Shown here in pieces: positions 1 through 64,000 of a stretch of 64,000 nt of DNA. The stretch is from assembly GCA_030448005.1 (NCBI GenBank), contig JAUJNT010000005.1:143885-207884 (forward strand), read 5' to 3'. Both the position numbers and the translations under genes were made by a program. Source of the DNA: Thermoleophilaceae bacterium (GTDB lineage: Bacteria > Actinomycetota > Thermoleophilia > Solirubrobacterales > Thermoleophilaceae). Below the pieces are notes generated by a model. That model did not search any database. It saw only the letters and a program-made list of their open reading frames with translations, and was not told the DNA's origin. Position 1 is the first letter of the stretch. Each line of letters starts with the position of its first letter.

Positions 1-197
1 AAGACCACTTCGCCCGTGGAGACTGATGCGAACGATTCGGCATCCCTGCCAAATCTTTCAGGTGATGCGAAAGATTCGGCATCCCTGCCAAATCGTTCAA
101 CGGCCTCTGGTGAGTCGGCAGTCCCCTCGAGGCTTGCGCCTACGGAGTCCCCGTCAAAGCGCGTGCCGTCCTCGAGCAGGAGGTAAGCTGCGGACAT
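1..197 (-). CDS. carA: Carbamoyl-phosphate synthase small subunit, N-terminal fragment with in-frame repeat insertion
   Basis: Glutamine-hydrolysing subunit of carbamoyl-phosphate synthetase, feeding pyrimidine and arginine synthesis. Only the first 65 codons are in the window; the gene runs off the left edge. The ATG (197-195) overlaps the pyrC stop as TGATG, so translation is probably coupled. Residues 5-16 (YLLLEDGTRFDG) and 61-66 (TGEVVF) match the conserved CarA start, where they normally lie only a few residues apart. Here about 40 residues separate them. The extra stretch holds two 13-residue units, ERFGRDAESFASP at 34-46 and the same unit with V for the final P at 47-59, encoded by palindromic DNA (see the repeat entry). 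The reading frame stays open through both units. Identity rests on the N-terminal motif plus position in a pyr operon. Confidence 0.85.
   Translation of the reverse strand, partial: MSAAYLLLEDGTRFDGDSVGASLEGTADSPEAVERFGRDAESFASPERFGRDAESFASVSTGEVV
30..98. repeat. Tandem palindromic element inside carA
   Basis: Two 30-bp cores at 30-59 and 69-98, period 39 bp, so exactly 13 codons. Each core is close to a perfect palindrome: 13-bp arms around a 4-nt centre (GGGA/TCCC), with one or two mismatches. The whole 69-bp block is also an inverted repeat of itself, because the right arm of one unit is complementary to the left arm of the other. It lies wholly within carA and keeps the frame. The form resembles the in-gene palindromic elements known from Rickettsia (RPE), but the sequence relationship was not tested. 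Confidence 0.85.
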
Positions 198-1555
198 CAG
201 GCCACACTCGCTATGGCGAAGGAGCGCTCGCGGTAGGCCACCACTCCCGCCGCCACCGTCATCCGGACCCGGCCCACGAGGCGTCGTCCGTCGAAGGCGC
301 AGTTGGCCGAGCGGCTCTCATAGCCCGCCTCCCCGGCCTCCCACTCCGAGGCCAGGTCCACAAGGCAGACGTTGGCAGGCTGCCCCTTCGCGATCATCGG
401 TATCCCGATGCCGAACGGCTCGCCACCTGCGGTCAGCCGCTCGACGAGCAGGCCGAGGTCGATCACGCCGGGCACCACGAGCTCGGTATGGATCGCGGCG
501 AAGGCCGTCTCGAGCCCGGTGACCCCCATCGGGGCGAGCTCGAACGGTTCCTCCTTCTCCTCGCGGGAATGCGGGGCGTGGTCGGTGGCCACGCAATCGA
601 GGACTCCACAGCGCAGCCCTTCGACGATCGCCTGGCGGTCGGCCTCCGAGCGCAGCGGCGGGTTCATCTTGCGGTTCGTGTCGAGCCCGCGCACGTCCTC
701 CTCCGAGAGAAGGAGGTGGTGGGGCGAGGCCTCCGCGGTGATCCGCGTACCCGCCGCCTTGGCACGCTCGATCACCTCCACCGTCTCGCGCGCCGAGACG
801 TGCTGGACGTGGATCTGGCCGTCCTCGTAGGCGGCGAGGTGCGTATCGCGGGCCACCATGCTCGACTCGGACACCGACGGGATGCCCGCAACGCCGAGCA
901 GCGCGGACACGTTCCCCTCGTGCATCACGCCGTCGCGTGACAGCGACGGGTCCTCCTCGTGCAGGGCGAGCGCACGGCCGGCCAGCCGCTGATACTGAAG
1001 TGCCTGGCGCATCACCCCGGCCGATCGGACGGGCAGCCCGTCATCGGTGAACGCCACGGCGCCGGCGTCGGCCAGCTCGGCCATCTCGGTCAGGCTCTCC
1101 CCGCGCTCGCCCACGGTGATCGCCGCCGTGAAGCCTGTGGGAATCCGCGCCTCCACGCGGGCGCGCTCGCGCAGCGAGCCGAGGACCGAGGGGGAGTCCA
1201 CCACCGGGTCGGTGTTCGGCATCGCGAGGATCGCGCAGTAGCCGCCGGCCGCCGCGGCGCGCGTGCCGGTGGCCACGTCCTCCTCGTCCTCGCGGCCGGG
1301 TGTGCGCAGGTGCACGTGCGGGTCCACGAAAGCCGGGAAGGCATGCAGCCCCTCGGCGTCCACCACCTCGGCGCCCTCGGGTGCACCGAGGGAGCCGGGA
1401 GCCCCGATCGCCGCTACCCGTCCGGCGCGCAGGAGGAGGTCGGCCGGCCCGTCGAGGCCTGCCCGTGGGTCGAGCACGTGGGCGCTTCGCACGAGTACCG
1501 TCACCGGTCGGGCGTCGGCGCGGTCGAGGCGGGGGTCGAGCAGGAGGTCGCTCAT
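197..1555 (-). CDS. pyrC: Dihydroorotase
   Basis: Zinc amidohydrolase that cyclises carbamoyl aspartate to dihydroorotate, the third step of de novo pyrimidine synthesis; cytoplasmic. 452 residues, a normal length for class I dihydroorotase. Visible signatures are the metal-binding DPHVHLRTPG (78-87), AMPNTDPVVD (111-120), the metal ligand region FTDDG (169-173), HVQHVS (249-254) and the catalytic ATDHAPH (323-329). The ATG overlaps the pyrB stop as ATGA (1555-1552), and its own stop overlaps carA. It is therefore the third cistron of a tightly coupled pyrR-pyrB-pyrC-carA operon. Nothing looks damaged. Confidence 0.97.
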   Translation of the reverse strand: MSDLLLDPRLDRADARPVTVLVRSAHVLDPRAGLDGPADLLLRAGRVAAIGAPGSLGAPEGAEVVDAEGLHAFPAFVDPHVHLRTPGREDEEDVATGTRAAAAGGYCAILAMPNTDPVVDSPSVLGSLRERARVEARIPTGFTAAITVGERGESLTEMAELADAGAVAFTDDGLPVRSAGVMRQALQYQRLAGRALALHEEDPSLSRDGVMHEGNVSALLGVAGIPSVSESSMVARDTHLAAYEDGQIHVQHVSARETVEVIERAKAAGTRITAEASPHHLLLSEEDVRGLDTNRKMNPPLRSEADRQAIVEGLRCGVLDCVATDHAPHSREEKEEPFELAPMGVTGLETAFAAIHTELVVPGVIDLGLLVERLTAGGEPFGIGIPMIAKGQPANVCLVDLASEWEAGEAGYESRSANCAFDGRRLVGRVRMTVAAGVVAYRERSFAIASVA

Positions 1556-2529
1556 GCGGGCTGTGGCTCGGGTGCCTCGCCGGAGTGCTCGCCGCTGAGG
1601 CGGGCGCCGTGGCCCCCACCCGGACCCGCGGGCCCACCGGCGAGCAGGTCGTAGAGCACCGCCATCCGGACCACCACACCGGACTCCACCTGCTGGGTGA
1701 TCAGCGCCTGGGGCGAGTCGATCACCTCGGCGGCCAACTCTACGCCCCGGTTGACCGGACCGGGGTGCATGAGCAGCTGATGTGAGCCCAACCGGCGCCC
1801 GTCGATCTGATAGCAGGCGGCGTACTCACGCAACGAAGGCACGAAGGACCCCTTCATGCGCTCGTGCTGCATCCGCAGGGCATAGACCACGTCCGCCTCC
1901 CCAAGATCGTCGAGCGAGTAGCGCACCTCACACCCGAGCGACTCGACTCCACGCGGGATGAGCGTGGGCGGCCCGCAGACCGTGACCTGACACCCCATCC
2001 GGCCGAAGGCGAGGATGTTCGATCGGGCCACCCGGCTGTGCAGGACATCTCCGACGATCCAGACCTTTCTGCCCTCGAGCGGACCGGCGCGGCGGCGCAG
2101 CGTGTAGAGGTCGAGCAGCGCCTGGGTGGGGTGCTCGTGCTTGCCGTCGCCCGCGTTGATCACCGCCGCCGAGGTCCAGCGCGCCACGAGGGCGGCCGCG
2201 CCGGCGTGCGGCGATCGGAACACGATGGCCGCGGGGTCATAAGCAGAGAGAGTCTGCACCGTGTCCTTCAGCGACTCACCCTTGTCCACGGAGGATCCCT
2301 GCGCCGTCACGTTCTCGACGTCGGCGGACAGCCGCTTGGCCGCGATGCCAAACGAGGAGCTGGTGCGGGTCGATGCCTCGTAGAAGAGGTTGATCACCGT
2401 CCGGCCACGAAGCGTCGGCACCTTCTTGATCTCCCGCCCGGCCACCTCGGCGAAGCTCTCGGCCAGCCGCAGGATCCGCTCGATGTCCTCACGCCTCAGG
2501 TCGTCGATCGACAGCAGGTGCCGTCTCAT
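1552..2529 (-). CDS. pyrB: Aspartate carbamoyltransferase catalytic subunit
   Basis: Condenses carbamoyl phosphate with aspartate, the committed step of pyrimidine synthesis. 325 residues. The carbamoyl-phosphate loop FYEASTRTSSSF is at 49-60, the SVDKGES loop at 80-86, and HPTQALLDL at 133-141. LMHPGPVNRG lies near residue 255. The last 25 or so residues (Gly/Pro-rich, ending EPQPA) extend past the usual C-terminus and look like a disordered tail. A strong Shine-Dalgarno GGAGGT ends about 7 nt upstream of the ATG, fitting the 76-nt gap that separates it from pyrR. No regulatory subunit gene is adjacent, as expected for actinobacterial ATCase. Confidence 0.97.
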   Translation of the reverse strand: MRRHLLSIDDLRREDIERILRLAESFAEVAGREIKKVPTLRGRTVINLFYEASTRTSSSFGIAAKRLSADVENVTAQGSSVDKGESLKDTVQTLSAYDPAAIVFRSPHAGAAALVARWTSAAVINAGDGKHEHPTQALLDLYTLRRRAGPLEGRKVWIVGDVLHSRVARSNILAFGRMGCQVTVCGPPTLIPRGVESLGCEVRYSLDDLGEADVVYALRMQHERMKGSFVPSLREYAACYQIDGRRLGSHQLLMHPGPVNRGVELAAEVIDSPQALITQQVESGVVVRMAVLYDLLAGGPAGPGGGHGARLSGEHSGEAPEPQPA

Positions 2530-2605
2530 CGATTACCTCCGCATGGCTTCCACCGCCGCGTTCTGAGACTCCTGTTCGGCGTCGGGCCCCCTCTTACGGC
2601 TCCGC

Positions 2606-3172
2606 TCACGCTTCGCCTCCCCTCTTCACGGTGATCTCCTCGTGGACCAGGATCACGACCTCGTCCTCGCCGTCGAGCTCTTCCATACGCACGTTCACGC
2701 GCTCGGCGCGCGCGGTCGGCAGGTTCTTGCCCACGTAGTCCGGTCTGATCGGAAGCTCGCGATGGCCGCGGTCGGCGAGCACGGCCAGCTGGACGCGCCG
2801 CGGGCGCCCGTAGTCGAACAGGGCGTCGATCGCGGCACGGACCGTTCGTCCCGTGAAGAGGACGTCGTCCACGAGCACCACCGTGGTCTCGCCTACCGGG
2901 AAGTCGATGTGGGAGGCGTGCACCACTGGTGACCCGGAGGGCTCGCGCAGCCCGACGTCGTCGCGGTAGAAGGAGATGTCGATGTCCCCGAGCGGAACGG
3001 GCTCGTCGACCAGGTGGGCCACCAGGTCCCTCAACCGTCCGGCGACGAGCGCTCCGCGACGGTGGATGCCGACGATCGCGATCGGCTCATCGCCGTTCTT
3101 CTCGACGATCTCGTGTGCCATGCGCACCAGCGTGCGCCGCATATCGTCGCGGTCGAGTACGACCTTGCTCAA
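2606..3172 (-). CDS. pyrR: Bifunctional pyr operon regulator / uracil phosphoribosyltransferase PyrR
   Basis: PRTase-fold protein that senses UMP/PRPP and controls the pyr operon through the mRNA; many homologues also have uracil phosphoribosyltransferase activity. 188 residues. The PRPP-binding motif VLVDDVLFTGRT is at 99-110 and the family-typical IVGIHRRG at 33-40. The start is TTG (3172-3170), preceded by the SD-like GGAAGGA about 6 nt away; the next in-frame starts would cut off conserved sequence. It is the first gene of the operon. The leader was inspected for a PyrR-binding anti-antiterminator, but nothing convincing was found. The leader instead carries a tandem 16-bp repeat. Confidence 0.95.
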   Translation of the reverse strand: MSKVVLDRDDMRRTLVRMAHEIVEKNGDEPIAIVGIHRRGALVAGRLRDLVAHLVDEPVPLGDIDISFYRDDVGLREPSGSPVVHASHIDFPVGETTVVLVDDVLFTGRTVRAAIDALFDYGRPRRVQLAVLADRGHRELPIRPDYVGKNLPTARAERVNVRMEELDGEDEVVILVHEEITVKRGGEA

Positions 3173-3248
3173 GGAACGTCCTTCCTGGCCTCTCGGGACC
3201 GGGTTAAAGGAACCTCGCCGAGACTAGCAAGGGGTGGGGACGACCCCC

Positions 3249-3312
3249 GGTGGGATGGCTCCCCGGTGGGATGGCTCCCCGGTGGGATGGCTCCCCGGTG
3301 GGATGGCTCCCC
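3249..3312. repeat. Four perfect tandem copies of a 16-bp unit
   Basis: The unit GGTGGGATGGCTCCCC is repeated four times without mismatch. Each unit is itself partly self-complementary (GGTGGGA against GGCTCCCC). It sits 77-140 bp upstream of the pyrR start codon, so in or near the leader/promoter of the pyrimidine operon. Confidence 0.95.
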
Positions 3313-3395
3313 GCGGCGGGGACGGCCTCCTGGCGGGCGGCGGCTTCGACCGCGAGGCTTCACGGGACCCCGGGCCCGGTCCGGTCATCGGCGTC

Positions 3396-3447
3396 GAGTG
3401 AAGCGTTTGCGGGGCTTGCGGCCCCTGCAAGGTTCAATGGGCGCCGC
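3396..3447. repeat. Dispersed hairpin repeat, GTGAA...GTTCA type, copy 1
   Basis: Begins GAGTGAAGCGTTTG and ends AAGGTTCAATGGGCGCC, with an inner G-rich/C-rich stem (GGGGC/GCCCC). It shares plan and end sequences with the elements at 3491, 16041 and 19938. This copy is the most diverged at its 3' arm. Confidence 0.6.
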
Positions 3448-3490
3448 GTGCCCCCGGCGGTGTCGGGCTTTGCATGAACCTGGCGGGGGC

Positions 3491-3542
3491 GAGTGAACGG
3501 TTCGTGGCGCGAGGGGGCCCCGAGAAGTTCACTGGGCGCCGC
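3491..3542. repeat. Dispersed hairpin repeat, GTGAA...GTTCA type, copy 2
   Basis: Starts GAGTGAACGGTT and ends AAGTTCACTGGGCGCCGC, with outer arms AGTGAAC/GTTCACT and a GGGGCCCC centre. About 44 bp separate it from copy 1, so the two form a tandem pair between convergent or non-coding flanks. Confidence 0.65.
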
Positions 3543-3621
3543 ATCATGGCGGCGAGTATCACAGCCACCTCCCATCTGGCGCCACGGAGGCGCCGTCCCG
3601 GACAGGGGCGTCACAGAACAT

Positions 3622-4434
3622 TTACCGTCGGGCTAGCGCCGCCGCGTGGGGCACACCCTCACCCCCGCCCAGCACGCGCTCGGCAAGGTCCCGGAGGCCG
3701 CGTCGGCTCGTGCCGCGCCCCGGATGCCCGATGCCGAGCTGCTCGAGGTAGACGCCGGTGCTCCTCTGCACGTCGAAGCCGGCGGCCTCGAGCATGCGCA
3801 GGTGTCCCGCCACGTTGGCCACCCACCACTGCCCGCGCCCGCTCGTGCCGTCGATCTTCGCTAGAGGCCGGCGCGGATGCAGGCGCGTGAGTACCAGATC
3901 CACCTGCTCGATCGACATGAAGAGACCGCCGCAGACGCTTCTGATCGCCGCGAGCGCGCGCAGCGGGTCACGCAGATGCAGCAGCAGGCTGCCGCAGACC
4001 ACCACGTCGAACTCGCCGAGCCGCTGGGGCGAGAGATCGTATGCGTTGATCTCCTCCTTCACGACTGACGAGCCGAGCAGCTCACGAGCGATCTCGAAGC
4101 CCGCGCCCTTCTCCCCAGCGATCTCCTCGAGCAGCTCGGTCGACTGACCGCCGAGGCGGACCTCGTGGTCCCACTCGGCGTGATCGGAGATGTCGGTGGC
4201 CACCACCTCGGCCGCCCCGCGACGCTCGAGCTCGAACGCGAGGAAGCCGTCGTAGGTGCCAACATCGAGGCAGCGCTTGCCCCGCACGTCTGGCCAGGGC
4301 AGGCGTTCGACGACGGGCCGGAGGTCGAATACCCCGGGGGTCGGGACCCCGGGGGCGACGTCGATGGTGTGGTACCAGAGCGGGTTGCGGGCGATCGCCT
4401 CCCGCGCCCGAGCCGGATCGGAAGCGCTGCTCAC
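3622..4434 (-). CDS. Class I SAM methyltransferase (CmoB/DUF1698-like), paralogue 1
   Basis: 270-residue cytoplasmic methyltransferase; substrate unknown. The opening LWYHTIDVAPGVPTPG (19-34) is followed by DLRPVVERLP and the SAM-binding motif I CLDVGTYDGF (55-64). An acidic residue ends the second strand (VVATDIS) and a GSLLLHLRDP motif follows. The WYHT..L..GV.TPG opening is shared with the genes at 16141 and 18881, so three paralogues lie within 16 kb. This layout is seen in the CmoB-like/DUF1698 group, but in polysaccharide clusters such enzymes more likely methylate sugars than tRNA. GTG start overlaps the rnz stop (GTGA). Confidence 0.8.
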   Translation of the reverse strand: MSSASDPARAREAIARNPLWYHTIDVAPGVPTPGVFDLRPVVERLPWPDVRGKRCLDVGTYDGFLAFELERRGAAEVVATDISDHAEWDHEVRLGGQSTELLEEIAGEKGAGFEIARELLGSSVVKEEINAYDLSPQRLGEFDVVVCGSLLLHLRDPLRALAAIRSVCGGLFMSIEQVDLVLTRLHPRRPLAKIDGTSGRGQWWVANVAGHLRMLEAAGFDVQRSTGVYLEQLGIGHPGRGTSRRGLRDLAERVLGGGEGVPHAAALARR

Positions 4435-5372
4435 GACCCGTCCCCGAAGAGGTGCTCGGGACTGCCGCGTTCGGCGAAGGGCACCAGCACGCGGTCGAAG
4501 TCCCGCGGAACGATCGTCTCCTCGAAGGTGGCGCGCGCCTCGTCTCGGATGGCGCCCGCCGGGTGGCGCGAGGACAGGTGGGTGAGCGCGAGCATCCGCA
4601 CGGCAGCCTTGGCCGCGAGCCGCGCGGCATCCCCGGCGGTGGAGTGACAGGTGATCCGCGCCCGCTCGGCCTCCTCTTCGAGGAAGGTGGCCTCGTGCAC
4701 CAGGAGGTCCGCCTCGTGGGCCACGGCCGCCGTCATCTCGCAGGCCGCGGTGTCCCCGGTGAGCACCACCTTGCGCCCTCGGCGGGACTCGCCCATGACC
4801 TGATCCGGCCGGACCTCGCCTTGAGCTCCCTCCACGGTCTCTCCCCGCTGCAGCCGTCCGAAGTCCGGGCCGGAGGGGACCCCGAGCGCGACGGCCCGAG
4901 CGGGGTCGAAGACCCCCGGGCGCTCATCCTCCACAAGCGCCCAGCCGAGCGCCGGGACACCGTGCTCGACGGCGAACGCGGCCAGCACGTAGCCCTCGCG
5001 CGGCAGCTCTTCTCCGGCCTGCACCTCCTGCACTACCACCTCGTAGGAGGTGCGGCCGATGAGCGGTTGCAGCACCTCGAAGAGACGCGTGAGTCCGGGA
5101 GGGCCGTGGACGCTGAGCGGCCGCTGCCTTCCCTGCAGCCCGTATGTCTTGAGCATGCCCGGCAGCCCGAGCACGTGGTCCGCGTGGAAGTGGGTGATGA
5201 ACACCTCGTCGATCTCCACGAGCCCCACTGAGCGGATCAGCTGACGCTGGGTGCCCTCGCCGCAGTCGAAGAGCAGGCGCTCCCCCCCTCGCCGCACGAG
5301 CGTGGCCGGCAGCCCACGCCTCACGGTGGGCGCCGATCCGGCGGTGCCCGCAAAGAGAACATCGAGGTCCAT
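4431..5372 (-). CDS. rnz: Ribonuclease Z (tRNA 3' endonuclease)
   Basis: Metallo-beta-lactamase-fold endonuclease that trims the 3' trailer of tRNA precursors. 313 residues, normal for the short bacterial form. The GTAGSAPT start, FDCGEGTQRQ (36-45) and the zinc motif HFHADH (61-66) are diagnostic. Further ligands are in the LTGDTAAC and HEATF regions, and the C-terminal LTHLSSRH matches the family HxSxRY-like motif. It overlaps the downstream methyltransferase by 4 nt. A tRNA gene without an encoded CCA lies about 570 bp away on the other strand, a possible substrate. Confidence 0.95.
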   Translation of the reverse strand: MDLDVLFAGTAGSAPTVRRGLPATLVRRGGERLLFDCGEGTQRQLIRSVGLVEIDEVFITHFHADHVLGLPGMLKTYGLQGRQRPLSVHGPPGLTRLFEVLQPLIGRTSYEVVVQEVQAGEELPREGYVLAAFAVEHGVPALGWALVEDERPGVFDPARAVALGVPSGPDFGRLQRGETVEGAQGEVRPDQVMGESRRGRKVVLTGDTAACEMTAAVAHEADLLVHEATFLEEEAERARITCHSTAGDAARLAAKAAVRMLALTHLSSRHPAGAIRDEARATFEETIVPRDFDRVLVPFAERGSPEHLFGDGS

Positions 5373-5438
5373 CGCGGCGCCTATCTTGGCGCTTCGAGGC
5401 CGCAGCCCGGGTCCGCGGGGGCCGCGGCGTCTCGTCGC

Positions 5439-5927
5439 TCATGGCAACTCGACCAGCTCGAAGGCGATCCGGTCGCCCTCGATCCGAGCCATCCCCATCG
5501 TTCGGACCGGTGCCCGGCGGCGCTCGGTGGGGCTTCCGGGGTTGAAGATCTGAAAGCCGTCGGCGTCCTCGTGGAGTGGCAGGTGGGAGTGCCCAAACAC
5601 CGCGGCGTGGGCGGTGGGAAAGCGCGTCCGGAGCCGCTCGATGCGCCCGCGGGCGGGCCCCGAGTCGTGCACCATCGCGATACGGGCCTTCTCTGCCTCC
5701 ACGACCCGCTCGGCGGGTAGCCGCGCGCAGAGAGCGGCGGAGTCGACGTTTCCATGAACGGCTAGGAGCGGGGGGCCGATCGCCTCCATGTCCGTGAGCG
5801 CCTCCTCGGTCATGACGTCCCCGCCGTGCAGGATCAGGTCGGCGGCTCGCAGCCGCTCCACGCACGCATCGGGAAGCCGGCGGGCGCCGCGCGGCATGTG
5901 CGTGTCGGAGATGATCGCGATCAGCAT
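5439..5927 (-). CDS. YfcE/MJ0936-family phosphodiesterase
   Basis: Small calcineurin-like metallophosphoesterase of 162 residues. Metal-binding motifs appear in order: ISDTHMPRG (6-14), HGGDV (34-38), GNVD (about 59-62) and GHSHLPLH. The C-terminal INPGSPTERR is typical of the YfcE branch. Homologues hydrolyse phosphodiester bonds in vitro; the physiological substrate is unclear. It is first in the run yfcE-like, rnz, methyltransferase, with 66 nt before rnz. Confidence 0.9.
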   Translation of the reverse strand: MLIAIISDTHMPRGARRLPDACVERLRAADLILHGGDVMTEEALTDMEAIGPPLLAVHGNVDSAALCARLPAERVVEAEKARIAMVHDSGPARGRIERLRTRFPTAHAAVFGHSHLPLHEDADGFQIFNPGSPTERRRAPVRTMGMARIEGDRIAFELVELP

Positions 5928-5943
5928 CTAGACTGGCCCCCGG

Positions 5944-6016
5944 GCGCCCGTAGCTCAGTGGATAGAGCGCTGCCCTCCGGAGGCAGAAGTCGCAAGTTCG
6001 AATCTTGCCGGGCGCG
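5944..6016 (+). tRNA. tRNA-Arg (anticodon CCG)
   Basis: Complete 73-nt cloverleaf. The acceptor arm is GCGCCCG/CGGGCGC (5944-5950, 6009-6015) with discriminator G. The D arm is GCTC..GAGC, the anticodon arm CTGCC/GGCAG with loop CTCCGGA giving anticodon CCG, and the T arm GCAAG/CTTGC with loop TTCGAAT. CCA is not encoded. It reads CGG codons, common in this genome. No integrase or att-like duplication was seen next to it. Confidence 0.97.
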
Positions 6017-6333
6017 CTACTCGGAAGTGTGAGCGCTGTCGGTCACCGTGAGGCTCGAGCAGGACGGACCGGAGGCGCACTGCCGACGGCCGGTCGTCAG
6101 CAGCGCGCCCCCCGCCTGTCCCTAGGGCGAGGCCGTCGCGGGAGTTCCTTGCCCCGTCCGTGGCGCGACCGCGATGACCTCTCGCCATCTACAACGCACG
6201 CAAGCGACAAAGGTTCACCAGAACCCTGGCGCCGGTGCCTGCCGAGGTGTCCCTCCGAATCGTCGCTCCCGCAACTTGCCCCACCGTCCCGGGTTAGAGA
6301 CGTCGGATACAACACTGGCCCTGGAGCGAACTC
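6017..6333. other. Gene-free spacer after tRNA-Arg
   Basis: About 317 nt between the tRNA and a secreted repeat protein. Short ORFs on both strands have no recognisable features. No integrase, attachment repeat or clear terminator is visible. It should contain the promoter of the downstream gene, but none could be assigned. Confidence 0.5.
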
Positions 6334-7737
6334 GTGGCTCCGTCGTGTAATCGCATAGGTCTATCGCAGGTAGCACTTTTGATCGTCATGGCCCTCGGCT
6401 CGGTCGCAGCGCCCGCCTCGGCCTCGACCGCGGCGCTTGTGGAGCTCCCACCCGCCGTCTGTAAGCCTGTCGCAGGCGAGCCGTGCCGGCCACCAACCGA
6501 GACGGCGCTTGTATACAGCGGCGGCCGCGAGGCGAATCGCGTCACGCTCGGCTCAGCCCTCGGCGGCCCGATTCGCATCAGCGACAGCGGGGCGGTGATC
6601 CAGCCCGGGCGGGGCTGCACGCGTGTCGAAGATCACACCGTGATCTGCATGCCACCGAGCTCACCGCGGCTGCAGACCCTCGTCCTCGTGGCGGTGGGCG
6701 GCGGCGGCGACCGGGTCAGGTCCGGGCTTGCTCTCGGGGTGGGCGTCGATGGCGGCCCTGGAAACGATCTGCTCGTCGGCGGCCCCGGTCCCGACCTGCT
6801 CTTCGGCGGGAGCGGCGCCGATCGCCTGCGCGGCCTCGGTGGCGACGATCGCCTCCACGACGCCTCGCTGCGGGACTTCCTGTCCAACGCCGTTCAGCCT
6901 GCCCCGCCCTTCCCCCCGCGCACCCTGCCTCCCGGACGCTCCCGCGACTCATTCGACGGCGGAAGCGGGAAGGACACCGTCAGCTACGAGGGGCGCCTTG
7001 CGAAGCTCAGGGTCAACCTCGCAAGCTCGAAGGCGGGCGCGGGTGCCCGCGGCGAGCGCGACTCAATCAGCCGGGTCGAGCACGCCGTCGGCGGCGCAGG
7101 CGATGACAGGCTCTTGGGCAACAGAGGGGCCAACCTCCTTGACGGCGCAAAGGGCGATGACCTGCTCGCGGGCGCGGCCGGTGCGGATCGCCTCCGGGGC
7201 GGCGCCGGGAATGACGTGATTCGCGGCGGCTCGGGCAACGACGCCATCAACTTCCCCGGCCCCGCCTCGGCGGATCGCATCTTCTGCGGATCGGGCCGCG
7301 ACTCCATCGGCACCGCGTACCAGCGGGACCTTGTGGCGGACGACTGCGAGAGCCTGAGCTTCTCTCCACCCCGCCCACCCGACAGGCTGCAGATCCTGGG
7401 CGTCGAGTCGCTCCTTCCGCTCCGTCGAGGCCGCCCTGCGCGGGTGCTGAGGGGCCGATTGAGCTGTGTCCCGGGCGCCGTCTGCCAGGCCCGGGCCGAG
7501 CTACGCGTCCGCGGGCCCGGCAGGCGGGGCGGAACGGCGCCGCCGCGCGGGACGCTGCTTGGCTCTCAGGCGCTTACTCTCATAGGGACCGAGACCAAGA
7601 CCGTCGAGCTGAGGGTCTCCTCGCGTGGCCTGCGGCTCCTGCGCCGCCACCGGGCACTGCGCGCCCGCGTGATCATCGCCAGCCAGTTCTCCAGCGCGCA
7701 ACCGCCCGGCTACACCACGGTGCTGCGGGCACCCTAG
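6334..7737 (+). CDS. Secreted protein with hemolysin-type Ca-binding nonapeptide repeats
   Basis: 467 residues from a GTG start. A signal peptide (hydrophobic run LSQVALLIVMALGSVAA, then ASA) is followed by a Cys-containing N-terminal part. Two blocks of GGxGxD-type nonapeptides appear at about residues 139-173 (e.g. GGPGNDLLVGG, GGSGADRLRG) and 248-310 (GGAGDDRLLG, GGSGNDAI). Such repeats form Ca-binding parallel beta-rolls. A CGSGRD...DDCE segment ends the roll, and about 110 residues follow with Arg-rich, Ig-like beta character. No RTX protease or lipase domain is present and no type I exporter is nearby, so export is presumably by Sec. Function unknown. A second repeat protein lies at 13147. 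Confidence 0.8.
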   Translation: MAPSCNRIGLSQVALLIVMALGSVAAPASASTAALVELPPAVCKPVAGEPCRPPTETALVYSGGREANRVTLGSALGGPIRISDSGAVIQPGRGCTRVEDHTVICMPPSSPRLQTLVLVAVGGGGDRVRSGLALGVGVDGGPGNDLLVGGPGPDLLFGGSGADRLRGLGGDDRLHDASLRDFLSNAVQPAPPFPPRTLPPGRSRDSFDGGSGKDTVSYEGRLAKLRVNLASSKAGAGARGERDSISRVEHAVGGAGDDRLLGNRGANLLDGAKGDDLLAGAAGADRLRGGAGNDVIRGGSGNDAINFPGPASADRIFCGSGRDSIGTAYQRDLVADDCESLSFSPPRPPDRLQILGVESLLPLRRGRPARVLRGRLSCVPGAVCQARAELRVRGPGRRGGTAPPRGTLLGSQALTLIGTETKTVELRVSSRGLRLLRRHRALRARVIIASQFSSAQPPGYTTVLRAP

Positions 7738-7858
7738 CCGCTAGCCTCCGAAGCGCATCGGAGTCGCCACTCCGGTGCCACGGGGCGGGCCGGTCACGCG
7801 GCGCCGCCCCACTTTCGTCGTAGGGCTAGAACAGGTCTGGCACCCGCCCGCTCGACGT

Positions 7859-8176
7859 TCAACGCGTACGCCAGAACGGATCGTCGGAGAGCAGCGCGAG
7901 CACCTCGGCAGCCAGCCGGTCCCCTGCATCGGCGAAGAGGTGAAGGCGGGCGCGGTGCTTTGCGGCCAGCTCCAGGTCGCCGGTATCGGTGTAGAAGCGG
8001 AACAACCGGGCCGTGAGCGCGGCGGGGGGATCATCCTCGCCGGTGATGTAGGGGAGGATCTGCTCCATCAGCTCGAGCGCCACGTGATCCTCCACCGGCG
8101 CCTCAGCGTCACCTCGCAGCTGGGCACGCAGCGCCTGCACGTAGGCGGCGCGCTTGTCCTCCGGAAGCCCCGTCAT
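7859..8176 (-). CDS. Small hypothetical protein, co-transcribed with acyltransferase
   Basis: 105-residue acidic, mostly helical protein starting MTGLPEDKRAAYVQAL. Its ATG overlaps the stop of the acyltransferase gene as ATGA (8176-8173), which is why this start was chosen over longer upstream readings. No signal peptide, membrane segment or motif is recognised. The helices between 30 and 100 could form a small bundle. It closes the operon CDP-glucose-dehydratase-like / acyltransferase / this gene. Confidence 0.6.
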   Translation of the reverse strand: MTGLPEDKRAAYVQALRAQLRGDAEAPVEDHVALELMEQILPYITGEDDPPAALTARLFRFYTDTGDLELAAKHRARLHLFADAGDRLAAEVLALLSDDPFWRTR

Positions 8177-9471
8177 TCGGCGACCTCGCGGCGAGCCGCG
8201 GACTCGAGGCCAGGGGAGCGCGCCCCCTCCCGGCGGCGATACTTCAGCCTGAGCAGGGGCCGTTCGAGCAGGTAGTAGCTGGCCGCCGCGCAGGGGAGCG
8301 TGAGCAGGAAGCCCGCCACCCACACCTCCACCGTTCGGGGTACGCCGGACACCTCGAAGGCGCCGGTGTCCCCGATCTTCACGAGGATCGGCAGGTGCCA
8401 GAGGAAGAAGCCGTAGGAGACGAGCCCGAGCCAGGTGAGCGGCCGGGCCGCCAGGAAGCGCCGCACCACCCCCCCGGCGGTATGGCCGAACACCGCCGGC
8501 GCGAGGAGGAGCAGCGCGATCACCCCGTAGAGCGCCTCCGCGGTGAAGAAGGAAGCGGTCCGGTAGGGCTCCGGGTAGTCCGGTCCCAGCCAGACGAGCA
8601 GGAGCCAGATGAGCGCGGCGATCGCCCACGGCCAGGCGGGATGATCGCGAACGGCCCGCACCCACCCCGGCTGCTCTCGCAAGCCGTCGAGCCAGACGCT
8701 CACGATGGCAAGCGCCATCCCGAGCGCTATCCAGTCGAACGTGGCGGGCAGCGCCGTGTAGAGCGTGCCGGGCAGGAGGATCGAGTACGCCTCCCGTGGC
8801 GACACCGGCACGGTGCCCACCTCGGCCTCGTAGCCCACCGCGGTCAGGATGACCCGTACGAGGAGGCTCAGGGCGTAGAGGCCTGCCACCACCATCGCCT
8901 GGCCCCGCAGGATCGCCGAGCGGTCCTCTGGGTCCCCGCGCACCAGGCGACCGCCGAGCAGCACCAGGAACGGCAGGAGGGCGTAGAAGGTGATCTCAAC
9001 CGACAGATGCCAGGTGTGCTGGAAGCTCCCCACGTTCCACGAGGGCACGTACTCCTGCAGGAAGAGGTAGTAGGCCCACCAGTGCTCGCTCCAGTCGCCG
9101 GTGATGCCCGGGTAGATGGCCGCCAGGGTCATCGCCACCCAGAACGCCGGCACGATCCGGAGCGCCCGGGCGCGGGCGAACGACTTGATCCGCGGGCGCC
9201 TTGCCGCCCCCACGAGCCCGGCCACGAACGGCCGGTAGAGAAGGAAGGCCGAGATGGCGAAGAACAATGGCAGCGCCACCTCGAGGCGCGTCACATATGA
9301 CGCGTACCACGGCACACCCGCGGGGTCCTTGAAGATGCCCGCCTGCCCGGTCGCGTGCACCGTGAAGACCATCAGGAACCCGAGCGCCCGCAGCGAGTCC
9401 ACGAGCGGGAAACGCGGGTTGCCCGGGGGCGGCGCCACCGCATCGGGAGCGCGTGCCGGGGCCGGGCGCAT
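8173..9471 (-). CDS. Acyltransferase-3 family membrane protein (OafA-like)
   Basis: 432-residue integral membrane O-acyltransferase of the kind that acetylates exopolysaccharide or O-antigen sugars. It begins with a short cytoplasmic segment, then the family signature SLRALGFLMVFTVHATG (25-41) with its catalytic-region His. A RPF/R-rich loop follows, then about ten hydrophobic segments, and it ends FYLLERPLLRLKYRRR-like (YYLLERPLLRL), the usual end of this family. The ATG shares one base with the stop of the upstream dehydratase gene (TGATG), implying coupled translation. Substrate not predictable. Confidence 0.9.
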   Translation of the reverse strand: MRPAPARAPDAVAPPPGNPRFPLVDSLRALGFLMVFTVHATGQAGIFKDPAGVPWYASYVTRLEVALPLFFAISAFLLYRPFVAGLVGAARRPRIKSFARARALRIVPAFWVAMTLAAIYPGITGDWSEHWWAYYLFLQEYVPSWNVGSFQHTWHLSVEITFYALLPFLVLLGGRLVRGDPEDRSAILRGQAMVVAGLYALSLLVRVILTAVGYEAEVGTVPVSPREAYSILLPGTLYTALPATFDWIALGMALAIVSVWLDGLREQPGWVRAVRDHPAWPWAIAALIWLLLVWLGPDYPEPYRTASFFTAEALYGVIALLLLAPAVFGHTAGGVVRRFLAARPLTWLGLVSYGFFLWHLPILVKIGDTGAFEVSGVPRTVEVWVAGFLLTLPCAAASYYLLERPLLRLKYRRREGARSPGLESAARREVAE

Positions 9472-10472
9472 CAGCTCAGCCGCTGCTCATACCAGGCGAA
9501 GGTCCGCGCGAGCCCCTCGTCGAGCCCGAGCGTCGGGCGCCAGCCGAGCTCCTCCCGGATGGCACGCGAGTCTAGGAACTGGCGGTCGATCTCCCCGTGG
9601 GGGGTGCCGGCGCCGCGCACGTCGGGCTCGAGGTCCCGGCCCGATGCCCTCGCCAGGCGCCCGACCACGTCGAGCACGGACAGCGGCTCGCCCCAGCCCG
9701 CGTTCCAGGCGCGACCGCGAAGCTCGGGGCGGTCGAGGGAGCCCGCGACGGCGAGGTAGGCCTCCACCGCGTCCTCCACGTAGAGGTAGTCGCGCTCCGG
9801 GCTGCCGTCGGAGCGGATCACCGGACGCTCCCCCTTCGCCAGCGCACGGCAGCTGTCGGGCACGATCCGCGACCAGTTGAGGTCGCCGCCCCCGTAGATG
9901 TTGGCGAAGCGGGTCACGGCCACCGGCATCTCGTAGGTAAAGGCGTACGAGCGGGCGATCATGTCCGTGCACGCCTTCGAGACGTCGTAGGGAAAGCGCG
10001 GCCGAAGCGCGAAGTCCTCACGGTAGGGCAGCGTCTCATGTGAGCCGTAGGCCTTGTCGGAGGAGGCCACCACCACGCGCTCGATCGGGTCTCCCGCCGC
10101 GCCCACCACCCGACACGCCTCGAGCAGGTTGTAGGTGCCGCGCACGTTGGCCTCGAAGGTCGAGAGCGGCGAGCGGTTGGCGGTGCCCACGATCGTCTGA
10201 GCGGCGAGATGGAAGACGGCGCTCACCTCATGCTCGTTGAGGATCCGCACGAGGCTCTCGTGCTCCTGGAGGTCGGCCAGCACCACGGTGCAGCGCTCCT
10301 CGACGCCCTCCGTCCTGAAGCGCGAGTCGGGCGGGAAGTCCCGCCGGGGCACCACCACGCGCGCGCCTTCATCGAGCAGCCGCTGGGCAAGCCAGGAGCC
10401 GATGAAGCCCTGGGCGCCGGTGATCAGCGCCGTGGCCCCCGGGGCGGGGCTCCATCTCGCTTTGTCCGGCAC
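9471..10472 (-). CDS. Extended SDR sugar-nucleotide dehydratase, CDP-glucose 4,6-dehydratase-like
   Basis: 333-residue NAD(P)-dependent enzyme of the extended short-chain dehydrogenase family. The Rossmann motif TGAQGFIGSWLAQRL is near residue 18, and FPYDVSKACTDMIA carries the YxxxK pair. RFANIYGGGDLNWSRIVPD is typical of CDP-glucose 4,6-dehydratases (RfbG), which start 3,6-dideoxyhexose synthesis; GDP-mannose dehydratase-like activity is the main alternative. The GTG at 10472 was chosen because the open frame further upstream has a Pro/Arg-rich translation and runs antisense to the divergent methyltransferase gene. Only 41 bp separate the two divergent starts. Confidence 0.8.
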   Translation of the reverse strand: MPDKARWSPAPGATALITGAQGFIGSWLAQRLLDEGARVVVPRRDFPPDSRFRTEGVEERCTVVLADLQEHESLVRILNEHEVSAVFHLAAQTIVGTANRSPLSTFEANVRGTYNLLEACRVVGAAGDPIERVVVASSDKAYGSHETLPYREDFALRPRFPYDVSKACTDMIARSYAFTYEMPVAVTRFANIYGGGDLNWSRIVPDSCRALAKGERPVIRSDGSPERDYLYVEDAVEAYLAVAGSLDRPELRGRAWNAGWGEPLSVLDVVGRLARASGRDLEPDVRGAGTPHGEIDRQFLDSRAIREELGWRPTLGLDEGLARTFAWYEQRLS

Positions 10473-10513
10473 GGGCGCCAGGCTAGCGGGCGCCCCCGCG
10501 CTAGGTTTGCGGC

Positions 10514-11323
10514 GTGCCCGACCCGGTGGATCTCCCCGAGCCCGCGGTCTCGCGGGAGGAGTACGACCGCGAGTACTACCTGCGGTGCTGCGCCGGGGCG
10601 GACCAGTGGCGCGAGTCCGGCGGCAGGACGCCCTCGGGCATCTACAAGGGCGTGCTCGCCAAGGCCGGTCTGCGCTTCGGGGAAACGGTGGTTGACATCG
10701 GCACGGGGCGCGGCGAGCTTGTCGTGGTGGCGGTTGAGCAGGGGGCAGCACGGGCCACGGGGGTCGACTACTCGCCCGCGGCCGTCGAGCTGGCAGAGGA
10801 GACGCTGGCCGCCCACGAGGTGGGCGACCGCGCCTCGGTGGTGCTTGCCGACGCTCGCGCGATCCCACTGCCCGACGGCCAGGCGGACCTCGTGACGCTG
10901 GTGGACGTGGTGGAGCACCTGAGCCCCGCCGAGCTCGAGGTGACCCTGTCGGAGGCGCTTCGGCTGCTGAAGCCGGGCGGCAGGCTCTTCATCCACACGA
11001 TGCCAAACCGTCTGATCTACGACGTGACCTACCGCCTGCAGCGCGCGCTCTGGCCGCCACGCTGGAAGACGTGGCCGGCCGAGCCGCGCACCGAGGTGGA
11101 GCGCACGATGCACGTGAACGAGCAGACCGTGCGCTCCATGTGTCGCACGCTGCGGAAGGCCGGGTTCGACCAGGTGCGTGGAGAGCACGGGCGGTGGATT
11201 CACACGTCCTTCGTGCCCTCCGAGCGGGCAAGGTGGCTCTATCCGCTGCTGGCACGGTGGCGGCTGACGGCGCCGCTGGGCGCGTGCGACCTGTTCGCAC
11301 AGGCCGTCAAGCCGGTCCGCTGA
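10514..11323 (+). CDS. Class I SAM methyltransferase (Methyltransf_11 type)
   Basis: 269 residues, GTG start. Motif I VVDIGTGRGELVVV is at about 58-71, motif II VTGVDYS-like (ATGVDYSP), and motif IV-V DLVTLVDVVEHL then LLKPGGRLFIHTMPN. The C-terminal half has basic/aromatic segments (RLQRALWPPRWKTWP) that may bind a lipid or membrane surface. Probably methylates a sugar or glycan intermediate, judged from its cluster. Transcribed divergently from the dehydratase/acyltransferase operon. Confidence 0.8.
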   Translation: MPDPVDLPEPAVSREEYDREYYLRCCAGADQWRESGGRTPSGIYKGVLAKAGLRFGETVVDIGTGRGELVVVAVEQGAARATGVDYSPAAVELAEETLAAHEVGDRASVVLADARAIPLPDGQADLVTLVDVVEHLSPAELEVTLSEALRLLKPGGRLFIHTMPNRLIYDVTYRLQRALWPPRWKTWPAEPRTEVERTMHVNEQTVRSMCRTLRKAGFDQVRGEHGRWIHTSFVPSERARWLYPLLARWRLTAPLGACDLFAQAVKPVR

Positions 11324-11343
11324 CTGCGGCGGGCCCAGGGTCG

Positions 11344-12105
11344 TCAGCGAACGGCCGCGCGACGCATGCCCGCCTCCAGCGCCACGCTCGACCTGAGCCT
11401 GGCCAGGGCACCCGGGCGCACCTTGCCATAGGCCACCAGGTGTGAGCTCCCGTGGTGGCGACGGTAGTGCACGAGGCCGCGCCGCCGCGCTCTGGCAAGG
11501 ATCGGCCGGATCGGCAGCTCGTGGTGCAGCTCCGTCTCCCCGGGCTTTGGCTCGAGCAGGTTCACGAGCACGGCAGCCGCCCTCTCCTCCATCGCTTCCA
11601 GGAAGGCGAACGGGTCCGGCACGTGCTCGATCACGTCGAAGGCGTAGGCCACCTCGAACCCCGGCGGCGGCTGGCCGGCGTCCAGGTCGTGCACCGGCGC
11701 GTCGAGCCCTCGGTGCTCGAGGCGCCAGCGGAGGTAGCGCGCGCTCGGGTTGTCGAAGTCGGCGAACTCCACGCGGTAGCCCATCTCGAGCAGCAGCAGG
11801 CCGTCGCTTCCGATGCCACAGCCGTAGTCGAGCAGCCGGGCACCGGGGCGCGCGATGCGCGTCAGGTCGGCCAGGTAGGGAATCTTCGTGGCGCTCATCG
11901 CGAAGGCCGTCAGGTTGTAGAGGTAGCCCTCCGAGGAGCGGTAGAAGGCCTGCTCGTCGCCGACCTCCGCCAGCTCGGCCTCCAGTTGCTGTTCGTAGCG
12001 CTCGAGCCGCGCGTGGTCGTAGGAGCGGCCGAGGTAGCGCCGCAGCTCGGCGGCCTCGCGGGCGGCGTCGAACGGGATTGCGGGCGCCCGCACGGAGAAG
12101 AGCAT
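11344..12105 (-). CDS. Class I SAM methyltransferase
   Basis: 253 residues from ATG 12105 (MLFSVRAPAIPFD). A helical N-terminal part is followed by motif I LLDYGCGIGSDGLLL, acidic VEFADFDNP, and AYAFDVIEHVPDPFAFL. The frame stays open far upstream, but that extension runs antisense to the glycosyltransferase gene and has an unnatural translation. Convergent with the gene at 10514 (20-bp gap) and divergent from the glycosyltransferase at 12133 (27 bp). Substrate unknown. Confidence 0.78.
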   Translation of the reverse strand: MLFSVRAPAIPFDAAREAAELRRYLGRSYDHARLERYEQQLEAELAEVGDEQAFYRSSEGYLYNLTAFAMSATKIPYLADLTRIARPGARLLDYGCGIGSDGLLLLEMGYRVEFADFDNPSARYLRWRLEHRGLDAPVHDLDAGQPPPGFEVAYAFDVIEHVPDPFAFLEAMEERAAAVLVNLLEPKPGETELHHELPIRPILARARRRGLVHYRRHHGSSHLVAYGKVRPGALARLRSSVALEAGMRRAAVR

Positions 12106-12132
12106 GACGGCTGCGCCGGTAGGTTGCAGGAT

Positions 12133-13059
12133 GTGCCCGGCCCGCCCCATGTGCCGCGAGTGAGCGTGGTGATCCCCACGCTCGGTCGCCACGGCACGCT
12201 CGCGAGGGCCCTGGAGCGCCTCGAGCGCCAGACGGCGGACGAGCCGTTCGAGGTGATCGCGGTCGTGGACGAGGAGGAGACCGACCTGTCCGCCGTGGAC
12301 AGTGCTCTCGCCGAGCGACCCTACCCCGTCCGGTCGCTCGTGCGGCCGCGCCCGGGCGCCAGCGCCGCGCGGAACACCGGCTGGCGGGCGGCGCGGGCCG
12401 CGCTCGTGCTGTTCCTCGACGACGACGTGCTGCCCGAGCCGCAGCTTCTCTCGGAGCATCTGGGGTGGCACGCGCGTCACCCCGGGAGAGAGGTCGGCGT
12501 GCTGGGGCTCGTGAGGTGGGCCGACGAGCTGCGCGTCACGCCCTTCATGCGCTGGCTCGAGCGCGGCGTGCACTTCGACTTCGCGCACATCGAGGGCGAG
12601 GAAGCGGGCTGGGGGCGCTTTTACACCGCAAACGTATCCGTGAAGAAGGAGCTGCTCGAGCTGGTCGGCGGGTTCGACGAGGAGCGGCTGCCGTTCGGCT
12701 ACGAGGACCTCGACCTCGGCTACCGCATGCACGCCCACGGGTTCAGGCTGCTCTTCAATCGTCGTGCCGCGGGAGAGCACGTGAACGAGATGACCCTAGA
12801 GAGCATGCGCGCCCGGATGCCGATGATGGCCTCCTCCGAGCGGGCATTCTGCGAAAAGCACCCCGAGATCCCGCCATATTTCTTCAACATGTTCAGCGAG
12901 GCGGCCTCCCGGCCTCCTGCGCCACACAGGCTCGCCCACCTCGCGCACGTGGTGTCACCGGGCGCCCCTTTCCTCGGCCCGAGGGTCTGGGCGAGCGCGG
13001 ACGCGCGCTTCAAGGAGGCCCTGGCCCCGGATTTCCTGCGCGCCTGGGAGGAGCACTGA
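12133..13059 (+). CDS. Family 2 glycosyltransferase
   Basis: 308 residues from GTG 12133; GTG 12151 (MPRVSVVIPT) is equally possible. The GT-A core begins VSVVIPTLGRHGTLARALERL, with AARNTGWRAAR, the DxD-like metal site LFLDDDVLPEP, then GGFDEERLPFGYEDLDLGYR, the usual ED acceptor-side motif. Expected to transfer a sugar from a nucleotide donor at the inner face of the membrane. A strong bidirectional hairpin follows its stop codon. Confidence 0.88.
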   Translation: MPGPPHVPRVSVVIPTLGRHGTLARALERLERQTADEPFEVIAVVDEEETDLSAVDSALAERPYPVRSLVRPRPGASAARNTGWRAARAALVLFLDDDVLPEPQLLSEHLGWHARHPGREVGVLGLVRWADELRVTPFMRWLERGVHFDFAHIEGEEAGWGRFYTANVSVKKELLELVGGFDEERLPFGYEDLDLGYRMHAHGFRLLFNRRAAGEHVNEMTLESMRARMPMMASSERAFCEKHPEIPPYFFNMFSEAASRPPAPHRLAHLAHVVSPGAPFLGPRVWASADARFKEALAPDFLRAWEEH

Positions 13060-13104
13060 GCGCTCGTCCGACGGTGCCTTCGCTGACTGACGCAGGGCTG
13101 TGAA

Positions 13105-13132
13105 GCGGCGGGGGCCGAGTAACCCCCGCCGC
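13105..13132. terminator. Bidirectional stem-loop between convergent genes
   Basis: Perfect 10-bp stem GCGGCGGGGG / CCCCCGCCGC around an 8-nt loop, 45 bp after the glycosyltransferase stop and just past the stop of the repeat-protein gene on the other strand. No U-tract, as is common in high-GC actinobacteria. Confidence 0.7.
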
Positions 13133-13146
13133 CTCAACCGGCCTGC

Positions 13147-14073
13147 CTATGCCCTGCTGACCCGCTCGCAGTTGCGCAGCCGGTCCGTTTCGTCTGCGAT
13201 GACGCGGTCACGTCCCGGACCGCAGTTGATCCGCTCCCTGCCGTGGTGGTTCGCCGCGTCGATCAGATCGTTCCCCGAGCCACCGGAGATCGTGTTCTTG
13301 CCGGAGCCGCCGTCGATGAAGTCACCGCCGGAGCCGCCGGAGATCCGGTCGCTCTGGAGCCCACCGCTGATCACGTCTCGGGTGTCTCCTCCCGAGATCC
13401 GATCCGACCCGTCGCCGCCCTGGAGACGGTCGAAGCCGTCGCCACCGTTCAGGCGGTCGTCCCCCTTGCCGCCCGACAGGTCGTCGGGGCCCGCCTGTCC
13501 GTCGAGCAGGTCGTTGTCGAGCCCGCCCTCCAGGAAGTCGAATCCCTCGCCGCCGAAGATCCGGTCTGCGCCACGGCCGCCGCCGAGGTCGTCCGGACCC
13601 TCTTCGCCGTTGATCTGGTCTGCCCCGAGGCCGCCCTGGATCAGGTCGAAGTCGCCTCCTCCCCGGATCAGGTCGTTTCCGCTTCCGCCGGTCAGCTCGT
13701 CGTCACCGACGTCACCCTCGATCGTGTCGTCTCCCTGGGAGCCGTTGATCGTATCCACGCCCCCCCGGCCAGAGGCGAAGTCGTTGCCGGTCCCGCCGTT
13801 CATGTCGTCGTCGCCGGCCCCTCCGTCGAGGCAGTCGTTGCCCGGGAGGGCGTTGATGATGTCGTTGCCGGCGCCTGCGCTGAGCGAGTTGTTGGCCACG
13901 TTGCCGATGAGTACGTCGTTGCCCGCGGTGCCGAATGTGACAGGAGTCGCACACACGAGCTTGCCCGCGCCCTGCGCCACCGAGGAAGCCGGTAGTGCAG
14001 CCAGCGACACGAGCACCACTGCCGCTCCCAACCCGGCACGCCGCAACGGCCGTCGAGATTCAGCCAAGTCCAT
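13147..14073 (-). CDS. Secreted Ca-binding repeat protein (hemolysin-type nonapeptides)
   Basis: 308 residues. The signal peptide is RRAGLGAAVVLVSLAALPASSVA. From about residue 48 to 275 it is almost entirely GGxGxDxhx nonapeptides (GTAGNDVLIG, GGAGDDDMNGG, GGSGNDLIRGG and so on), making one long Ca-binding beta-roll. It ends with a short Cys-containing cap (INCGPGRDRVIADETDRLRNCERV). No catalytic domain. A surface matrix or adhesive role is plausible but unproved. Its cap resembles that of the 6334 protein (C..GRD...D.C). A T-rich run (CTTGTCTCCCCTTTTTTT on the plus strand) overlaps its upstream region. Confidence 0.85.
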   Translation of the reverse strand: MDLAESRRPLRRAGLGAAVVLVSLAALPASSVAQGAGKLVCATPVTFGTAGNDVLIGNVANNSLSAGAGNDIINALPGNDCLDGGAGDDDMNGGTGNDFASGRGGVDTINGSQGDDTIEGDVGDDELTGGSGNDLIRGGGDFDLIQGGLGADQINGEEGPDDLGGGRGADRIFGGEGFDFLEGGLDNDLLDGQAGPDDLSGGKGDDRLNGGDGFDRLQGGDGSDRISGGDTRDVISGGLQSDRISGGSGGDFIDGGSGKNTISGGSGNDLIDAANHHGRERINCGPGRDRVIADETDRLRNCERVSRA

Positions 14074-14158
14074 CTTGTCTCCCCTTTTTTTCGATGGCGG
14101 GACGCCCCGATCGGGCGCCCTTTCCGGCGGTCAACACGGACGGGCGCTGAAAGGAGCG

Positions 14159-14195
14159 GACAAGCGCCTAGCTCCCGCCGAGGTCGGCGCTTGTC
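14159..14195. terminator. Inverted repeat after a glycosyltransferase gene
   Basis: GACAAGCGCC (14159-14168) and GGCGCTTGTC (14186-14195) form a perfect 10-bp stem with a 17-nt loop, just downstream of the glycosyltransferase at 14233 (minus strand) and about 86 bp before the repeat-protein start. No U-tract follows; terminator is the likeliest role. Confidence 0.5.
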
Positions 14196-14232
14196 AGCGC
14201 TCGTCGACGCTCGTCGCGCTCGCCGGCGCTCG

Positions 14233-15189
14233 TCAGCGGCGGCTCAGCAACTCGCCCCTCGGGGCGAGCCCGGTCCTGTGCACTCCGAGCCAGTACCGGC
14301 AGCCGTCTCTCATCTCGGCAAAGCGCCCTCCGCGCAGCCTCGCCAACGGCTCGAGAGCCGCCAGCCGTACGCCGACGCCGACGCAGTTGCTCAGCGCGAT
14401 CGCGCGGGCCACCGCGGGGCCTCGCCGTCGCGCCTGCCAGCCGTAGCTCGCGGCCATGAAGCGCGTCATCAGCTCGTCGCCGAACGCCTTCTTGGACGCC
14501 GCGCTGCCCACGTGGAAGACCTCCGCCGCGGGCTCGTAGCGGGTGCGCCACCCGGACTTGCGCATGCGCCATGCGATGTCGAGGTCCTCAGCGTGCATCC
14601 ATTGGGCTCGATCGAAGCCGCCGATCTGCTCCCACGCGCTGCGCCGCGCGAGCAGGAAGGTGGCCATCGCCCAGTCGACCCCGCGGGCCCTCGTCGGGTC
14701 CCAAAAGCCCTCGAGGCAGAGGTGGTCGGCAAGCCGCCCGCTCAGGCGGTGAAGGCCGAGGTTGAAGAGCGCGGTGAGCCAGAGGGTGGGAAACGGGTGC
14801 ACCGAATGCTGGGTCGAGCCGTCTGGTAGCTCGAGCCGCGGCGCCAGCAGCGCTACGTCGGGATGGTCCCGAGCGGCTTCGAGCAGGCGTTCTATCGCTC
14901 CGGGACGGACCTCGATGTCCTCGTTGGCGGCCGCGATCCACGGCGTCTGCGTGCGCTCGGCCACCATGTTCACCGCGGTCCCGTAGCCCACGTTCTCCTC
15001 ACAGGCGATCAGCGAGACCCAGCCGAACCGCTCGCGCACCATCTCCGGCGAGCCGTCGGTGGAGGCGTTGTCCACCACCCACACGTCGATCAGCCCCCGC
15101 TCGGCATCCGGCCGCAGCGATTCGAGGGTCCTCGCCAGCAGCTCGCGGAGGTTCGTGGAGACGACCGCTACCGCTACCTGGGCGCTCAC
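14233..15189 (-). CDS. Family 2 glycosyltransferase (rhamnosyltransferase-like)
   Basis: 318 residues from a GTG that overlaps the upstream methyltransferase stop (GTGA, 15189-15186). GT-A motifs: VAVAVVSTNLRELLARTLESL, WVVDNASTDGSPEMV, the donor/metal region AANEDIEVRPG, and GGFDRAQWMHAEDLDIAWRM. The DNASTDGS form and overall length are typical of WbbL-like rhamnosyltransferases, but the sugar cannot be read from sequence. Couples with the preceding methyltransferase gene in a two-gene operon. Confidence 0.85.
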   Translation of the reverse strand: MSAQVAVAVVSTNLRELLARTLESLRPDAERGLIDVWVVDNASTDGSPEMVRERFGWVSLIACEENVGYGTAVNMVAERTQTPWIAAANEDIEVRPGAIERLLEAARDHPDVALLAPRLELPDGSTQHSVHPFPTLWLTALFNLGLHRLSGRLADHLCLEGFWDPTRARGVDWAMATFLLARRSAWEQIGGFDRAQWMHAEDLDIAWRMRKSGWRTRYEPAAEVFHVGSAASKKAFGDELMTRFMAASYGWQARRRGPAVARAIALSNCVGVGVRLAALEPLARLRGGRFAEMRDGCRYWLGVHRTGLAPRGELLSRR

Positions 15190-15935
15190 GTCGGCCTGCG
15201 CCCGACCACGAGCAGACGGGCGAGGGTCGGGTGGTGGCGGACCTCCTCGAAGGCCACGAGCTCGAGACCACAGCGGCCGAGCAGCTCCTCGACCTCCCCC
15301 CGCTCGTACCAGCGGATGTAGGTCACGCCGTCCTCCTCGAAGTAGCGCCTCGATCCCTCGATCAGGTCGAACAGCACGAGGCCGCCGGGCCCCATCTGCC
15401 CCGCCAGGTTTGCGAGCGCCCGCTCGAAGGAGGGGAACAGGTGCTTGAACGTGAGCGAGGACAGCACGGTGTCCACCGGCTGCTCCAGGCGGACCTCCTC
15501 GACGTCCGCGCGCACGAACGAGACCGCCTCGCCGGTGAACTTCTGCGATAGGTGGCTGACGTTCTGCTCGGAGAGGTCGACCCCCGTGTAGCCGGCAAAC
15601 GGCAGCCTGCGCTCGATGACGGCCTCGAGCAGGCGCCCGTAGCCGGGACCCACCTCCACGATGTGCCTGTCCTCGCCGAACGCGCCGTGGTGCTCGGCCC
15701 GGTCGATGAACGCGCCGCCGGTGAGCTCGACGTCCCAGGTGAGGTTGCGGGTCGGCTCGGCCGCCCGCCACCGCGTGCGGGAGCGCTCCCACGCCTCCTC
15801 GCGCGACTCGTGAAGCTGTGTCTCGAGGGACTCGACCCGGCGCTCGAGCTGGTGGATCCTGCCGTGCAGCTGCGGCAGGCCGAGAAGGGCGGCCACCCGG
15901 CGGCGACCCGCCTCCAGGCTGGGCATTCCGGACAT
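15186..15935 (-). CDS. Class I SAM methyltransferase with N-terminal coiled coil
   Basis: 249 residues from ATG 15935 (a second ATG lies three codons on). Residues 20-50 form a heptad-rich coiled coil (LHGRIHQLERRVESLETQL). The catalytic domain follows with motif I IVEVGPGYGRLLEAV, acidic YTGVDLSEQNV and VDTVLSSLTFKHLFPSF. Likely a glycan methyltransferase held in a complex through the coil; substrate unknown. First gene of an operon with the GT2 at 14233. About 205 bp separates it from the divergent methyltransferase at 16141. Confidence 0.78.
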   Translation of the reverse strand: MSGMPSLEAGRRRVAALLGLPQLHGRIHQLERRVESLETQLHESREEAWERSRTRWRAAEPTRNLTWDVELTGGAFIDRAEHHGAFGEDRHIVEVGPGYGRLLEAVIERRLPFAGYTGVDLSEQNVSHLSQKFTGEAVSFVRADVEEVRLEQPVDTVLSSLTFKHLFPSFERALANLAGQMGPGGLVLFDLIEGSRRYFEEDGVTYIRWYERGEVEELLGRCGLELVAFEEVRHHPTLARLLVVGRRPT

Positions 15936-16040
15936 GGCGGGCAAGATACCGGCGGAGCTGCCTCGTCCCTTCGGCGGAGGCCGTAGGCAAGAGCCGCCGG
16001 CCTCCGGGGGCGGGAGCCCCCCGGAGCTCGTCCACCGCTC

Positions 16041-16090
16041 AAGTGAACGGTTGACGGGGCCGGAGGGACACGAAGGGTTCACTCGGCGCG
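16041..16090. repeat. Dispersed hairpin repeat, GTGAA...GTTCA type, copy 3
   Basis: AAGTGAACGGTTGACGGGGCC at the left and AGGGTTCACTCGGCGC at the right: the same arms and GC-rich core as the copies at 3491 and 19938. It lies in the divergent intergenic region upstream of the methyltransferase at 16141. Confidence 0.65.
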
Positions 16091-16140
16091 GGCGCGGCGG
16101 CAGGGCGGGGGCCCCGGGTGCCATCGGTAGGTTGTGGCCC

Positions 16141-17025
16141 GTGGGTGGGACGGACACATCCGCGGCCACGCTTGCGGTGGAGGTCGAGGGGCTCGAGTGG
16201 TACCACACGCTCGAGCTCGCGCCGGACGTGATCACGCCCGGCTGGCTCGACACGCGCAAGATCGCCCACCAGGTGCCCTTGCCGGCGTCGCTTTCGGGCA
16301 AGCGCTGCCTCGACGTGGCCACCTTCAACGGCTTCTGGGCCTTTGAGATGGAGCGCCGCGGAGCCGCCGAGGTGGTCGGGATCGACGTGCTCGACCCCGC
16401 GCGGTGGGACTGGCCGGCGGGCAGCGACCCGGAGACGATCGCGACGCTCGCCGCGCGCCAGGCGGGTGGGCGGGGGTTCGAGATCGCCTCGCGTGCCCTC
16501 GGCTCGGCGGTCGAGCGCCTGGAGCGCAGCGTCTACGACCTCGATCCCGACGACATCGGGACCTTCGATGTCGTCTACCTGGGAAGCCTCCTCGTGCACC
16601 TACGCGATCCGGTCGGGGCGCTCGAGTGCGTCCGCTCGGTCTGCAGCGGGACGCTCGTGGTGGTGGATGGGGTCGACCCCCTTCTCTCGCTGCTCTTCCG
16701 GCGCCTGCCCGTGGCCACGCTCGACGGGATCGGCCGCCCGTGGTGGTGGTATGGAAACCCGGCCAACCTCGTGCAGATCGTCCGGGCCGCGGGATTCGAT
16801 GTGGTCGAGCCCCCGCGGCGCCTATACATCCCGCCGGGGCCGGGTCAGCAGACCGTCCCGCTGCGCCCTGGGCTGCTGCGTACCCGCGGCGGCCAGATGG
16901 CCTTCATGGTCTCCTGGAAGGGCGACCCGCACGCGAGCGTGGTGGCGCGCCCGCGAGCCTTGGCGGCGCCCGTCTTAGGCAAGCAAGCGCCGCCTTCCGA
17001 CGACTTCCGCGCTAGACCCGCTTGA
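16141..17025 (+). CDS. Class I SAM methyltransferase (CmoB/DUF1698-like), paralogue 2
   Basis: 294 residues from GTG 16141. Opens LEWYHTLELAPDVITPGWLD and has motif I CLDVATFNGFWAFEMERRGA, VVGIDVLDP and VYLGSLLVHLRDPVGAL. These segments match the genes at 3622 and 18881 almost position for position. The C-terminal end (about 40 residues, after RTRGGQMAFMVSW) is poorly conserved. It overlaps the convergent hypothetical gene by 14 bp. A sugar or lipid-linked glycan is the likely substrate. Confidence 0.8.
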   Translation: MGGTDTSAATLAVEVEGLEWYHTLELAPDVITPGWLDTRKIAHQVPLPASLSGKRCLDVATFNGFWAFEMERRGAAEVVGIDVLDPARWDWPAGSDPETIATLAARQAGGRGFEIASRALGSAVERLERSVYDLDPDDIGTFDVVYLGSLLVHLRDPVGALECVRSVCSGTLVVVDGVDPLLSLLFRRLPVATLDGIGRPWWWYGNPANLVQIVRAAGFDVVEPPRRLYIPPGPGQQTVPLRPGLLRTRGGQMAFMVSWKGDPHASVVARPRALAAPVLGKQAPPSDDFRARPA

Positions 17026-17515
17026 TCGCCTCCGCGATGCGGTCCGCGGCCTTGGCGCCGATCTTCTGCTTGATCAGCGCCTCCCTGCCGGTGGCGCGCA
17101 CGTGGGCGCGTGAGCCGCCCGCTCCCGCCGCATCGACCTGGACCCGGACCAGCGCGGGCGCCATGTTCATCGCGCCGGAGCCGACGAGCCCCCACACGGA
17201 GCCGTCCCCGGCTGCGTTTGGGTCCTCGATCACGGCTCCGGACTCGGCGATCCCTGCCCTCGCGCGCTCGCGGACGGCCTCGGGGTCGTCCGGCGCCTCG
17301 ACCATGACCGCGGCCGTCTGGGCCTTGGTGAAGCGGGCACCGAAGCGCCCCCCGGAGGCGCCGCCCTTGCGAGCCCCCGCCGCAGCCGCGCCGGCGCCGA
17401 TCGCCCCGCCGATCGACCCACCGAGAGCGCCCGCCGCGGCGGCCGCGTCCTCCGTGGCGGCGGCGAGCAGGGCGGCCTCCGCCTCCGTCAGCTCGTAATC
17501 CGTCTTCTCCGCCAC
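17012..17515 (-). CDS. Hypothetical Ala/Gly-rich protein
   Basis: 167 residues. An acidic helical N-terminus (LTEAEAALLAAATEDAAAAAG) is followed by a glycine-zipper-like stretch (GGSIGGAIGAGAAAAGARKGG, about 31-53). A globular part of mixed strands and helices ends KAADRIAEAIKRV. No clear signal peptide. The glycine zipper could insert into or pack at a membrane. No family recognised. Overlaps the convergent methyltransferase gene by 14 bp. Confidence 0.65.
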   Translation of the reverse strand: MAEKTDYELTEAEAALLAAATEDAAAAAGALGGSIGGAIGAGAAAAGARKGGASGGRFGARFTKAQTAAVMVEAPDDPEAVRERARAGIAESGAVIEDPNAAGDGSVWGLVGSGAMNMAPALVRVQVDAAGAGGSRAHVRATGREALIKQKIGAKAADRIAEAIKRV

Positions 17516-17540
17516 GCTAGATGGTTGATATCACGGCTGG

Positions 17541-18080
17541 CTACGTCTTTGGGATCCGCATGGTCCATCCGCGCCCGTGCCTGCTGGGCACCCAGTCGCT
17601 GATCCGGTTGCCGGCCTTGTTGCGCCCGAGGACGTGCACGCGGATCGCGACGCCTGCCTTCACCCAGCAAGCCGGCACGTGCACACGGACCAGGTCCGCA
17701 TCCACATTGAAGCGGCCGCTGCCTCGATCGTTGCACCCGGTGCCGTAGTTCTGGTAGGCGATGAAGCCCACAGGGAAGGAGTCGTTGCTGACATACGCGC
17801 CGAGCTCGGCCCTGCGGTCGCGGTCGAGGTTGTACTTGATGACGACGCGATCCTTGCGCCGCAGGTCCTTGACATCGACCTGGACGTGCACTCCCGAGCG
17901 CTTGCCGTTCTCGTAGGCGACACTCGTGATGTCGAGCCGGTGCTTGACGTCCCCGCGGTCGAGGATCCCGTAGCCCCCGCCCAGACCGCCTTGGCCGAGG
18001 GCCGGATCGAGGTAAGCGGTGACAAGACCCGATGCCGCGGCCGCTGTCACGAGGCCGATGCGGATGACTGACTTGCGCAC
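17541..18080 (-). CDS. Secreted hypothetical protein
   Basis: 179 residues from GTG 18080, chosen because it places RKSVIRIGLVTAAAASGLVTA at the N-terminus as a signal peptide; the frame is open further upstream. The mature part is beta-rich, with two cysteines (YGTGCNDRG, PACWVKAG) that could pair, and ends in a basic tail. No domain recognised; the length and pattern suggest a single beta-sandwich exported by Sec. Confidence 0.6.
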   Translation of the reverse strand: MRKSVIRIGLVTAAAASGLVTAYLDPALGQGGLGGGYGILDRGDVKHRLDITSVAYENGKRSGVHVQVDVKDLRRKDRVVIKYNLDRDRRAELGAYVSNDSFPVGFIAYQNYGTGCNDRGSGRFNVDADLVRVHVPACWVKAGVAIRVHVLGRNKAGNRISDWVPSRHGRGWTMRIPKT

Positions 18081-18227
18081 GCGTTGTCCTTGGTGGCGAT
18101 TTCTCTGGCGAGCAACCCTTTGTCGCAGGTCCAAGAACACGGCGAGGTGACGTTCGCTGCGGTCCGCAAGGGACCCGATCGGCGCCAGACGGCAGCGCGG
18201 CGGATCCCGGGCGGCCTACGCCGACTC

Positions 18228-18884
18228 CTAGCGCGGTGAATCCGAACTCGCTCGCGATGCCCCCTCCCACCCCTCGGGCTCGCGGCCCGCGGGCCCGTAG
18301 TAGTCGATGACCTTCGCCGGCACGCCGGCCGCCACGGTGAAGGGCGGCACCGGCCTCGTGACCACGGCGTTCGCGCCGATGATCGCGCGCTCCCCGATGT
18401 TCGCCATCACCGTCACCTTCGAGTGCAACTGGGCGTCGCTCTCGATCCTGAGCGGCCGGTAGTCATAGCCCTGCTCGAGGAAGGTCTTCGTGCGGTCGCG
18501 GTAACGGTGGTTTCCGTCCACCACGAAGCTCGCCTGACCTATGCCGACCCGGTCGCCGATGTCGATCGAGGTGGAGCAGGCCACGATCACGTCATAGGTG
18601 AGGTAGCAGCCCTCGCCGATGCGCACGACGGCGTCGGCACCGGCGAACTCCGCGCGGAACCCGCGGCGGAACTCCGTCCCCGCCCCGGCGAGGAACGTCC
18701 CGCCGTAGGGCATGTGGAGGCTGAAGCCGGGGCCCAGGTGGCAGCCGGGTCCGAAGCGGATCGTTGCCTGCGGGTTGCGGATCCTGACCCACCGCTTTCG
18801 CAGCGCGGAGGCCAGCTTCGGCCCGGCGCGGTATCCCAGCGCCACGGCGACCCCCGCCGCCCGGGCCCTCAGCCCGGCGCTCAC
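18228..18884 (-). CDS. Left-handed beta-helix acetyltransferase (WbbJ/MaA-like)
   Basis: 218 residues from a GTG that overlaps the upstream methyltransferase stop (GTGA, 18884-18881). Hexapeptide-repeat strands run from about residue 45 to 190 (IRFGPGCHLGPG, VRIGEGCYL, IDIGDRVGIG, ANIGERAIIGANAVVT), followed by the standard PPFTVAAGVPAKVI end. The VDGNHRY loop matches the catalytic-His region of sugar O-acetyltransferases. Expected to acetylate a nucleotide- or lipid-linked sugar using acetyl-CoA as a trimer. Operon partner of the methyltransferase at 18881. Confidence 0.88.
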   Translation of the reverse strand: MSAGLRARAAGVAVALGYRAGPKLASALRKRWVRIRNPQATIRFGPGCHLGPGFSLHMPYGGTFLAGAGTEFRRGFRAEFAGADAVVRIGEGCYLTYDVIVACSTSIDIGDRVGIGQASFVVDGNHRYRDRTKTFLEQGYDYRPLRIESDAQLHSKVTVMANIGERAIIGANAVVTRPVPPFTVAAGVPAKVIDYYGPAGREPEGWEGASRASSDSPR

Positions 18885-19633
18885 GCGGCGGTCCCTCGCG
18901 CGTGGACCACCACGTGCGGCACGCCGCCGCGTTGGGCGCGAAAGCTCATGTTGAAACGGGAGTGCCTTCGCACGTCCTCGAAGCCCGCGGTGTGCACCAT
19001 GCGCAGCCAGGTGGCCACGGTCGGGATCCACCAGGTACTCCACGGCGAGTCGCCGCGGAACTCGGCGCCGCGCACGAACTTGAACGCCGCCAGGAGCCGG
19101 CTGTACTCCTCCGCCAGGATCAGCCGCCCGGAGCACAGCCGCGCCATGCGCTCGAGGGCGAGCATCGGGTCGCGGAGGTGTATGAGGACCGATCCGCAGA
19201 ACACGAGGTCGAACACACCGCCGAGCCGCTCCGGCGTGGCGTCGTAGATCGAACAGCCCACGCGCTCAACCGAGCTGCCGAGCGCTTCGCGTGCCAGCCG
19301 GAAGGTCTCCCCGCGGCCGCCGTCCTCTGCGGGACGTAGTCGCGGCGGCCAGTCGAGCTGCTGGATCCTGTCCAGGTCGAGGCTCGTCACCACCGCTCCG
19401 CGGCGCTCCAGCTCAAAGGCCCAGAAGCCGTCGAAGGTCCCTACGTCGAGCACCCGCTTGCCGGAGACCTGAGGCAGCCCGTAGCGATCGACGAAGGGGC
19501 GAAGGTCGAACATCCCCCGCGTGACCACCCCTTGTCCGAGGTCGAGCGTGTGGTACCACGGCTCGAGCCGCCGTACCCGCTCGCGCAATCCGGCCGCGGC
19601 TTCTTCGCTGCTCTTCCCGGTGGCCGGCTGCAC
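18881..19633 (-). CDS. Class I SAM methyltransferase (CmoB/DUF1698-like), paralogue 3
   Basis: 250 residues. LEPWYHTLDLGQGVVTRGMFDLRPFVD (from about residue 24) is followed by motif I VLDVGTFDGFWAFELERRGA, VTSLDLD, and VFCGSVLIHLRDPMLALERM. Homologous along its length to the genes at 3622 and 16141. It starts the operon with the beta-helix acetyltransferase, which suggests O-methyl and O-acetyl groups are placed on the same glycan. Confidence 0.8.
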   Translation of the reverse strand: MQPATGKSSEEAAAGLRERVRRLEPWYHTLDLGQGVVTRGMFDLRPFVDRYGLPQVSGKRVLDVGTFDGFWAFELERRGAVVTSLDLDRIQQLDWPPRLRPAEDGGRGETFRLAREALGSSVERVGCSIYDATPERLGGVFDLVFCGSVLIHLRDPMLALERMARLCSGRLILAEEYSRLLAAFKFVRGAEFRGDSPWSTWWIPTVATWLRMVHTAGFEDVRRHSRFNMSFRAQRGGVPHVVVHARGTAA

Positions 19634-19666
19634 GCGGGAACCGTAGAGGTTGCTCCCGCCGGCGCC

Positions 19667-19846
19667 TCAGATCTCCGGATCTTGGGCCGGATCCGCCAGC
19701 GACTCCTCGGCGGCGTGCACCGAACAGAGGTAGGCACCGCCGGCCTCCAACGACGCGCGGATCTCCCCCTCGCTCAGGCTCGCGCCACAGACCTCGCAGG
19801 CCTTCCCCACGAGCGGCTCAACGCCCTCCCGTTCCTCGAGTGACAT
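19667..19846 (-). CDS. Small zinc-binding protein
   Basis: 59 residues from ATG 19846, which has a G-rich SD (AAAGGGGG) upstream; a longer reading adds 12 unlikely residues. CEVC (17-20) and CSVH (41-44) would form one C2-CH zinc site spaced by 20 residues. The tail is acidic. No named family recognised. It is separate from the neighbouring operon (33-nt gap to the methyltransferase start, same strand), so it may lead that transcript. Confidence 0.6.
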   Translation of the reverse strand: MSLEEREGVEPLVGKACEVCGASLSEGEIRASLEAGGAYLCSVHAAEESLADPAQDPEI

Positions 19847-19937
19847 GGCTTCTCGCCCCCTTTCGGCTCGATGACGACGCAACCGTACTCAGATCCCATC
19901 GGCGGCGGATTGACGCGGGCGCCACGACTGAACAGCC

Positions 19938-19985
19938 GAGTGAACTGTTGAGGGCGTGATGGCCCTCACAAGCGTTCATTCGCCT
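19938..19985. repeat. Dispersed hairpin repeat, GTGAA...GTTCA type, copy 4
   Basis: CGAGTGAACTGTTGAGGGC and GCCCTCACAAGCGTTCATTCG flank a short loop. A second stem, GAGGGC/GCCCTC, lies inside. Located 72 bp upstream of the GT4 gene, in the gap between divergent transcripts. Confidence 0.6.
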
Positions 19986-20057
19986 CCCACAGGGCGCCGG
20001 AGTGGGCGCACCCGGGTCGGCGGAGGGGCACAGCCGCGGGGCTAAGCTTTCCGGCCG

Positions 20058-21209
20058 GTGCGGATCCTGACCGTCGGCAATCTGTATCCGCCCCACCACC
20101 TCGGTGGCTATGAGTTGATGTGGCGCTCGGCGGTGGCCCATCACCGTGCCGTTGGGCACACGGTCCGGGTGCTCACCACAGACTGGCGTGAGCGCTATGT
20201 GGACGCCTCGACTCCGGAGGACCCGGACGTGCACCGGGAGCTCAGGTGGTACTGGCACGACCATGACTTCCCGCGCATGGGTCCGCTCTCGCGGCGGTCG
20301 CTCGAGAGACACAACGCCTCCGTGCTCGACCGTCACCTGTCCGCCTTCCGACCCGACGCGGTGGGCTGGTGGGCAATGGGAGGGATGTCGCTGTCGATGA
20401 TCGAGCGCGTGCATCGGGCCGGGCTGCCCGCGACGGCGGTGGTGGTGGATGACTGGCTCCTCTACGGGCCCAAGGTGGACGGATGGTGGCGCCTGCTGCG
20501 TCGGGACAAGAGGCGGCTCGAGGGCGCGTGCCGGTGGCTCTTTGCCAGCGAGACCCTCCTGGCACGGGCGCGCGAAGCCGGGTTCGACTCGGCGGACGTA
20601 AGGGTGGTGCATCCAGGGATCGACTCCGGCCTCTTCGATTGCGCCCGCGGCAGCCATCCGCGTGCCGACTGGCGCTGGCGGTTGCTCTACTGCGGACGCA
20701 TCGACGAGCGCAAGGGGATCGACATCGCCGTCCAAGCGCTCGCACACCTGCCCACCGAGGCCACCCTGCGGATCGTGGGCGGTGGCGACGAAAGGCACGT
20801 GGGCGAACTGCGCGCCCTGATCGACCGGCTGGGTCTTAGCGCCCGGGTGACCCTCGAGCGACGCCCGCGGGCCGACCTGCCAAGGATCTACGCGGACTCG
20901 GATGCGCTCCTGTTCCCCGTGCGCTGGCTGGAGCCCTTTGGCCTCGTACCGCTCGAGGGCATGGCCTGCGGCACGCCGGTGATCGCCACCGGCAGGGGCG
21001 GCTCGGGCGAGTACCTGCGCGATGGCGAGAACTGCCTGCTCTTCGACGTGGAGGATGGACCGGCAGCGCTTGCGGGCGCCGTGCGCCGCCTGGCGCAGGA
21101 GCCGGGCCTGCGCAAGCGCCTTGCGGCCGGCGGACGGGTCACGGCCGGCCGGTTTTCGGAGGCGGCTTTCAACGGGGCGGTGCTGGACACCCTCGCCGGC
21201 GGAGGATGA
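20058..21209 (+). CDS. Family 4 glycosyltransferase (GT-B)
   Basis: 383 residues, GTG start. The N-terminal Rossmann domain opens MRILTVGNLYPPHHLGGYE (Gly-rich acceptor-side loop). The C-terminal domain carries LYCGRIDERKGIDIAVQAL and the retaining GT4 signature EPFGLVPLEGMACGTPVIAT with its two catalytic-region glutamates. Expected to transfer a hexose from a nucleotide donor at the cytoplasmic membrane. Followed after 73 nt by a methyltransferase-like gene on the same strand. Confidence 0.92.
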   Translation: MRILTVGNLYPPHHLGGYELMWRSAVAHHRAVGHTVRVLTTDWRERYVDASTPEDPDVHRELRWYWHDHDFPRMGPLSRRSLERHNASVLDRHLSAFRPDAVGWWAMGGMSLSMIERVHRAGLPATAVVVDDWLLYGPKVDGWWRLLRRDKRRLEGACRWLFASETLLARAREAGFDSADVRVVHPGIDSGLFDCARGSHPRADWRWRLLYCGRIDERKGIDIAVQALAHLPTEATLRIVGGGDERHVGELRALIDRLGLSARVTLERRPRADLPRIYADSDALLFPVRWLEPFGLVPLEGMACGTPVIATGRGGSGEYLRDGENCLLFDVEDGPAALAGAVRRLAQEPGLRKRLAAGGRVTAGRFSEAAFNGAVLDTLAGGG

Positions 21210-21282
21210 CCCTCGACGAGCCAATCCGGGGGCGCCGCGCGGGCCATGCCGGGGGCACCGTCGGCCTCTAGCCTCCCGCACC

Positions 21283-22020
21283 GTGTTCGAGGACAGCCTC
21301 AGGCGGATCTCGGAGCGCCTCGATGACTCGGCGAGGGTGCTGGACGTCGGGGGATGGGCACGTCCGCTCAACCGTGCTGACTGGGTGCTAGACCTCATGC
21401 CCTACGACAGCCGCGGGATGCTCGGGCACGACGGGGAGGGCAGCGAGCGCTTCAGCTCGGGCACCTGGGTCGAGCGGGACATCTGCGCGCGCGAGCCGTG
21501 GCCGTTTGAGGACGGGTCCTTCGACTTCGTTGTCTGCTCGCACACGCTCGAGGATGTGCGGGACCCCGTATGGGTCTGCGCGGAGCTGCAGCGGGTGGCG
21601 CGGGCCGGCTACATCGAGGTTCCCTCGCGCCTCGAGGAGCAGTCGCGGAACGTGCAGGGTCCGTGGGTGGGATGGGGACACCACCACTGGCTGATCGACG
21701 TGGGGGACGATGACATCAGCGTCGTGTTCAAGCCGCACATCCTCGGCGGCATCCCCGGCTCCGCCTTCCCGGCCGGCTTTGCCGACGCTCTACCCGCCGC
21801 CGACCGGCTACAGATGCTCTGGTGGGAAGGCGGCTTCGGCTGTCGCGAGCGCCTCTTCTACGAGCCCGAGAAGCTGAACGCCTACCTCACGGGCTTCGTG
21901 GCAGACAACCTCGACCGCGTGCCGGCACCTGCGGCGGGCCGCCCTGCGGTCAAGCTTCCGGGTGCTGCGCAGAAGCTGCTCAGGCGAGCCCGGGCCGCCG
22001 CGCGCGCACGATCAGGCTGA
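21283..22020 (+). CDS. Methyltransferase-fold protein (Methyltransf_11-like)
   Basis: 245 residues from GTG 21283. ARVLDVGGWARPL replaces the usual GxGxG of motif I (GGWARP), while PWPFEDGSFDFVVCSHTLEDVRDP keeps the motif IV region. The aromatic-rich GWGHHHWL segment and a basic C-terminus (KLLRRARAAARARSG) follow. SAM binding is plausible but the altered motif I leaves activity uncertain. The last 41 bp overlap the convergent two-domain methyltransferase gene. Confidence 0.7.
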   Translation: MFEDSLRRISERLDDSARVLDVGGWARPLNRADWVLDLMPYDSRGMLGHDGEGSERFSSGTWVERDICAREPWPFEDGSFDFVVCSHTLEDVRDPVWVCAELQRVARAGYIEVPSRLEEQSRNVQGPWVGWGHHHWLIDVGDDDISVVFKPHILGGIPGSAFPAGFADALPAADRLQMLWWEGGFGCRERLFYEPEKLNAYLTGFVADNLDRVPAPAAGRPAVKLPGAAQKLLRRARAAARARSG

Positions 22021-23668
22021 GGCCGACCGGCGGGCGCAGGCGCCGCTCGAGCGGGCGCCAGCCGGCCACGGCTAGCTCATAGGCGCGCAGGGAGAGCGGC
22101 CCTATCTCGCGCGAGCCGGCCCGATTCTTCAGCCACCAGCCCGGGATGCCGAGCGCGTTGAAGTGCTGGAGTCGCTCCACCTCGAGACCGGCCTGCTCGA
22201 CCAGGCCGCGCAGCATCCGCGGCGTGTAGCGGCGGTGGTGGCCGTAGGCGCGGTCGAGCGGGCCGAAGAGCCCGGGGTGCGCGGGCACCAGCAGCGCAAG
22301 CAGACCTCCGGCGCGAAGGGCGGCGGCCATGGCGGCCACGGCCCCCGCGTGGTCCTCGATGTGCTCGAGCACGTTCTGGCAGAGCACGAGGTCGAACTCG
22401 CCAGCCCGCCGCGCGAGCGTGGGAGAGTCGGGCAGCTCCTCACGCACGAGGCTCACCCGCGGATCACCGGCGTACCGGCGCTCTAGCACGCCCGCGCAGC
22501 CCGCTTCGGGCTCGATCTGGACCAGCTCGGCAACTCCCGCTTGGAGCAGCCGGTCGCTGAACGTGCCGATCCCGGCGCCGACCTCCACCACGCGCCCCCG
22601 GGCGGCGTCTGCGAACTGCTCGAACATCCAGTCGCCGAGGCGCCGAGCGCCCGCCAGCGTCTCGAGCTCCTCGAGCACCGCGCGCTCGGTGGAGCGCACC
22701 GCCTCGGGGCGGCGAGGGAGCCTCGGCGGCGCGGCCCGCGGGCGGCTATCCCGGATCGGGCCCTCACGCCTGACCGCGTAGAGGCAGAACTTCGTTCTCG
22801 GGTCGAGCTCGAAGGTCAGCTGCCCGAGCGCACGGCCGCGCAGCGCGGGGCGCAGCAGCCCGGCCGCGGCGGGCGCCGCCGGTGAGACGTCCTCGAGCAG
22901 GGTCTCGAGGGTGGAGCGCTTGCCGATCGAGTGCCAGCCCTCGGGCTCGAAGCCGTTGTCCTCGAGCGCGCTCGCGAGCCCCTCCACCGAGAACAGCACG
23001 ATGTGCTCCGGCGGGCGCTGCACCTCGGGCCAGCGGGCTCCGAGGGCGCGGCTGACCGGGGAGCCCGCGTCGGGGGTGAGGATCGCCAGGGCCCCGCCGG
23101 GGCGCAGCACGCGCGCCGCCTCGGCCAGCAGCGAGCGCGGATCGCCGACGTGCTCCACCAGGTCGAGCATCGAGACGGCGTCGAGCTCACCGTCGGAGAG
23201 CCCGGCGTCCGCGAGGCTCCCGTGGCGCACGTCCGCACCGAGCTCGTCGCGCGCGTAGGCGGCAGCCCAGGCGTTCAGGTCGACGCCCGCGGCCTCCCAG
23301 CCGCGGTCGCGGGCGGCGGCCACCAGGAAGCCGGGCCCGGCCCCGACGTCGAGCAGGCGACCGGGCGCCACGAGGCGCTCGAGGTGACCGAGGACCTGCT
23401 CGAACTTCTCGGTGATCTCCCGGCGGTCTGCCAGGTAGTCGCGGTAGCCGTGGAAGGCGCCGCTGCCCGGCGGCCCGAAGCCCGCATCCACGAAGTAGCG
23501 CTCGCCCTCGTACTGGTCGGCCACCGCGTCCGGCGGCTGCTCGAGGAAGAGGCTGCGGCAGGCCGTGCAGCGCCGGAAGGCGTGACCGGAGACCGTCATG
23601 GCCGGCCGGGAACCGCCGGCCCGGCACGCCGGGCAGCTCGTGAGGATCGAGCTCAGCGAAGCCGGCAT
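21980..23668 (-). CDS. Two-domain SAM methyltransferase with N-terminal zinc ribbon
   Basis: 562 residues from ATG 23668, inside the last codons of the upstream GT2 gene (16-nt overlap). CPAC (12-15) and CTAC (34-37) form a zinc ribbon. A first methyltransferase domain has motif I LLDVGAGPGFL (105-114) and MLDLVEHVGDP. A second complete domain starts near residue 340, with VVEVGAGIGTFS (about 360-371) and CQNVLEHIEDH. Both motif I copies are intact, so both domains could be active and the enzyme could methylate two positions of one glycan. The longer open frame upstream is antisense or out-of-frame to the GT2 gene and was rejected. Confidence 0.82.
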   Translation of the reverse strand: MPASLSSILTSCPACRAGGSRPAMTVSGHAFRRCTACRSLFLEQPPDAVADQYEGERYFVDAGFGPPGSGAFHGYRDYLADRREITEKFEQVLGHLERLVAPGRLLDVGAGPGFLVAAARDRGWEAAGVDLNAWAAAYARDELGADVRHGSLADAGLSDGELDAVSMLDLVEHVGDPRSLLAEAARVLRPGGALAILTPDAGSPVSRALGARWPEVQRPPEHIVLFSVEGLASALEDNGFEPEGWHSIGKRSTLETLLEDVSPAAPAAAGLLRPALRGRALGQLTFELDPRTKFCLYAVRREGPIRDSRPRAAPPRLPRRPEAVRSTERAVLEELETLAGARRLGDWMFEQFADAARGRVVEVGAGIGTFSDRLLQAGVAELVQIEPEAGCAGVLERRYAGDPRVSLVREELPDSPTLARRAGEFDLVLCQNVLEHIEDHAGAVAAMAAALRAGGLLALLVPAHPGLFGPLDRAYGHHRRYTPRMLRGLVEQAGLEVERLQHFNALGIPGWWLKNRAGSREIGPLSLRAYELAVAGWRPLERRLRPPVGLSLIVRARRPGLA

Positions 23669-24342
23669 CGCACGAGCGTGGCCATCAGGCGCGCGCCGTC
23701 GGCCGCGGTCAGCTTCTTGCCCTCCTCGCGCGAGCGGGCGGAGTAGGTGACGGGCACCTCGTAGATCTTGTAGCCCGCCCGCAGGAGGCGCGCCGGGATC
23801 TCGGCGTCGATCCCGAAGCCGTCCTCGCTCAGATCGAGGGAGCGCAGCGTCCGGGTCTCCCCCACCTTGAAGCAGTTGCAGATGTCGGAGAGCCAGCTGT
23901 TGTAGAGCATGTTGGCCGCCAGGTTGATCACCCGGTTGCCTGCCACGTACCAGAAGCCATAGGCGGAGTGCGATTGAAAGAGCCGCGTGCCGATCGCTGC
24001 GTCGGCCTTCCCCTCCAGCAGGGGATCCAGGAGCAGCCTGATCTCGCCCGGGTCGTACTCCAGGTCGGCGTCGATGATCGCCGACCAGTGCCCGCTCGCG
24101 TGCTCGAGCCCGGTCCTGATGCCGGCGCCCTTGCCGCGGTTGTGGTCCACCTCGATGATCCGCACGGAGTCCGGCCACGTGCGCGCGGACAGCACCTCCG
24201 CTGTGCGGTCGGTCGACCCGTTCTGCACGAGCACCAGCTCGACGTCGTCGACGGGGTAGTCGGCCGCGAGGACGCGCTCGATCGCGCGGGCGATCGTGGC
24301 CTCCTCGTTGTAGGCCGACATGAGGACGGACAGGTCGGCCAC
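23653..24342 (-). CDS. Family 2 glycosyltransferase (DPM1/polyprenyl-phosphate type)
   Basis: 229 residues: MADLSVLMSAYNEEATIARAI, VLVQNGSTDRTAEVL, NRGKGAGIRTGLEHA, the DxD site IIDADLEYDPGEI and GFGIDAEIPARLLRAGYKIYEVPV. This short single-domain form is typical of polyprenyl-phosphate mannose/glucose synthases without C-terminal membrane helices. It lies 14 nt after the MoaD-like gene on the same strand, so it may share the riboswitch-controlled transcript. Confidence 0.88.
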   Translation of the reverse strand: MADLSVLMSAYNEEATIARAIERVLAADYPVDDVELVLVQNGSTDRTAEVLSARTWPDSVRIIEVDHNRGKGAGIRTGLEHASGHWSAIIDADLEYDPGEIRLLLDPLLEGKADAAIGTRLFQSHSAYGFWYVAGNRVINLAANMLYNSWLSDICNCFKVGETRTLRSLDLSEDGFGIDAEIPARLLRAGYKIYEVPVTYSARSREEGKKLTAADGARLMATLVRCRLR

Positions 24343-24356
24343 GTTCGGGCCGGTGA

Positions 24357-24632
24357 TCAGCCGCCGGCGACGGCCGGCAGGATCGTGACCTCGTCCCCAT
24401 CGTGCACGGCTGTGTCCAGCCCGTCGAGGAAGCGGATGTCCTCGCCGCCGACGTAGACGTTCACGAAGCGCCGCAGGGCGCCGTCCTCCGCGATGCGGGC
24501 GCTGAGGCCTTCGTAGCTCTCGTAGAGCCTGTCGAGCACGCCCTTCACGGTGCTCGCGCCCTCCACCGTGATCTCGGCGTCGCCGCCGGTCACGCTTCGC
24601 AGCTGCGTCGGGATCTTCACCGTCACGCTCAT
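24357..24632 (-). CDS. MoaD/ThiS-family sulfur carrier protein
   Basis: 91-residue ubiquitin-fold protein: MSVTVKIPTQLRSVTGG, VLDRLYESYEGL, FVNVYVGGEDIRFLDGLDTAVHDGDEVTILPAVAGG. The Gly-Gly C-terminus is the site of adenylation and thiocarboxylation in sulfur carriers such as MoaD, ThiS and CysO. It follows the threonine-synthase-like gene by 25 nt, and no molybdopterin or thiamin gene is near. The likely job is to deliver sulfur to that PLP enzyme, as CysO does for CysM in mycobacteria. The activating E1-like enzyme and a carrier protease are not in this window. Confidence 0.88.
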   Translation of the reverse strand: MSVTVKIPTQLRSVTGGDAEITVEGASTVKGVLDRLYESYEGLSARIAEDGALRRFVNVYVGGEDIRFLDGLDTAVHDGDEVTILPAVAGG

Positions 24633-24657
24633 CGGCGCGGCAGTCTAATGCGAGGGC

Positions 24658-25892
24658 TCAGGACGTGACGGCTTCGAGGCCGAGGACCTCCCCGAACGAC
24701 TCGGCGTCCGGATCGATCTCGTGGGTCTCGAAGCTGCCACGGACGGCGTCGAGCGTCTTCAGCCCCTCGCCGGTGATCACGAGCACCACCCGCTCGTCGC
24801 GCGCGATCTCCCCCGCTCGGCGAGCTTGGCGAGCGTGGCCGTGGTGACCCCGCCGGCGGTCTCGGTGAACACGCCGGTGGTCTCCGCGAGCAGCCGGATG
24901 CCGGCGCGGATCTCGTCGTCGGTCACCGAATCGACCGTGCCGCCCGAGCGCCGCGCGAGCTCCAGCGCGTAGGGCCCGTCGGCGGGATTGCCGATCGCAA
25001 GCGACTTGGCGATGGTCTTGGGCTTCACCGGCCGGCAGATCTCGTGCCCCGCCTCGAACGCCTGGGCCACGGGCGAGCAGCCCTCGGCCTGTGCGCCGTT
25101 GAACACGGGGAGATCGCCGGACAGGAGACCGACCTCCTTCCACTCCTCGAAGCCGCGGGCGATCTTGGTGAACAGCGAGCCGGAGGCCACAGGGACCACC
25201 AGGCGGTCGGGCAGCTCGAAGCCGAGCTGTTCCGCGATCTCGAAGCCGAGCGTCTTCGACCCCTCGGCGTAGTAGGGGCGCAGGTTCACGTTCACGAACG
25301 CCCAGTCGCGCTCGCCCGCGATCTCGGTGCAGAGCCTGTTCACGTCGTCGTAGTTGCCGCGCACGGCCACGAGGTTCGTGCCGTAGACCCCGGTGGCGAG
25401 GATCTTCTGCTCCTCGAGGTCGGCGGGCACGAACACGTAGGACTCGAGGCCCGCCGCGGCGGCGTGGGCGGCCACCGCGTTTGCCAGGTTGCCGGTGGAG
25501 GCGCACGCCACCACCTCGAAGCCGAGCTCCCGGGCCTTTGCGAGCGCCACCGTGACAACCCGGTCCTTGAAGGAGTGCGTGGGGTTGGCCGCGTCGTTCT
25601 TCACCCACACCTCCCGCAGGCCAAGGCGCTGCGCCAGCCGGTCGGCGTGGATCAGCGGCGTCACGCCCGCCGCCAGGGCGGTACGCGGCTGCTGCTCGAA
25701 TGGGAGGAAGTCCGCGTAGCGCCAGATCGACTGCGGGCCCGCCTGGATCCTGCGCTTGGTCTCGGCGGCATCGAGCGCCGAGAAGTCGTAGCTCACCTCG
25801 AGCGGGCCGAAGCACCGCTCGCATACGTAGCGAGCCTCGAGCGGATAGCTAGTTCCGCATTCCTTGCACTTGAGTGCGTCTACTGCTGCCAT
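24658..25892 (-). CDS. Threonine synthase-family PLP enzyme, frameshifted near the C-terminus (possible homocysteine synthase)
   Basis: Fold-type II PLP enzyme. An N-terminal zinc ribbon (C9, C12, C24, C27: CKECG, CERCFGPLEV) precedes the catalytic domain with NPTHSFKDR (103-111; K109 should bind PLP), STGNLANAV and the phosphate loop region GSLFTKI. The first 371 codons end at 24777; sequence matching the family end (EIARDERVVLVITGEGLKTLDAV) continues in the -1-shifted frame to 24658. The shift lies at a five-base C run (24810-24814) where six would restore a 411-residue protein. The SAM-I riboswitch upstream and the sulfur carrier downstream argue that the product is homocysteine from O-phosphohomoserine rather than threonine. 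Could be a mutation or an assembly error. Confidence 0.85.
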
Positions 25893-25910
25893 TGCCGTCC
25901 CTTCAGATAG

Positions 25911-25943
25911 AAAAACGTCCGCCGCTTGCTTCGGTGACGGACG
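25911..25943 (-). terminator. Riboswitch-linked intrinsic terminator
   Basis: On the minus strand, GCGTCCG and CGGACG form a stem around a GC-rich loop, followed by TTTTT (25915-25911). It starts immediately after the 3' P1 strand of the SAM-I aptamer and ends about 18 nt before the start codon, which is the layout of a transcriptional OFF switch. Confidence 0.88.
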
Positions 25944-26078
25944 CTCATCTGAAGCGCTTCGTCACATCTCCCAGACCCACTGCGGATCTGATGGACTTGG
26001 CACCTTTCCCGTCGACGTCAGTCGATCGGGATGGTTGCCGGGGTTTCGTAGGGCCATTTCCCTCCACCCCTCTGGATG
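25944..26078 (-). promoter_or_regulatory. SAM-I (S-box) riboswitch
   Basis: Minus-strand aptamer of about 135 nt. In order it shows AGAGGGGTGGAGGGAAATGG, GGCCCTACGAAACCCCGGCAACC (26055-26033 region), a P3 arm, AAGGTGCCAAGTCC (around 26004-25994) and the closing CAGATGAG (25951-25944). These are the conserved S-box blocks, including the GGCAACC kink-turn/pseudoknot and GGTGCCAA core. CGCATC at the 5' end pairs with GATGAG to make P1. SAM binding should stabilise P1 and let the terminator form, switching the operon off when SAM is plentiful. Confidence 0.93.
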
Positions 26079-26100
26079 CGTACGGCTATGTCAACTGCGC

Positions 26101-26128
26101 AGGATACAAGGCCCGGCGGCAGATTCAA
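26101..26128 (-). promoter_or_regulatory. Putative promoter of the riboswitch operon
   Basis: TTGAAT (26128-26123) and TATCCT (26106-26101) on the minus strand are spaced by 16 nt. Transcription would start about 20 nt before the aptamer. The divergent GT-C gene begins at 26167, so the sites fall in an 88-bp divergent region. Assigned by eye only. Confidence 0.45.
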
Positions 26129-26166
26129 GGCCGGTGCCCTACCCGGGGCGCCACTATCCTGCGCCC

Positions 26167-28128
26167 GTGGCCTGGGTCGCGCAGCACGCCGTCCTGGGGC
26201 TCGCCGCGCTCGCCCTGAGCGCCGCCGCCCTGCGGGCGGCCTCGCTCACGGGAGCCGTCGGACTCGAGCGGATCGTAGCCGCCGCGCCGATCGCCGCCGG
26301 GGTCGCGTGCTCGCAATGCCTGTTGCTCGGGCTGGTCCGGCTGGGCTCGAGCCCCGTGGCGCTCGGGCTCGCGGCCGCCCTCACCTGGATGGCCTCGCGC
26401 CGGCTCCCTTCGCGTGGCCCCTCCGCCGCCGGCGAGCTGGCGGCGTGGTGGGCGGCGCGCAGCCGGGGCGAGCGGGCGCTGGCGGGGGCGGCCGCCGGGG
26501 CTTTCCTCGCCCTCTGCGCGTGGCTTCTGCGCTACCCCTACGTGGGCAACGACGGCGTCACCTACCACCTGAACACCGTCGTCGACTTCGTGGAGAGCGG
26601 CCGCCCGACCGACCTCGTCACAAGCACCTACGCCTTCCCCACCGCCAACCACCCGCTCACCAACGAGCTGCTGCTCAGCTGGCCGATCTCGATCGCCCGC
26701 AGCTTTGCGCCCGCCACCCTCTGGACCCCTGCGGCGCTCGTGCTCGCGGGGTTCGCGGCATGGGTGGGGCTGCGCGCGCTCGCGGTCCCGCCGCGAGCGC
26801 GTGCCCTGGCAGTCGCCGCTCTCTGCACGCTGCCGCTGAACCTGGAGCACCTCGGCGAGCCCAACTCCGACACCCCCGCTCTCGCCTGGCTCCTGTGCGC
26901 CGTGGCGCTGGCGGCGGGAGCGGGGCGAAGGCCGGCATTGCTGGTACCCGCCGTTCTCGCGGGCGGCCTGGCGCTCGGGACGAAGACCACGGTGCTGTGG
27001 CCGCTGTTGGTGGCCCTCGGAGCGGGCGCCTACCTGGCGCGAGGACGGCTGCGGGGGCTGAGAGGGCCGCTCGTATTGGCATTCGTCGGCGCGCTCGTGG
27101 TCGGCGGGTACTGGTATGCCCGCAACACCCTCGACCACGGCTTTCCCCTGTGGCCGTTTCTCGAGACGCCCTGGAGCGACCCCCTCCCCCGCCTGCTCGA
27201 GCTCTTCTCACACACGTTCCTCGACCGTCCGCGCGCGACCCTCGAGGGCCGGGTGGACGATTACGTGGAGACCCTTGCCGGGGCGCTCCTGCTGATACCC
27301 GCCGCGGTCCTGCTGCCACTCCTCGCGCGGCGCCGCGAGGTCACCGTGGCCGCTGCCGTCGCGGCCGTGTCGCTTCTCCTGTGGGCGAGCGCGCCGATCA
27401 CCGGCGTGGGAGACGTGATCGGCCTCGAGGACTTCTCGATCTCCGCCCTGCGCTACCTGCTGCCCGCGATGGCGGTCGTCATCTTCACGGTGGCGCTCGC
27501 GGCCCGGGGAGGCGACCTCGCGGCCTGGGTGGCGACCGTCGCGCTCGGGGTTGCGATCGTCTGGAACCTCATCGCGGCGGCCGGGCTCGGCTTCCCTTTC
27601 CTGCCGGGGATCGGCACGCTGCTGGTCGGTGGCGCGATCGGCGCTCTCGGCGCGCTGCTCGTGGCTCGCCGGCGTCGCCGCTCCGGGCGACGGCTTCCGC
27701 CGCGGGTGGCGGCCGTGGCGGGCGCGGCGCTCGCCGGGGCGCTGCTCGCCGCCCCCGCGTCGGGCTGGGTGGAGCGCCACGGGGCCGTGGCCCGCACCCA
27801 GGACGCGGAGCTCGTGCAGTGGTTTGCGGGCACCGGCCGGCTGCGGGACACCGAGCCGCTCGCCTTCACCCGGATCCGCTACGCCCCCCTCGCAGGTGAT
27901 CGCCTGGAGCGCAGCCTCGACCTCGTTCCCAAGCGCGAGCCGTGCGCCCGGGCGCGCGAGCGCGGGTGGATCGTCTTCGGCGCGGCCTTCACGCTCCCGG
28001 TCAGGGGCCGCCCCGGGGAGCGCTTCCCGGAGATCGCCCCGGTGGAGCGCTGCCGGTTCAAGGACCGCCCGGCCTACAGGAGCCAGCTCTTCCGCGTGTA
28101 TGCGCCCGGCGCATCGCTTCAGCGGTAG
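26167..28128 (+). CDS. GT-C-fold membrane glycosyltransferase-like protein
   Basis: 653 residues from GTG 26167; longer frames run into the divergent riboswitch region. Around 12 hydrophobic segments. The first extracytoplasmic loop carries NDGVTYHLNTVVDFVESGRP, the Asp-containing loop of polyprenyl-phosphate-sugar-dependent (GT39/GT83-like) transferases, then TANHPLTNELLLSWP. The C-terminal ~120 residues are soluble, with several cysteines. It probably transfers a sugar from a lipid carrier on the outer face of the membrane. No close named family can be given. Confidence 0.72.
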   Translation: MAWVAQHAVLGLAALALSAAALRAASLTGAVGLERIVAAAPIAAGVACSQCLLLGLVRLGSSPVALGLAAALTWMASRRLPSRGPSAAGELAAWWAARSRGERALAGAAAGAFLALCAWLLRYPYVGNDGVTYHLNTVVDFVESGRPTDLVTSTYAFPTANHPLTNELLLSWPISIARSFAPATLWTPAALVLAGFAAWVGLRALAVPPRARALAVAALCTLPLNLEHLGEPNSDTPALAWLLCAVALAAGAGRRPALLVPAVLAGGLALGTKTTVLWPLLVALGAGAYLARGRLRGLRGPLVLAFVGALVVGGYWYARNTLDHGFPLWPFLETPWSDPLPRLLELFSHTFLDRPRATLEGRVDDYVETLAGALLLIPAAVLLPLLARRREVTVAAAVAAVSLLLWASAPITGVGDVIGLEDFSISALRYLLPAMAVVIFTVALAARGGDLAAWVATVALGVAIVWNLIAAAGLGFPFLPGIGTLLVGGAIGALGALLVARRRRRSGRRLPPRVAAVAGAALAGALLAAPASGWVERHGAVARTQDAELVQWFAGTGRLRDTEPLAFTRIRYAPLAGDRLERSLDLVPKREPCARARERGWIVFGAAFTLPVRGRPGERFPEIAPVERCRFKDRPAYRSQLFRVYAPGASLQR

Positions 28129-28187
28129 GCGGGGCGAGTCGGGTGCGGCCTTGCCCCCCACGTCCGGCGGGGGTAGCGGGAGGGCGC

Positions 28188-28227
28188 CGTCCTGGATAGG
28201 GGTCACCCCACGACCACCACCAGGACG
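28188..28227. repeat. Hairpin CGTCCTGG...CCAGGACG, member of a dispersed GC-rich repeat
   Basis: Perfect 8-bp stem (28188-28195 with 28220-28227) around GATAGGGGTCACCCC. The words CCGTCCTG, GGGGTGAC-like and CCAGGACG recur in the elements at 42178-42300 and 43266-43323. It lies downstream of the GT-C gene and could also act as a terminator. Confidence 0.5.
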
Positions 28228-28297
28228 CCACACCCGGGGCTGCTAACGACGCACCGGTTGCTCCTCTGTCAAGTCGTACGACCTAACCGGCCTGCTT

Positions 28298-28897
28298 TCA
28301 CCGGCCTCCACGGAGGCGCGGCAGCGCGAGGTCGGTCCAGAACTCGATAGACCGAGGCTGCCGGCTCATAGACGACTCAAGGTGGTGAGAGTCGGTTCCA
28401 AACTCATTCTGCAGGTAGGCGCAAAGGTCAGCGCCGTAAATGATCACATCCGTCTGCCAGACCGAGAAAACGGGGTTCCCCTCCAACGAAGGCTCATCGG
28501 GGATGAAGCGATGTGCGTAGACGGGGACAAGGGTTGGCGCCGCTGCAATGCGCTCGCGAGCAATCGCACAGGCGCTCGCGAGGTCAGCCGGTTGTGCTCC
28601 CCAGGCGTCATACCAGAAGCCATTTCGCTCAATGTCGAAACAAACACCGCGCGCTGGCCGGTCGAGCCAGGCCCGCAGCTCCTCGAAGCTCCCGGATCGC
28701 CAGTTGGGAAAGCCCTCAGAGGTCGGCAAGCCACAGGAAAGAAGGGCGCGCAGGTCGGGCGGAAACGTGAATCGGTGTCTCTGCTCGACCTTGGAAAGTT
28801 CGTCGGCCGACATGCCAGCGTCGACGGCAACATCCTGCGGCGGACTCTGGATGAACTGGCGCAAGCAGCGAAGACTGCTCTCCGGCACGGCTGACAT
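28298..28897 (-). CDS. SUKH (SMI1/KNR4)-superfamily protein
   Basis: 199 residues. The pattern ADELSKVEQRHRFTFPPDLRALLSCGLP (about 30-57) is the start of the SUKH fold, and LVPVYAHRFIPDEPSLEGNPVFSVWQTDVIIYGADL matches the conserved C-terminal part. Many SUKH proteins are immunity proteins for polymorphic toxins, but no toxin gene is next to it. Base composition is visibly lower in GC than the flanks, and a decayed IS110 copy lies upstream, so it may have been acquired. Function otherwise unknown. Confidence 0.72.
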   Translation of the reverse strand: MSAVPESSLRCLRQFIQSPPQDVAVDAGMSADELSKVEQRHRFTFPPDLRALLSCGLPTSEGFPNWRSGSFEELRAWLDRPARGVCFDIERNGFWYDAWGAQPADLASACAIARERIAAAPTLVPVYAHRFIPDEPSLEGNPVFSVWQTDVIIYGADLCAYLQNEFGTDSHHLESSMSRQPRSIEFWTDLALPRLRGGR

Positions 28898-29027
28898 AGC
28901 AACAGCCTATGCGGCCGCTGGGCCGATTCGTGGAGCTTGCCGTCGAGGCGCTCGCGGCACTCAGCCCGCCGAGTGTTGCAGCCCTGCGGGCTGCGATCGG
29001 ACGGGCATGAGCACCACGACCGCAGCT

Positions 29028-30100
29028 TCAGGCAAGCGCCGGCGCGCGCACGCTCCCGCCGCGCACCTTAATCCGCGCTGGCGGATCGGCCGGCTCTGCG
29101 CGCAACAGACGAAAGACGACCCGTGCGAGATGGCGCTTGAGCGCGCAGCGCCTCGCGGCGGCTCTTGCCATCCCGCTGCTTTCGCTCGAGGTAGGCACGG
29201 GCGCGCGGGTCCCAACGCCCCTGGACGATCGCGATCTTGTGCAGCGCGGAGTTGGGCTGGCGGTTGCGTGACGGCTGAGGCGATGGCGACGCTGCTGGCC
29301 CGACGGGGCGTCGAGCGGCGCGACGCCGGCGAGGCAGGCAAACTGGGCATCGCTTCGGAAGCGGCCGATACCGCCGGTCTCGCCGATGATCTTGGCGGCG
29401 ACGAGCACGCCACAGCCCTTCAGCTCGAGCAGCTGCGGCGCGTAGTCGGCGACGAGCACCGCGATCTCGCGCTCGAGCTCGTTCGCCTCCCGCGTCAGCT
29501 GACGGCAGTGCCGCACCAGGTGGCGTCCGATCCGCACCTGGACGTCCTGCTCTCCGCGCGCGAGGCGGCGCCCGACGCGCTCGAGCCAGATCATGCGATC
29601 GAGCGCGCCGGTCGGCACGCGCAGGTCCGGCTGGATCGCGTGCAGGAGCCAGCGGAGGCGATCCTGCGCCTCGCTTCGCTGGCCCGCACGAGTGTCTCGC
29701 GATGACTCACGAGCAATTGCAGATCGCGGGCCCTGTGGTCATCCACCGCTGCGGGCAGCTCCGGATGCGCGAGACGCGCGCGCGATCGCGAGAGCGTCGA
29801 TCGAGTCAGACTTGCCGAAGGCGCGCTCTTTCTCGCTCCGGCCATCAGCTTCGGGGGGACGCGTACGACACGCTCGCCACGCTTCAGCAAGAAGCGCTCC
29901 AGCCCGCGGCTGACTCCGCGGACGTCCTCGAGCGCCCAGAGGCGATCCGTGCTTGCGGCCTGCGCCCAAGCGAGCAGCTCCCCATACCCGGCGGGGCGCG
30001 CGGCAGCGGTTCGCTCGTCGACGAGCTCACCGCTGCCGGACCTGACAGCTACTGCGGTGTGGGTCTGCTTGTGCGGGTCGACTCCGATAACGAGCGTCAT
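29028..30100 (-). pseudogene. IS110-family transposase, multiply frameshifted
   Basis: The ATG at 30100 begins MTLVIGVDPHKQTHTAVAV with the first catalytic Asp of the DEDD nuclease, then WALEDVRG and, in another frame near 29810-29780, KSDSIDALAIARA (the paired Asp residues). The Transposase_20 C-terminal domain is recognisable in a third frame (LKGCGVLVAAKIIGETGGIGRFRSDAQFA, then LAGVAPLDAPSG), and LKRHLARVVFRLL marks the end. At least three frame changes are needed to join these, so the element is dead. No clear element ends or target duplication were seen, as is usual for IS110. Confidence 0.85.
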
Positions 30101-30523
30101 CACTTCCTTTCGTTCAGCTGTGGACGGAAGCGGAGCTCCAGCGGACAAGCCTCAATTGGGGCAAAGGCCACGCTCCTCTCAGGTCACGCTGGAGATCCTC
30201 GGGCGGCGACGGACGACAGAACCGGTGCCAGTCAGCCCACAAGGGGCGACAGCGGGACCAAGAGTCAGTCCGCCGCCAGTCCGAGGACCTAAGCGCCGGC
30301 CCCGGACGCCACAGCGTCCAACGCCGGGTCGGCCTCTATCCCATCAACCGGGCCGCGTCTCAACGATGACATTGAGGTCGGGAGCCCGCGGCTCCATCCC
30401 CGTCACCGGGGCCGTAGGGCCGGAGCGGCGGGGGACTCCGGGGGCGCGAGCCCCCGGCTACATCACTGCGGGGTAGAATCCGGACCGTGAGCGCCCTGTC
30501 CGACGACCCCCTCAGTCCAGGCC
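30101..30523. other. Spacer between IS110 remnant and corA
   Basis: About 420 nt without a credible gene. A 7-bp hairpin CCGGGGG/CCCCCGG lies at 30438-30457, and TAGAAT at 30474-30479 could be the -10 element of the corA promoter, though no good -35 is visible. The part nearest the IS remnant may include its upstream flank. Confidence 0.45.
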
Positions 30524-31552
30524 ATGCCGAGCATTCCGCGGCCACGCCTTCGCAAGGCTCCCAGAGCCGGGGTCGACGCCAGGCCTGAACAGGGCGCGCT
30601 CGAGCCGAACGTCGAGCGCGTCGTCCATGGCGGTGGCGGGGCTGACGGCGCTGCCGAAGGCGCGGGGCTTCACTGGATCAACGTCGAGCGACCCGGACCC
30701 GCCGAGCGGGCCTGGCTCGAGGAGCACTTCGACTTTCACCACCTCGACTTCGAGGACATCACGTCGCGAAACCAGCGACCGAAGATCGACGAGTACCCCG
30801 ACTACCTCTTCATCATCCTGCACTTCCCGGTGTTCGACAAGTCGCTCGGTCGCCTGAACGCCGCGGAGCTCGACATGTTCATCGGGCCGGACTTCCTGAT
30901 CACGCTGCCCAACCAGCCGATCCCACCGGTCGACTACCTCTTCGAGCGCTGCGAGTCCACCGAGGAGGTCAGGGAGGACCTGATGTCCAAGGGCTCGGGC
31001 TACCTGCTCTACAGGATCGTCGATGACTCCTTCGACTACTGCTTTCCGATGCTGCGCAAGATGGGCAACAAGCTGGAGGCGATCGAGGAGAACATCTTCG
31101 AGGGCCGCTCGGAGGAGGTCGTGCGCGACATCTCGAACGCCAAGCAGGAGATCATCAACTTCCGCAAGATCATCCGCCCCCAGCGCCCGGTGCTGCGCGA
31201 CCTCGAGCGCACCAAGCAGCGCTACCTCGCGGCGGAGATGGACATCTACTTCGACGACATCGTCGACGCCTCGGAGCGCATCTGGGACATGCTCGAGAAC
31301 TACAAGGAGGTGGTCGAGGCGCTCGAGGACACGAACGAGTCGGTGCTCTCGCACCGCGTGAACGACGTCCTGCGCGTGCTCACCGCCTTCAACCTCGTGA
31401 TCCTCCCCCTCACCCTGATCGGCACGATCTTCGGGATGAACGTCGCCGTGCCCGGCGAGAGCAGCATCACGGCGTTCTGGCTCATCATCGCGGGGATGGT
31501 CGTGATGCTGGCGGGGATCCTTCTCTTCTTCCGCCGCCGCGGCTGGCTCTAG
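30524..31552 (+). CDS. corA: CorA-family magnesium/cobalt transporter
   Basis: 342 residues. A soluble N-terminal alpha/beta domain (HWINVERPGPAERAWLEEHF, then LDFEDITSRNQRPKIDEYPDYLFIILHFP) leads into long stalk helices (about 180-280). Two C-terminal membrane helices follow, the first ending in the selectivity motif GMN (IGTIFGMNV) and the second in a basic RRRGWL tail. Forms a pentameric Mg2+ channel in the inner membrane. The downstream GT2 gene starts 13 nt later, so they may be co-transcribed. Confidence 0.95.
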   Translation: MPSIPRPRLRKAPRAGVDARPEQGALEPNVERVVHGGGGADGAAEGAGLHWINVERPGPAERAWLEEHFDFHHLDFEDITSRNQRPKIDEYPDYLFIILHFPVFDKSLGRLNAAELDMFIGPDFLITLPNQPIPPVDYLFERCESTEEVREDLMSKGSGYLLYRIVDDSFDYCFPMLRKMGNKLEAIEENIFEGRSEEVVRDISNAKQEIINFRKIIRPQRPVLRDLERTKQRYLAAEMDIYFDDIVDASERIWDMLENYKEVVEALEDTNESVLSHRVNDVLRVLTAFNLVILPLTLIGTIFGMNVAVPGESSITAFWLIIAGMVVMLAGILLFFRRRGWL

Positions 31553-31565
31553 GAGCCCGAACGGC

Positions 31566-32546
31566 TTGACCGCGGCGGGCCTCGACGTGTCGGTGGTGAT
31601 CCCTTGCCACGCGGCGGCGGGAACCGTGGGACCGCTGCTCGACGCGCTCCGCGCCCAGGACCTCTCCCCCGAGCGCTACGAGGTAATCGTGGTGGACCCC
31701 GGCGCCGACGGCACGCACCGGCTCCTCCAAGGGATCGCCGCCGGATGGAGCGCGCCGCCCGAGCTGCTAGTCGTGCGCGGCCCCCTGCGCGACGGGCCGG
31801 CGGCCAAGCGCAACATGGGCGTCTCGCTCGCCCGCGGCCGGGTGCTCGCCTTCACCGACTCCGATTGCGTGCCGGAGCCAGGCTGGCTCGCTCAGGGCCT
31901 TGCCGCTGTGGACCGGGGGGTGCAGGTCGTGCAGGGCGCCGTGATCCCGCCGGAGGGCTCACGGCGCCACCCGCTGTCCCATGAGATCCACGTGATGTCG
32001 GACGTGGGGCTGCACGAGACCTCCAACATGTTCTACGAGCGCGCGCTCTTCGACCGGCTGGGGGGCTTCACCACCCGCTACTTCCGCCGCTTCGGTGCGC
32101 CGTTCGGGGAGGACGTCGAGCTGGGCTGGCGTGCCCGGCGCGCCGGCGCCTCCTACGCCTTCGAGCCGAGGTCGGTGGTCCGGCATCCGGTGGGTGCGCC
32201 AAGCCTGCGCCGGCGCCTGCACGAGCAGTGGCTTGCGCGGGCGTTTCCTCAACTCGTGCGCGACGTGCCGGAGCTACGTGAGGCCCTGATGTTCAGGCGG
32301 TGGTTCCTCACGCCGCGAAGCGCGGCCGCCGCGTGCGCGGTGCTCGGGCTCGCGCTGACAAGGCGGGCCCCGGTGGCCGGGGCGCTAGCGCTCCCTTACA
32401 GCCGTGCACTGCTCCGCGAGCTCCGCCGTGCGGAGGGCGGTCCGGCAGCGCTGGGGGGCCTGCTGGCGGCCAATTTGGTCTCGGACATGGCGTTGCTGGT
32501 GGCGCTTGCGTGCGGCAGCCTCCGGGCGCGGTGCCTTGTGATCTGA
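31566..32546 (+). CDS. Family 2 glycosyltransferase with C-terminal membrane segments
   Basis: 326 residues from TTG 31566. DVSVVIPCHAAAGTVGPLLDAL opens the GT-A fold; AAKRNMGVSLARG, LAFTDSDCVPEPGWL (DxD region) and FGEDVELGWRARRAG are the donor and acceptor motifs. Two hydrophobic segments near the C-terminus (about 265-320) could anchor it. Follows corA closely and is 26 nt ahead of the SDR gene. Confidence 0.85.
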   Translation: MTAAGLDVSVVIPCHAAAGTVGPLLDALRAQDLSPERYEVIVVDPGADGTHRLLQGIAAGWSAPPELLVVRGPLRDGPAAKRNMGVSLARGRVLAFTDSDCVPEPGWLAQGLAAVDRGVQVVQGAVIPPEGSRRHPLSHEIHVMSDVGLHETSNMFYERALFDRLGGFTTRYFRRFGAPFGEDVELGWRARRAGASYAFEPRSVVRHPVGAPSLRRRLHEQWLARAFPQLVRDVPELREALMFRRWFLTPRSAAAACAVLGLALTRRAPVAGALALPYSRALLRELRRAEGGPAALGGLLAANLVSDMALLVALACGSLRARCLVI

Positions 32547-32572
32547 GCCCGAGCGGCTCCGTCGAAGTACCT

Positions 32573-33634
32573 GTGGGCGGAGAGTTTCGGCCCCGCCATG
32601 GCGGGAACCCAACACACCTGGCTCCTTCCAAGCGACAGCTCACCGTTGCCGTCACCGGGGTGACCGGGATGGTGGGCCGTGGCCTGCTCCCCTTCCTCGA
32701 GTCAGACCGCCGTGTGAAGGCCGTGATCGGCCTCGGCACCCGTCCGTGGTCCCCGCCCGAGGAGGGCTTTGCGAAGGTGCTCTACCGGCAGGCCGACGTG
32801 GGGGACCGGGAAACGATCCGCCGCGCGCTCGCGGGGGCGGACGTGGTGGTTCACCTCGGGTTGGCGCCCTACGGCGTTGGCCAGGACGAGCGGAAGCTCG
32901 AGCGGACCAACGTGGAGGGCTCGAGGAACGTGCTGGCTGCGGCGGCGGCTGTGGGCGCCACCCGCTTCATCTACATCTCTTCGGCGGCCGTATACGGCTT
33001 CGGCTCCGAGCGGCGGGTGCGGGCGACGGAGGACGATGCGATCCAGCCCGCGTCACCTCACTCCTACTCCGCGCACAAGGCACGGGTCGAGGAGGCGCTG
33101 CTGGGAGCGCTCGAGGGCATGCCGGACATGGCGTGGGTCTTCTTTCGACCGTGCGCCGTGGTCGGGCCCCATGCGGCGGGTGCCGCCGGTGATCTCGTTC
33201 CCCAGGCGCTTGCCGGAGCCGCCGGCGCGCTGATCACGGTCGGTGGAGCGGCGGGCCTTCGCCCGGCTGTGCCCGGTCCACCGGTTCCACTTCAGTTCGT
33301 GCACGAGCGCGACGTTGGGCAGGCCATCCACCGGGCGATCACCACCGCAAAGACCGGCGCGACCTACAGCCTGGCGGGCGATGGCATCGTGGAGCCCTCT
33401 GAGGTGCCGCGCCTGCTCGGGCTGCGCACGCTCCCGGTGCCGAGCCTCGTCACGCGCACGGCCCTGGGCATGGCCGCGAGGCTACCCTACCTCGCGCCCT
33501 CTCTCGGATGGGTGGAGCTGCTGACTCACCCGGTCGAGCTCGACACCTCGCTCGCGCGGCGAGAGCTTGGCTGGAGGCCGGAGTTCACCTCCGAGGAGGC
33601 GCTCGCATCCACGCGCCGGGCGTTGGGGGTATGA
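32573..33634 (+). CDS. NAD-dependent epimerase/dehydratase (extended SDR)
   Basis: 353 residues from GTG 32573. The Rossmann motif is VTGVTGMVGRGLLPFL, preceded by a ~25-residue N-terminal extension. YISSAAVYG is followed by SPHSYSAHKARVEE with the catalytic Tyr/Lys pair, and RPCAVVGPHA. The C-terminal substrate domain ends WRPEFTSEEAL. Substrate probably a nucleotide sugar from context, but steroid- or flavonol-type SDRs look similar. An earlier start would overlap the GT2 gene. Confidence 0.82.
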   Translation: MGGEFRPRHGGNPTHLAPSKRQLTVAVTGVTGMVGRGLLPFLESDRRVKAVIGLGTRPWSPPEEGFAKVLYRQADVGDRETIRRALAGADVVVHLGLAPYGVGQDERKLERTNVEGSRNVLAAAAAVGATRFIYISSAAVYGFGSERRVRATEDDAIQPASPHSYSAHKARVEEALLGALEGMPDMAWVFFRPCAVVGPHAAGAAGDLVPQALAGAAGALITVGGAAGLRPAVPGPPVPLQFVHERDVGQAIHRAITTAKTGATYSLAGDGIVEPSEVPRLLGLRTLPVPSLVTRTALGMAARLPYLAPSLGWVELLTHPVELDTSLARRELGWRPEFTSEEALASTRRALGV

Positions 33635-33688
33635 CCGGATGAGTGACCGGACGCGGCATAGGTCCTCGCTCCAGGATCTCCGCATCCG

Positions 33689-34168
33689 ATGGGGGTGCGG
33701 CTGATGGCCCGCAGCCAGCTGGTGGCCGCCGCGCCGCCGGAGACCGTGTGGGAGGTGCTCTCAGAGCCGCAGCATTACGGCTACTGGGTGGTCGGCTCGA
33801 GCGAGATCCGCGCCTGGGACGACGACTGGCCGGCGCCCGGATCGCGGTTCGAGCACCGGGTGGGCTTCCAGCCACTGACCCTCGCAGACCACACGGAGGT
33901 GCTCGAGAGCGAACCGCCCTCGCGGCTCGTGCTGCGTGCGAAGAGCCGGCCCCTCGGAGTGGCGCGCGTCGAGATGATCACCGAGCCACACCCCGCGGGC
34001 AGCCTCCTGACGATGATCGAGGATCCTGACCTGCCGCTGGCGCGCATCCTCACGCCGCCTCCGGTGCACGCGATGATCCGCCTTCGCAACGGAGAGTCGC
34101 TGCGCAGGCTTCGCTCGCTGGCCGAGCGACGTCTAGCGCCCGGCCTGGAAGACCGCGCCGCCGGCTAG
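33689..34168 (+). CDS. SRPBCC-family protein (START-like fold)
   Basis: 159 residues (ATG 33689; a second ATG five codons on). MARSQLVAAAPPETVWEVLSEPQHYGYWVVGSSEIRAWD is the usual opening of polyketide cyclase/dehydrase-like SRPBCC proteins, which bind hydrophobic ligands. No catalytic residues can be named. It meets the convergent SRPBCC gene at 34165 with a 4-bp overlap. Confidence 0.78.
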   Translation: MGVRLMARSQLVAAAPPETVWEVLSEPQHYGYWVVGSSEIRAWDDDWPAPGSRFEHRVGFQPLTLADHTEVLESEPPSRLVLRAKSRPLGVARVEMITEPHPAGSLLTMIEDPDLPLARILTPPPVHAMIRLRNGESLRRLRSLAERRLAPGLEDRAAG

Positions 34169-34629
34169 CCTGCGGGGCCCGGCTCGACCTCGCCGCGCCA
34201 GGCGCCCGTCTCCGAGCCGCGGCTCTCGACGAACTGCTTGAACCGCTGGAGGTCGCCCTTGACCCGGCGCTCGAGCATCCCGAGCGCGTCGCCTGCCGCC
34301 TCGATCGCGCCGTCGGGCTCCGCGTCGATCTGGACGGTGACGCGCGACCGGCCTTCGTCGAGCCTGTGGAAGGTGACCACGCCCGCGTTGTCGGCGCCGG
34401 TCAGGCTCCTCCATGCCACCCGCTCGTCGGGCCGCTGCTCGGTGACCTCGGCCTCCCACTCCTTCGTCCGGCCCGCCACCTCGGCGGTCCAGCGCAGGTG
34501 GGTGTCGTTGACCTGGCGCACCTCCTTGACGCCCTCCATGAACTGAGGGAACTCCTCGAACTGGGTCCACTGGTTGTACGCGGTGCTTACGGGGACCTCG
34601 ACCTCGATTGCCTCGATGACGCTTGCCAT
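34165..34629 (-). CDS. SRPBCC-family protein (cyclase/dehydrase, YitT/OlpA-like)
   Basis: 154 residues from ATG 34629. MASVIEAIEVEVPVSTAYNQWTQFEEFPQFMEGVKEV is the signature of the Polyketide_cyc branch found widely in actinobacteria next to membrane-stress genes. The C-terminal helix is long (MLERRVKGDLQRFKQFVES). Its upstream end borders the left copy of an 80-bp direct repeat. Two SRPBCC genes of different subgroups facing each other is coincidental rather than a recent duplication, as their sequences differ. Confidence 0.82.
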   Translation of the reverse strand: MASVIEAIEVEVPVSTAYNQWTQFEEFPQFMEGVKEVRQVNDTHLRWTAEVAGRTKEWEAEVTEQRPDERVAWRSLTGADNAGVVTFHRLDEGRSRVTVQIDAEPDGAIEAAGDALGMLERRVKGDLQRFKQFVESRGSETGAWRGEVEPGPAG

Positions 34630-34641
34630 CTTTCGCTCCTC

Positions 34642-34720
34642 TCTCAGACGATGCGGGCGAGGTACCCGGGGCTCGCAAGCGAAAAACCGGCCGTCAGCGC
34701 ACGGCGAGGCGCGCGCCCAC
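34642..34720. repeat. Left copy of ~80-bp direct repeat
   Basis: About 90% identical to 36497-36577. It starts TCTCAGACGATGCGGGCGA, includes GCAAGCGAAAAACCGG and ends at CGTCAGCGCACGGCGAGGCG...CGCCCAC. Read on the minus strand, its end encodes VGARLAVR-stop, the last residues of the FAD oxidoreductase whose intact 3' end carries the right copy. Confidence 0.9.
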
Positions 34721-34815
34721 GTGCGGCTCGCTACGACGACCGGCAGCGCCGCCTGGGGTGCCCCGGCCGGTTGAGCCGGTACGGGGAGCCGGTCCCACGG
34801 TAGGTTTCTCTTCGC

Positions 34816-35000
34816 ATGGCCGAGCGGCGCCCCGAAGTGGGCGGGACTGGAGCGGGTGCTGGGCATGGGGCGCCCTGTTCAGCGCCGCCTACGGAAACGT
34901 CGGCAGCTCGGCCTACTACGCGGGCGCGTGGCGGTCTTCGCGCTCGGAGATGACTCCGGCGGCCTTTGTGATTGGGGGGTGATCTTCGTCCCCGCCGTTA
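34816..35000 (+). pseudogene. Remnant of an APC-family amino acid permease (N-terminus)
   Basis: Across three frames the sequence reads GLERVLGMG, then LFSAAYGNVGSSAYYA, then VAVFALG and MTPAAFVIGG with IFV. This is the start of APC amino-acid/polyamine permeases, with small deletions between blocks and no continuation beyond the TetR 3' end at 34998. About 60 residues of an original 450-600 remain. Confidence 0.6.
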
Positions 35001-35630
35001 GCCGTGGAGCGTTCCGAGGAGTTTGTGGATCGCGGCTCGCGCCCGGTCGAACACGGCTGGGTCGCGCTTGACCTGAAACAACGCGTGGGTGTTGGTGAGG
35101 ATGGAATGCAACTCAAAAGCGGTTTGGCTCGGGTCCCGTCCGGGGCGTAGCTCTCCTGTCTCGTTGGCGCGTTGAATGCTTTCCTGAAGCGCCGTGATCT
35201 CTCGGTCGATGGCCGCCGCCAGCGCCGCGGTTACGGGGCCCTGGCGGGTCGCGAACTCGACTGCGGAGACAACCAGAAAGCACCCGCCGGGAAACACCCT
35301 GTGCTCAAAGAAGTCAAGCCAGCGCTCCAGCAGTGCCCCGAGCCCGCTGTCCGGATCGTCGGCCGGCCCGCGCAGGACCTTCGCTTCGAAGACCTCGCGA
35401 ACGTGTTCTATAGTCGCGAGTTGGAGTTCCTCCTTCGAGGTGAAGTGGGCGTAGAGGCCGCTCTTGCTCATTCCGACCGCGGCAGCCAGTCGCCGCATCG
35501 ACAGCTGCTCGAGCCCTTCCTTGGACGCAAGCTCTCCGGCAGCGGTGAGAATCGCCGCCAGGGTCTGTTGGCCCTGCTTCGATTCGGAGCGCCTGCCGCT
35601 GTCGCTGCCCGGATTGGCATCAATCGTCAT
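34998..35630 (-). CDS. TetR/AcrR-family transcriptional regulator
   Basis: 210 residues. The N-terminal helix-turn-helix spans about 22-68: TLAAILTAAGELASKEGLEQLSMRRLAAAVGMSKSGLYAHFTSKEELQLA-type sequence, with the recognition helix SKSGLYAHF. The C-terminal ligand domain includes PGGCFLVVSAVEFATRQGP, close to the TetR_C (YcdC/AefR-like) group. Divergent from the small membrane protein at 35828; a palindrome between them is a likely operator. Confidence 0.92.
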   Translation of the reverse strand: MTIDANPGSDSGRRSESKQGQQTLAAILTAAGELASKEGLEQLSMRRLAAAVGMSKSGLYAHFTSKEELQLATIEHVREVFEAKVLRGPADDPDSGLGALLERWLDFFEHRVFPGGCFLVVSAVEFATRQGPVTAALAAAIDREITALQESIQRANETGELRPGRDPSQTAFELHSILTNTHALFQVKRDPAVFDRARAAIHKLLGTLHG

Positions 35631-35762
35631 TTGTGACTGCTACCCGAAAAGTGCGAATGTGAAGATCAGCCGGCTCGCGGACACGCTCGATCGATCGATC
35701 CTGCTGATACCTAAGCCGTTGTCTGCGACCGGACCGGGCGAAACCGCGGGCCGGGCTGGACA

Positions 35763-35778
35763 ACGACCGACCGGTCGT
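35763..35778. promoter_or_regulatory. Candidate TetR operator
   Basis: ACGACCG-AC-CGGTCGT, a palindrome with 7-bp arms and a 2-bp centre, in the 197-bp divergent region between the TetR gene and the small gene at 35828. The ACCGACCGGT core resembles operators of several TetR-family repressors. A TAGGTT hexamer lies 7 bp downstream and could be the -10 of the small gene. Confidence 0.55.
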
Positions 35779-35827
35779 CCGTGGTAGGTTCCCGCGCCAG
35801 TGAACCCCGACGCGCAAGGAGAATCCT

Positions 35828-36109
35828 GTGAGCCCGGAGCCCGGAAGCACCGACCCGCAAGATCTGCGGCAGGATGTTGAAGACCTGAAGAAAGAGCAGG
35901 CCGTACAGGTGGCAACGCAGTCTGGCGCTCAAGCCACCCAGGCAGCTACCCAGGCCGGCGCTGAGGCCACGCAGGCCGCCACACAGGCTGGGCAGGCGAC
36001 GACAACGGCCGCCGCCCAGGCGGGAATGATGGCCACGGTCGGCGCGGGCGCCGGCGGCCTGATCGTAGGCATCTTCCTCGGCTTGGCGATTGCCAACTCC
36101 GGACGGTAG
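35828..36109 (+). CDS. Small Ala/Thr/Gln-repeat protein with C-terminal membrane helix
   Basis: 93 residues from GTG 35828, with a good SD AAGGAG (35816-35821). An acidic helical start (DPQDLRQDVEDLKKEQAVQ) is followed by heptad-like repeats of ATQAGAEATQAATQAG (about 31-60). One hydrophobic helix (MMATVGAGAGGLIVGIFLGLAIA) and a short NSGR tail end it. It looks like a single-pass tail-anchored coiled-coil protein. No family recognised. Probably repressed by the adjacent TetR regulator. Confidence 0.75.
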   Translation: MSPEPGSTDPQDLRQDVEDLKKEQAVQVATQSGAQATQAATQAGAEATQAATQAGQATTTAAAQAGMMATVGAGAGGLIVGIFLGLAIANSGR

Positions 36110-36350
36110 CCCACCAGACGCAGTCGCCAGCGGGCAGGAAGAGCCCGCTGGCGCAGGCGACCGCAAGCTCTTGCGCCGCTGCCAGGACGGCGATGCCCGG
36201 GCCCGTGAGGAGCTCGTTCACAGGTTTCTACCCTTGCAAAGCGCCTCGCTGGGCGCTCCCGCCAAACGGTGCGGTGCCAAGGCGCCCGGGTTGGTCCCTA
36301 TCCGGTCGCTGCTCCCCGATGACAGACCCGGGATCTCGACATGCGGCTAG
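36090..36350 (+). pseudogene. Truncated sigma-70-family (SigB/F/G-like) fragment
   Basis: From TTG 36090 the frame reads DRKLLRRCQDGDARAREELVHRFLPLQ (about residues 24-50). This matches the start of sigma region 2 in stress-type sigma factors (LLRRYQ.GD..AREELV.R.LPL). Similarity then stops and no regions 2.4, 3 or 4 follow. A degraded relic, overlapping the end of the preceding gene by 20 nt. Confidence 0.5.
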
Positions 36351-36496
36351 GTCGCCGTCCCCACCGCCGGCGAAGCAACGTCCAAGTAAGGGGCTGTGGC
36401 TGCTGCCTGCCGCTTGCGCTCGGACTGCTGAGCCTGCCCGTGGCCGCGCTGCGCTTACTGATGCGCGCGCTGAGGTGACGCGTTGAGTTGCTTTTG

Positions 36497-36577
36497 TCTC
36501 AGACGATGCGGGCGAAGTGTCCGGGGGCCCGCAAGCGAAAAACCGGGCCGTCAGCGCACGGCGAGGCGGGCGCCCAC
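36497..36577. repeat. Right copy of ~80-bp direct repeat
   Basis: Partner of 34642-34720. It spans the last nine codons and stop of the FAD oxidoreductase gene and about 54 bp beyond. GGCCCG/CGGGCC around GTTTTTCGCTTG just past the stop could fold as that gene's terminator. Confidence 0.9.
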
Positions 36578-37975
36578 CGCGCGGGCCGCCTCCTGCCCCA
36601 GCCGGACGGCGTAGTTGGTGCCGCGGTCCTCCGGATAGACCTGCGTCGTGTTGGCCAGCACGAGGCCCGGCACGCCGGTCTCGAGCGGCGGGATGCGGCG
36701 CTCGTAGCCCACGGTCACGATCGGCTGGGCCGAGGGCTCGAGAAAGAGCCACCGCTGCCTCACCCAGTCGCGCGAGAAGGCGCGGTTCACCTTCGCCAGC
36801 CCGGCCTCGTAGCGGTCGAGCAGCTCGTCCGGTGAGAGCGCGAGCAGCGGGTCTCCCTGGGCGGTGTAGTTGGCGACATAGAGAAAGTGGCGCCCGCCAT
36901 AGCGCTCGGGCTCGACGAAGTTGGTCTGCTCCACGAGCCCCACGAACGGCAGCTCGCGGTCGCCCACGTTGGTCCAGTAGTAGGGCGAGAACTGCCGGTC
37001 GAGCTCGAGGACCAGGCAGAGCGCAGCGTGATATTCGATCGAGCGCAACCCTTCGAGGTAGGCCTCCCCCACCCCCTCAACCAAGCCTGGATCGAGCAGC
37101 GCCTCGAAGACGTCGTTGGGCACCGTGGCGAGCACGGCGTCGTAGCGCTGGGGCTCCCCGCCCGGCTCGAAGCGCTGCGGATCGTGCCCGCGGCGAAACG
37201 AGCCGGCCGCGCCCGGCGTCAGCTCGAACCGGCCCCCGGCAGTCCCGGCGATGCGGGCGGCGGGACGGTCGATCAGCACCCTTCCCTCCCGCTCCTCGAT
37301 CGCCCCCGCAAGCGCGCGGAAGAGCGGCTCGAAGCTGCCGCGCGGGTAGCCGAGCACCTCGCCGCGAGCCTCCTGGCCCCTCACCTGGCGACGGAGGGTG
37401 AGCTTGCTCCACAGCCACGCCATCGAGATGTCCTCTGCGCGGTCTCCGAACTTGCCCCGCAGCAGCGGACCCCACATCGCCTCCCAACCGCTGCGCCCCA
37501 CGGAGCGCAGGATCCACTCCTTGGCGGTGATGCCCTCGAACGGCGACACGTCGGGGTGGCGGTACTGCAGGTTGAGCACGGCGACTCCCAGCCGCACGCG
37601 CGAGAGCGGGGTCATCGGCGAGAAGCGAAGGAGGTCGAGCGGCGTGGAGAAGGGGTGGCTCGCGCCGCCCGCGAAGAACGCGACGCTCGAGGTGCGCCAC
37701 TCGATTCCGTCGGGCATGCCGAGCTCGCGGTAGAGGCCCGCGATGTGGAGGTCGCTCGTGAAGAGATGGTGGTAGTAGCGCTCGAGCAGGCGGCCGCCTC
37801 CCACGTCGAAGGTGGCCGCCTGGCCGCCGAGCCCCGGCCAGCGCTCGTACACGTCACAGCGAGCTCCGACCTTGCCCAGCTCGTAGGCGGCTGTCAGCCC
37901 GGCCACGCCCGCGCCGACCACGGCCACCCGCCCCCCGGCCACCCCGGCGCCGATCACGGCGTGCCGCCCTGTCAC
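36551..37975 (-). CDS. FAD-dependent amine oxidase/HemY-like oxidoreductase
   Basis: 474 residues. The dinucleotide-binding motif VAVVGAGVAGLTAAYELGK is at about 17-35, followed by VYERWPGLGGQAATF. An imperfect duplicate of its core (AVIGAGVAG, 6-14) sits just before it. LERYYHHLFTSD, GYPRGSFEPLFRAL and the C-terminal FAD segment GVPGLVLANTTQVYPEDRGTNYAVRLG follow. This branch (sometimes called UDP-galactopyranose-mutase-like) is common in polysaccharide clusters, but its substrate is not established. The ATG region overlaps the upstream methyltransferase stop by 4 nt. Confidence 0.85.
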   Translation of the reverse strand: MTGRHAVIGAGVAGGRVAVVGAGVAGLTAAYELGKVGARCDVYERWPGLGGQAATFDVGGGRLLERYYHHLFTSDLHIAGLYRELGMPDGIEWRTSSVAFFAGGASHPFSTPLDLLRFSPMTPLSRVRLGVAVLNLQYRHPDVSPFEGITAKEWILRSVGRSGWEAMWGPLLRGKFGDRAEDISMAWLWSKLTLRRQVRGQEARGEVLGYPRGSFEPLFRALAGAIEEREGRVLIDRPAARIAGTAGGRFELTPGAAGSFRRGHDPQRFEPGGEPQRYDAVLATVPNDVFEALLDPGLVEGVGEAYLEGLRSIEYHAALCLVLELDRQFSPYYWTNVGDRELPFVGLVEQTNFVEPERYGGRHFLYVANYTAQGDPLLALSPDELLDRYEAGLAKVNRAFSRDWVRQRWLFLEPSAQPIVTVGYERRIPPLETGVPGLVLANTTQVYPEDRGTNYAVRLGQEAARAVGARLAVR

Positions 37976-38865
37976 AAGGCGGGACCGCGCGCCACCACGG
38001 CCATCCGGTCGCGGAAGTCAGGCCACACCAGGCGGTCGGCCACCCCCGCCCTGTCCGCCACGGCGACGGCACCGGCCGCCACCGGTCGCGAGTAGCCCTC
38101 CAGGCGCTCGAGGTAGTAGCGCACGGTGAAGGCCTTGGGTGCGGTGCCGATCCACTCGACGGTGAAGCCGCGGTCTCTCAGCAGCCGGGCGAGGCTCGCG
38201 CGGGTGAAGTACTGCACGTGGGTGGGAAGCACCGACCACCAGCGCGATCCCAGCCGGCGCGCCACCGCGCTGCCGGCATCCGGGAGGGCGAGGTAGAGGA
38301 CGCCCCCGGGGCGCAACAGGCGCCCGACAGCTTCGAGCGCCGCCCCGGGATCGGGCAGATGCTCGATCACGTCTCCCATGACAACGCAGTCGAACGCGCC
38401 CTCGGGCAGGTCCACGGTGGCGAGCGTTCCCGTGTGCACCTCGAGCCCGAAGCGCCGCCGCGCGAAGTCGGCGGCGAAGCTCGACGGCTCCACTCCAGTC
38501 GCGCTCCAATTCCTGCTCTCGGCCTCGGAGAGCAGGAAGCCCACCCAGCAGCCGAGGTCGCAGATCGCCCCGCCGCGCGCGGTGTGCCGCTCGATCCGGT
38601 CGAGCGCCCGAGCGGCCGTGGCGCGCTGTCCGGCCTCCTCGTCCAGGTAGGCGCCCTCCGACACCTCGCCGTAGGCCTCGTCGAGCGTCTGGCCGCGGGG
38701 GAACTCGGCGACCTGCATGTGAGAGCAGCGGGTGCACCGCACGATGTCCGCGGACGCCGAGCCGTATGCGGTGGTGGTGGCCACGAGATCAGCCCCCTCG
38801 GCACGGGACACGCGCAGGTGAGGCGCCGGCTCAGGAGCGCCGCAGACCACGCAGGGGCTCTTCAC
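37972..38865 (-). CDS. Class I SAM methyltransferase with N-terminal zinc ribbon
   Basis: 297 residues from a GTG that overlaps the GT2 stop (GTGA, 38865-38862). Cys pairs CVVC (5-8) and CTRC (about 44-47) form a zinc ribbon, then GGAICDLGCWVGFLLSEAE (motif I variant GCWVGF), TGVEPSSFAADFA, CVVMGDVIEHLPDPG and RLLRPGGVLYLALPD. The type is found in sugar-modifying clusters. Middle gene of the operon GT2 / methyltransferase / FAD oxidoreductase. Confidence 0.82.
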   Translation of the reverse strand: MKSPCVVCGAPEPAPHLRVSRAEGADLVATTTAYGSASADIVRCTRCSHMQVAEFPRGQTLDEAYGEVSEGAYLDEEAGQRATAARALDRIERHTARGGAICDLGCWVGFLLSEAESRNWSATGVEPSSFAADFARRRFGLEVHTGTLATVDLPEGAFDCVVMGDVIEHLPDPGAALEAVGRLLRPGGVLYLALPDAGSAVARRLGSRWWSVLPTHVQYFTRASLARLLRDRGFTVEWIGTAPKAFTVRYYLERLEGYSRPVAAGAVAVADRAGVADRLVWPDFRDRMAVVARGPAL

Positions 38866-39635
38866 AGCCCGCGGCCATCCAGTGAGGACAGGCGTCCGCG
38901 CATCCGCAGGATCTCCCGCAGGGCGGTCGCGATCACCCGCGGGCTCGCCCCCCGCGCCTCCCCCGCCCGCCGCGGACGGTGGTGGACCCCCACCTCGACC
39001 ACGCTCGCCCCGCTGCGCCCGAGCTTGACCATCAGCTCGGTGTTCACCATCGCCCCCACCGCCTCGATGTCCACCGCGCGCAGAGCCCGCCGGTCGAACA
39101 GCTTGAACGCGCAGTCGATGTCGCGGACCGGCACGTAGAAGAGCACCCGTACCAGGCAGTTCCACGCATAGGCGTTCACGCGGCGCACCAGCGTGTCCTG
39201 CCGGTTGATGCGGTAGCCGGCCACCACGTCCACCGTGCCCGCGTAGGGGAGCAGCAGCACCAGCTCGCCCATGTCGAACTGCAGGTCGGCATCCGTGAAG
39301 AACACGAAGTCGAGCCGGCTGGCCAGAAAGCCGCTTCTCAGCGCCTCGCCATAGCCCCGGTTGGCGTGGTGCTGCACCAGGCGGATGCGCGGGTCGCGGG
39401 CGGCCAGCCCTTGGACGCGCTCGGCGGTGGAGTCCGATGAGCCGTCGTCCACCACCACGATCTCGTGCTCGGCCACCAGTCGCTCGGCGGCTGCCGTGGC
39501 CTCGGAGATCGCGCCCTCGACGTTGTCCTCCTCGTTGTACGCCGGCAGCACAATCGAGAGCCGTACGTCCCTTTTTGCGTCCAGCACCGCGGGGGCCCCC
39601 TTGCGCTCGACGGCGGCCTGCCCCGGGGCTCCCAT
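38862..39635 (-). CDS. Family 2 glycosyltransferase (polyprenyl-phosphate sugar synthase-like)
   Basis: 257 residues from ATG 39635. VRLSIVLPAYNEEDNVEGAI, IVVVDDGSSDSTAERV, NRGYGEALRSGFLAS, the DxD motif FFTDADLQFDMGEL, and RDIDCAFKLFDRRAL. This is the DPM1/GtrB pattern without C-terminal membrane helices. Starts 45 bp from the divergent phosphomannomutase gene, which could provide its nucleotide-sugar donor (mannose-1-P route). Confidence 0.88.
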   Translation of the reverse strand: MGAPGQAAVERKGAPAVLDAKRDVRLSIVLPAYNEEDNVEGAISEATAAAERLVAEHEIVVVDDGSSDSTAERVQGLAARDPRIRLVQHHANRGYGEALRSGFLASRLDFVFFTDADLQFDMGELVLLLPYAGTVDVVAGYRINRQDTLVRRVNAYAWNCLVRVLFYVPVRDIDCAFKLFDRRALRAVDIEAVGAMVNTELMVKLGRSGASVVEVGVHHRPRRAGEARGASPRVIATALREILRMRGRLSSLDGRGL

Positions 39636-39680
39636 GGGGGCGGGATGATAGAGGCGCGAGGGAGCAATAGAGTCCCGGCA

Positions 39681-41057
39681 GTGAAGGCGGTCGACCCCTC
39701 GATCTTCAAGGCCTACGACGTCCGCGGCATCCACGGCGAGCAGATCGACGAGGAGGTGGCCTACCGGATCGGCCGCGGCTTCGCGCGGGTTATCTCCGAC
39801 CTGTCCGGGCGCCCAACCGGCGACCTTCGCCTGGCCCTCGGCCGCGACATGCGCCTTCCGGCGCCCGCGCTGTCGGAGCGCTACGCCCAGGGCATGCGCG
39901 ACGAGGGCGCCGCCGTGCTCGACATCGGGATGGTCGGCACGGAGATGCTCTACTGGACCGTGGGCTCGCGCGAGCTCGACGGCGGCCTCATGTGCACCGC
40001 CTCGCACAACCCGAAGGAATACACGGGGGCAAAGCTGGTGCGCGAGGGCGCGCTGGCACTCTCCGGCGACTCCGGGATCGGCGAGCTGTGCGAGATCGTC
40101 ACCGCCGGTGAGCCGGGCGACCCGGTGGAGCAGCCGGGCGAGTACACCACCGAGGACGTCGGCGAGCCCTTCCGCTCGGACGCGCTCGAGTACATCGACG
40201 CCTCCGCCATCCGGCGGATGAAGGTGGTGCTCGACGGCGGCAACGGGATGGCCGGGGAGATGTGCGGCCCGATCCTCGACACGCTGCCACTCGACCAGGT
40301 GGCCATGTACTGGGTGCCCGACGGCAACCTCCCGGACCACGAGCCCAACCCGCTGCTCGAGGAGAACCGCCGCTTCCTCGTGGACCGCGTGCTCTCCGAG
40401 AAGGCCGAGCTCGGGATCGCCTGGGACGGGGACGCCGACCGCTGCTTCTTCATCGACGACACGGGCGCCTTCGTGGAGGGCGACTTCCTCACCGCCCTGC
40501 TGGCGCGCTCGATCCTCGCCAAGGAGCCGGGCGCCACGGTCCTATATGACGTGCGGGCCAGCCGCGCGGTGCGCGACGTCGTGGAGGAGGGCGGCGGCAC
40601 GGCCCACGTGAACCGCGTTGGCCACGCGTTCTTCAAGACCCGCATGCGGGAGATGGGGGCTGCGCTCGGGGGAGAGGTGTCGGGTCACTACTACTTCCGG
40701 GACTTCTACTGCGCCGACTCCGGCACCCTGCCCGCGCTGCTGATCCTCGAGCTGCTCTCCGTGGAGGGCAAGACCCTCGGCGAGCTGCTGGCGCCGTTGC
40801 GCGAGCGCTACTTCATCTCGGGGGAGATCAACTCGGAGGTCGAGGACCAGGACGGCAAGATGGAGGAGATCGCCAAGCGCTACTCCGACGGGGAGACCGG
40901 CCGCCTCGATGGCCTGTCGGTGGACTACGAGGACTGGCACTTCAACGTGCGACCGTCCAACACCGAGCCGCTGCTGCGGCTGACCCTCGAGTCGCTGGTC
41001 TCCCCCGAGCACATGGAGGAGAAGCGGGACGAGGTGCTCGCGCTGATCCGGGCGTGA
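39681..41057 (+). CDS. manB: Phosphomannomutase/phosphoglucomutase
   Basis: Interconverts hexose 6- and 1-phosphates, feeding GDP-mannose or UDP-glucose synthesis. 458 residues from GTG 39681. The phosphoserine loop is TASHNPKEYTG (Ser108), the Mg site AWDGDADRCFF is at about 250-260, the sugar-specificity loop GEVSGHYYF at about 330, and the phosphate-binding C-terminal loop VRPSNTEPLLRL. All four signatures of the alpha-D-phosphohexomutase family are intact. Followed after 25 nt by a metallo-hydrolase gene. Confidence 0.95.
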   Translation: MKAVDPSIFKAYDVRGIHGEQIDEEVAYRIGRGFARVISDLSGRPTGDLRLALGRDMRLPAPALSERYAQGMRDEGAAVLDIGMVGTEMLYWTVGSRELDGGLMCTASHNPKEYTGAKLVREGALALSGDSGIGELCEIVTAGEPGDPVEQPGEYTTEDVGEPFRSDALEYIDASAIRRMKVVLDGGNGMAGEMCGPILDTLPLDQVAMYWVPDGNLPDHEPNPLLEENRRFLVDRVLSEKAELGIAWDGDADRCFFIDDTGAFVEGDFLTALLARSILAKEPGATVLYDVRASRAVRDVVEEGGGTAHVNRVGHAFFKTRMREMGAALGGEVSGHYYFRDFYCADSGTLPALLILELLSVEGKTLGELLAPLRERYFISGEINSEVEDQDGKMEEIAKRYSDGETGRLDGLSVDYEDWHFNVRPSNTEPLLRLTLESLVSPEHMEEKRDEVLALIRA

Positions 41058-41082
41058 GAGCCGCCGCTGTGACGCCGCCGGA

Positions 41083-42099
41083 GTGAGCCAGGGGATGCGC
41101 ACCGAGACCGCGGAGGACCCCTTCCTTGCGGCGGCGGATGCCGGGATCCACCGCCTGGCGATCTCGACCCCGTTCGCGGTCGGCCGGGTGAACGTCTACC
41201 TCATCGACGACGACCCCCTCACGCTGGTGGACGCCGGCCCGAACTCGGGCACCTCCTTCGACGAGCTCACGCGCGGCATCGCGGCGCTGGGTCATGCGCT
41301 GGAGGACATCGAGTTGGTGATCCTCACCCACCAGCACATCGACCACCTCGGCCTCGTGGGGCTCGTGGCCTCCCACTCTGGCGCCGAGGTCGCGGCGATC
41401 GACGCCGCCGTGCCCTTCGTCGAGCGCTTCACCGAGGAGGCCCAGGCCGACGATGACTTCGCGCGTGACGTGATGCTGCGCCACGGGATCCCCGAGGACG
41501 TGGTGAGCGCACTACGGTCTGTATCGCAGGCCTTCCGTGCCTGGGGAGCTCGCGCCGACGTGACACGGGTGCTCCGCGACGGCGACGTGCTCGACCTCCG
41601 CGACCGCAAGCTCCGGGCCTGCTTCCGCCCCGGGCACTCCCCCACCGACACCGTGTTCCTCGACGCCGATCGCAGGATCCTGATCGCGGCCGACCACCTG
41701 CTGGGCCACATCTCCTCGAACCCGCTGATCACCCGCCCGCGCGACGGCACGGAGGGCCGCCCGCAGGCGCTCGTGACCTACCTGGACTCGATGGCGAAGA
41801 CCCGGGAGATGGACGTCGAGTTCGTGCTGCCGGGCCACGGCGACCCGATCACCGACCACCGCACGCTGATCGACGAGCGCTTCGCGATGCATCGCCGTCG
41901 GGCGGAGAAGCTTCACCGCCTTATCAGCGAGAGGCCGCGCAGCGCCTACGAGCTGGCGCAGGCGCTCTGGGGAAACATCGCGGTCACGCAGGCCTACCTC
42001 ACCCTGAGCGAGGTGCTCGGGCACACCGACATCCTGCTCAATGAAGGCCGTGTGCGCGAGGTGGAGGAGGGCGGCGTGGTGCGGTTCGCGCCCGTTTGA
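41083..42099 (+). CDS. Metallo-beta-lactamase-fold hydrolase
   Basis: 338 residues from GTG 41083. The zinc motif HQHIDH is at 83-88; other ligands appear in FRPGHSPTDTVF, IAADHLLGH and LPGHGDP. The C-terminal ~80 residues (RSAYELAQALWG...LTLSEVLGHTDILL) form a winged-helix-like domain, as in the LACTB2/glyoxalase-II-like group. Probably hydrolyses a thioester or similar; substrate unknown. A CCTT microsatellite starts 5 bp after its stop. Confidence 0.88.
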   Translation: MSQGMRTETAEDPFLAAADAGIHRLAISTPFAVGRVNVYLIDDDPLTLVDAGPNSGTSFDELTRGIAALGHALEDIELVILTHQHIDHLGLVGLVASHSGAEVAAIDAAVPFVERFTEEAQADDDFARDVMLRHGIPEDVVSALRSVSQAFRAWGARADVTRVLRDGDVLDLRDRKLRACFRPGHSPTDTVFLDADRRILIAADHLLGHISSNPLITRPRDGTEGRPQALVTYLDSMAKTREMDVEFVLPGHGDPITDHRTLIDERFAMHRRRAEKLHRLISERPRSAYELAQALWGNIAVTQAYLTLSEVLGHTDILLNEGRVREVEEGGVVRFAPV

Positions 42100-42103
42100 G
42101 GAG

Positions 42104-42144
42104 CCTTCCTTCCTTCCTTCCTTCCTTCCTTCCTTCCTTCCTTC
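42104..42144. repeat. (CCTT)n microsatellite, about 10 units
   Basis: Uninterrupted tetranucleotide array of 41 bp directly after the metallo-hydrolase gene. On the opposite strand it would encode (KEGR)n in one frame, but no credible gene reads through it. Confidence 0.97.
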
Positions 42145-42177
42145 GTGAGAGATGTCGCTCGCCACCGCTTGTTCCTG

Positions 42178-42300
42178 CCGTCCTGCTCCGGGGTGACAGG
42201 GCGACCCCTCCACAGGAGGGCGGCAGCGAACGGAGCGCCCGCGAGCGCCACCGTCCTGCATCGGGGTGACAGGATGACCGCTCGACAGGAGGGCAGCGGC
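42178..42300. repeat. Two tandem copies of a dispersed GC-rich repeat
   Basis: Copy a begins CCGTCCTGCTCCGGGGTGACA at 42178 and continues with CGACCCCTCCACAGGAGGGC and GAACGGAGCG. Copy b begins CCGTCCTGCATCGGGGTGACA at 42251 and includes CTCGACAGGAGGGCAGCGGC. Both contain partial inverted repeats (GTCCTG/CAGGA). Related to 43266-43323 and 28188-28227. Confidence 0.75.
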
Positions 42301-42366
42301 GTGGTGCGTTCGGAGGGCCGGTGCCGCCGGGGGGCGAACTTGGGGTCGTCCTGCCTGGGGGTTGTA

Positions 42367-43302
42367 GTGCGCCCTTGGGGCAGGACAGCTGAGCAGGAGC
42401 TGGCGCGGATCGCGGAGGATGCGCACGGGGTGGCCACGCGCGTGGAGCTGTTGGACGCAGGTGTCACCGTCGCGGAGATCAAGCAGCGGCTGCGAACGGG
42501 AGCCTGCTTCGAGAGTATCAGGGGTCTATCGCGTCGGACACCGAGCGGCGAGCGTCGAGGCCAGATACGTTGCGGCAGTGAAGGCATGTGGCGCGGGCGG
42601 TCTTGAGCGGGCGGGCGGCCGCTCATCTTCTCGGTCTTCTCAGAGGTCTCGCCCCGGAACCTGAGGTGACCGCCCCCACCGAGCGCCGCGTCGAGGGTGT
42701 GAGCACGCGGCGTTCGCGTCACATGGACTCCCGCGATGAGACCATCTGGAACCGGATCCCGGTCACCACGGTCGCCCGCACACTGGTGGATCTCGCGGCC
42801 GTCCTCGCAGTCGATGACCTGGCGCGGGCATTCCACGAGGCAGGCGTCCGCCACCGCACCACGCCCTCCGACGTGGAGGTCGTGCTCGTGCGGGTTCCCA
42901 ACGGCAGAGGCGCGGCAAAGCTTCGTGGGGTTCTCCGCGGGAACATCCCCGTGACCCTCAGCGTGCTTGAGGCCCGGTTTCTGGCGCGCCTTCGCGAAGC
43001 AGGCCTCGCGCTCCCGGAAACCAACCGCCCGGCCGGCGGACGGCGTTGACTGCCGCTGGCGAGATCCGCGCCTGACCGTCGAGGTCGACGGCTACACGTA
43101 CCATCACTCCCGCCACGCATGGGAGCAGGATCGCCGCCGCGAACGTGAGGCGCACGCCCGCGGCGATGAGTTCCGCCGCTACACCTACGGCGACGTCCTC
43201 GAGAGCCCGGAAGCCATGCTCGACGAGCTGCGCGCACTTCTCGCTCCGAGCCGGCCTGGATCGCGGTGCCAGGACGACCCCTCGACAGGACGGCAGCGGT
43301 GA
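42367..43302 (+). pseudogene. AbiEi-like wHTH + DUF559 endonuclease-domain protein, frameshifted
   Basis: The intact family is a ~300-residue protein with an N-terminal AbiEi-antitoxin-like winged helix and a C-terminal Vsr-like DUF559 nuclease domain. Pieces lie in three frames: ELARIAEDAHGVATRVELLDAG from GTG 42367, then GVYRVGHRAASVEARY (near 42520), AVLSGRAAAHLLGLL onward to LPETNRPAGGRR (42594-43046), and finally VDCRWRDPRLTVEVDGYTYH through RRYTYGDVLESPE. Three frame changes (about 42515, 42600 and 43045) are needed. The frame runs on into the repeat element from about 43258 to a stop at 43302. Confidence 0.75.
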
Positions 43303-43323
43303 ACAGAGCGCTCGAAGCGCAAC
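43266..43323. repeat. Dispersed GC-rich repeat, third copy
   Basis: TGCCAGGACGACCCCTCGACAG, GACGGCAGCGG and GAACAGAGCGCTCGAAGCGC match the second half of the copies at 42196-42251. It lies between two broken genes and coincides with their breakpoints. Confidence 0.75.
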
Positions 43324-43330
43324 GCTTGGG

Positions 43331-43558
43331 CACGCCGACCAGCTGCTCTCCGGAGTCGCGCTCTTGCCCGTGGGGGAGGATGTGCTGGACGCCGCTGAGG
43401 CGGTCCAGCCGGCAAGCGTAGCCACGCTGGACGCCATCCACCTAGTGACCGCCCTGCGCCTCGCGGACCAAGAGCTCATCGACACTGTGATGACCTACGA
43501 CGTCAGGCTTGCCGAGGGCGCCCGGACGCACGGGTTGCCGGTCATCGCCCCGGCCTGA
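43331..43558 (+). pseudogene. C-terminal fragment of a VapC-type PIN-domain toxin
   Basis: Reads LLPVGEDVLDAAEAVQPASVATLDAIHLVTALRLAD and VMTYDVRLAEGARTHGLPVIAPA. This is the C-terminal half of a PIN domain, with the conserved LDAIHL Asp and the YD.RL end. The N-terminal half with the first catalytic Asp is missing; the repeat element sits at the break. No cognate antitoxin gene is beside it. Confidence 0.65.
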
Positions 43559-43565
43559 CCCCGGG

Positions 43566-44858
43566 TTACAAGTCGACGCTCGCGCCGCGGCGCCGGTCGA
43601 GAAAGGCCACGAGCACGGTGCAGGCGAGCACAACGATCATCGGCTCGAGCGGCAGCCGGTAGCGCGTGGCCGCCGCCGAGGTGAAGACCATAGAGGCCGC
43701 CAGTGCCATTGCCAGCAGCGGGAAGATAAGCGTGCGGCGCGCGCGCAGGCGCCAGAGCGCCACCAGCGCCGCCGCCAGCAGCACGAAGTAGATCGCTATG
43801 CCCACCACGGACACCTTCTCGTTGCGTCCCTCGAAGGCCACCTCGTCGATCGCGTACTGCGGTCGCCGGATGTCCCAGGTGCGCGAGAGGCCGTTCCAGA
43901 AGAACGCCTTGGGCAGCGAGACTGGGTGCTCCTTGATGTAGTCGAGGGCCCGACTTTGGAGCTCCTCGCGGAACTCGGCGTCGGGGATCGGCGGCCCGTT
44001 GAAGAGCTCCTCCTCGCGGGCGGTACGCACCCGCCAGGCGTACGGGCTGCGCGGGTCGTTCGCGGCATCGTCGTTGAAGGTGCCGTAGGCGGCGCTGTCC
44101 TGCATCGACAGGGGGATGAAGTCGTTTGCCACGCGGTAGTTGCGCGCCGTCCAGGGGGCGATCAGCGCCACCATCACCAGCACCGAGAGCCCCAGCATCA
44201 GGGTGCCGCGGCGAAGGCCTGCCGCCATCCACCAGGCCACCGCCACCCCGGGGAGGAAGAAGAAGGCAGTCGGGCGCACCAGCAGGCTTGCCGCCATCAC
44301 CGCCCCCACGGCCACCGCCAGGCGGGGCGTCGGGACCCGCTCGAGTGCCAGCAGCAACAGCAAGATGCCGAGCGGCAGGGCGAGCGCCTCGGGATAGAGC
44401 CTGCCCTCCCACTGCCACATGTGCGGGTAGAGCGCGCCTACGAAAGCGGCCGCGGTGGCCACCCGCGGGTCGAACAGCCGGCGGGCCAGCAGCCACAGCA
44501 GGAGGATCACGATCGGACCGAGCAACACCGTCTGCAGCAGCAGCAGCTTGCCCACGCCCACGCCGAGCACGAGGTACACCGTGCTTACCCACGCCGGGTA
44601 TCCCGGTGACTTCCACATGCCCGCGTGTGGGATGTCGAAAGGGCGGTCGGTCCAGAACCACTTCCCCTCGGTCGCGCGCAGGCCCTCCAGGTAGTACTCG
44701 GGCTCATCTCCGGCCAACGTGTGGTCGTAGGTCACCAGGACGTAGGCCACTCGCAGGGCCAGGCCCGCGGCGATCGCCGCCAGCAGCAAGACGACCTCGC
44801 CCCGGGCCACGTCGCCTCCCGCGAGGCGGGACAGGAGTGTCCGGAGCTGTTCGATCAC
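43566..44858 (-). CDS. GT-C membrane glycosyltransferase (GT39/ArnT-like)
   Basis: 430 residues from GTG 44858; the frame is open upstream but antisense to nothing real and compositionally unlike protein. After a membrane helix the catalytic-loop motif DHTLAGDEPEYYLEGLRA (around residues 40-57) shows the DEPxYY form of lipid-phosphate-sugar-dependent transferases. About nine further helices follow, and a soluble loop at about 255-320 includes NDDAANDPRSPYAW. It should act on the outer face of the membrane, using a polyprenyl-linked sugar such as that made by the DPM1-like enzymes in this window. Confidence 0.82.
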   Translation of the reverse strand: MIEQLRTLLSRLAGGDVARGEVVLLLAAIAAGLALRVAYVLVTYDHTLAGDEPEYYLEGLRATEGKWFWTDRPFDIPHAGMWKSPGYPAWVSTVYLVLGVGVGKLLLLQTVLLGPIVILLLWLLARRLFDPRVATAAAFVGALYPHMWQWEGRLYPEALALPLGILLLLLALERVPTPRLAVAVGAVMAASLLVRPTAFFFLPGVAVAWWMAAGLRRGTLMLGLSVLVMVALIAPWTARNYRVANDFIPLSMQDSAAYGTFNDDAANDPRSPYAWRVRTAREEELFNGPPIPDAEFREELQSRALDYIKEHPVSLPKAFFWNGLSRTWDIRRPQYAIDEVAFEGRNEKVSVVGIAIYFVLLAAALVALWRLRARRTLIFPLLAMALAASMVFTSAAATRYRLPLEPMIVVLACTVLVAFLDRRRGASVDL

Positions 44859-44947
44859 CGCGAGCGCTCCCGGCTCTGCTCCGTGCCCGCCATCCGGCCG
44901 GGGACTATAGGATCGAGGTCCTCCCCACCGCTCTTCCTCGGCGAACC

Positions 44948-45265
44948 TCAGAGGCTGCAGGCGCTGGCCGCGGAGAGTGCGCGACAAACCTCCCGCATCC
45001 GGTCGGCGGCGAGGGTCGTGATCCGCTCCGTGCATAGGGAAGGGCGGATCGGCGCGATGTTGTCGAGCGTGAGGCAGCAGCGGGCGGGCATCCCGTCCGC
45101 CTCGTCGAGAGGCACTTCGGTCGGAATGCCCCTGATCGTGCGGGTCGCCGGTACGCCGAGGACCTGCGTGAGCACGGGTATCGCCTCGTCGCGGGTCAAG
45201 ACCAGGAACGGGCGGCACCCGGCGCGCGGATGCTCATACCACCAGACCTCGCCCCGACTCACCAC
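44948..45265 (-). CDS. MazF/PemK-family toxin (endoribonuclease)
   Basis: 105 residues. SRGEVWWYEHPRAGCRPFLVLTRDEAIPVL is the MazF start with the conserved GEVWW and RPFLVLTR. LGVPATRTIRGIPTEVPL and CCLTLDNIAPI follow the family pattern, including the Asn-containing LDNI segment. Overlaps the upstream antitoxin gene by 7 nt, the usual antitoxin-then-toxin order. Expected to cleave mRNA when the antitoxin is lost. Confidence 0.9.
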   Translation of the reverse strand: MVSRGEVWWYEHPRAGCRPFLVLTRDEAIPVLTQVLGVPATRTIRGIPTEVPLDEADGMPARCCLTLDNIAPIRPSLCTERITTLAADRMREVCRALSAASACSL

Positions 45266-45555
45266 GAGCTCCGTCCGGCCACCCGCTCCTCCGCATCCAG
45301 CCGGCGCAGAACTTCCTCCGTGGAGGCGTCTGCGCTCGCCGCGACATCACCCCAGTCGTCGGGCTCACCTTGGGGAAGACGGCGGTATCCGGCGACGATT
45401 CGCTCGCCGATGATCGTCTCGCGATCATGGCGAAGGCCTTCCCATAAGAGCTCCCGTATGAGGCCGGACCGGGAGGCGCCCCTGCGCGCGGCAACCCTGT
45501 CGAGCATCTCCACGAGGTCGTCACTGAGCTGCACCATGGTTTGGCTACGGGGCAT
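45259..45555 (-). CDS. Ribbon-helix-helix antitoxin
   Basis: 98 residues from ATG 45555; a start at ATG 45537 (MVQLSDDLVEMLDRVAARRG) would also give a complete RHH domain. The RHH motif (beta strand MVQLSDDL, helices VEMLDRVAARRG and SRSGLIRELLWEGL) is followed by an acidic C-terminal region likely to wrap the MazF-like partner. Forms an operon with the toxin and should autoregulate through DNA at its start. Confidence 0.88.
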   Translation of the reverse strand: MPRSQTMVQLSDDLVEMLDRVAARRGASRSGLIRELLWEGLRHDRETIIGERIVAGYRRLPQGEPDDWGDVAASADASTEEVLRRLDAEERVAGRSSW

Positions 45556-45575
45556 AGCCCTAGCATAGCCCTATG
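45553..45575. promoter_or_regulatory. Tandem 11-bp repeat at the antitoxin start (candidate operator)
   Basis: CATAGCCCTAG (45553-45563) is followed by CATAGCCCTAT (45564-45574). RHH proteins commonly bind short repeated boxes over their own promoter. If translation begins at 45537 the repeat lies just upstream of the gene; if at 45555 it overlaps the start codon. Confidence 0.5.
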
Positions 45576-45680
45576 GCTCTGTCCAGCTTCTGCGCACTCA
45601 CCCCGTCCTCAAGCGGAGGCTCGGGGGTACCACTACACCTGCGGGCCCGCGCTCGAGGCGTTCGCCCGGCAGCCGATGGC

Positions 45681-46922
45681 TCACCCCTGTCCTCGAAGGC
45701 GGTAGAACAGCTTGCGTGCCGGCTCGGAGTACCTGAACAGCCGGCTCATCTGCAAGGCGCGCAGGGCCGCGTCCGTCGAGGCCAGCTGTCGCTCCGCGCG
45801 TTCGCGCTCGACGTGGGCCGCCTGGATCTCCTCGTGCAGGCGCGTGAGCTCCGCCCGAGCCGCGGCCAACTCGGTCCGCATGGTGTCGAGCTCGCCGCGC
45901 GCGGTGTTGAGCTCGCCGCTTGCGGTGTCGAGCTGCAACGCGAGCCGCAGGGCGCTCGAAAGCAACTTCGCGGCGGCGGGGTCACCAGGGGAAAGCTGTG
46001 CACCGGGGTCGCTCCCCGTCATGAAGTCCCGCAGTCGCGTATCAACCACCACCCCCCCGTCGGCAACGGCGGTGTCGAGATCGGCGTCGGCCACCACGAG
46101 ATCGTCGAAATGAGCGCGCAGGCGGCCCTCGCGGTGCAACGCGAGCAGGGCGAGCTGGTCGCGGCCGACATCCGGTTCCCGTGGCTCGAGGCGCTCATAG
46201 CCGATGCCCACGTTGAGCACCTTGCGCTCGAACTGCTCGAAGGTACGCATCGGGAAGTGCAGCACCTCGAGCAGGCCGACCGCCGGCGCCACAGTCAGGT
46301 GCGGGGCGTGGATCGAGTGGTTCCCGGGCGCCATCTCGATCTCCGCGGTGGCCCGATGAACAACCTTGGGCTCGAGGGGCTCACCCCGACCGTTCCTCGA
46401 GGCGGCCTCGCGGACCACCATCCGCTCGAGGAAGGGCTCCGGCCCTTCCGGACGGGGCAGGAAGTTCGAGCGGGATGCGACGAGGGCGTCGATCTCCTCG
46501 GGCACGGCGCTCAGGAGATCCTTGAGGCTTCCGAGAAGAGGCCACCAGAACTCGTCGGCGTCGTTGTTGATGACCCAGTCGGCGCCGTGTTCGACCGCCG
46601 CGGCGCGGGCCATGGCGTTGACGTGGGTCACCTGGTCGTGGGCTTCGCCCCCCGCCTCGCGCAGGAGCAGCACGCCCCGGCGCTCATAGCCGCGGAGCAG
46701 CTCGGCGGTTGCGTCGCGGGAGGAGTGGTTGGTGGCGATCACGAAGTCGACCCCCTGAGCCAGGTGGTAGTCCAGGTTGGCCGCGACGATGTCAGCCTCG
46801 TCGCGAGCCAGGAGCGTCATCACGAGCTTCACCTGAGCGACCGTAGCGTCATTCAAGCCAGCGGCGCGCCCCGGTCCGAAGAAGGCGCGGCTCAGCCGGG
46901 GAGCGCTGAGAAGAGATGGCAA
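45681..46922 (-). CDS. Glycosyltransferase family 2-like (Glyco_tranf_2_4) with C-terminal coiled coil
   Basis: 413 residues. VMTLLARDEADIVAANLDYHLAQGVDFVIATNHSSRDATAEL is the start of the Glyco_tranf_2_4 group, with the DxD-type site WVINNDADEFWWP. PGNHSIHAP and HFPMRTFEQFERKVLNVG also fit. From about residue 310 the sequence is a long coiled coil (ASGELNTARGELDTMRTELAAARAEL...), ending in a basic amphipathic tail (RLFRYSEPARKLFYRLRG). Similar tails occur on the neighbouring proteins at 48015 and 50961. Divergent from the methyltransferase at 46978. Confidence 0.78.
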   Translation of the reverse strand: MPSLLSAPRLSRAFFGPGRAAGLNDATVAQVKLVMTLLARDEADIVAANLDYHLAQGVDFVIATNHSSRDATAELLRGYERRGVLLLREAGGEAHDQVTHVNAMARAAAVEHGADWVINNDADEFWWPLLGSLKDLLSAVPEEIDALVASRSNFLPRPEGPEPFLERMVVREAASRNGRGEPLEPKVVHRATAEIEMAPGNHSIHAPHLTVAPAVGLLEVLHFPMRTFEQFERKVLNVGIGYERLEPREPDVGRDQLALLALHREGRLRAHFDDLVVADADLDTAVADGGVVVDTRLRDFMTGSDPGAQLSPGDPAAAKLLSSALRLALQLDTASGELNTARGELDTMRTELAAARAELTRLHEEIQAAHVERERAERQLASTDAALRALQMSRLFRYSEPARKLFYRLRGQG

Positions 46923-46977
46923 GTGCCGCTACCGCCAGAAGCCTCTCCCGGCCTCATGTGCCACCATCCGCCGAATC

Positions 46978-47844
46978 TTGCTTGCGCGGACCAAGGCCAC
47001 TAGGAGCCTCCATCGGCATGCCGCCGAACATCCTTTGGTCGAAGCCATCGTCGGTCGGCTGTCGCGGGCTGGCACCGCGGCCGACGTCCCATTCGAACGC
47101 AACGCGCCGTATTCGCCTACCCCGGACAATCGGCCCAAGCCCATGGAGGTGGCACCCCTCCCCCTGGCGTGCGATGGCCGCCCACAGATGTCGTTTGGGG
47201 AGCGCGCCGCCCTCGAGGGAGTTCTGGCACAAGTTCGGCCAAAGCTAGCCCTCGAGATCGGAACGGCCGAGGGCGGGAGCCTCCGCCGCATCGCCGCCCA
47301 CAGCCAGGAGGTTCACTCCGTCGACCTGGATCACGAGCCCGTCTTGTCACAGGAACCTCTGCCAGATCACGTGACTCTGCACACGGGTCCCAGCGCAGAG
47401 CTGGTCCCGGGTCTTCTGGCGGCGTTTGCGGCGGAGGGCCGCAACCTCGATCTCGCGCTGGTCGACGGGGACCACAGCCTCGAGGGGGCCGCGGGCGACC
47501 TGGAGGCACTCCTGCGATCACCTGCAACCCGGCGGACCGTCATCCTCGTTCATGATTCGATGAATGTTGAAGTGCGCGCCGGCATCGAGAGCGTAGGACT
47601 CAACGGCTACGAAAAGGTCGTCTACCACGAGCTCGACTTCGTGCCGGGTTACATCTACGCCGAGGGAGTGGCGCAAGGCTCCGTGTGGGGCGGCCTCGCG
47701 CTGGTGCTGACCGACGTACGGCGCTCCCCCGGTTACACCGACTCGACTCGGCAGCCGCTCTACCAGGAGCCGTTCGCCTCAATTCACCGCACCAGGGCCG
47801 ATCTGCTCAAAGCTCGGGCACGCGAACCTGAGTCAACCGACTAA
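46978..47844 (+). CDS. SAM methyltransferase, CmcI/Methyltransf_24-like, copy 1
   Basis: 288 residues from TTG 46978; the N-terminal ~65 residues are poorly conserved, so a later start is possible. QMSFGERAALEGVLAQVRPKLALEIGTAEGGSLRRIAAHS holds motif I (EIGTAEGGS), then VDLDHEP, DLALVDGDHSLEGAAGDLEAL (the metal/acidic motif of this group) and VHDSMN. The gene at 50149 has the same order of motifs and is a paralogue. In polysaccharide clusters this group is thought to methylate or hydroxylate sugars. Confidence 0.82.
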   Translation: MLARTKATRSLHRHAAEHPLVEAIVGRLSRAGTAADVPFERNAPYSPTPDNRPKPMEVAPLPLACDGRPQMSFGERAALEGVLAQVRPKLALEIGTAEGGSLRRIAAHSQEVHSVDLDHEPVLSQEPLPDHVTLHTGPSAELVPGLLAAFAAEGRNLDLALVDGDHSLEGAAGDLEALLRSPATRRTVILVHDSMNVEVRAGIESVGLNGYEKVVYHELDFVPGYIYAEGVAQGSVWGGLALVLTDVRRSPGYTDSTRQPLYQEPFASIHRTRADLLKARAREPESTD

Positions 47845-48014
47845 GGCAGGATTTACATTCAGACCACCGCACGATGTGGTCGGCTACGGTCGGGGGTGCA
47901 CTGAAGCCGACCCCTCGGGGCTGGCGCTGGTGGGGACGTGGAGATCCCTCCAGCGGGAGCCGAAGGGTGCCCCAGCTCGCCCTGTTCCGCGCTCAGCTGA
48001 GTTAACGTACGCGC

Positions 48015-48311
48015 GTGGCGTCGAGAAGGGAGAATCTCCAAGCAGGGCACGCAGCGCCTGCGCCCGTCAACCACCGCGACCGGGAGCTGGCCCGTCAGAA
48101 CGATCGGCTGCGCGCGGAGCTGCTGGCCGTCTCTGCACAGCTGGAGGCCGCGAGGGCGTCGATCGAGGACTCGGCCGCCGCCCACCAAGAGGAGCTCGAG
48201 GAGCTCCGGCGCGAGCTGGAGGGAACAAAGCACGGGCTCGTCACCCTGAAGGGGTCGGTGAGCTGGAGGTTGACCCGATCGCTGCGCGCCCTGCGGCGAC
48301 TGCTGCGCTGA
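48015..48311 (+). CDS. Short coiled-coil protein with basic SxSWR tail
   Basis: 98 residues from GTG 48015. Residues 20-75 form a coiled coil (RELARQNDRLRAELLAVSAQLEAARASI...EELEELRRELEGTK). It ends GSVSWRLTRSLRALRRLLR, nearly the same tail as the methyltransferase at 50961 (SLSWRVTVPLRRVKRLLAR). No catalytic domain: it looks like the tail module alone. 9 nt ahead of the large glycosyltransferase gene, so probably co-translated and possibly its membrane or complex anchor. Confidence 0.7.
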   Translation: MASRRENLQAGHAAPAPVNHRDRELARQNDRLRAELLAVSAQLEAARASIEDSAAAHQEELEELRRELEGTKHGLVTLKGSVSWRLTRSLRALRRLLR

Positions 48312-48320
48312 GCCGACAGC

Positions 48321-50162
48321 ATGCGCCTACGAATCGCGGAGTCATCGAATGACCGTGCCGCCGAGCTGTTGTCGGCAGTGGCAGACGAGGCCGTAGCCGC
48401 TGGAGCGGAGGTCACGATCGGCCCATCGACGGCGCCTCAGAGCGCGGAGGAGGTCTGCCTCTTCGTACCGGTTGCCGCCGATGCAGATCCGGTCAACATC
48501 CCCTCCGAGCCGATGCGCTCCGTCGCAATCTGCATCGCTCATCCGGGCACTTCGGCGTTTGACGTCTCGACGCGTGTGGCGGGGAGCGCGGCCCGCGCCG
48601 TCGATCTGACCACGGCGGGCACGCTCGAGCAGCGCCGCCGGGGCGTTCGCGCCGAGCGGTTTCGCCTCGGCTTGGGCGAGAGGTGGCGCATCCCCCAACC
48701 CTCGCTCCCCGCGGACCGCCGATGCGACATTCTATTCGTGGGCCAGCACAGCCCGCGGCGGGAGCGGGTGATCGCCGCCAACGCCTCCGGTCTGGCTGCC
48801 AGCCGGTCCGCGATCCACCTGGGATCGCCGCATTCGGGATCCCCGGCGCCACCCCGGGACGCCGCCCGGGCTGCGCTCTTCGCCGACGCTGCAGTGGTGC
48901 TGGACATTCACCCCTTCCGTCCCCACGGCATCGACTGGACGCTTGCCCTCCAGGCGATCGGAGCCGGCGCTCTGCCCCTGTTCGAGCACGTCTTGGATCC
49001 CAGCCCGCTCGTTCCGCGGGAGCACATGATGGTGGCGAACGGCGACCAGCTCGCCACGATCGCACGCGGGCTCCTCAACGACCCGGAGAGGCTGCGAGAG
49101 ATGTCCCAAGGCGCCCGCAGGCTTGCCTGCGAGGAGCTGCCCATGCGCCCTTCGGTGGAGCGCCTCCTGACGATGGCCGAGGAGATCGCGCGCGGCGCGC
49201 GACGCCGTCGACGGCGAGCCCGGGGCCAGAGCCGGAAGGCGGCGACACCCGTTGTCAGCGCCCCCGAAGAGCCGCCGGCACTCAACGAGGATCTTCGAGC
49301 GCGGAAGCTGGCGGCGCTCGACGTCATCGCGCGGAGGCGCCTGGCGAGGGAGCGTGACCTCGGCGAACGGAACCGCTCGCTCGCAATGCACCGAGCCCAT
49401 GAGAGTCCGGCCTGGGCGCTCGCCCAACCGAACGTCGCCGTGTGCGTCCCCGTCCATGACGATGGAAGCACCGCTGTGCGTGCCCTCGAGAGCGCGATCG
49501 GATGTGCAGGGGTGGACATCGAGCTTCTGGTGCTCGACGACGGGTCGGCGGACGATTCGCTCGACCGCGTCGTGACCTGGCTGGAGCGGCGTCCTCATGT
49601 TGCGGGCAGCGTGATCGCCAGTCCGGTCAACCGCGGCCTCGGCGCGGCCCGGAACGCGATGCTGGCCATGGCACGCGCCCCGTACGCCTTCATGCTCGAC
49701 GCGGACAACCTCGTCTTTCCCAAGGCGCTGCGCCGGCTCGTCGATGCCCTCGAGAAGGATCCCCAGGCGGTGTTCGCCTACGGCTTGCTCGAACGACGCC
49801 GCGGGGGGAGGTCGGTGGGACTGCTGAGTGCCGGGCCGTGGGAGCCGGCGCGCCTGCGTTCGGGCAACTACATCGATGCGATGGCGCTCCTGCGGCGGGA
49901 AGCCGTGCTGGAGATAGGCGGATTCGCTGAGAGTCTGGCGTTGTATGGGTTGGAGGACTTCGACCTGTGGTGCCGGGTCGCAGAGCTGGGCCTACACGCG
50001 CAGCACGTGCCCACCTTCGTAGGGAGATACCACGAGCGGCCCGACTCCATGCTGTCGCTGGCCTCGATTGACGTCAGCGACGCCGTCCGCGAGCTACGCG
50101 AGCGCTACCCGCGCCTGGCCCCCGACATCCCGCCATCGGGCGGTCGATCTAACGCCGCTTGA
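48321..50162 (+). CDS. Two-domain glycosyltransferase: GT-B-like N-terminus + GT2 C-terminus, copy 1
   Basis: 613 residues. The N-terminal ~300 residues resemble the C-terminal half of GT-B/spore-coat CgeB-type enzymes: CDILFVGQHSPRRERVIAAN, VVLDIHPFRPHGIDWTLALQAIGAGALPL, then LVPREHMMVANGDQLA. An Arg-rich linker follows (about 295-370). The GT2 domain (about 372-600) has VAVCVPVHDDGSTAVRALESA, LVLDDGSADDSLDRV, GLGAARNAMLAMARAPYAFMLDADN and GLEDFDLWCRVAE. One chain could thus add two sugars. Paralogue at 52003. The last 14 bp overlap the convergent methyltransferase gene. Confidence 0.82.
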   Translation: MRLRIAESSNDRAAELLSAVADEAVAAGAEVTIGPSTAPQSAEEVCLFVPVAADADPVNIPSEPMRSVAICIAHPGTSAFDVSTRVAGSAARAVDLTTAGTLEQRRRGVRAERFRLGLGERWRIPQPSLPADRRCDILFVGQHSPRRERVIAANASGLAASRSAIHLGSPHSGSPAPPRDAARAALFADAAVVLDIHPFRPHGIDWTLALQAIGAGALPLFEHVLDPSPLVPREHMMVANGDQLATIARGLLNDPERLREMSQGARRLACEELPMRPSVERLLTMAEEIARGARRRRRRARGQSRKAATPVVSAPEEPPALNEDLRARKLAALDVIARRRLARERDLGERNRSLAMHRAHESPAWALAQPNVAVCVPVHDDGSTAVRALESAIGCAGVDIELLVLDDGSADDSLDRVVTWLERRPHVAGSVIASPVNRGLGAARNAMLAMARAPYAFMLDADNLVFPKALRRLVDALEKDPQAVFAYGLLERRRGGRSVGLLSAGPWEPARLRSGNYIDAMALLRREAVLEIGGFAESLALYGLEDFDLWCRVAELGLHAQHVPTFVGRYHERPDSMLSLASIDVSDAVRELRERYPRLAPDIPPSGGRSNAA

Positions 50163-50931
50163 GCGCTCGCAACCGCGCCAAGAGGCGCGACGAGGAGGAG
50201 GTTTCGGCCGTCTCAACGCCACGGTCCGCGCCTTTGACCCCGCGGCCGGCTGCATCGTCCTCGTAGGACTGGCGTACCCGCTGGTAGACCTCGGCGACGC
50301 TGTAGCGGTCGTCCATCACCGCCGGGCGCTCGGCCCGCTCGGCACTGTCGAGCACGACCAGTCCAAGGCCGTTCCATGCCGCGTGGCCGTAGGACGGATG
50401 CTCCCGGACCACCAGGTAGCCCGGCACGAAGTCCCACATGCAGAGGGCGACCTTGGGGTGCGAGGGCAGGTCGAGCGATTCGAGACCGGCTCGCACGTCG
50501 TCGTTGGCGGTGTCGTGAAAGACCAGCACCGTGCGCCGACAGGCGTCGGAGTCCACGATCGCGGACGTGTCGCGGCGGACCCCTTCCCGACTGTGGTCGC
50601 CGTCAATGAGCGCGAAGTCCACGTGACGGCCGGCCGCGGCAAACTCGCCCAGGACCTGCGGGAGCAGTGTCGCCGAGTCCCCGATGTGGAAGGCCGCGTT
50701 CTCGATCTCCTCGGAGAGGGCCGCGACGCCTGGCTCGATGTCGAACGCATGCACCTCGCGGGAGTGAGCGGCGATCCTCCGCAGGCTGCCTCCCTGAGCG
50801 GTACCGGTCTCGATCGCCAGCGTGGGCTGAACCTGCGTCAACAGGCCCTCGAGCGCGAATCGCTCGCCGTAGGTCATCTGCCAGACCGGGTCGCTCATCA
50901 CGGCCAGGTCGAACGCGGACTGATTGGGCAA
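50149..50931 (-). CDS. SAM methyltransferase, CmcI/Methyltransf_24-like, copy 2
   Basis: 260 residues: MTYGERFALEGLLTQVQPTLAIETGTAQGGSLRRIAAHSREVHAFDI, then VDFALIDGDHSREGVRRD and VFHDTANDDVRAGLESL, WDFVPGYLVV. Parallel along its length to the gene at 46978 (for example GxSLRRIAAHS.EVH and DxVPGY). It ends with a Ser-rich stretch and a basic tail RLLARLRALKRR. Shares an operon with the methyltransferase at 50961 (29-nt gap). Confidence 0.82.
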   Translation of the reverse strand: MPNQSAFDLAVMSDPVWQMTYGERFALEGLLTQVQPTLAIETGTAQGGSLRRIAAHSREVHAFDIEPGVAALSEEIENAAFHIGDSATLLPQVLGEFAAAGRHVDFALIDGDHSREGVRRDTSAIVDSDACRRTVLVFHDTANDDVRAGLESLDLPSHPKVALCMWDFVPGYLVVREHPSYGHAAWNGLGLVVLDSAERAERPAVMDDRYSVAEVYQRVRQSYEDDAAGRGVKGADRGVETAETSSSSRLLARLRALKRR

Positions 50932-50960
50932 CTCGTTCCCTTCGCCCAGGCCGGCTTCTA

Positions 50961-51968
50961 TCAGCGGGCGAGCAGCCGCTTGACACGGCGCAGTGGGACG
51001 GTCACACGCCAGCTGAGCGACGAGGTGACCTCAGCCACGCGGTCTGCGTACAGGGCGCGCTCGCTCTCCACCAGATCGACCAGACGTCCCACCTCCTCCT
51101 CGCTTCGACGGAGCTGCACGTGCAGCTCGTCGAGCTCGGCGCCTGTCGTGCGCTGCTCCTCGAAGAGAGCCTTTTGGGCCATGAGCAGGTCCTGCTGCTT
51201 CTGGTAGAGCTCTAGCCAGCGCCGGACCTCAGCCAGACCCGTGGCCACCATGCGCACCGGGATGCTCGGGAGTGGCTGCCGGCTGGCGAGCACGATGGAG
51301 TAGGGCGCGCCGTCGTCCGTTGCGGATACCACCTGCGCCAACTCGGCCCTCGCGATGGGCTCGACCGCGAGCGACGCTCCCACGCCGCCCTCCAGCACGG
51401 CGGAGGCGATCAGATTTTGCTGCTGGCGGACCGCGGTGTACGGGAAGTGCCCCGCCAGGACCTTCTCGAGCTCCTCCGAGTAGAGCCCGGCAACGTTGTT
51501 CGGGCCGCCGGGCACGGAGGCATCCCGGTTCGGCCAAGAGATGGCAAGCACGCCACCGGGCGAGAGCACGCGCGCCAACTCGGTGATCGCTTCCTGTGCA
51601 CGGTCCAAGCGCTCGAGGACCTCGAAGCAGACGATCAGGTCGAAGCTCCCGTCCTCGAATGGCATGTCGTGGATGCCGGCGGTGACGAAGCGCGCTCCCT
51701 CCGCCGCGCCCCCCACCGCTGCCTCCAACACCGCCGCCGCGCTGTCCACCCCGACGGTCTCGACTGCCCCGGACGCGGCGAGGAGGTTGGTCCCGTGTCC
51801 GAGCCCGCAACCCGCATCGAGCACGCGGCGACCCTCCGCGATGCCGGCAGACCACCAGTAACGGGCCAGCTGCTCGGCCTCGATCAGCTCGCCGCGCGTG
51901 GTATCCGGAACGAAGCGCTCTGGCACCTCGTCCATCCGATTCGACACATCGACGTGCACGTCGGGCAA
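50961..51968 (-). CDS. Class I SAM methyltransferase with C-terminal coiled coil and SxSWR tail
   Basis: 335 residues. Methyltransferase domain first: VLDAGCGLGHGTNLLAASG (motif I), VGVDSAAAV, FDLIVCFEVLERLDRAQEAI, LSPGGVLAISWPN. From about residue 245 there is a coiled coil (LYQKQQDLLMAQKALFEEQRTTGAELDELHVQLRRSEEEVGRL), ending in SSLSWRVTVPLRRVKRLLAR. The tail matches that of the stand-alone coil protein at 48015. Divergent from the glycosyltransferase at 52003, with only 34 bp between starts. Confidence 0.82.
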   Translation of the reverse strand: MPDVHVDVSNRMDEVPERFVPDTTRGELIEAEQLARYWWSAGIAEGRRVLDAGCGLGHGTNLLAASGAVETVGVDSAAAVLEAAVGGAAEGARFVTAGIHDMPFEDGSFDLIVCFEVLERLDRAQEAITELARVLSPGGVLAISWPNRDASVPGGPNNVAGLYSEELEKVLAGHFPYTAVRQQQNLIASAVLEGGVGASLAVEPIARAELAQVVSATDDGAPYSIVLASRQPLPSIPVRMVATGLAEVRRWLELYQKQQDLLMAQKALFEEQRTTGAELDELHVQLRRSEEEVGRLVDLVESERALYADRVAEVTSSLSWRVTVPLRRVKRLLAR

Positions 51969-52002
51969 GGTATCTCACCTTTTGCCCTGGGATCATTGCG
52001 CC

Positions 52003-53925
52003 ATGGAGCTGGCTTTTGTCCTGGCGCGCCGCCAGAACCACTTCTTCGTGGAAACGGTTGCCGCGATCCGCGACGAGCTAGATCAGATCGGTGTGTCATC
52101 GAGTGTTCACACCGGGAGCTATCCGACCGAGCGCGACGATCTCATCTACGTCCTGATCCCGCCACACGAATGGTTCAGCCTGGAGGGTTGGCGGGCGCCT
52201 CCCACCACCAACCAGCTCGCCCGGACCATCTTCATCTGCGCGGAGCAGCCCGGAACCACGTTCTTCGAAGACGACGTACGCCTTGGCCCATTGGCGGGCG
52301 GCGTGTTCGATATCAACGCCGGCTCCATTCGGGAGCTCCGGCGACGGGGGGTGCCCGGCGCGCGACCTCTGCGCCTGGGATGGACTCGCACCTGGGCGCA
52401 CGCGCCCGTGGGCCCGGACGGCATGCCCGATCCTCAGGCCGAACGCGACATCGATGTGCTTCACCTCGGGATCTTCAGCGACCGAAGGGCGATCTCGTTG
52501 GCGGCGGGCGCTCGCTGGCTCTCGGAGTGGCGCTGCCATCTGGTTCTCGGCGACCAGGAGGGACCGAACGCGAAGGACAAGGCCAACTTCGCCACCGGCG
52601 ATTCCAAGTGGGATCTCCTGACGCGGTCGAGGCTGCTGCTGAACATCCACGTATCGGAGCGTCCGTACTTCGAGTGGATGCGCGTGGTGCAGGCAATCGG
52701 CTGCGGATGCTCGATCGTCAGTGAGCACTCCGTAGGCGAGGATCCGCTCGTACCCGGCGAGCACTTCCTGTCCGCGCGTTCGGAAGCACTGGGGCTGGTC
52801 GCACACGGGCTCCTCTCGAACGAGGAGCTGCGGGCGCTGATCTCCCGCCGCGCCTACCATTTCCTGCGCACCGAGCTCCCCTTCTCGGCGTCAGTGGCCG
52901 GGCTGGTCGAGATGGCTGAGGAGCTTGCCGCACGACGGCGTCGCGAGGGTCCGCGCAAGCCGCGGCAGCTTCCAGAGCTCGTGGTGCGACCTGTCTCCGA
53001 CAGGGGTGCCCCTGGAGTGCCGACGCGGTACCCGGCCACGACGGCCGACAGCGAGTCCTCCGCGCTGCGCGCTGCGCTAAAGGACGTGCGCCTGGACCTG
53101 CTTCAGCTTGGGCGCGATGTCGCGCGCTTGCGGCGGGAGAGCGCTGCTGGGCGGCCGCTGCCGGCGGTCGAGGTGGATCGAGCCTCAAGCGGGTATGGCC
53201 CCGCCAAGCCTCGGGTCACAGTGGTCACCCCCCTCTACAACCACGAGCACCACATCGAGGCCGCCTTGGACTCGGTTGCGCGAGGGCGCTACCAGGATCT
53301 CGAGTTGGTCGTGGTAGACGACGGGTCGACCGACGGATCGTTGGACGCCGCGCGGCGATTCGTGAAGGCCCACGAGGGTCTGGCAGTCCTGCTTCTGCGT
53401 CATCCCTGGAACCGCGGGCTCGGATCGGCGCGGAATACTGGCCTTGACTTCGCCCGGGGGGAGCTCGCGTTCATGCTCGACGCAGACAACGAGGTCTTTC
53501 CTCGGGGGCTCGCGCGGGTGGTCGAGGCACTCGACGACAAGCCGCACGCGGCGGCCGCCTACGGCATGCTCGGCATGTTCTCGAGTGAGGGGCCCGTGGG
53601 CCTTCGTTCCTACTATCCGTGGGAGCCCGAGCGGTTCAGGGCGGGCAACTTCATCGACGCGATGGCGTTGTGGCGGACGTCGGTGATTCGTGGCCTGGGT
53701 GGCTATACCCGCGACGGCCGCCTACACGGGTGGGAGGATTACGACCTGTGGTGCCGGCTCGCCGAGAGCGGCGGGACCGGCGAGCTGGTCCCGGAGGTGG
53801 TCGCGCGCTACCGGGTATCTCGCACGTCCATGCTGTCCCTCACGAACATCTCGGAGACGAACGCGCTGTCAGTGTTGATCGAACGGTACCCGCGGGTGAT
53901 GGCGGGCGTCGATCCGCCGGCGTAG
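52003..53925 (+). CDS. Two-domain glycosyltransferase: GT-B-like N-terminus + GT2 C-terminus, copy 2
   Basis: 640 residues from ATG 52003. The N-terminal part (about 1-310) has MELAFVLARRQNHFFVETVAAI, then IDVLHLGIFSDRRAISLAAGA, LNIHVSERPYFEWMRVVQAIGCGCSIVSE and LVPGEHFLSAR, the donor half of a CgeB-like GT-B. A coil-like linker follows. The GT2 domain (about 405-635) has PRVTVVTPLYNHEHHIEAALDSV, VVVDDGSTDGSLDAA, GLGSARNTGLDFARGELAFMLDADNEVFP and GWEDYDLWCRLAE. Same architecture as 48321; the two are clear paralogues. Confidence 0.85.
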   Translation: MELAFVLARRQNHFFVETVAAIRDELDQIGVSSSVHTGSYPTERDDLIYVLIPPHEWFSLEGWRAPPTTNQLARTIFICAEQPGTTFFEDDVRLGPLAGGVFDINAGSIRELRRRGVPGARPLRLGWTRTWAHAPVGPDGMPDPQAERDIDVLHLGIFSDRRAISLAAGARWLSEWRCHLVLGDQEGPNAKDKANFATGDSKWDLLTRSRLLLNIHVSERPYFEWMRVVQAIGCGCSIVSEHSVGEDPLVPGEHFLSARSEALGLVAHGLLSNEELRALISRRAYHFLRTELPFSASVAGLVEMAEELAARRRREGPRKPRQLPELVVRPVSDRGAPGVPTRYPATTADSESSALRAALKDVRLDLLQLGRDVARLRRESAAGRPLPAVEVDRASSGYGPAKPRVTVVTPLYNHEHHIEAALDSVARGRYQDLELVVVDDGSTDGSLDAARRFVKAHEGLAVLLLRHPWNRGLGSARNTGLDFARGELAFMLDADNEVFPRGLARVVEALDDKPHAAAAYGMLGMFSSEGPVGLRSYYPWEPERFRAGNFIDAMALWRTSVIRGLGGYTRDGRLHGWEDYDLWCRLAESGGTGELVPEVVARYRVSRTSMLSLTNISETNALSVLIERYPRVMAGVDPPA

Positions 53926-53932
53926 CGCGGAG

Positions 53933-55012
53933 CTAGCGAGCGCGCTTGTATGCGAAGTAGGCGGGCTTGCGCTGGCCCTCGTATGTCATGAGGCCGTCTG
54001 TGAGCCCACGTGGCACTGTGACCGGGTCGTCGAGAAGACCGATCCACCCGAGCCCCGCGATATAGGGCTCCTGGCGCGCGATCCGGTATGCGGCGCTCAA
54101 GAACCGCGCCTGCTGCGTTCGGCTGACGAAGAAATCGAAGGCGTAGTTCGCCCGGTCGGATGAGATCGTGTACTCGGACAGCCAGAGCCGGGGTCCGCGG
54201 TGCCGGAAGGCGCGAGAGGTGCGCCTGTAGGCTCCTCTGACCTCGCTCGCAAAGGTGTCGATGTCGCTCATGTCCCGGGCGCCCGGAGAGCCGCGGTACC
54301 CGCGGAGGCGCAGGTCGGGAAACCGCGGTGAGAACGGGTTGTGCCCGTACCAGTCGAGCGGGGGGCGCTTGCCGTTTGCGAGGCGCATCCAGCGCACGAA
54401 GTCACGGGGTTTGACCGGGCCGAAGCTGAACGTCATGCCCCCGATCACGATGTTCCTTCGGCTGTCCCGCTTGAGGGCTCTGTACGCCGCGTTGAGCAGA
54501 GTGGCGTAGCGCCGCGGCCCGACCGGGCTGTTCGCCGGCAGAGGGCGGAAGACGGCGGCGCGATTGGTCTCACCCCAGACCATCCACAGGTTGACCGACG
54601 GGTATCGTCGGCTCGCCGCCGTCAGGAAGCGGGCGTAATCCGAGTTGTTCGGCGCCCACTGCGGGCCGCGACCACCGTTGGACCAGCGGGGAGAGCCCTT
54701 GACCATGATCGCCACTTTGATCCCGTAGCGGCGCCCTGCCCGGACGGCCGCGTCCACTTGCTTCGGCCAAGTGTACGCCGGATCGTCCGGGTTGGTGGGG
54801 TTCGCCGGACGCGACGGGGCGGCGTCGAGCCACTCCAGCTGTACCTGGAAGACTTGGGCTCCAAGGTCCCTGTAGACGCGGAATGCCGGCGATCCGTCCG
54901 GCATCTCTACCGGCCCCCAGATGGCCTTGACGCTGCGCGCCGACGCCGTCGGCGGCAGGGCGCAAGCCAGCAGCAGGCAGACCACGCCAAGGATGATTGA
55001 AGTCTTTCTCAC
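53933..55012 (-). CDS. Secreted glycoside-hydrolase-like (TIM-barrel) protein, intact copy
   Basis: 359 residues from GTG 55012, preferred over ATG 55051 because the second copy starts with ATG at the matching residue and the signal peptide (RKTSIILGVVCLLLACALPPTASA) then sits at the N-terminus. Barrel-type motifs follow: IKVAIMVKGSPRW, NLWMVWGETNR (E148, position of the acid/base Glu in NEP-type clan A enzymes) and LWLSEYTIS (candidate nucleophile Glu). Likely cleaves or remodels an extracellular polysaccharide, but no GH family is assigned. A broken paralogue lies at 60044. Confidence 0.72.
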   Translation of the reverse strand: MRKTSIILGVVCLLLACALPPTASARSVKAIWGPVEMPDGSPAFRVYRDLGAQVFQVQLEWLDAAPSRPANPTNPDDPAYTWPKQVDAAVRAGRRYGIKVAIMVKGSPRWSNGGRGPQWAPNNSDYARFLTAASRRYPSVNLWMVWGETNRAAVFRPLPANSPVGPRRYATLLNAAYRALKRDSRRNIVIGGMTFSFGPVKPRDFVRWMRLANGKRPPLDWYGHNPFSPRFPDLRLRGYRGSPGARDMSDIDTFASEVRGAYRRTSRAFRHRGPRLWLSEYTISSDRANYAFDFFVSRTQQARFLSAAYRIARQEPYIAGLGWIGLLDDPVTVPRGLTDGLMTYEGQRKPAYFAYKRAR

Positions 55013-55097
55013 GGTGGTGCCAACAGCCGGGCTGGGGAAAGTTGCGCTCACTCGGTGGAGTGGCGCGGCACTCCTAAGTTATCTGCGGTCGGGTGCC

Positions 55098-58000
55098 TCA
55101 ACGTGGTGGCAACCCAAACGCCTCGCGCGGATCGCGCGCCACCTTCTTGAGGCCCTCGTCGCGCGGGTTGAGCCTCGACGCTCGACGGTAGGCCTTGCTG
55201 GCTTGAGCCAGGTCGCCTCGTCTAACCGCCAGGTCTCCAAGCAGGCCCCAGGTCACGAAATCGTGGGGCTCGCGCCGCGCGGCCTCGAGTAGTGACGCTC
55301 GGGCGCGGGGGTAGTCGTTCACTCGTGCGTAGGCCGACGCCCGGGCGTAGTAGGCCTGGAGTGATTCATCGTTCAGGGCCAGCGATTCTCCCGCCTTTTC
55401 AACCGCTGCCTTGGGATCCTCTTGTACGAGATCCTGGGCGTCTGCGCGGTACTTGTCGGCCAGAGTGGCCCGACCGACCAGCACCGCGCCGGCCAGCACC
55501 ACGAGAGCGCAGGCGCCGATGACGGCCAGCCGCAGCGGCGAGCGCTCGTTCCCGGCGAGAGCGCGCGTCCATGGCGCCACGAGCACCGCCGCGCCGCATA
55601 GTGCGATTCCGGTTACTCCCGGGATCAGGTGTAGCCAGTCGACGCTCGTGTGCACGGCCCAGACCAGAAACATGCCGCCGGCCGCAACGGTCAGACCGAG
55701 GTCGAGCCGGCTGTCCCGCGCGGCACGCACGCGGCGCGCGAAGCCGGCAAGGATCCCGCCCACAAAGAGGAGGAGCCCGAATCCGCCGACCAGGCCCAGT
55801 TCTCCGAGCGTCTGAAGCGGCAGGCTGTGCGCTTGGCGCACGTCCTCCAGAGTGCGACGCTCCAGGAAATAGGTGCGATCGTAGTTACCCGCGCCGACGC
55901 CCTCGACCGGGTTGTCGGCGAACTGATTCACGGCCACCCGCCAGTAGTCATACCGGTTGCCGCCCCCCGAGGTGAAGCGAGTGCTCGTCTCTGCCGACGC
56001 GTCGGGATCGAGGTTCTGGAAAGCCCGAGCCTGATCTCGCACCTTGCCGATGGGATCGCCGACCGCCACGACGCCACCGATCAAGATCACGGCCGCAATC
56101 CCAGCCAGTGCGACCCCCGAGGCCATGCCGAGCTCACGCGGCCGGGTCTCAGCTGCGCGTGCACAGACCCGCCGTGCAAGAGCCCACACCACCCCGGTGA
56201 GCAGGACCGTGCCCAGCAGTGCCACCACCGCGGTCCGGATGCTGGCTGGATCCGGAGCACCGGAACCAGAGGTGCTGTCATACACGTCCAGCAGGGGGCC
56301 CGCGGCAACGGCAACTCCGGCGGCGATCGCTATCAACACCCACAACCGCCCGTGCCGGCCCGGTAGGAGGGCCACGAGCACGACCGCGCTGACGATGACC
56401 GCCGGCAGGACCGCGCGGGTCTGGCAGAGCAACGTGAGCCCCACGAGCAGGGTTGCCATCCCCACCGCTGCTCCGGACAGGGCGTGCGAGCGCGCTCGTT
56501 CGGCGAGCGCGACGAGCGGCCACAGCGCCAAGAGCAGGTAGCCCGCCTGACCGTTGACGTAGCCGAGCGGTTCGAAGAGCCGTTGCTGCAGGAAGAGATC
56601 CTCAGCACCGGGGGACAGCAGCCGCACACACAGGTAAAGGCCGAAGACCGCGACGGCTACGGTGGCCGCACCCACCAGCAGCACGCCCAAGCGGTCGTCA
56701 CGAAGCAGAAGGACCAGCACCGCGAAGAGTGCCGCATAGAGCAACCACCGGTTGGCTTCGATCAACGCCTGGTCGGCCGATTCCGCCCAACCGATGGACA
56801 GCAGCGACCAGAGCCAGAGGAAGACGAGTCCCCCAACCGCGATGAGGGCTGAAGCCCGGGGCGCCGCCGGCCGGGCGATGACGAGCCCCAGCAGTGCTGC
56901 CAGCACGAACAGGGCTACCGGGCCCCATACGGACAGGCGATAGAAGCCGAAGAACGCCGGGCTCAATCCGCAGATTGCGGGAATGAAGACGATGACGGCC
57001 CCCTCGACGAGGCTGGGCGAGCGCCGACCCCCCGGGCGGCCCGGGTCACCGACGGGCCTCGCCGGCCCGGGCTCACCGACCGGCGGTGCCGCGTTTGTCC
57101 GGTCGGGTGCCCACGAACGCGTCTCGAGCACCACCACCGCGGCGGTGGCGACCACGAACCAGATCGCCCACGCGGAGACGATCGAGCCCTGCCCCAGTTC
57201 GATCACGCCGATCGCCAAGGCGCCCAGCAGGGCCTGGATCGTTCCAAGCGTGAGAGCCACCGTTCGCGCCGAGCCCAGCCGCGTGGCCAGCCGATGCGTC
57301 ATGTGGTCGCGCCCGCCCATGAGCAGCGGCACAGCGGCGCGCCGGCGGGAGATCATCACGAGCGCGGTGTCCACCACAGGTAGACCCGCGAGGATCAGCG
57401 CCGCCAACACCCCGGGCAGGCCGATGCCGCCGCCGTTCGGCAGCGCCATGATCGTGGCGGCCACCACGAACCCCACCGGTAAGCTTCCGCCGTCGCCGAG
57501 GAAGATCCGTGCCGGGCCCGCGAGGTTGTACGGGAGAAACCCGGCGCAGGCCCCTGACATGCAGATGCACAGGATGGCCAGCTCCACGTCACCCTGGATC
57601 CACGCGAGGATCCCGGTGGCCATAGCCGTCACGGTGCCGACGGTGGCGGCGGCGCCGTCCATGTTGTCCATCAGGTTGAAGGCGTTCAGAAGGCCAACCA
57701 CCCACAGGTTCGTGATCAGCAGATCGAGCGCACCCGACTCGAAGAGCGACCATCCGAGACCTGTGGCCCACAGCACGGTGGCCGCGCCGAACTCAACCGC
57801 GAGTCGCAGTGCCGGCGAGAGATTGAGCTTGTCGTCGACCGTGCCCAGGCACCAGATTCCGAACGTGCAGATGACGATGGGCGACAGGCGAGACACCTCC
57901 CCTCCGAGCGTCACACCGGCCAGCAGGAATGCGGTCACCACCGCCGCGCCGCCGAGGTACGGCGTCGGGGAGCTATGGCCCTTGTAGCCGAATGGCCGGT

Positions 58001-58106
58001 CGTGAAAACCGGTCCTCCCCGCGACCGCGATCGCCACCGGCGTTGCCGCCAGCGAGGCCCCGAGCGCGAGCGCGAAGGCGACGATCAGGCGCGCTTCATC
58101 GGGCAA
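55098..58106 (-). CDS. Fusion: WecA/MraY-like phosphoglycosyltransferase + O-antigen ligase + TPR
   Basis: 1002 residues. The N-terminal ~325 form a polyprenyl-phosphate HexNAc-1-P transferase: FHDRPFGYKGHSSPTPYLGG (34-53), VDDK (90-93), NAFNLMDNMDG (141-151), FLGDGGS (202-208) and GRDHMTHRL (265-273) carry all Asp/His sites of the family. A Pro/Gly linker (about 335-365) joins an O-antigen-ligase-type (Wzy_C/WaaL) domain with around ten helices. Its extracellular loop contains NPVEGVGAGNYDRTYFLERR and QAHSLPLQTLGELGLVGG. The last ~120 residues are TPR-like. It would combine initiation and ligation of glycan assembly on one chain. A frameshifted second copy of the ligase/TPR part starts at 62952. 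Confidence 0.88.
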   Translation of the reverse strand: MPDEARLIVAFALALGASLAATPVAIAVAGRTGFHDRPFGYKGHSSPTPYLGGAAVVTAFLLAGVTLGGEVSRLSPIVICTFGIWCLGTVDDKLNLSPALRLAVEFGAATVLWATGLGWSLFESGALDLLITNLWVVGLLNAFNLMDNMDGAAATVGTVTAMATGILAWIQGDVELAILCICMSGACAGFLPYNLAGPARIFLGDGGSLPVGFVVAATIMALPNGGGIGLPGVLAALILAGLPVVDTALVMISRRRAAVPLLMGGRDHMTHRLATRLGSARTVALTLGTIQALLGALAIGVIELGQGSIVSAWAIWFVVATAAVVVLETRSWAPDRTNAAPPVGEPGPARPVGDPGRPGGRRSPSLVEGAVIVFIPAICGLSPAFFGFYRLSVWGPVALFVLAALLGLVIARPAAPRASALIAVGGLVFLWLWSLLSIGWAESADQALIEANRWLLYAALFAVLVLLLRDDRLGVLLVGAATVAVAVFGLYLCVRLLSPGAEDLFLQQRLFEPLGYVNGQAGYLLLALWPLVALAERARSHALSGAAVGMATLLVGLTLLCQTRAVLPAVIVSAVVLVALLPGRHGRLWVLIAIAAGVAVAAGPLLDVYDSTSGSGAPDPASIRTAVVALLGTVLLTGVVWALARRVCARAAETRPRELGMASGVALAGIAAVILIGGVVAVGDPIGKVRDQARAFQNLDPDASAETSTRFTSGGGNRYDYWRVAVNQFADNPVEGVGAGNYDRTYFLERRTLEDVRQAHSLPLQTLGELGLVGGFGLLLFVGGILAGFARRVRAARDSRLDLGLTVAAGGMFLVWAVHTSVDWLHLIPGVTGIALCGAAVLVAPWTRALAGNERSPLRLAVIGACALVVLAGAVLVGRATLADKYRADAQDLVQEDPKAAVEKAGESLALNDESLQAYYARASAYARVNDYPRARASLLEAARREPHDFVTWGLLGDLAVRRGDLAQASKAYRRASRLNPRDEGLKKVARDPREAFGLPPR

Positions 58107-58305
58107 GCTGCCGTTCCTTCACCGCGATCGAGTACGTTCATTTCCGCAAGAGTCCCCAGCCTTTTCCGGGATGCGCATTCATGGTGCGCTCCATTGCCTA
58201 TGTCCCACGCCGCCCATAAGGCGCGCACAGCGAGGTGCTGATGCTACCCACCTGACGAGCCGTCAGCGACCCCTTCAGGTAGGTATCACGCCTCCCGTAC
58301 GGAAA

Positions 58306-59298
58306 TCAGACGAGCCTTGCGGCGGGGATCTCAAGTCCTCCCTGGCGTTCGCTCTCGATGACATCGCCGAGGATCTGGTCGAGGTTCCGCGTTGGACTCC
58401 ACCCAAGAACGCGCTCGATCTTCGAGAGGTCCGGAACCCGCCGCGGCATGTCTTCAAACCCCGGCTCGTAGGCATCGTCGTAGGGGACCAGGCTCACCTC
58501 TGACTCTGAGCCCGCCGCCTCTCGTACGCGGTGCCCAAGATCAAGGATCGAGATCTCCTCCGTGGAACCGACGTTGAAGACCTCCCCGGCGAGATCTTCC
58601 CTACTCATCAGGTCACACAGGGCCCTCACCACGTCACTCACATGGCAGAAGCAGCGGCTCTGGGTCCCGTCGCCATAGACGGTTATCGGCTTGCCCGCGA
58701 GTGCTTGGCGGGCGAAGCTGGGCACGACCATCCCGTACCGGCCAGTCTGGCGCGGCCCCACCGTGTTGAACAGACGGGCGACGACCACCGGAAGCTGCTT
58801 TTCCTTGAAGTAGGCGATCCCGAGATACTCGTCCAAGGCCTTTGAGCAGGCATACGCCCACCGGCCCATGTTCGTCGGCCCGAGCAGCAGATCTCCGTCT
58901 TCCCGAAACGGCAGCTTCTCTCCCTTGCCGTACACCTCGCTCGTCGAGGCGATCAAGACCGGCTTCTTCTTCTTGTTCGCAAGCCTGAGCACCACCTCGG
59001 TGCAATGCACGTTCGTCTCGATGGCGCGCACCGGACTCTCGACGATCAATTCGACGCCGACAGCCGCAGCGAGGTGGTAGACCACGTCCGCATCGTCGAC
59101 CAGCTCGGCCACGATCGACGGAGCGCCCGCCGACTCGATCGTGTACCCGAAGGCATCCCTGTCCTTCAGGTGCCGGATGTTGTCGATCGAGCCAGTCGAG
59201 AGGTCATCGAGGACGTGGACCCGATGGCCCCGCTCGAGCAGCTCGTCCGCCAGGTGAGAGCCGATGAAGCCCGCCCCGCCGGTAATCAGGAAACGCAC
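58306..59298 (-). CDS. NAD-dependent sugar epimerase/decarboxylase (extended SDR)
   Basis: 330 residues. MRFLITGGAGFIGSHLADELLERGHRVHVLDDLSTG is followed by YHLAAAVGVELIVESP and STSEVYGKGEKLPFRED. WAYACSKALDEYLG carries the catalytic Tyr/Lys. RLFNTVGPRQTGRYGMVVPSFARQALAGKPITVYGDGTQSR is typical of the UDP-glucuronate decarboxylase/4-epimerase branch. Likely makes a UDP-pentose or epimerised UDP-hexose for the cluster. Its 5' end abuts an IS3 remnant (13 bp away), so the native promoter may be disrupted. Confidence 0.9.
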   Translation of the reverse strand: MRFLITGGAGFIGSHLADELLERGHRVHVLDDLSTGSIDNIRHLKDRDAFGYTIESAGAPSIVAELVDDADVVYHLAAAVGVELIVESPVRAIETNVHCTEVVLRLANKKKKPVLIASTSEVYGKGEKLPFREDGDLLLGPTNMGRWAYACSKALDEYLGIAYFKEKQLPVVVARLFNTVGPRQTGRYGMVVPSFARQALAGKPITVYGDGTQSRCFCHVSDVVRALCDLMSREDLAGEVFNVGSTEEISILDLGHRVREAAGSESEVSLVPYDDAYEPGFEDMPRRVPDLSKIERVLGWSPTRNLDQILGDVIESERQGGLEIPAARLV

Positions 59299-59311
59299 TG
59301 TCCTCCTCCAT

Positions 59312-59911
59312 TAGTCCGCGCAGATGCGCGCACGACGATCCGGGTGCCGGGCCTCGTCCCGGCCGATGACCTCGTCGAGCGCGACTTCAACCCGAGCGCC
59401 TCGAACGAGCTGTGGGTCGCCGACCTGAAGCAAGTCGAGACCGCAGAGGGCAAGCTCTACCTCGCCGCGGTCACCGACTGCTTCTCGCGGCGGGTCGTCG
59501 GGTGGGCGAGGGAGGCCCACATGCGCGCAGAGCTCCTCGTCACCCGCGCTCGAGATGGCGCTCGCTCGCCGGCGCCCGCAGACCGGTGTGATCCATCACT
59601 CCGACCACGGATCGCAATACACCTCGCTCGCGTTCGGGCGCACCTGCCGCGAGGCGAGGATCGCGAAATCGATGGGATCGGTAGGCGATTGTTTCGATAA
59701 CGCTCTCGCCGAGTCCGTGTCGGCGACGCTCACCACGGAGCTGCTCGCCCGCAACCCGTTCGCCACCCGCGCCCAGGCGCGCACGGCGATCTTTGATACC
59801 TCGAGGCGTTCTACAGCCCGATCCGCCGCCACTCCTCACTCGGCAACATCTCACCCGCCGAGTACGAACGACGAGCCGCCCAGAACGCCGCCGTCCCGGT
59901 CCCCCGCCTGA
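59312..59911 (+). pseudogene. IS3-family transposase (OrfB) remnant
   Basis: Lacks its N-terminal part: it begins RADARTTIRVPGLVPADDLVERDF and continues NELWVADLKQVETAEGKLYLAAVTDCFSRRVVGW (first catalytic Asp). HHSDHGSQYTSLAFG (second Asp) and GDCFDNALAES (Glu) follow in another frame, and YSPIRRHSSLGNISPAEYERRAAQN in a third. Single-base losses near 59550 and 59797 account for the frame changes. All DDE residues are still recognisable, so decay is recent. No element ends were identified. Confidence 0.82.
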
Positions 59912-59942
59912 CCCGCGGGGCCCGGCGACCGCCGCCCCCGCA

Positions 59943-59974
59943 GACAGCGCCCCGGCCATGGCCGGGGCGCTGTC
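59943..59974. terminator. Perfect 32-bp palindrome after the IS3 remnant
   Basis: GACAGCGCCCCGGCCA and its exact complement, with no loop bases outside the CCATGG centre. It lies about 30 bp beyond the transposase remnant and ahead of the glycosidase pseudogene. Fits a strong bidirectional hairpin terminator, or an IS-associated end structure. Confidence 0.6.
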
Positions 59975-60043
59975 CAACCCAACCCCTACCTTCAAACCCA
60001 AGTCAACCCGTGTCCACGCGAACGGGGGAGGTCCACAGCGGGT

Positions 60044-60951
60044 CTACCGAGCCCGCTTGTAGGCGAAGTAAGCGGGCTTGCGCTTCCCCTCATGTGTCAT
60101 GAGACCGAATGTGATACCCCCGGGCACGGTCACCGGTTCGTCAAAGAGGCCGATCCACCCAAGGCCCGCGATGTAGGGCTCGCGGCGCGCGATCCGGTAG
60201 CCCGCGCTCAGGAACCGCGCCTGCTGCGCCCGGCTGACGAAGAAGTCGAAATGGAGATTGGCCCGGTCCGAGGAGATCGTGAACTCGGAAAGCCAGAGCC
60301 GCGATCCGCGCCTCCGGAAGGCGGGATACCGGCGCTTGTAGTCTGCCTGACCTCCGCAGCGAAGGTGTCGATGTCCCTCATGTCCCGGGCGCCCGGATAG
60401 CCGCGGAAGGGTGTGGCGGAGATCGGGAAAGCGCTGGGAAAACGGGTTGTGCCCATACCAGTCGAGCGGAGGTGGCTTTCCGTTTGGCAGGCGCATCCAG
60501 CGCAGGTAGTTACGGGGCCTGACGGGCCCGAAGCTCAAGGTCATGCCCCGATCACGATGTTCCTCGGTCTACGGCGCTTGAGCGCTCCGTATGCCGCGTT
60601 CAACAGGGTCGCATAGCGCCGCGGCCCGACGGGGTTGTTCGTCGGCAACGGCCGGAACACGGCGGCCCGGTTCGTCTCGCCCCAGATCATCCACAGGTTG
60701 ACCGAGCCGTAACGCCGACTCGCTGCTGTGAGGAAGTTGGCGTAATCCGAGTTGTTGGGGGCCCGCGAGGACGACCACCGTTGGCCCACGGCGGCGAACT
60801 CTTCACCATCACCGCGACCTTAATCCCATATCGGCGGCCCTCTCGAACGGCATCGTCCACAGATTGCCTTCACGCTTCGCACCGACGCGGTTGGGACCTC
60901 GGCACAGGCAAGCAGGCACACCATGCCCAGAGTGAGCAGTATCTGCCTCAT
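60044..60951 (-). pseudogene. Decayed paralogue of the secreted glycoside-hydrolase-like gene
   Basis: Starts ATG 60951 MRQILLTLGMVCLLACAEVPTASVRSVKAI, matching the intact gene's signal peptide. About 55 codons are then missing before VDDAVREGRRYGIKVAVMVKSSPPWANGG. A frame change follows to PNNSDYANFLTAASRRYGSVNLWMIWGETNRAAVF, another at 60541, and a scrambled stretch near 60350-60420 (RHTLPRLSG in place of RLRGYRGSP). The end SDRANLHFDFFVSRAQQARFL...KPAYFAYKRAR is well conserved. The internal deletion plus several frameshifts show true loss of function. Confidence 0.88.
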
Positions 60952-61202
60952 CGAGGGTCTAAACGGCGAGGTCGGGGAGAGTTGCGGTTGGTGACGGAGG
61001 CGCTGGCTCATCGGCGCCGCGTTCGAGGCGTCCAAGCGTAACTCGTGCCCACGCACCGCTCCGGCCAGAACGGCAAGGGCGCAGGTCATGACCCCGGCCA
61101 ACGAAGCACGATTCGTTGCTCTTCCTGTACCTCTTGCCGCCACCACGGCGCGAGGCGAACGGCTGCACCGCACAGACCGCTGTCTGTGCATAATGCCTTC
61201 TC

Positions 61203-62858
61203 GTGAGATCGTGGCCAAGGAGGGCCGCCGCGCTGATGGGCTTACACGCCCTGGCCGTGGCGCAGCCGGTGCTTTCACTGACCACCGACTCACCAGATCT
61301 CTTCATCGCCCGGAAGTCACCGGACCTCGCCGTGATCGCCTTCGGGTTGTGGATGGTGGTCGGAATTCCGGTCCTTCTGCTCGCGGGCGAGCGAGCAGCG
61401 GCTTCGATCCGCGAAAGCGTGGGCTGGCGACTGCACCTCGTCATCCTCGGCGCCTACCTCTCCCTGCTTGCGCTGACGGTCTTGAAGCGAGCCGACGCGA
61501 GCCTCTCGCTGCGAGCCGGTATCGACGTCGCGGGGTGGGTGCTGATCCTCGTGGCTCTCGTCGTCGCCGCCCTTCTCGTGCGTCTGTTCAAGGACTATGC
61601 CATTGCTCATTCGTACGTCGAGTTCCTCGGCCTCGCCGCTCCTGCCTTCTTCGTGATGTTCTTGGTTCAAGCGCCGCTTGAAGGTGTGACGCCGAGCGAG
61701 GCCCGGCAGGCGACGCGACCCGCGCCGGTGGTGCTCGTCATCTTCGACGAGCTCCCCACCGCGTCGCTGTTGGATCCGGACGGGCGTATCGACCGGCGAC
61801 GGATGCCGGTCTTCGCGCGACTCGCAGCCACGTCGAGCTGGTTCTCGTCTGCCACGACCGTGGCGGATGCTACCTCGCGCGCCGTGCCGGCGATCCTGTC
61901 CGGACGCCAGCCATCGCCCTCACAACGTCCGACCGCGCGTGACTGGCCCACCAACGTATTCAGCCTGCTGCGCGGCCAGTACACCGAACGCTCGCTCGAG
62001 CCCGCCACGCATCTGTGCCCCGAGAGGACCTGCCGCGACAATGTGCCGGGCGTCGCGCGAGCCACCGGATCGCTCATCCGCGACTCGGGGCGGATCATGC
62101 CGAAGGTCACCGCCCCGACCGATCTGGCAGAGCGTCTTCCTCCCATCCTGGGAGAGCAGGGAACGCTGAAGGACCCGAGCGAGGACGTCGAGCGCTTCCT
62201 GGCGGGGCTCCGGCCGGAGAGGCGCCCTGCCCTATCGGTGCTGCATGTCAATCTGCCGCACCACCCGTGGCGCTACCTCCCGAACGGCCGCCGCTACAGG
62301 GCAGCAGGCGAAAGCGCGCTGCCACGAGGATTCCGAGATCCGCTCTGGACCTCCGATGCCGGAGTCGTCCAGGCCAACTGGCGCCGCCACCTCCTGCAGG
62401 CGGGATATGCCGACACCGTCCTCGGGAAGATCCTGCGGCGCCTGCGCCGGGTAAGGATGCTCGAGCGGTCACTGCTCATCGTGACCGCCGACCACGGCAT
62501 CAGCTTCGAGCCGGGTCACGAGGCGCGCCGCGCCACACCGAGGAACCTGGGCGGCGTCGCTCTGGTTCCGCTCTTCGTAAAGCTCCCTCACCAGACTCGC
62601 GGCACCCGGGTCGCCGACCACGCAGAGACGATCGACATCCTGCCGACCATCCTCGATGCCGTGGGCGCCGAGCCGGGCACGCTTCAAGGCAGGTCGCTAC
62701 TGAAGGCGCACCGGCCTTCGCGCCAAGTGGCGGTCCTTTCCTCCGACGGGTCGACCGTTCGGACGCCACTGAGCGCCGCGCTGCGTCAGCGCCGAGCGGT
62801 CATTCGAGCCCAGGAGGCACTTCCAGAAGGGCTCCCGGCCCGCTTTCGAAGAAGATAG
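61203..62858 (+). CDS. Membrane-anchored sulfatase/phosphoglycerol-transferase-like protein
   Basis: 551 residues, GTG start. Four or five N-terminal membrane helices (to about residue 155) precede an extracytoplasmic alkaline-phosphatase-superfamily domain. VVLVIFDELPTASLLD holds the first metal Asp, SWFSSATTVADATSRAVPAILSGRQ the nucleophile Thr/Ser region, HVNLPHHPWRYLP, and LLIVTADHGISFEPGHEARR the DHG metal site. Resembles LtaS/EptA-like enzymes that transfer or hydrolyse phospho- or sulfo-groups on surface polymers. It lies, in opposite orientation, between the two halves of the decayed duplicate segment. Confidence 0.78.
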   Translation: MRSWPRRAAALMGLHALAVAQPVLSLTTDSPDLFIARKSPDLAVIAFGLWMVVGIPVLLLAGERAAASIRESVGWRLHLVILGAYLSLLALTVLKRADASLSLRAGIDVAGWVLILVALVVAALLVRLFKDYAIAHSYVEFLGLAAPAFFVMFLVQAPLEGVTPSEARQATRPAPVVLVIFDELPTASLLDPDGRIDRRRMPVFARLAATSSWFSSATTVADATSRAVPAILSGRQPSPSQRPTARDWPTNVFSLLRGQYTERSLEPATHLCPERTCRDNVPGVARATGSLIRDSGRIMPKVTAPTDLAERLPPILGEQGTLKDPSEDVERFLAGLRPERRPALSVLHVNLPHHPWRYLPNGRRYRAAGESALPRGFRDPLWTSDAGVVQANWRRHLLQAGYADTVLGKILRRLRRVRMLERSLLIVTADHGISFEPGHEARRATPRNLGGVALVPLFVKLPHQTRGTRVADHAETIDILPTILDAVGAEPGTLQGRSLLKAHRPSRQVAVLSSDGSTVRTPLSAALRQRRAVIRAQEALPEGLPARFRRR

Positions 62859-62951
62859 CTCGAAGACTGCCGTGAGCACGCCTGACCGCCCCCAACGCGC
62901 GGACGGGACGGCTGCCTTCGCTCTCGAGCAGCGGGGAGCGTCAGCCGCCTC

Positions 62952-64000
62952 TCAGCCCGATTGTGACTCGAGAACCGTGCGAGGATCGCGCGCAGCGCGG
63001 TGGAGCCCCTCGTCGCGCGGATTGAGCCGAGATGCCCGACGGTAGTCCCGTCGGGCCTGCGCCAGATCGCCGCGTCGGAGCGCCAGGTCCCCGAGCAGGC
63101 CCCAGGTCACGAAGTCGTGCGGCTCACGCCGCACCGCCTCGAGCAGGGAAGCTCGGGCTCGGCGATAGTCGTTCACACGCGCGTAGGCCGCCGCCCGCGC
63201 GTAGTAGGCGGGAAGCGACTCGTCGTTCAGGGCAAGGGAGTCCTCGCTCTTCTCGAGCGCCCTCGCGGGGTCGCTCTGCACGAGCTCCTCGGCGTCCGAG
63301 CGGTACTTGTCGGCGAGCGTGGCTCGCCCGACCAGCACGGCGCCGGCGATGACCACAAGTGCGCAGACAGCGATTGCGACGAGGCGCAGCGGCGAGTGCC
63401 GCTCGGCTGCCCCCACCCGCGCCCACGGCGCCACGAGAACCGCTGCGCCGCACAGGGCGATGCCCGTCAACCCCGGGATCAGGTGCAGCCAGTCGACGCT
63501 CGTGTGCACGAGCCATGTGAGGAACATGCCGCCGCCCGCGACGGCCAGGCCGAGATCGAGCGGACTCCGCCGCGCCGCCCTCACCCGCCGCGCGAAATCG
63601 GCGAGCACGGCACCCAGGAAGAGGAGGAGCCCGAGCCCACCGACCAGTCCGAGCTCGCCGAGCACCTGAAGCGGCAGGCTGTGCGCCTGGCGAACGTCCT
63701 CCGCCGTGCGGCGCTCGAGGAAGTAGGTGCGGTCGTAATTGCCGGCCCCGATGCCCTTGATCGGGTTGTCGCGGAACTGCTCGGCGCCTACGCGCCAGTA
63801 GTCGTAGCGGTTGCCCCGACCCGAGGTGAAGCGGTGCCGGACTGCGCAGTCGAGCGGGCATCGAGGTCTCTGAAGGCACGCGCCTCATCCCGCACCTTCG
63901 TCACGGGATTGCCGACCGCCAGCAGGCCGCCGACGACGAGCGCAACTCCGATAGTCACGAGCGCGGCGGCTGACGCGATGCCAGCCTGTCGCGGCCTCAC
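62952..64000 (-). pseudogene. Second copy of the O-antigen ligase/TPR region, frameshifted and truncated by the window edge
   Basis: From 62952 up to about 63830 the frame matches the C-terminal third of the 55098 fusion: RFTSGRGNRYDYWRVGAEQF, IKGIGAGNYDRTYFLERR, QAHSLPLQVLGELGLVGG, then the TPR part with RYRRASRLNPRDEGLH-like end. Beyond about 63833 the homologous sequence (KVRDEARAFRDLDARS) is in another frame, consistent with one missing base (CACCGC where CACCCGC is expected). Whether the copy also had a WecA-like N-terminus cannot be seen. It pairs with the decayed glycosidase copy at 60044. If the shift is an assembly error, the gene could be intact. Confidence 0.8.

What the first reader, a model, noticed from the sequence alone, without database searches (positions are those of the whole stretch)
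55098..58106. One-chain fusion of WecA-like transferase, O-antigen ligase and TPR
All signature Asp/His motifs of a polyprenyl-phosphate HexNAc-1-P transferase are followed by a full ligase-type membrane domain and TPRs. The first and last steps of lipid-linked glycan assembly are usually separate proteins. A fusion suggests direct hand-over or a self-contained pathway.
Basis: partly seen in the sequence, partly recalled or inferred. Interest (0 to 1): 0.65.

Follow-up and report, generated by a model that had tools for sequence, protein, structure and literature searches.

The report
Glycan starter fused to glycan ligase
One soil-actinobacterial membrane protein joins the enzyme that starts a surface sugar chain inside the cell to the enzyme that releases the finished chain outside, and relatives keep the two joined or side by side, which suggests that the first and last steps are coordinated.

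Summary
In detail: an open frame of 1002 codons on the minus strand (58106 to 55098) encodes a MraY/WecA-type polyprenyl-phosphate sugar-1-phosphate transferase, a cytoplasmic linker, a WaaL-type O-ligase membrane domain and C-terminal TPRs. It is not a frame artefact. The same fusion is full length in 12 of 232 Solirubrobacterales genomes and cut by a contig end in two more (8 genera, 2 families). Catalytic motifs are invariant and dN/dS is about 0.2. AlphaFold models match MraY (Z 32.7) and WaaL (Z 20.5). In Omnitrophota and Planctomycetota the same two genes are often adjacent, typically with a 4-nt ATGA overlap. The gene sits between a UXS-like sugar-nucleotide enzyme and a PslG-like secreted hydrolase; a decayed second copy of this module lies alongside.

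The two active sites face opposite sides of the membrane, and glycosyltransferases and flippases are separate proteins, so direct hand-over or a self-contained pathway is unlikely. More likely the fusion couples initiation and termination of one glycan pathway. Polytopic transferases are described as stand-alone; the nearest precedent is Brucella WadA (GT25–O-ligase). A new variant of a known kind. Whether the second half is ligase or polymerase remains open.

The parts
55098..58106 (-). PGT-ligase-TPR fusion gene, 1002 aa (stop codon 55098-55100)
   Evidence: open frame; Pfam; conserved full-length relatives
58115..58120 (-). Shine-Dalgarno-like GAAGGA, 8 nt before TTG start
   Evidence: sequence
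57126..58106 (-). residues 1-327: polytopic phosphoglycosyltransferase (MraY/WecA superfamily), 11 predicted TM helices, catalytic motifs D91-D92, N144/D147/N148/D150, GDGGS 204-208, D267-H268..T270-H271-R272
   Evidence: MraY fold Z 32.7, 283 residues
57000..57125 (-). residues 328-369: variable, positively charged, low-confidence linker, predicted cytoplasmic
55467..56999 (-). residues 370-880: WaaL-type O-ligase membrane domain
   Evidence: Wzy_C; WaaL fold Z 20.5, 380 of 403 residues
55794..56060 (-). residues 683-771: large extracellular loop with R718 and H760 (R564 lies in an earlier outer loop)
   Evidence: residue roles as in PMC10920833
55101..55439 (-). residues 890-1002: TPR domain, predicted outside
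   Evidence: TPR folds Z about 17
58306..59298 (-). NAD-dependent nucleotide-sugar decarboxylase/dehydratase/epimerase (SDR, ASTSEVYG motif), conserved neighbour
   Evidence: (UDP-glucuronate decarboxylase 1.4e-52)
53933..55051 (-). secreted PslG-like glycoside hydrolase, conserved neighbour, 46 nt downstream of the fusion
   Evidence: PslG 1.8e-6
60038..60860 (-). decayed second copy of the hydrolase gene (80% nt, frameshifted)
62979..63933 (-). decayed second copy of the ligase C-half and TPR (78% nt, frameshift further upstream)

Best explanation
A bifunctional membrane enzyme that both opens and closes one lipid-linked glycan pathway. [quoted passage not shown] Separate glycosyltransferases extend the glycan and a separate Wzx-type flippase turns it over. 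The C-terminal WaaL-type half then transfers it from polyprenyl diphosphate to a surface acceptor on the outer face, with the external TPR domain helping to hold the acceptor or a partner. The fusion does not pass the substrate directly; it fixes initiation and termination at a 1:1 ratio in one place, so that carrier lipid committed by the first half is released by the second, and keeps this pathway apart from the cell's other lipid-linked pathways. Shown here: the fusion, its conservation, intact catalytic residues. Predicted: both folds and the topology. Inferred: activities, coupling, acceptor.
For: Single conserved frame in 14 genomes (two of them contig-cut) of 8 genera. Invariant motifs in both halves. 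MraY fold Z 32.7, WaaL fold Z 20.5. Hydropathy puts the transferase loops and the linker inside, and R564, the 683-771 loop with H760, and the TPR outside. The Arg-Arg-His set is the O-ligase pattern; polymerases of the same clan mostly have Asp/Glu in place of the His (PMC10920833). Trees of the two halves agree broadly, so they travel together. In 10 of 25 distant loci a Wzy_C gene follows the transferase gene directly, seven with an ATGA overlap. Flippase genes are separate, within 7-25 kb on the same contig in 5 of 8 genomes. The genome has two other PF00953 genes and six other Wzy_C genes apart from the remnant, so cross-talk is possible. WadA of Brucella is a precedent for one chain working on both faces, and its essentiality was attributed to carrier sequestration (PMC9938171).
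Against: No biochemical or genetic evidence. Some close relatives have the two genes well apart or on opposite strands (L048, L086, L088), so physical linkage is not required. The acceptor is unknown, and these bacteria are not known to carry lipid A (own knowledge). The PslG-like neighbour suits a polymerised exopolysaccharide at least as well as a ligated glycan.
Confidence: 0.55

Rival explanations
1. The second half is a Wzy-type polymerase: the protein starts the repeat unit inside and polymerises flipped units outside into an exopolysaccharide trimmed by the PslG-like hydrolase.
For: It is the only intact Wzy_C gene on its 235-kb contig; the conserved neighbour resembles PslG of the Psl exopolysaccharide system; PF04932 covers both ligases and polymerases (own knowledge).
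Against: The His of the O-ligases is kept in 40 of 40 scorable rows; clan GT-C1 polymerases have Asp or Glu there, apart from GT127; WaaL is by far the best fold, though few polymerase structures exist.
Confidence: 0.25
2. The fusion is a near-neutral gene merger: both halves work, but nothing depends on their being joined.
For: Split relatives are nested among the fused genes in the trees (L048, L073, L017); the linker is variable; the two active sites act at different times.
Against: Kept at 42-70% identity across 8 genera; the pair is also tightly linked in distant phyla by gene overlap.
Confidence: 0.15
3. Direct hand-over of substrate between the two active sites.
For: Two steps of one pathway in one chain.
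Against: Active sites predicted on opposite faces; the product of step one must be extended and flipped by other proteins.
Confidence: 0.03

Closest known systems
WadA, bifunctional O-antigen ligase of Brucella (GT25 + O-Lig; PMC9938171, PMC10920833)
   Same: Cytoplasmic-face sugar transferase fused N-terminally to a WaaL-type ligase acting on the outer face; two faces, one chain.
   Different: The partner is a globular GT25 that finishes the lipid A core (the acceptor), not a polytopic transferase that starts the donor glycan; no TPR reported; Gram-negative.
MraY/WecA polytopic phosphoglycosyltransferases
   Same: Fold, motifs and about 11 TM helices.
   Different: Known members are described as 'PGT only' (Table 1 of PMC10942596); this one carries a ligase and TPR.
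WaaL / CAZy GT121 O-antigen ligases
   Same: Fold over 380 of 403 residues, Arg-Arg-His set, large outer loop.
   Different: Fused to the initiating enzyme, has TPR, acceptor unknown.
WsfB and PglL, predicted or known O-oligosaccharyltransferases with Wzy_C plus C-terminal TPR (PMC2943079)
   Same: Layout of the C-terminal half; WsfB is also from a Gram-positive.
   Different: No initiating transferase in the chain.
Bifunctional monotopic PGTs (Bi-PGTs, PMC10942596)
   Same: An initiating enzyme fused to another functional domain.
   Different: Different, unrelated transferase superfamily.

Membership tests
Polytopic PGT superfamily (PF00953) | Domain score over curated cut-off | tested here: met
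   101.4 bits vs 27
Polytopic PGT superfamily (PF00953) | Catalytic Asp pair, NxxDNxD, DGGS and HxxHR motifs | tested here: met
   near-invariant in 63 rows
Polytopic PGT superfamily (PF00953) | MraY fold | tested here: met
   Z 32.7, rmsd 2.5, 283 residues
WecA proper (TIGR02380) | Score over the model's cut-off | tested here: not met
   96.6 vs 326 bits
Polytopic PGT superfamily (PF00953) | Stand-alone, PGT-only architecture | tested here: not met
   fused; description from PMC10942596
O-antigen ligase (PF04932 / GT121) | Wzy_C score over cut-off | tested here: met
   53.2 vs 31.7 bits
O-antigen ligase (PF04932 / GT121) | Two diphosphate-binding Arg and an acceptor-activating His on the outer face | tested here: met
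   R564, R718, H760 in nearly all of 41 rows; equivalence inferred from motif context, not from superposed coordinates
O-antigen ligase (PF04932 / GT121) | WaaL fold | tested here: met
   7tpg Z 20.5, rmsd 4.5, 380 of 403 residues
O-antigen ligase (PF04932 / GT121) | Transfer of glycan to an acceptor; CAZy GT121 assignment | not testable with these tools
   no CAZy models or assay at hand
Wzy polymerase of clan GT-C1 | Asp or Glu at the position of the ligase His | tested here: not met
   His in 40 of 40 scorable rows; rule from PMC10920833, which exempts GT127
WsfB/PglL-type O-OTase | Wzy_C plus C-terminal TPR | tested here: met
   description in PMC2943079
WsfB/PglL-type O-OTase | Protein acceptor | not testable with these tools
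   needs glycoproteomics
WadA | GT25 domain N-terminal to the ligase | tested here: not met
   the N-terminal half is PF00953, no GT25-type match

The most novel reading that the evidence does not exclude
Initiating transferase and terminal ligase (or polymerase) of a lipid-linked glycan pathway form a physical start-finish unit that gates use of the shared carrier lipid; the fusion in Solirubrobacterales and the 4-nt-overlapping gene pairs in Omnitrophota and Planctomycetota are two forms of one general coupling not yet described.
Probability: 0.3. Interest if true: 0.7.

Novelty: new variant of a known kind. Interest (0 to 1): 0.45.

Why it matters
Carrier lipid is limited and shared between wall and surface-glycan pathways, and how cells keep each pathway from starting chains it cannot finish is unclear. 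A natural fusion of the first and last enzyme, with overlapping gene pairs in unrelated phyla, makes a start-finish coupling testable. It also gives a single protein on which both reactions could be studied, in a lineage whose surface glycans are little known.

Tried and rejected
Artefact of frame or assembly: rejected. Strict single clade of all fused genes: rejected (p-AU 2.8e-4 transferase half, 2e-8 ligase half), but only because split genes (L048, L073, L017) are nested inside; allowing those, one origin is not rejected (p 0.16 and 0.11). So one fusion with later splits, or several fusions: undecided. L090 (G280) was first counted as two adjacent genes; a run of N lies exactly in its linker, so it is undetermined and not used as evidence. 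Contig-cut rows L053, L075, L082 were removed from the tests. Fusion outside Solirubrobacterales: none in the samples of the class (299 genomes) and phylum (396) nor in the genome-contig scan, but that scan finds close relatives only and an independent fusion elsewhere is not excluded. A Planctomycetota-wide profile search could not be run. The whole-protein fold search was filled by MraY and TPR matches, so the ligase half was folded and searched alone. Papers: no description of this fusion found in the open-access library; subscription journals are not covered.

Full report
WHAT IS THERE. The gene lies on the minus strand, 58106 to 55098. It starts with TTG behind a GAAGGA Shine-Dalgarno and encodes 1002 residues. 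Pfam finds Glycos_transf_4 (77-220), Wzy_C (624-778) and TPRs (908-985). Codon-position G+C is steady over the whole frame, linker included, and dN/dS against the same-genus relative (L078) is 0.17 to 0.29 in every part: one gene under purifying selection.

CONSERVATION. Searches of the class, family and order found the full-length fusion in G000, G124, G420, G350, G367, G087, G178, G077, G401, G244, G368 (twice) and G369, and contig-cut frames holding both domains in G395 and G402: 14 of 232 Solirubrobacterales genomes, eight genera, two families, 42-70% identity to the window protein. G258 has a frame break near residues 62-69. Named relatives include Thermoleophilaceae YX3bin21 and Solirubrobacteraceae YX3bin10. 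None was found outside this order in samples of the class and phylum. The linker varies in length and sequence while both flanking domains stay aligned.

SPLIT RELATIVES AND HISTORY. In L083 and L084 the two genes overlap by about 27 nt in different frames; in L086 and L088 they are several kb apart on opposite strands; in L048 they are on one strand 1.2 kb apart. Trees of the two halves agree broadly, so the halves have mostly been inherited together. A strict clade of fused genes is rejected, but a clade of fused genes plus the nested split ones is not (p 0.16 and 0.11). One fusion followed by splits is therefore possible; several fusions are too.

THE PAIR IN OTHER PHYLA. Of 25 distant transferase loci from the genome-contig scan (L101-L125: Omnitrophota, Planctomycetota and others), ten have a ligase-like gene directly behind the transferase gene; Pfam confirms Wzy_C in all ten. 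Seven have the ATGA overlap of start and stop (L107, L112, L113, L116, L121, L122, L124); the other three have a possible start codon within about a dozen nt of the stop. These loci were picked by similarity to the transferase half and not to the ligase, but no background rate for transferase genes in polysaccharide clusters was measured. Translational coupling of the pair is inferred from the overlap.

ACTIVE SITES AND TOPOLOGY. Transferase motifs D91-D92, N144/D147/N148/D150, GDGGS and D267-H268/H271-R272 are near-invariant in 63 rows; ligase residues R564, R718 and H760 in 41 rows. AlphaFold2 gives pLDDT 80.5, pTM 0.79 for the whole chain and pLDDT 80.2, pTM 0.85 for the ligase half, on shallow alignments of 25 and 13 rows. 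The first half matches MraY (Z 32.7, 283 residues); the second matches WaaL 7tpg (Z 20.5, 380 of 403 residues), then FtsW/RodA (Z 9-13). Hydropathy with charge bias gives 11 helices for the transferase with catalytic loops and linker inside, and a ligase with R564, the loop 683-771 and the TPR outside. One ligase helix near residues 444-467 fell under the cut-off of that simple scan and was placed using the model. No dedicated topology program was available.

WHY NOT HAND-OVER. The first product forms on the inner face. It must be extended (separate GT2-type transferases lie in the window) and flipped. Flippases of PF01943 are separate genes in all eight fusion genomes examined, 6.7 to 24.5 kb from the fusion on the same contig in five. 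The ligase meets the glycan on the outer face. Linking start and finish in one chain therefore more plausibly sets ratio and place. The genome holds two other PF00953 genes (one presumably MraY, one WecA-like) and six Wzy_C genes besides the fusion and the remnant. Carrier sequestration by unfinished chains was proposed for Brucella WadA (PMC9938171).

LIGASE OR POLYMERASE. In CAZy clan GT-C1, O-ligases have His and most polymerases Asp/Glu at the acceptor-activating position (PMC10920833). This family has His. The same paper notes O-ligase family members in Gram-positives and proposes wall ligation of capsule for S. pneumoniae. Wzy_C with C-terminal TPR is the layout of WsfB and PglL (PMC2943079). 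Against a pure ligase stands the conserved PslG-like hydrolase next door, as found in exopolysaccharide systems. I put ligase or oligosaccharyltransferase ahead, about two to one.

NEIGHBOURHOOD MODULE. SDR (58306-59298), fusion and hydrolase (53933-55051) run in one direction with gaps of 199 and 46 nt. The SDR recurs beside the fusion or its parts in most loci (48-80% identity: L078, L079, L080, L081, L042, L083, L084, L086, L088, L090, L048), the hydrolase in L079, L080, L043, L045, L086, L088, L090, L087. The SDR is closest to UDP-glucuronate decarboxylases among solved structures, with motif ASTSEVYG; the exact product is not settled.

SECOND COPY. Next to the module lies a decayed copy in the same order: hydrolase remnant 60038-60860 (80% nt, frameshifted), ligase C-half remnant 62979-63933 (78% nt, frameshift upstream) and, beyond the window, an SDR copy at 99.2% over 1080 nt.

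NOVELTY. Polytopic transferases are summarised as 'PGT only' (PMC10942596), the authors of the WadA study called it, to their knowledge, the first bifunctional O-antigen ligase, and no paper found here describes this combination. It is a new domain combination of known enzymes: a new variant of a known kind.

Noticed in passing
window 60038-64000 and G000:C2 beyond the window (L038:13030-14108): Tandem second copy of the hydrolase-fusion-SDR module: first two genes decayed at about 80% nt identity, the SDR copy 99.2% identical, which suggests recent gene conversion or a repeated duplication.
   Followed up: partly
L107, L112, L113, L116, L121, L122, L124: Transferase and Wzy_C genes overlap by ATGA in Omnitrophota and related lineages.
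   Followed up: partly
L102, L113, L121: Another fusion: polytopic transferase followed by PF13727 (CoA_binding_3), the domain otherwise known from large monotopic PGTs such as WbaP; in L113 and L121 a Wzy_C gene follows.
   Followed up: no
L083 (JAFEFH010000067.1): Record titled Proteobacteria carries a module close to the Actinomycetota record L084; probably mislabelled or misbinned.
   Followed up: no
L045 / G258:C1 near 1887763: Fused gene with a frame break around residues 62-69 in a single-contig genome; sequencing error or young pseudogene.
   Followed up: no
G368 (contigs C187 and C56): Two full-length fusion genes in one genome.
   Followed up: no
window 59005-59700 (+): Integrase-core (rve) fragment beside the SDR, probably an insertion-sequence remnant between the two module copies.
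   Followed up: no
window 14233-53925: Long stretch rich in GT2 glycosyltransferases, methyltransferases and an SDR, including a protein with a methyltransferase domain twice (21980-24400) and one with GT1-like plus GT2 domains in one chain (51898-53925).
   Followed up: partly
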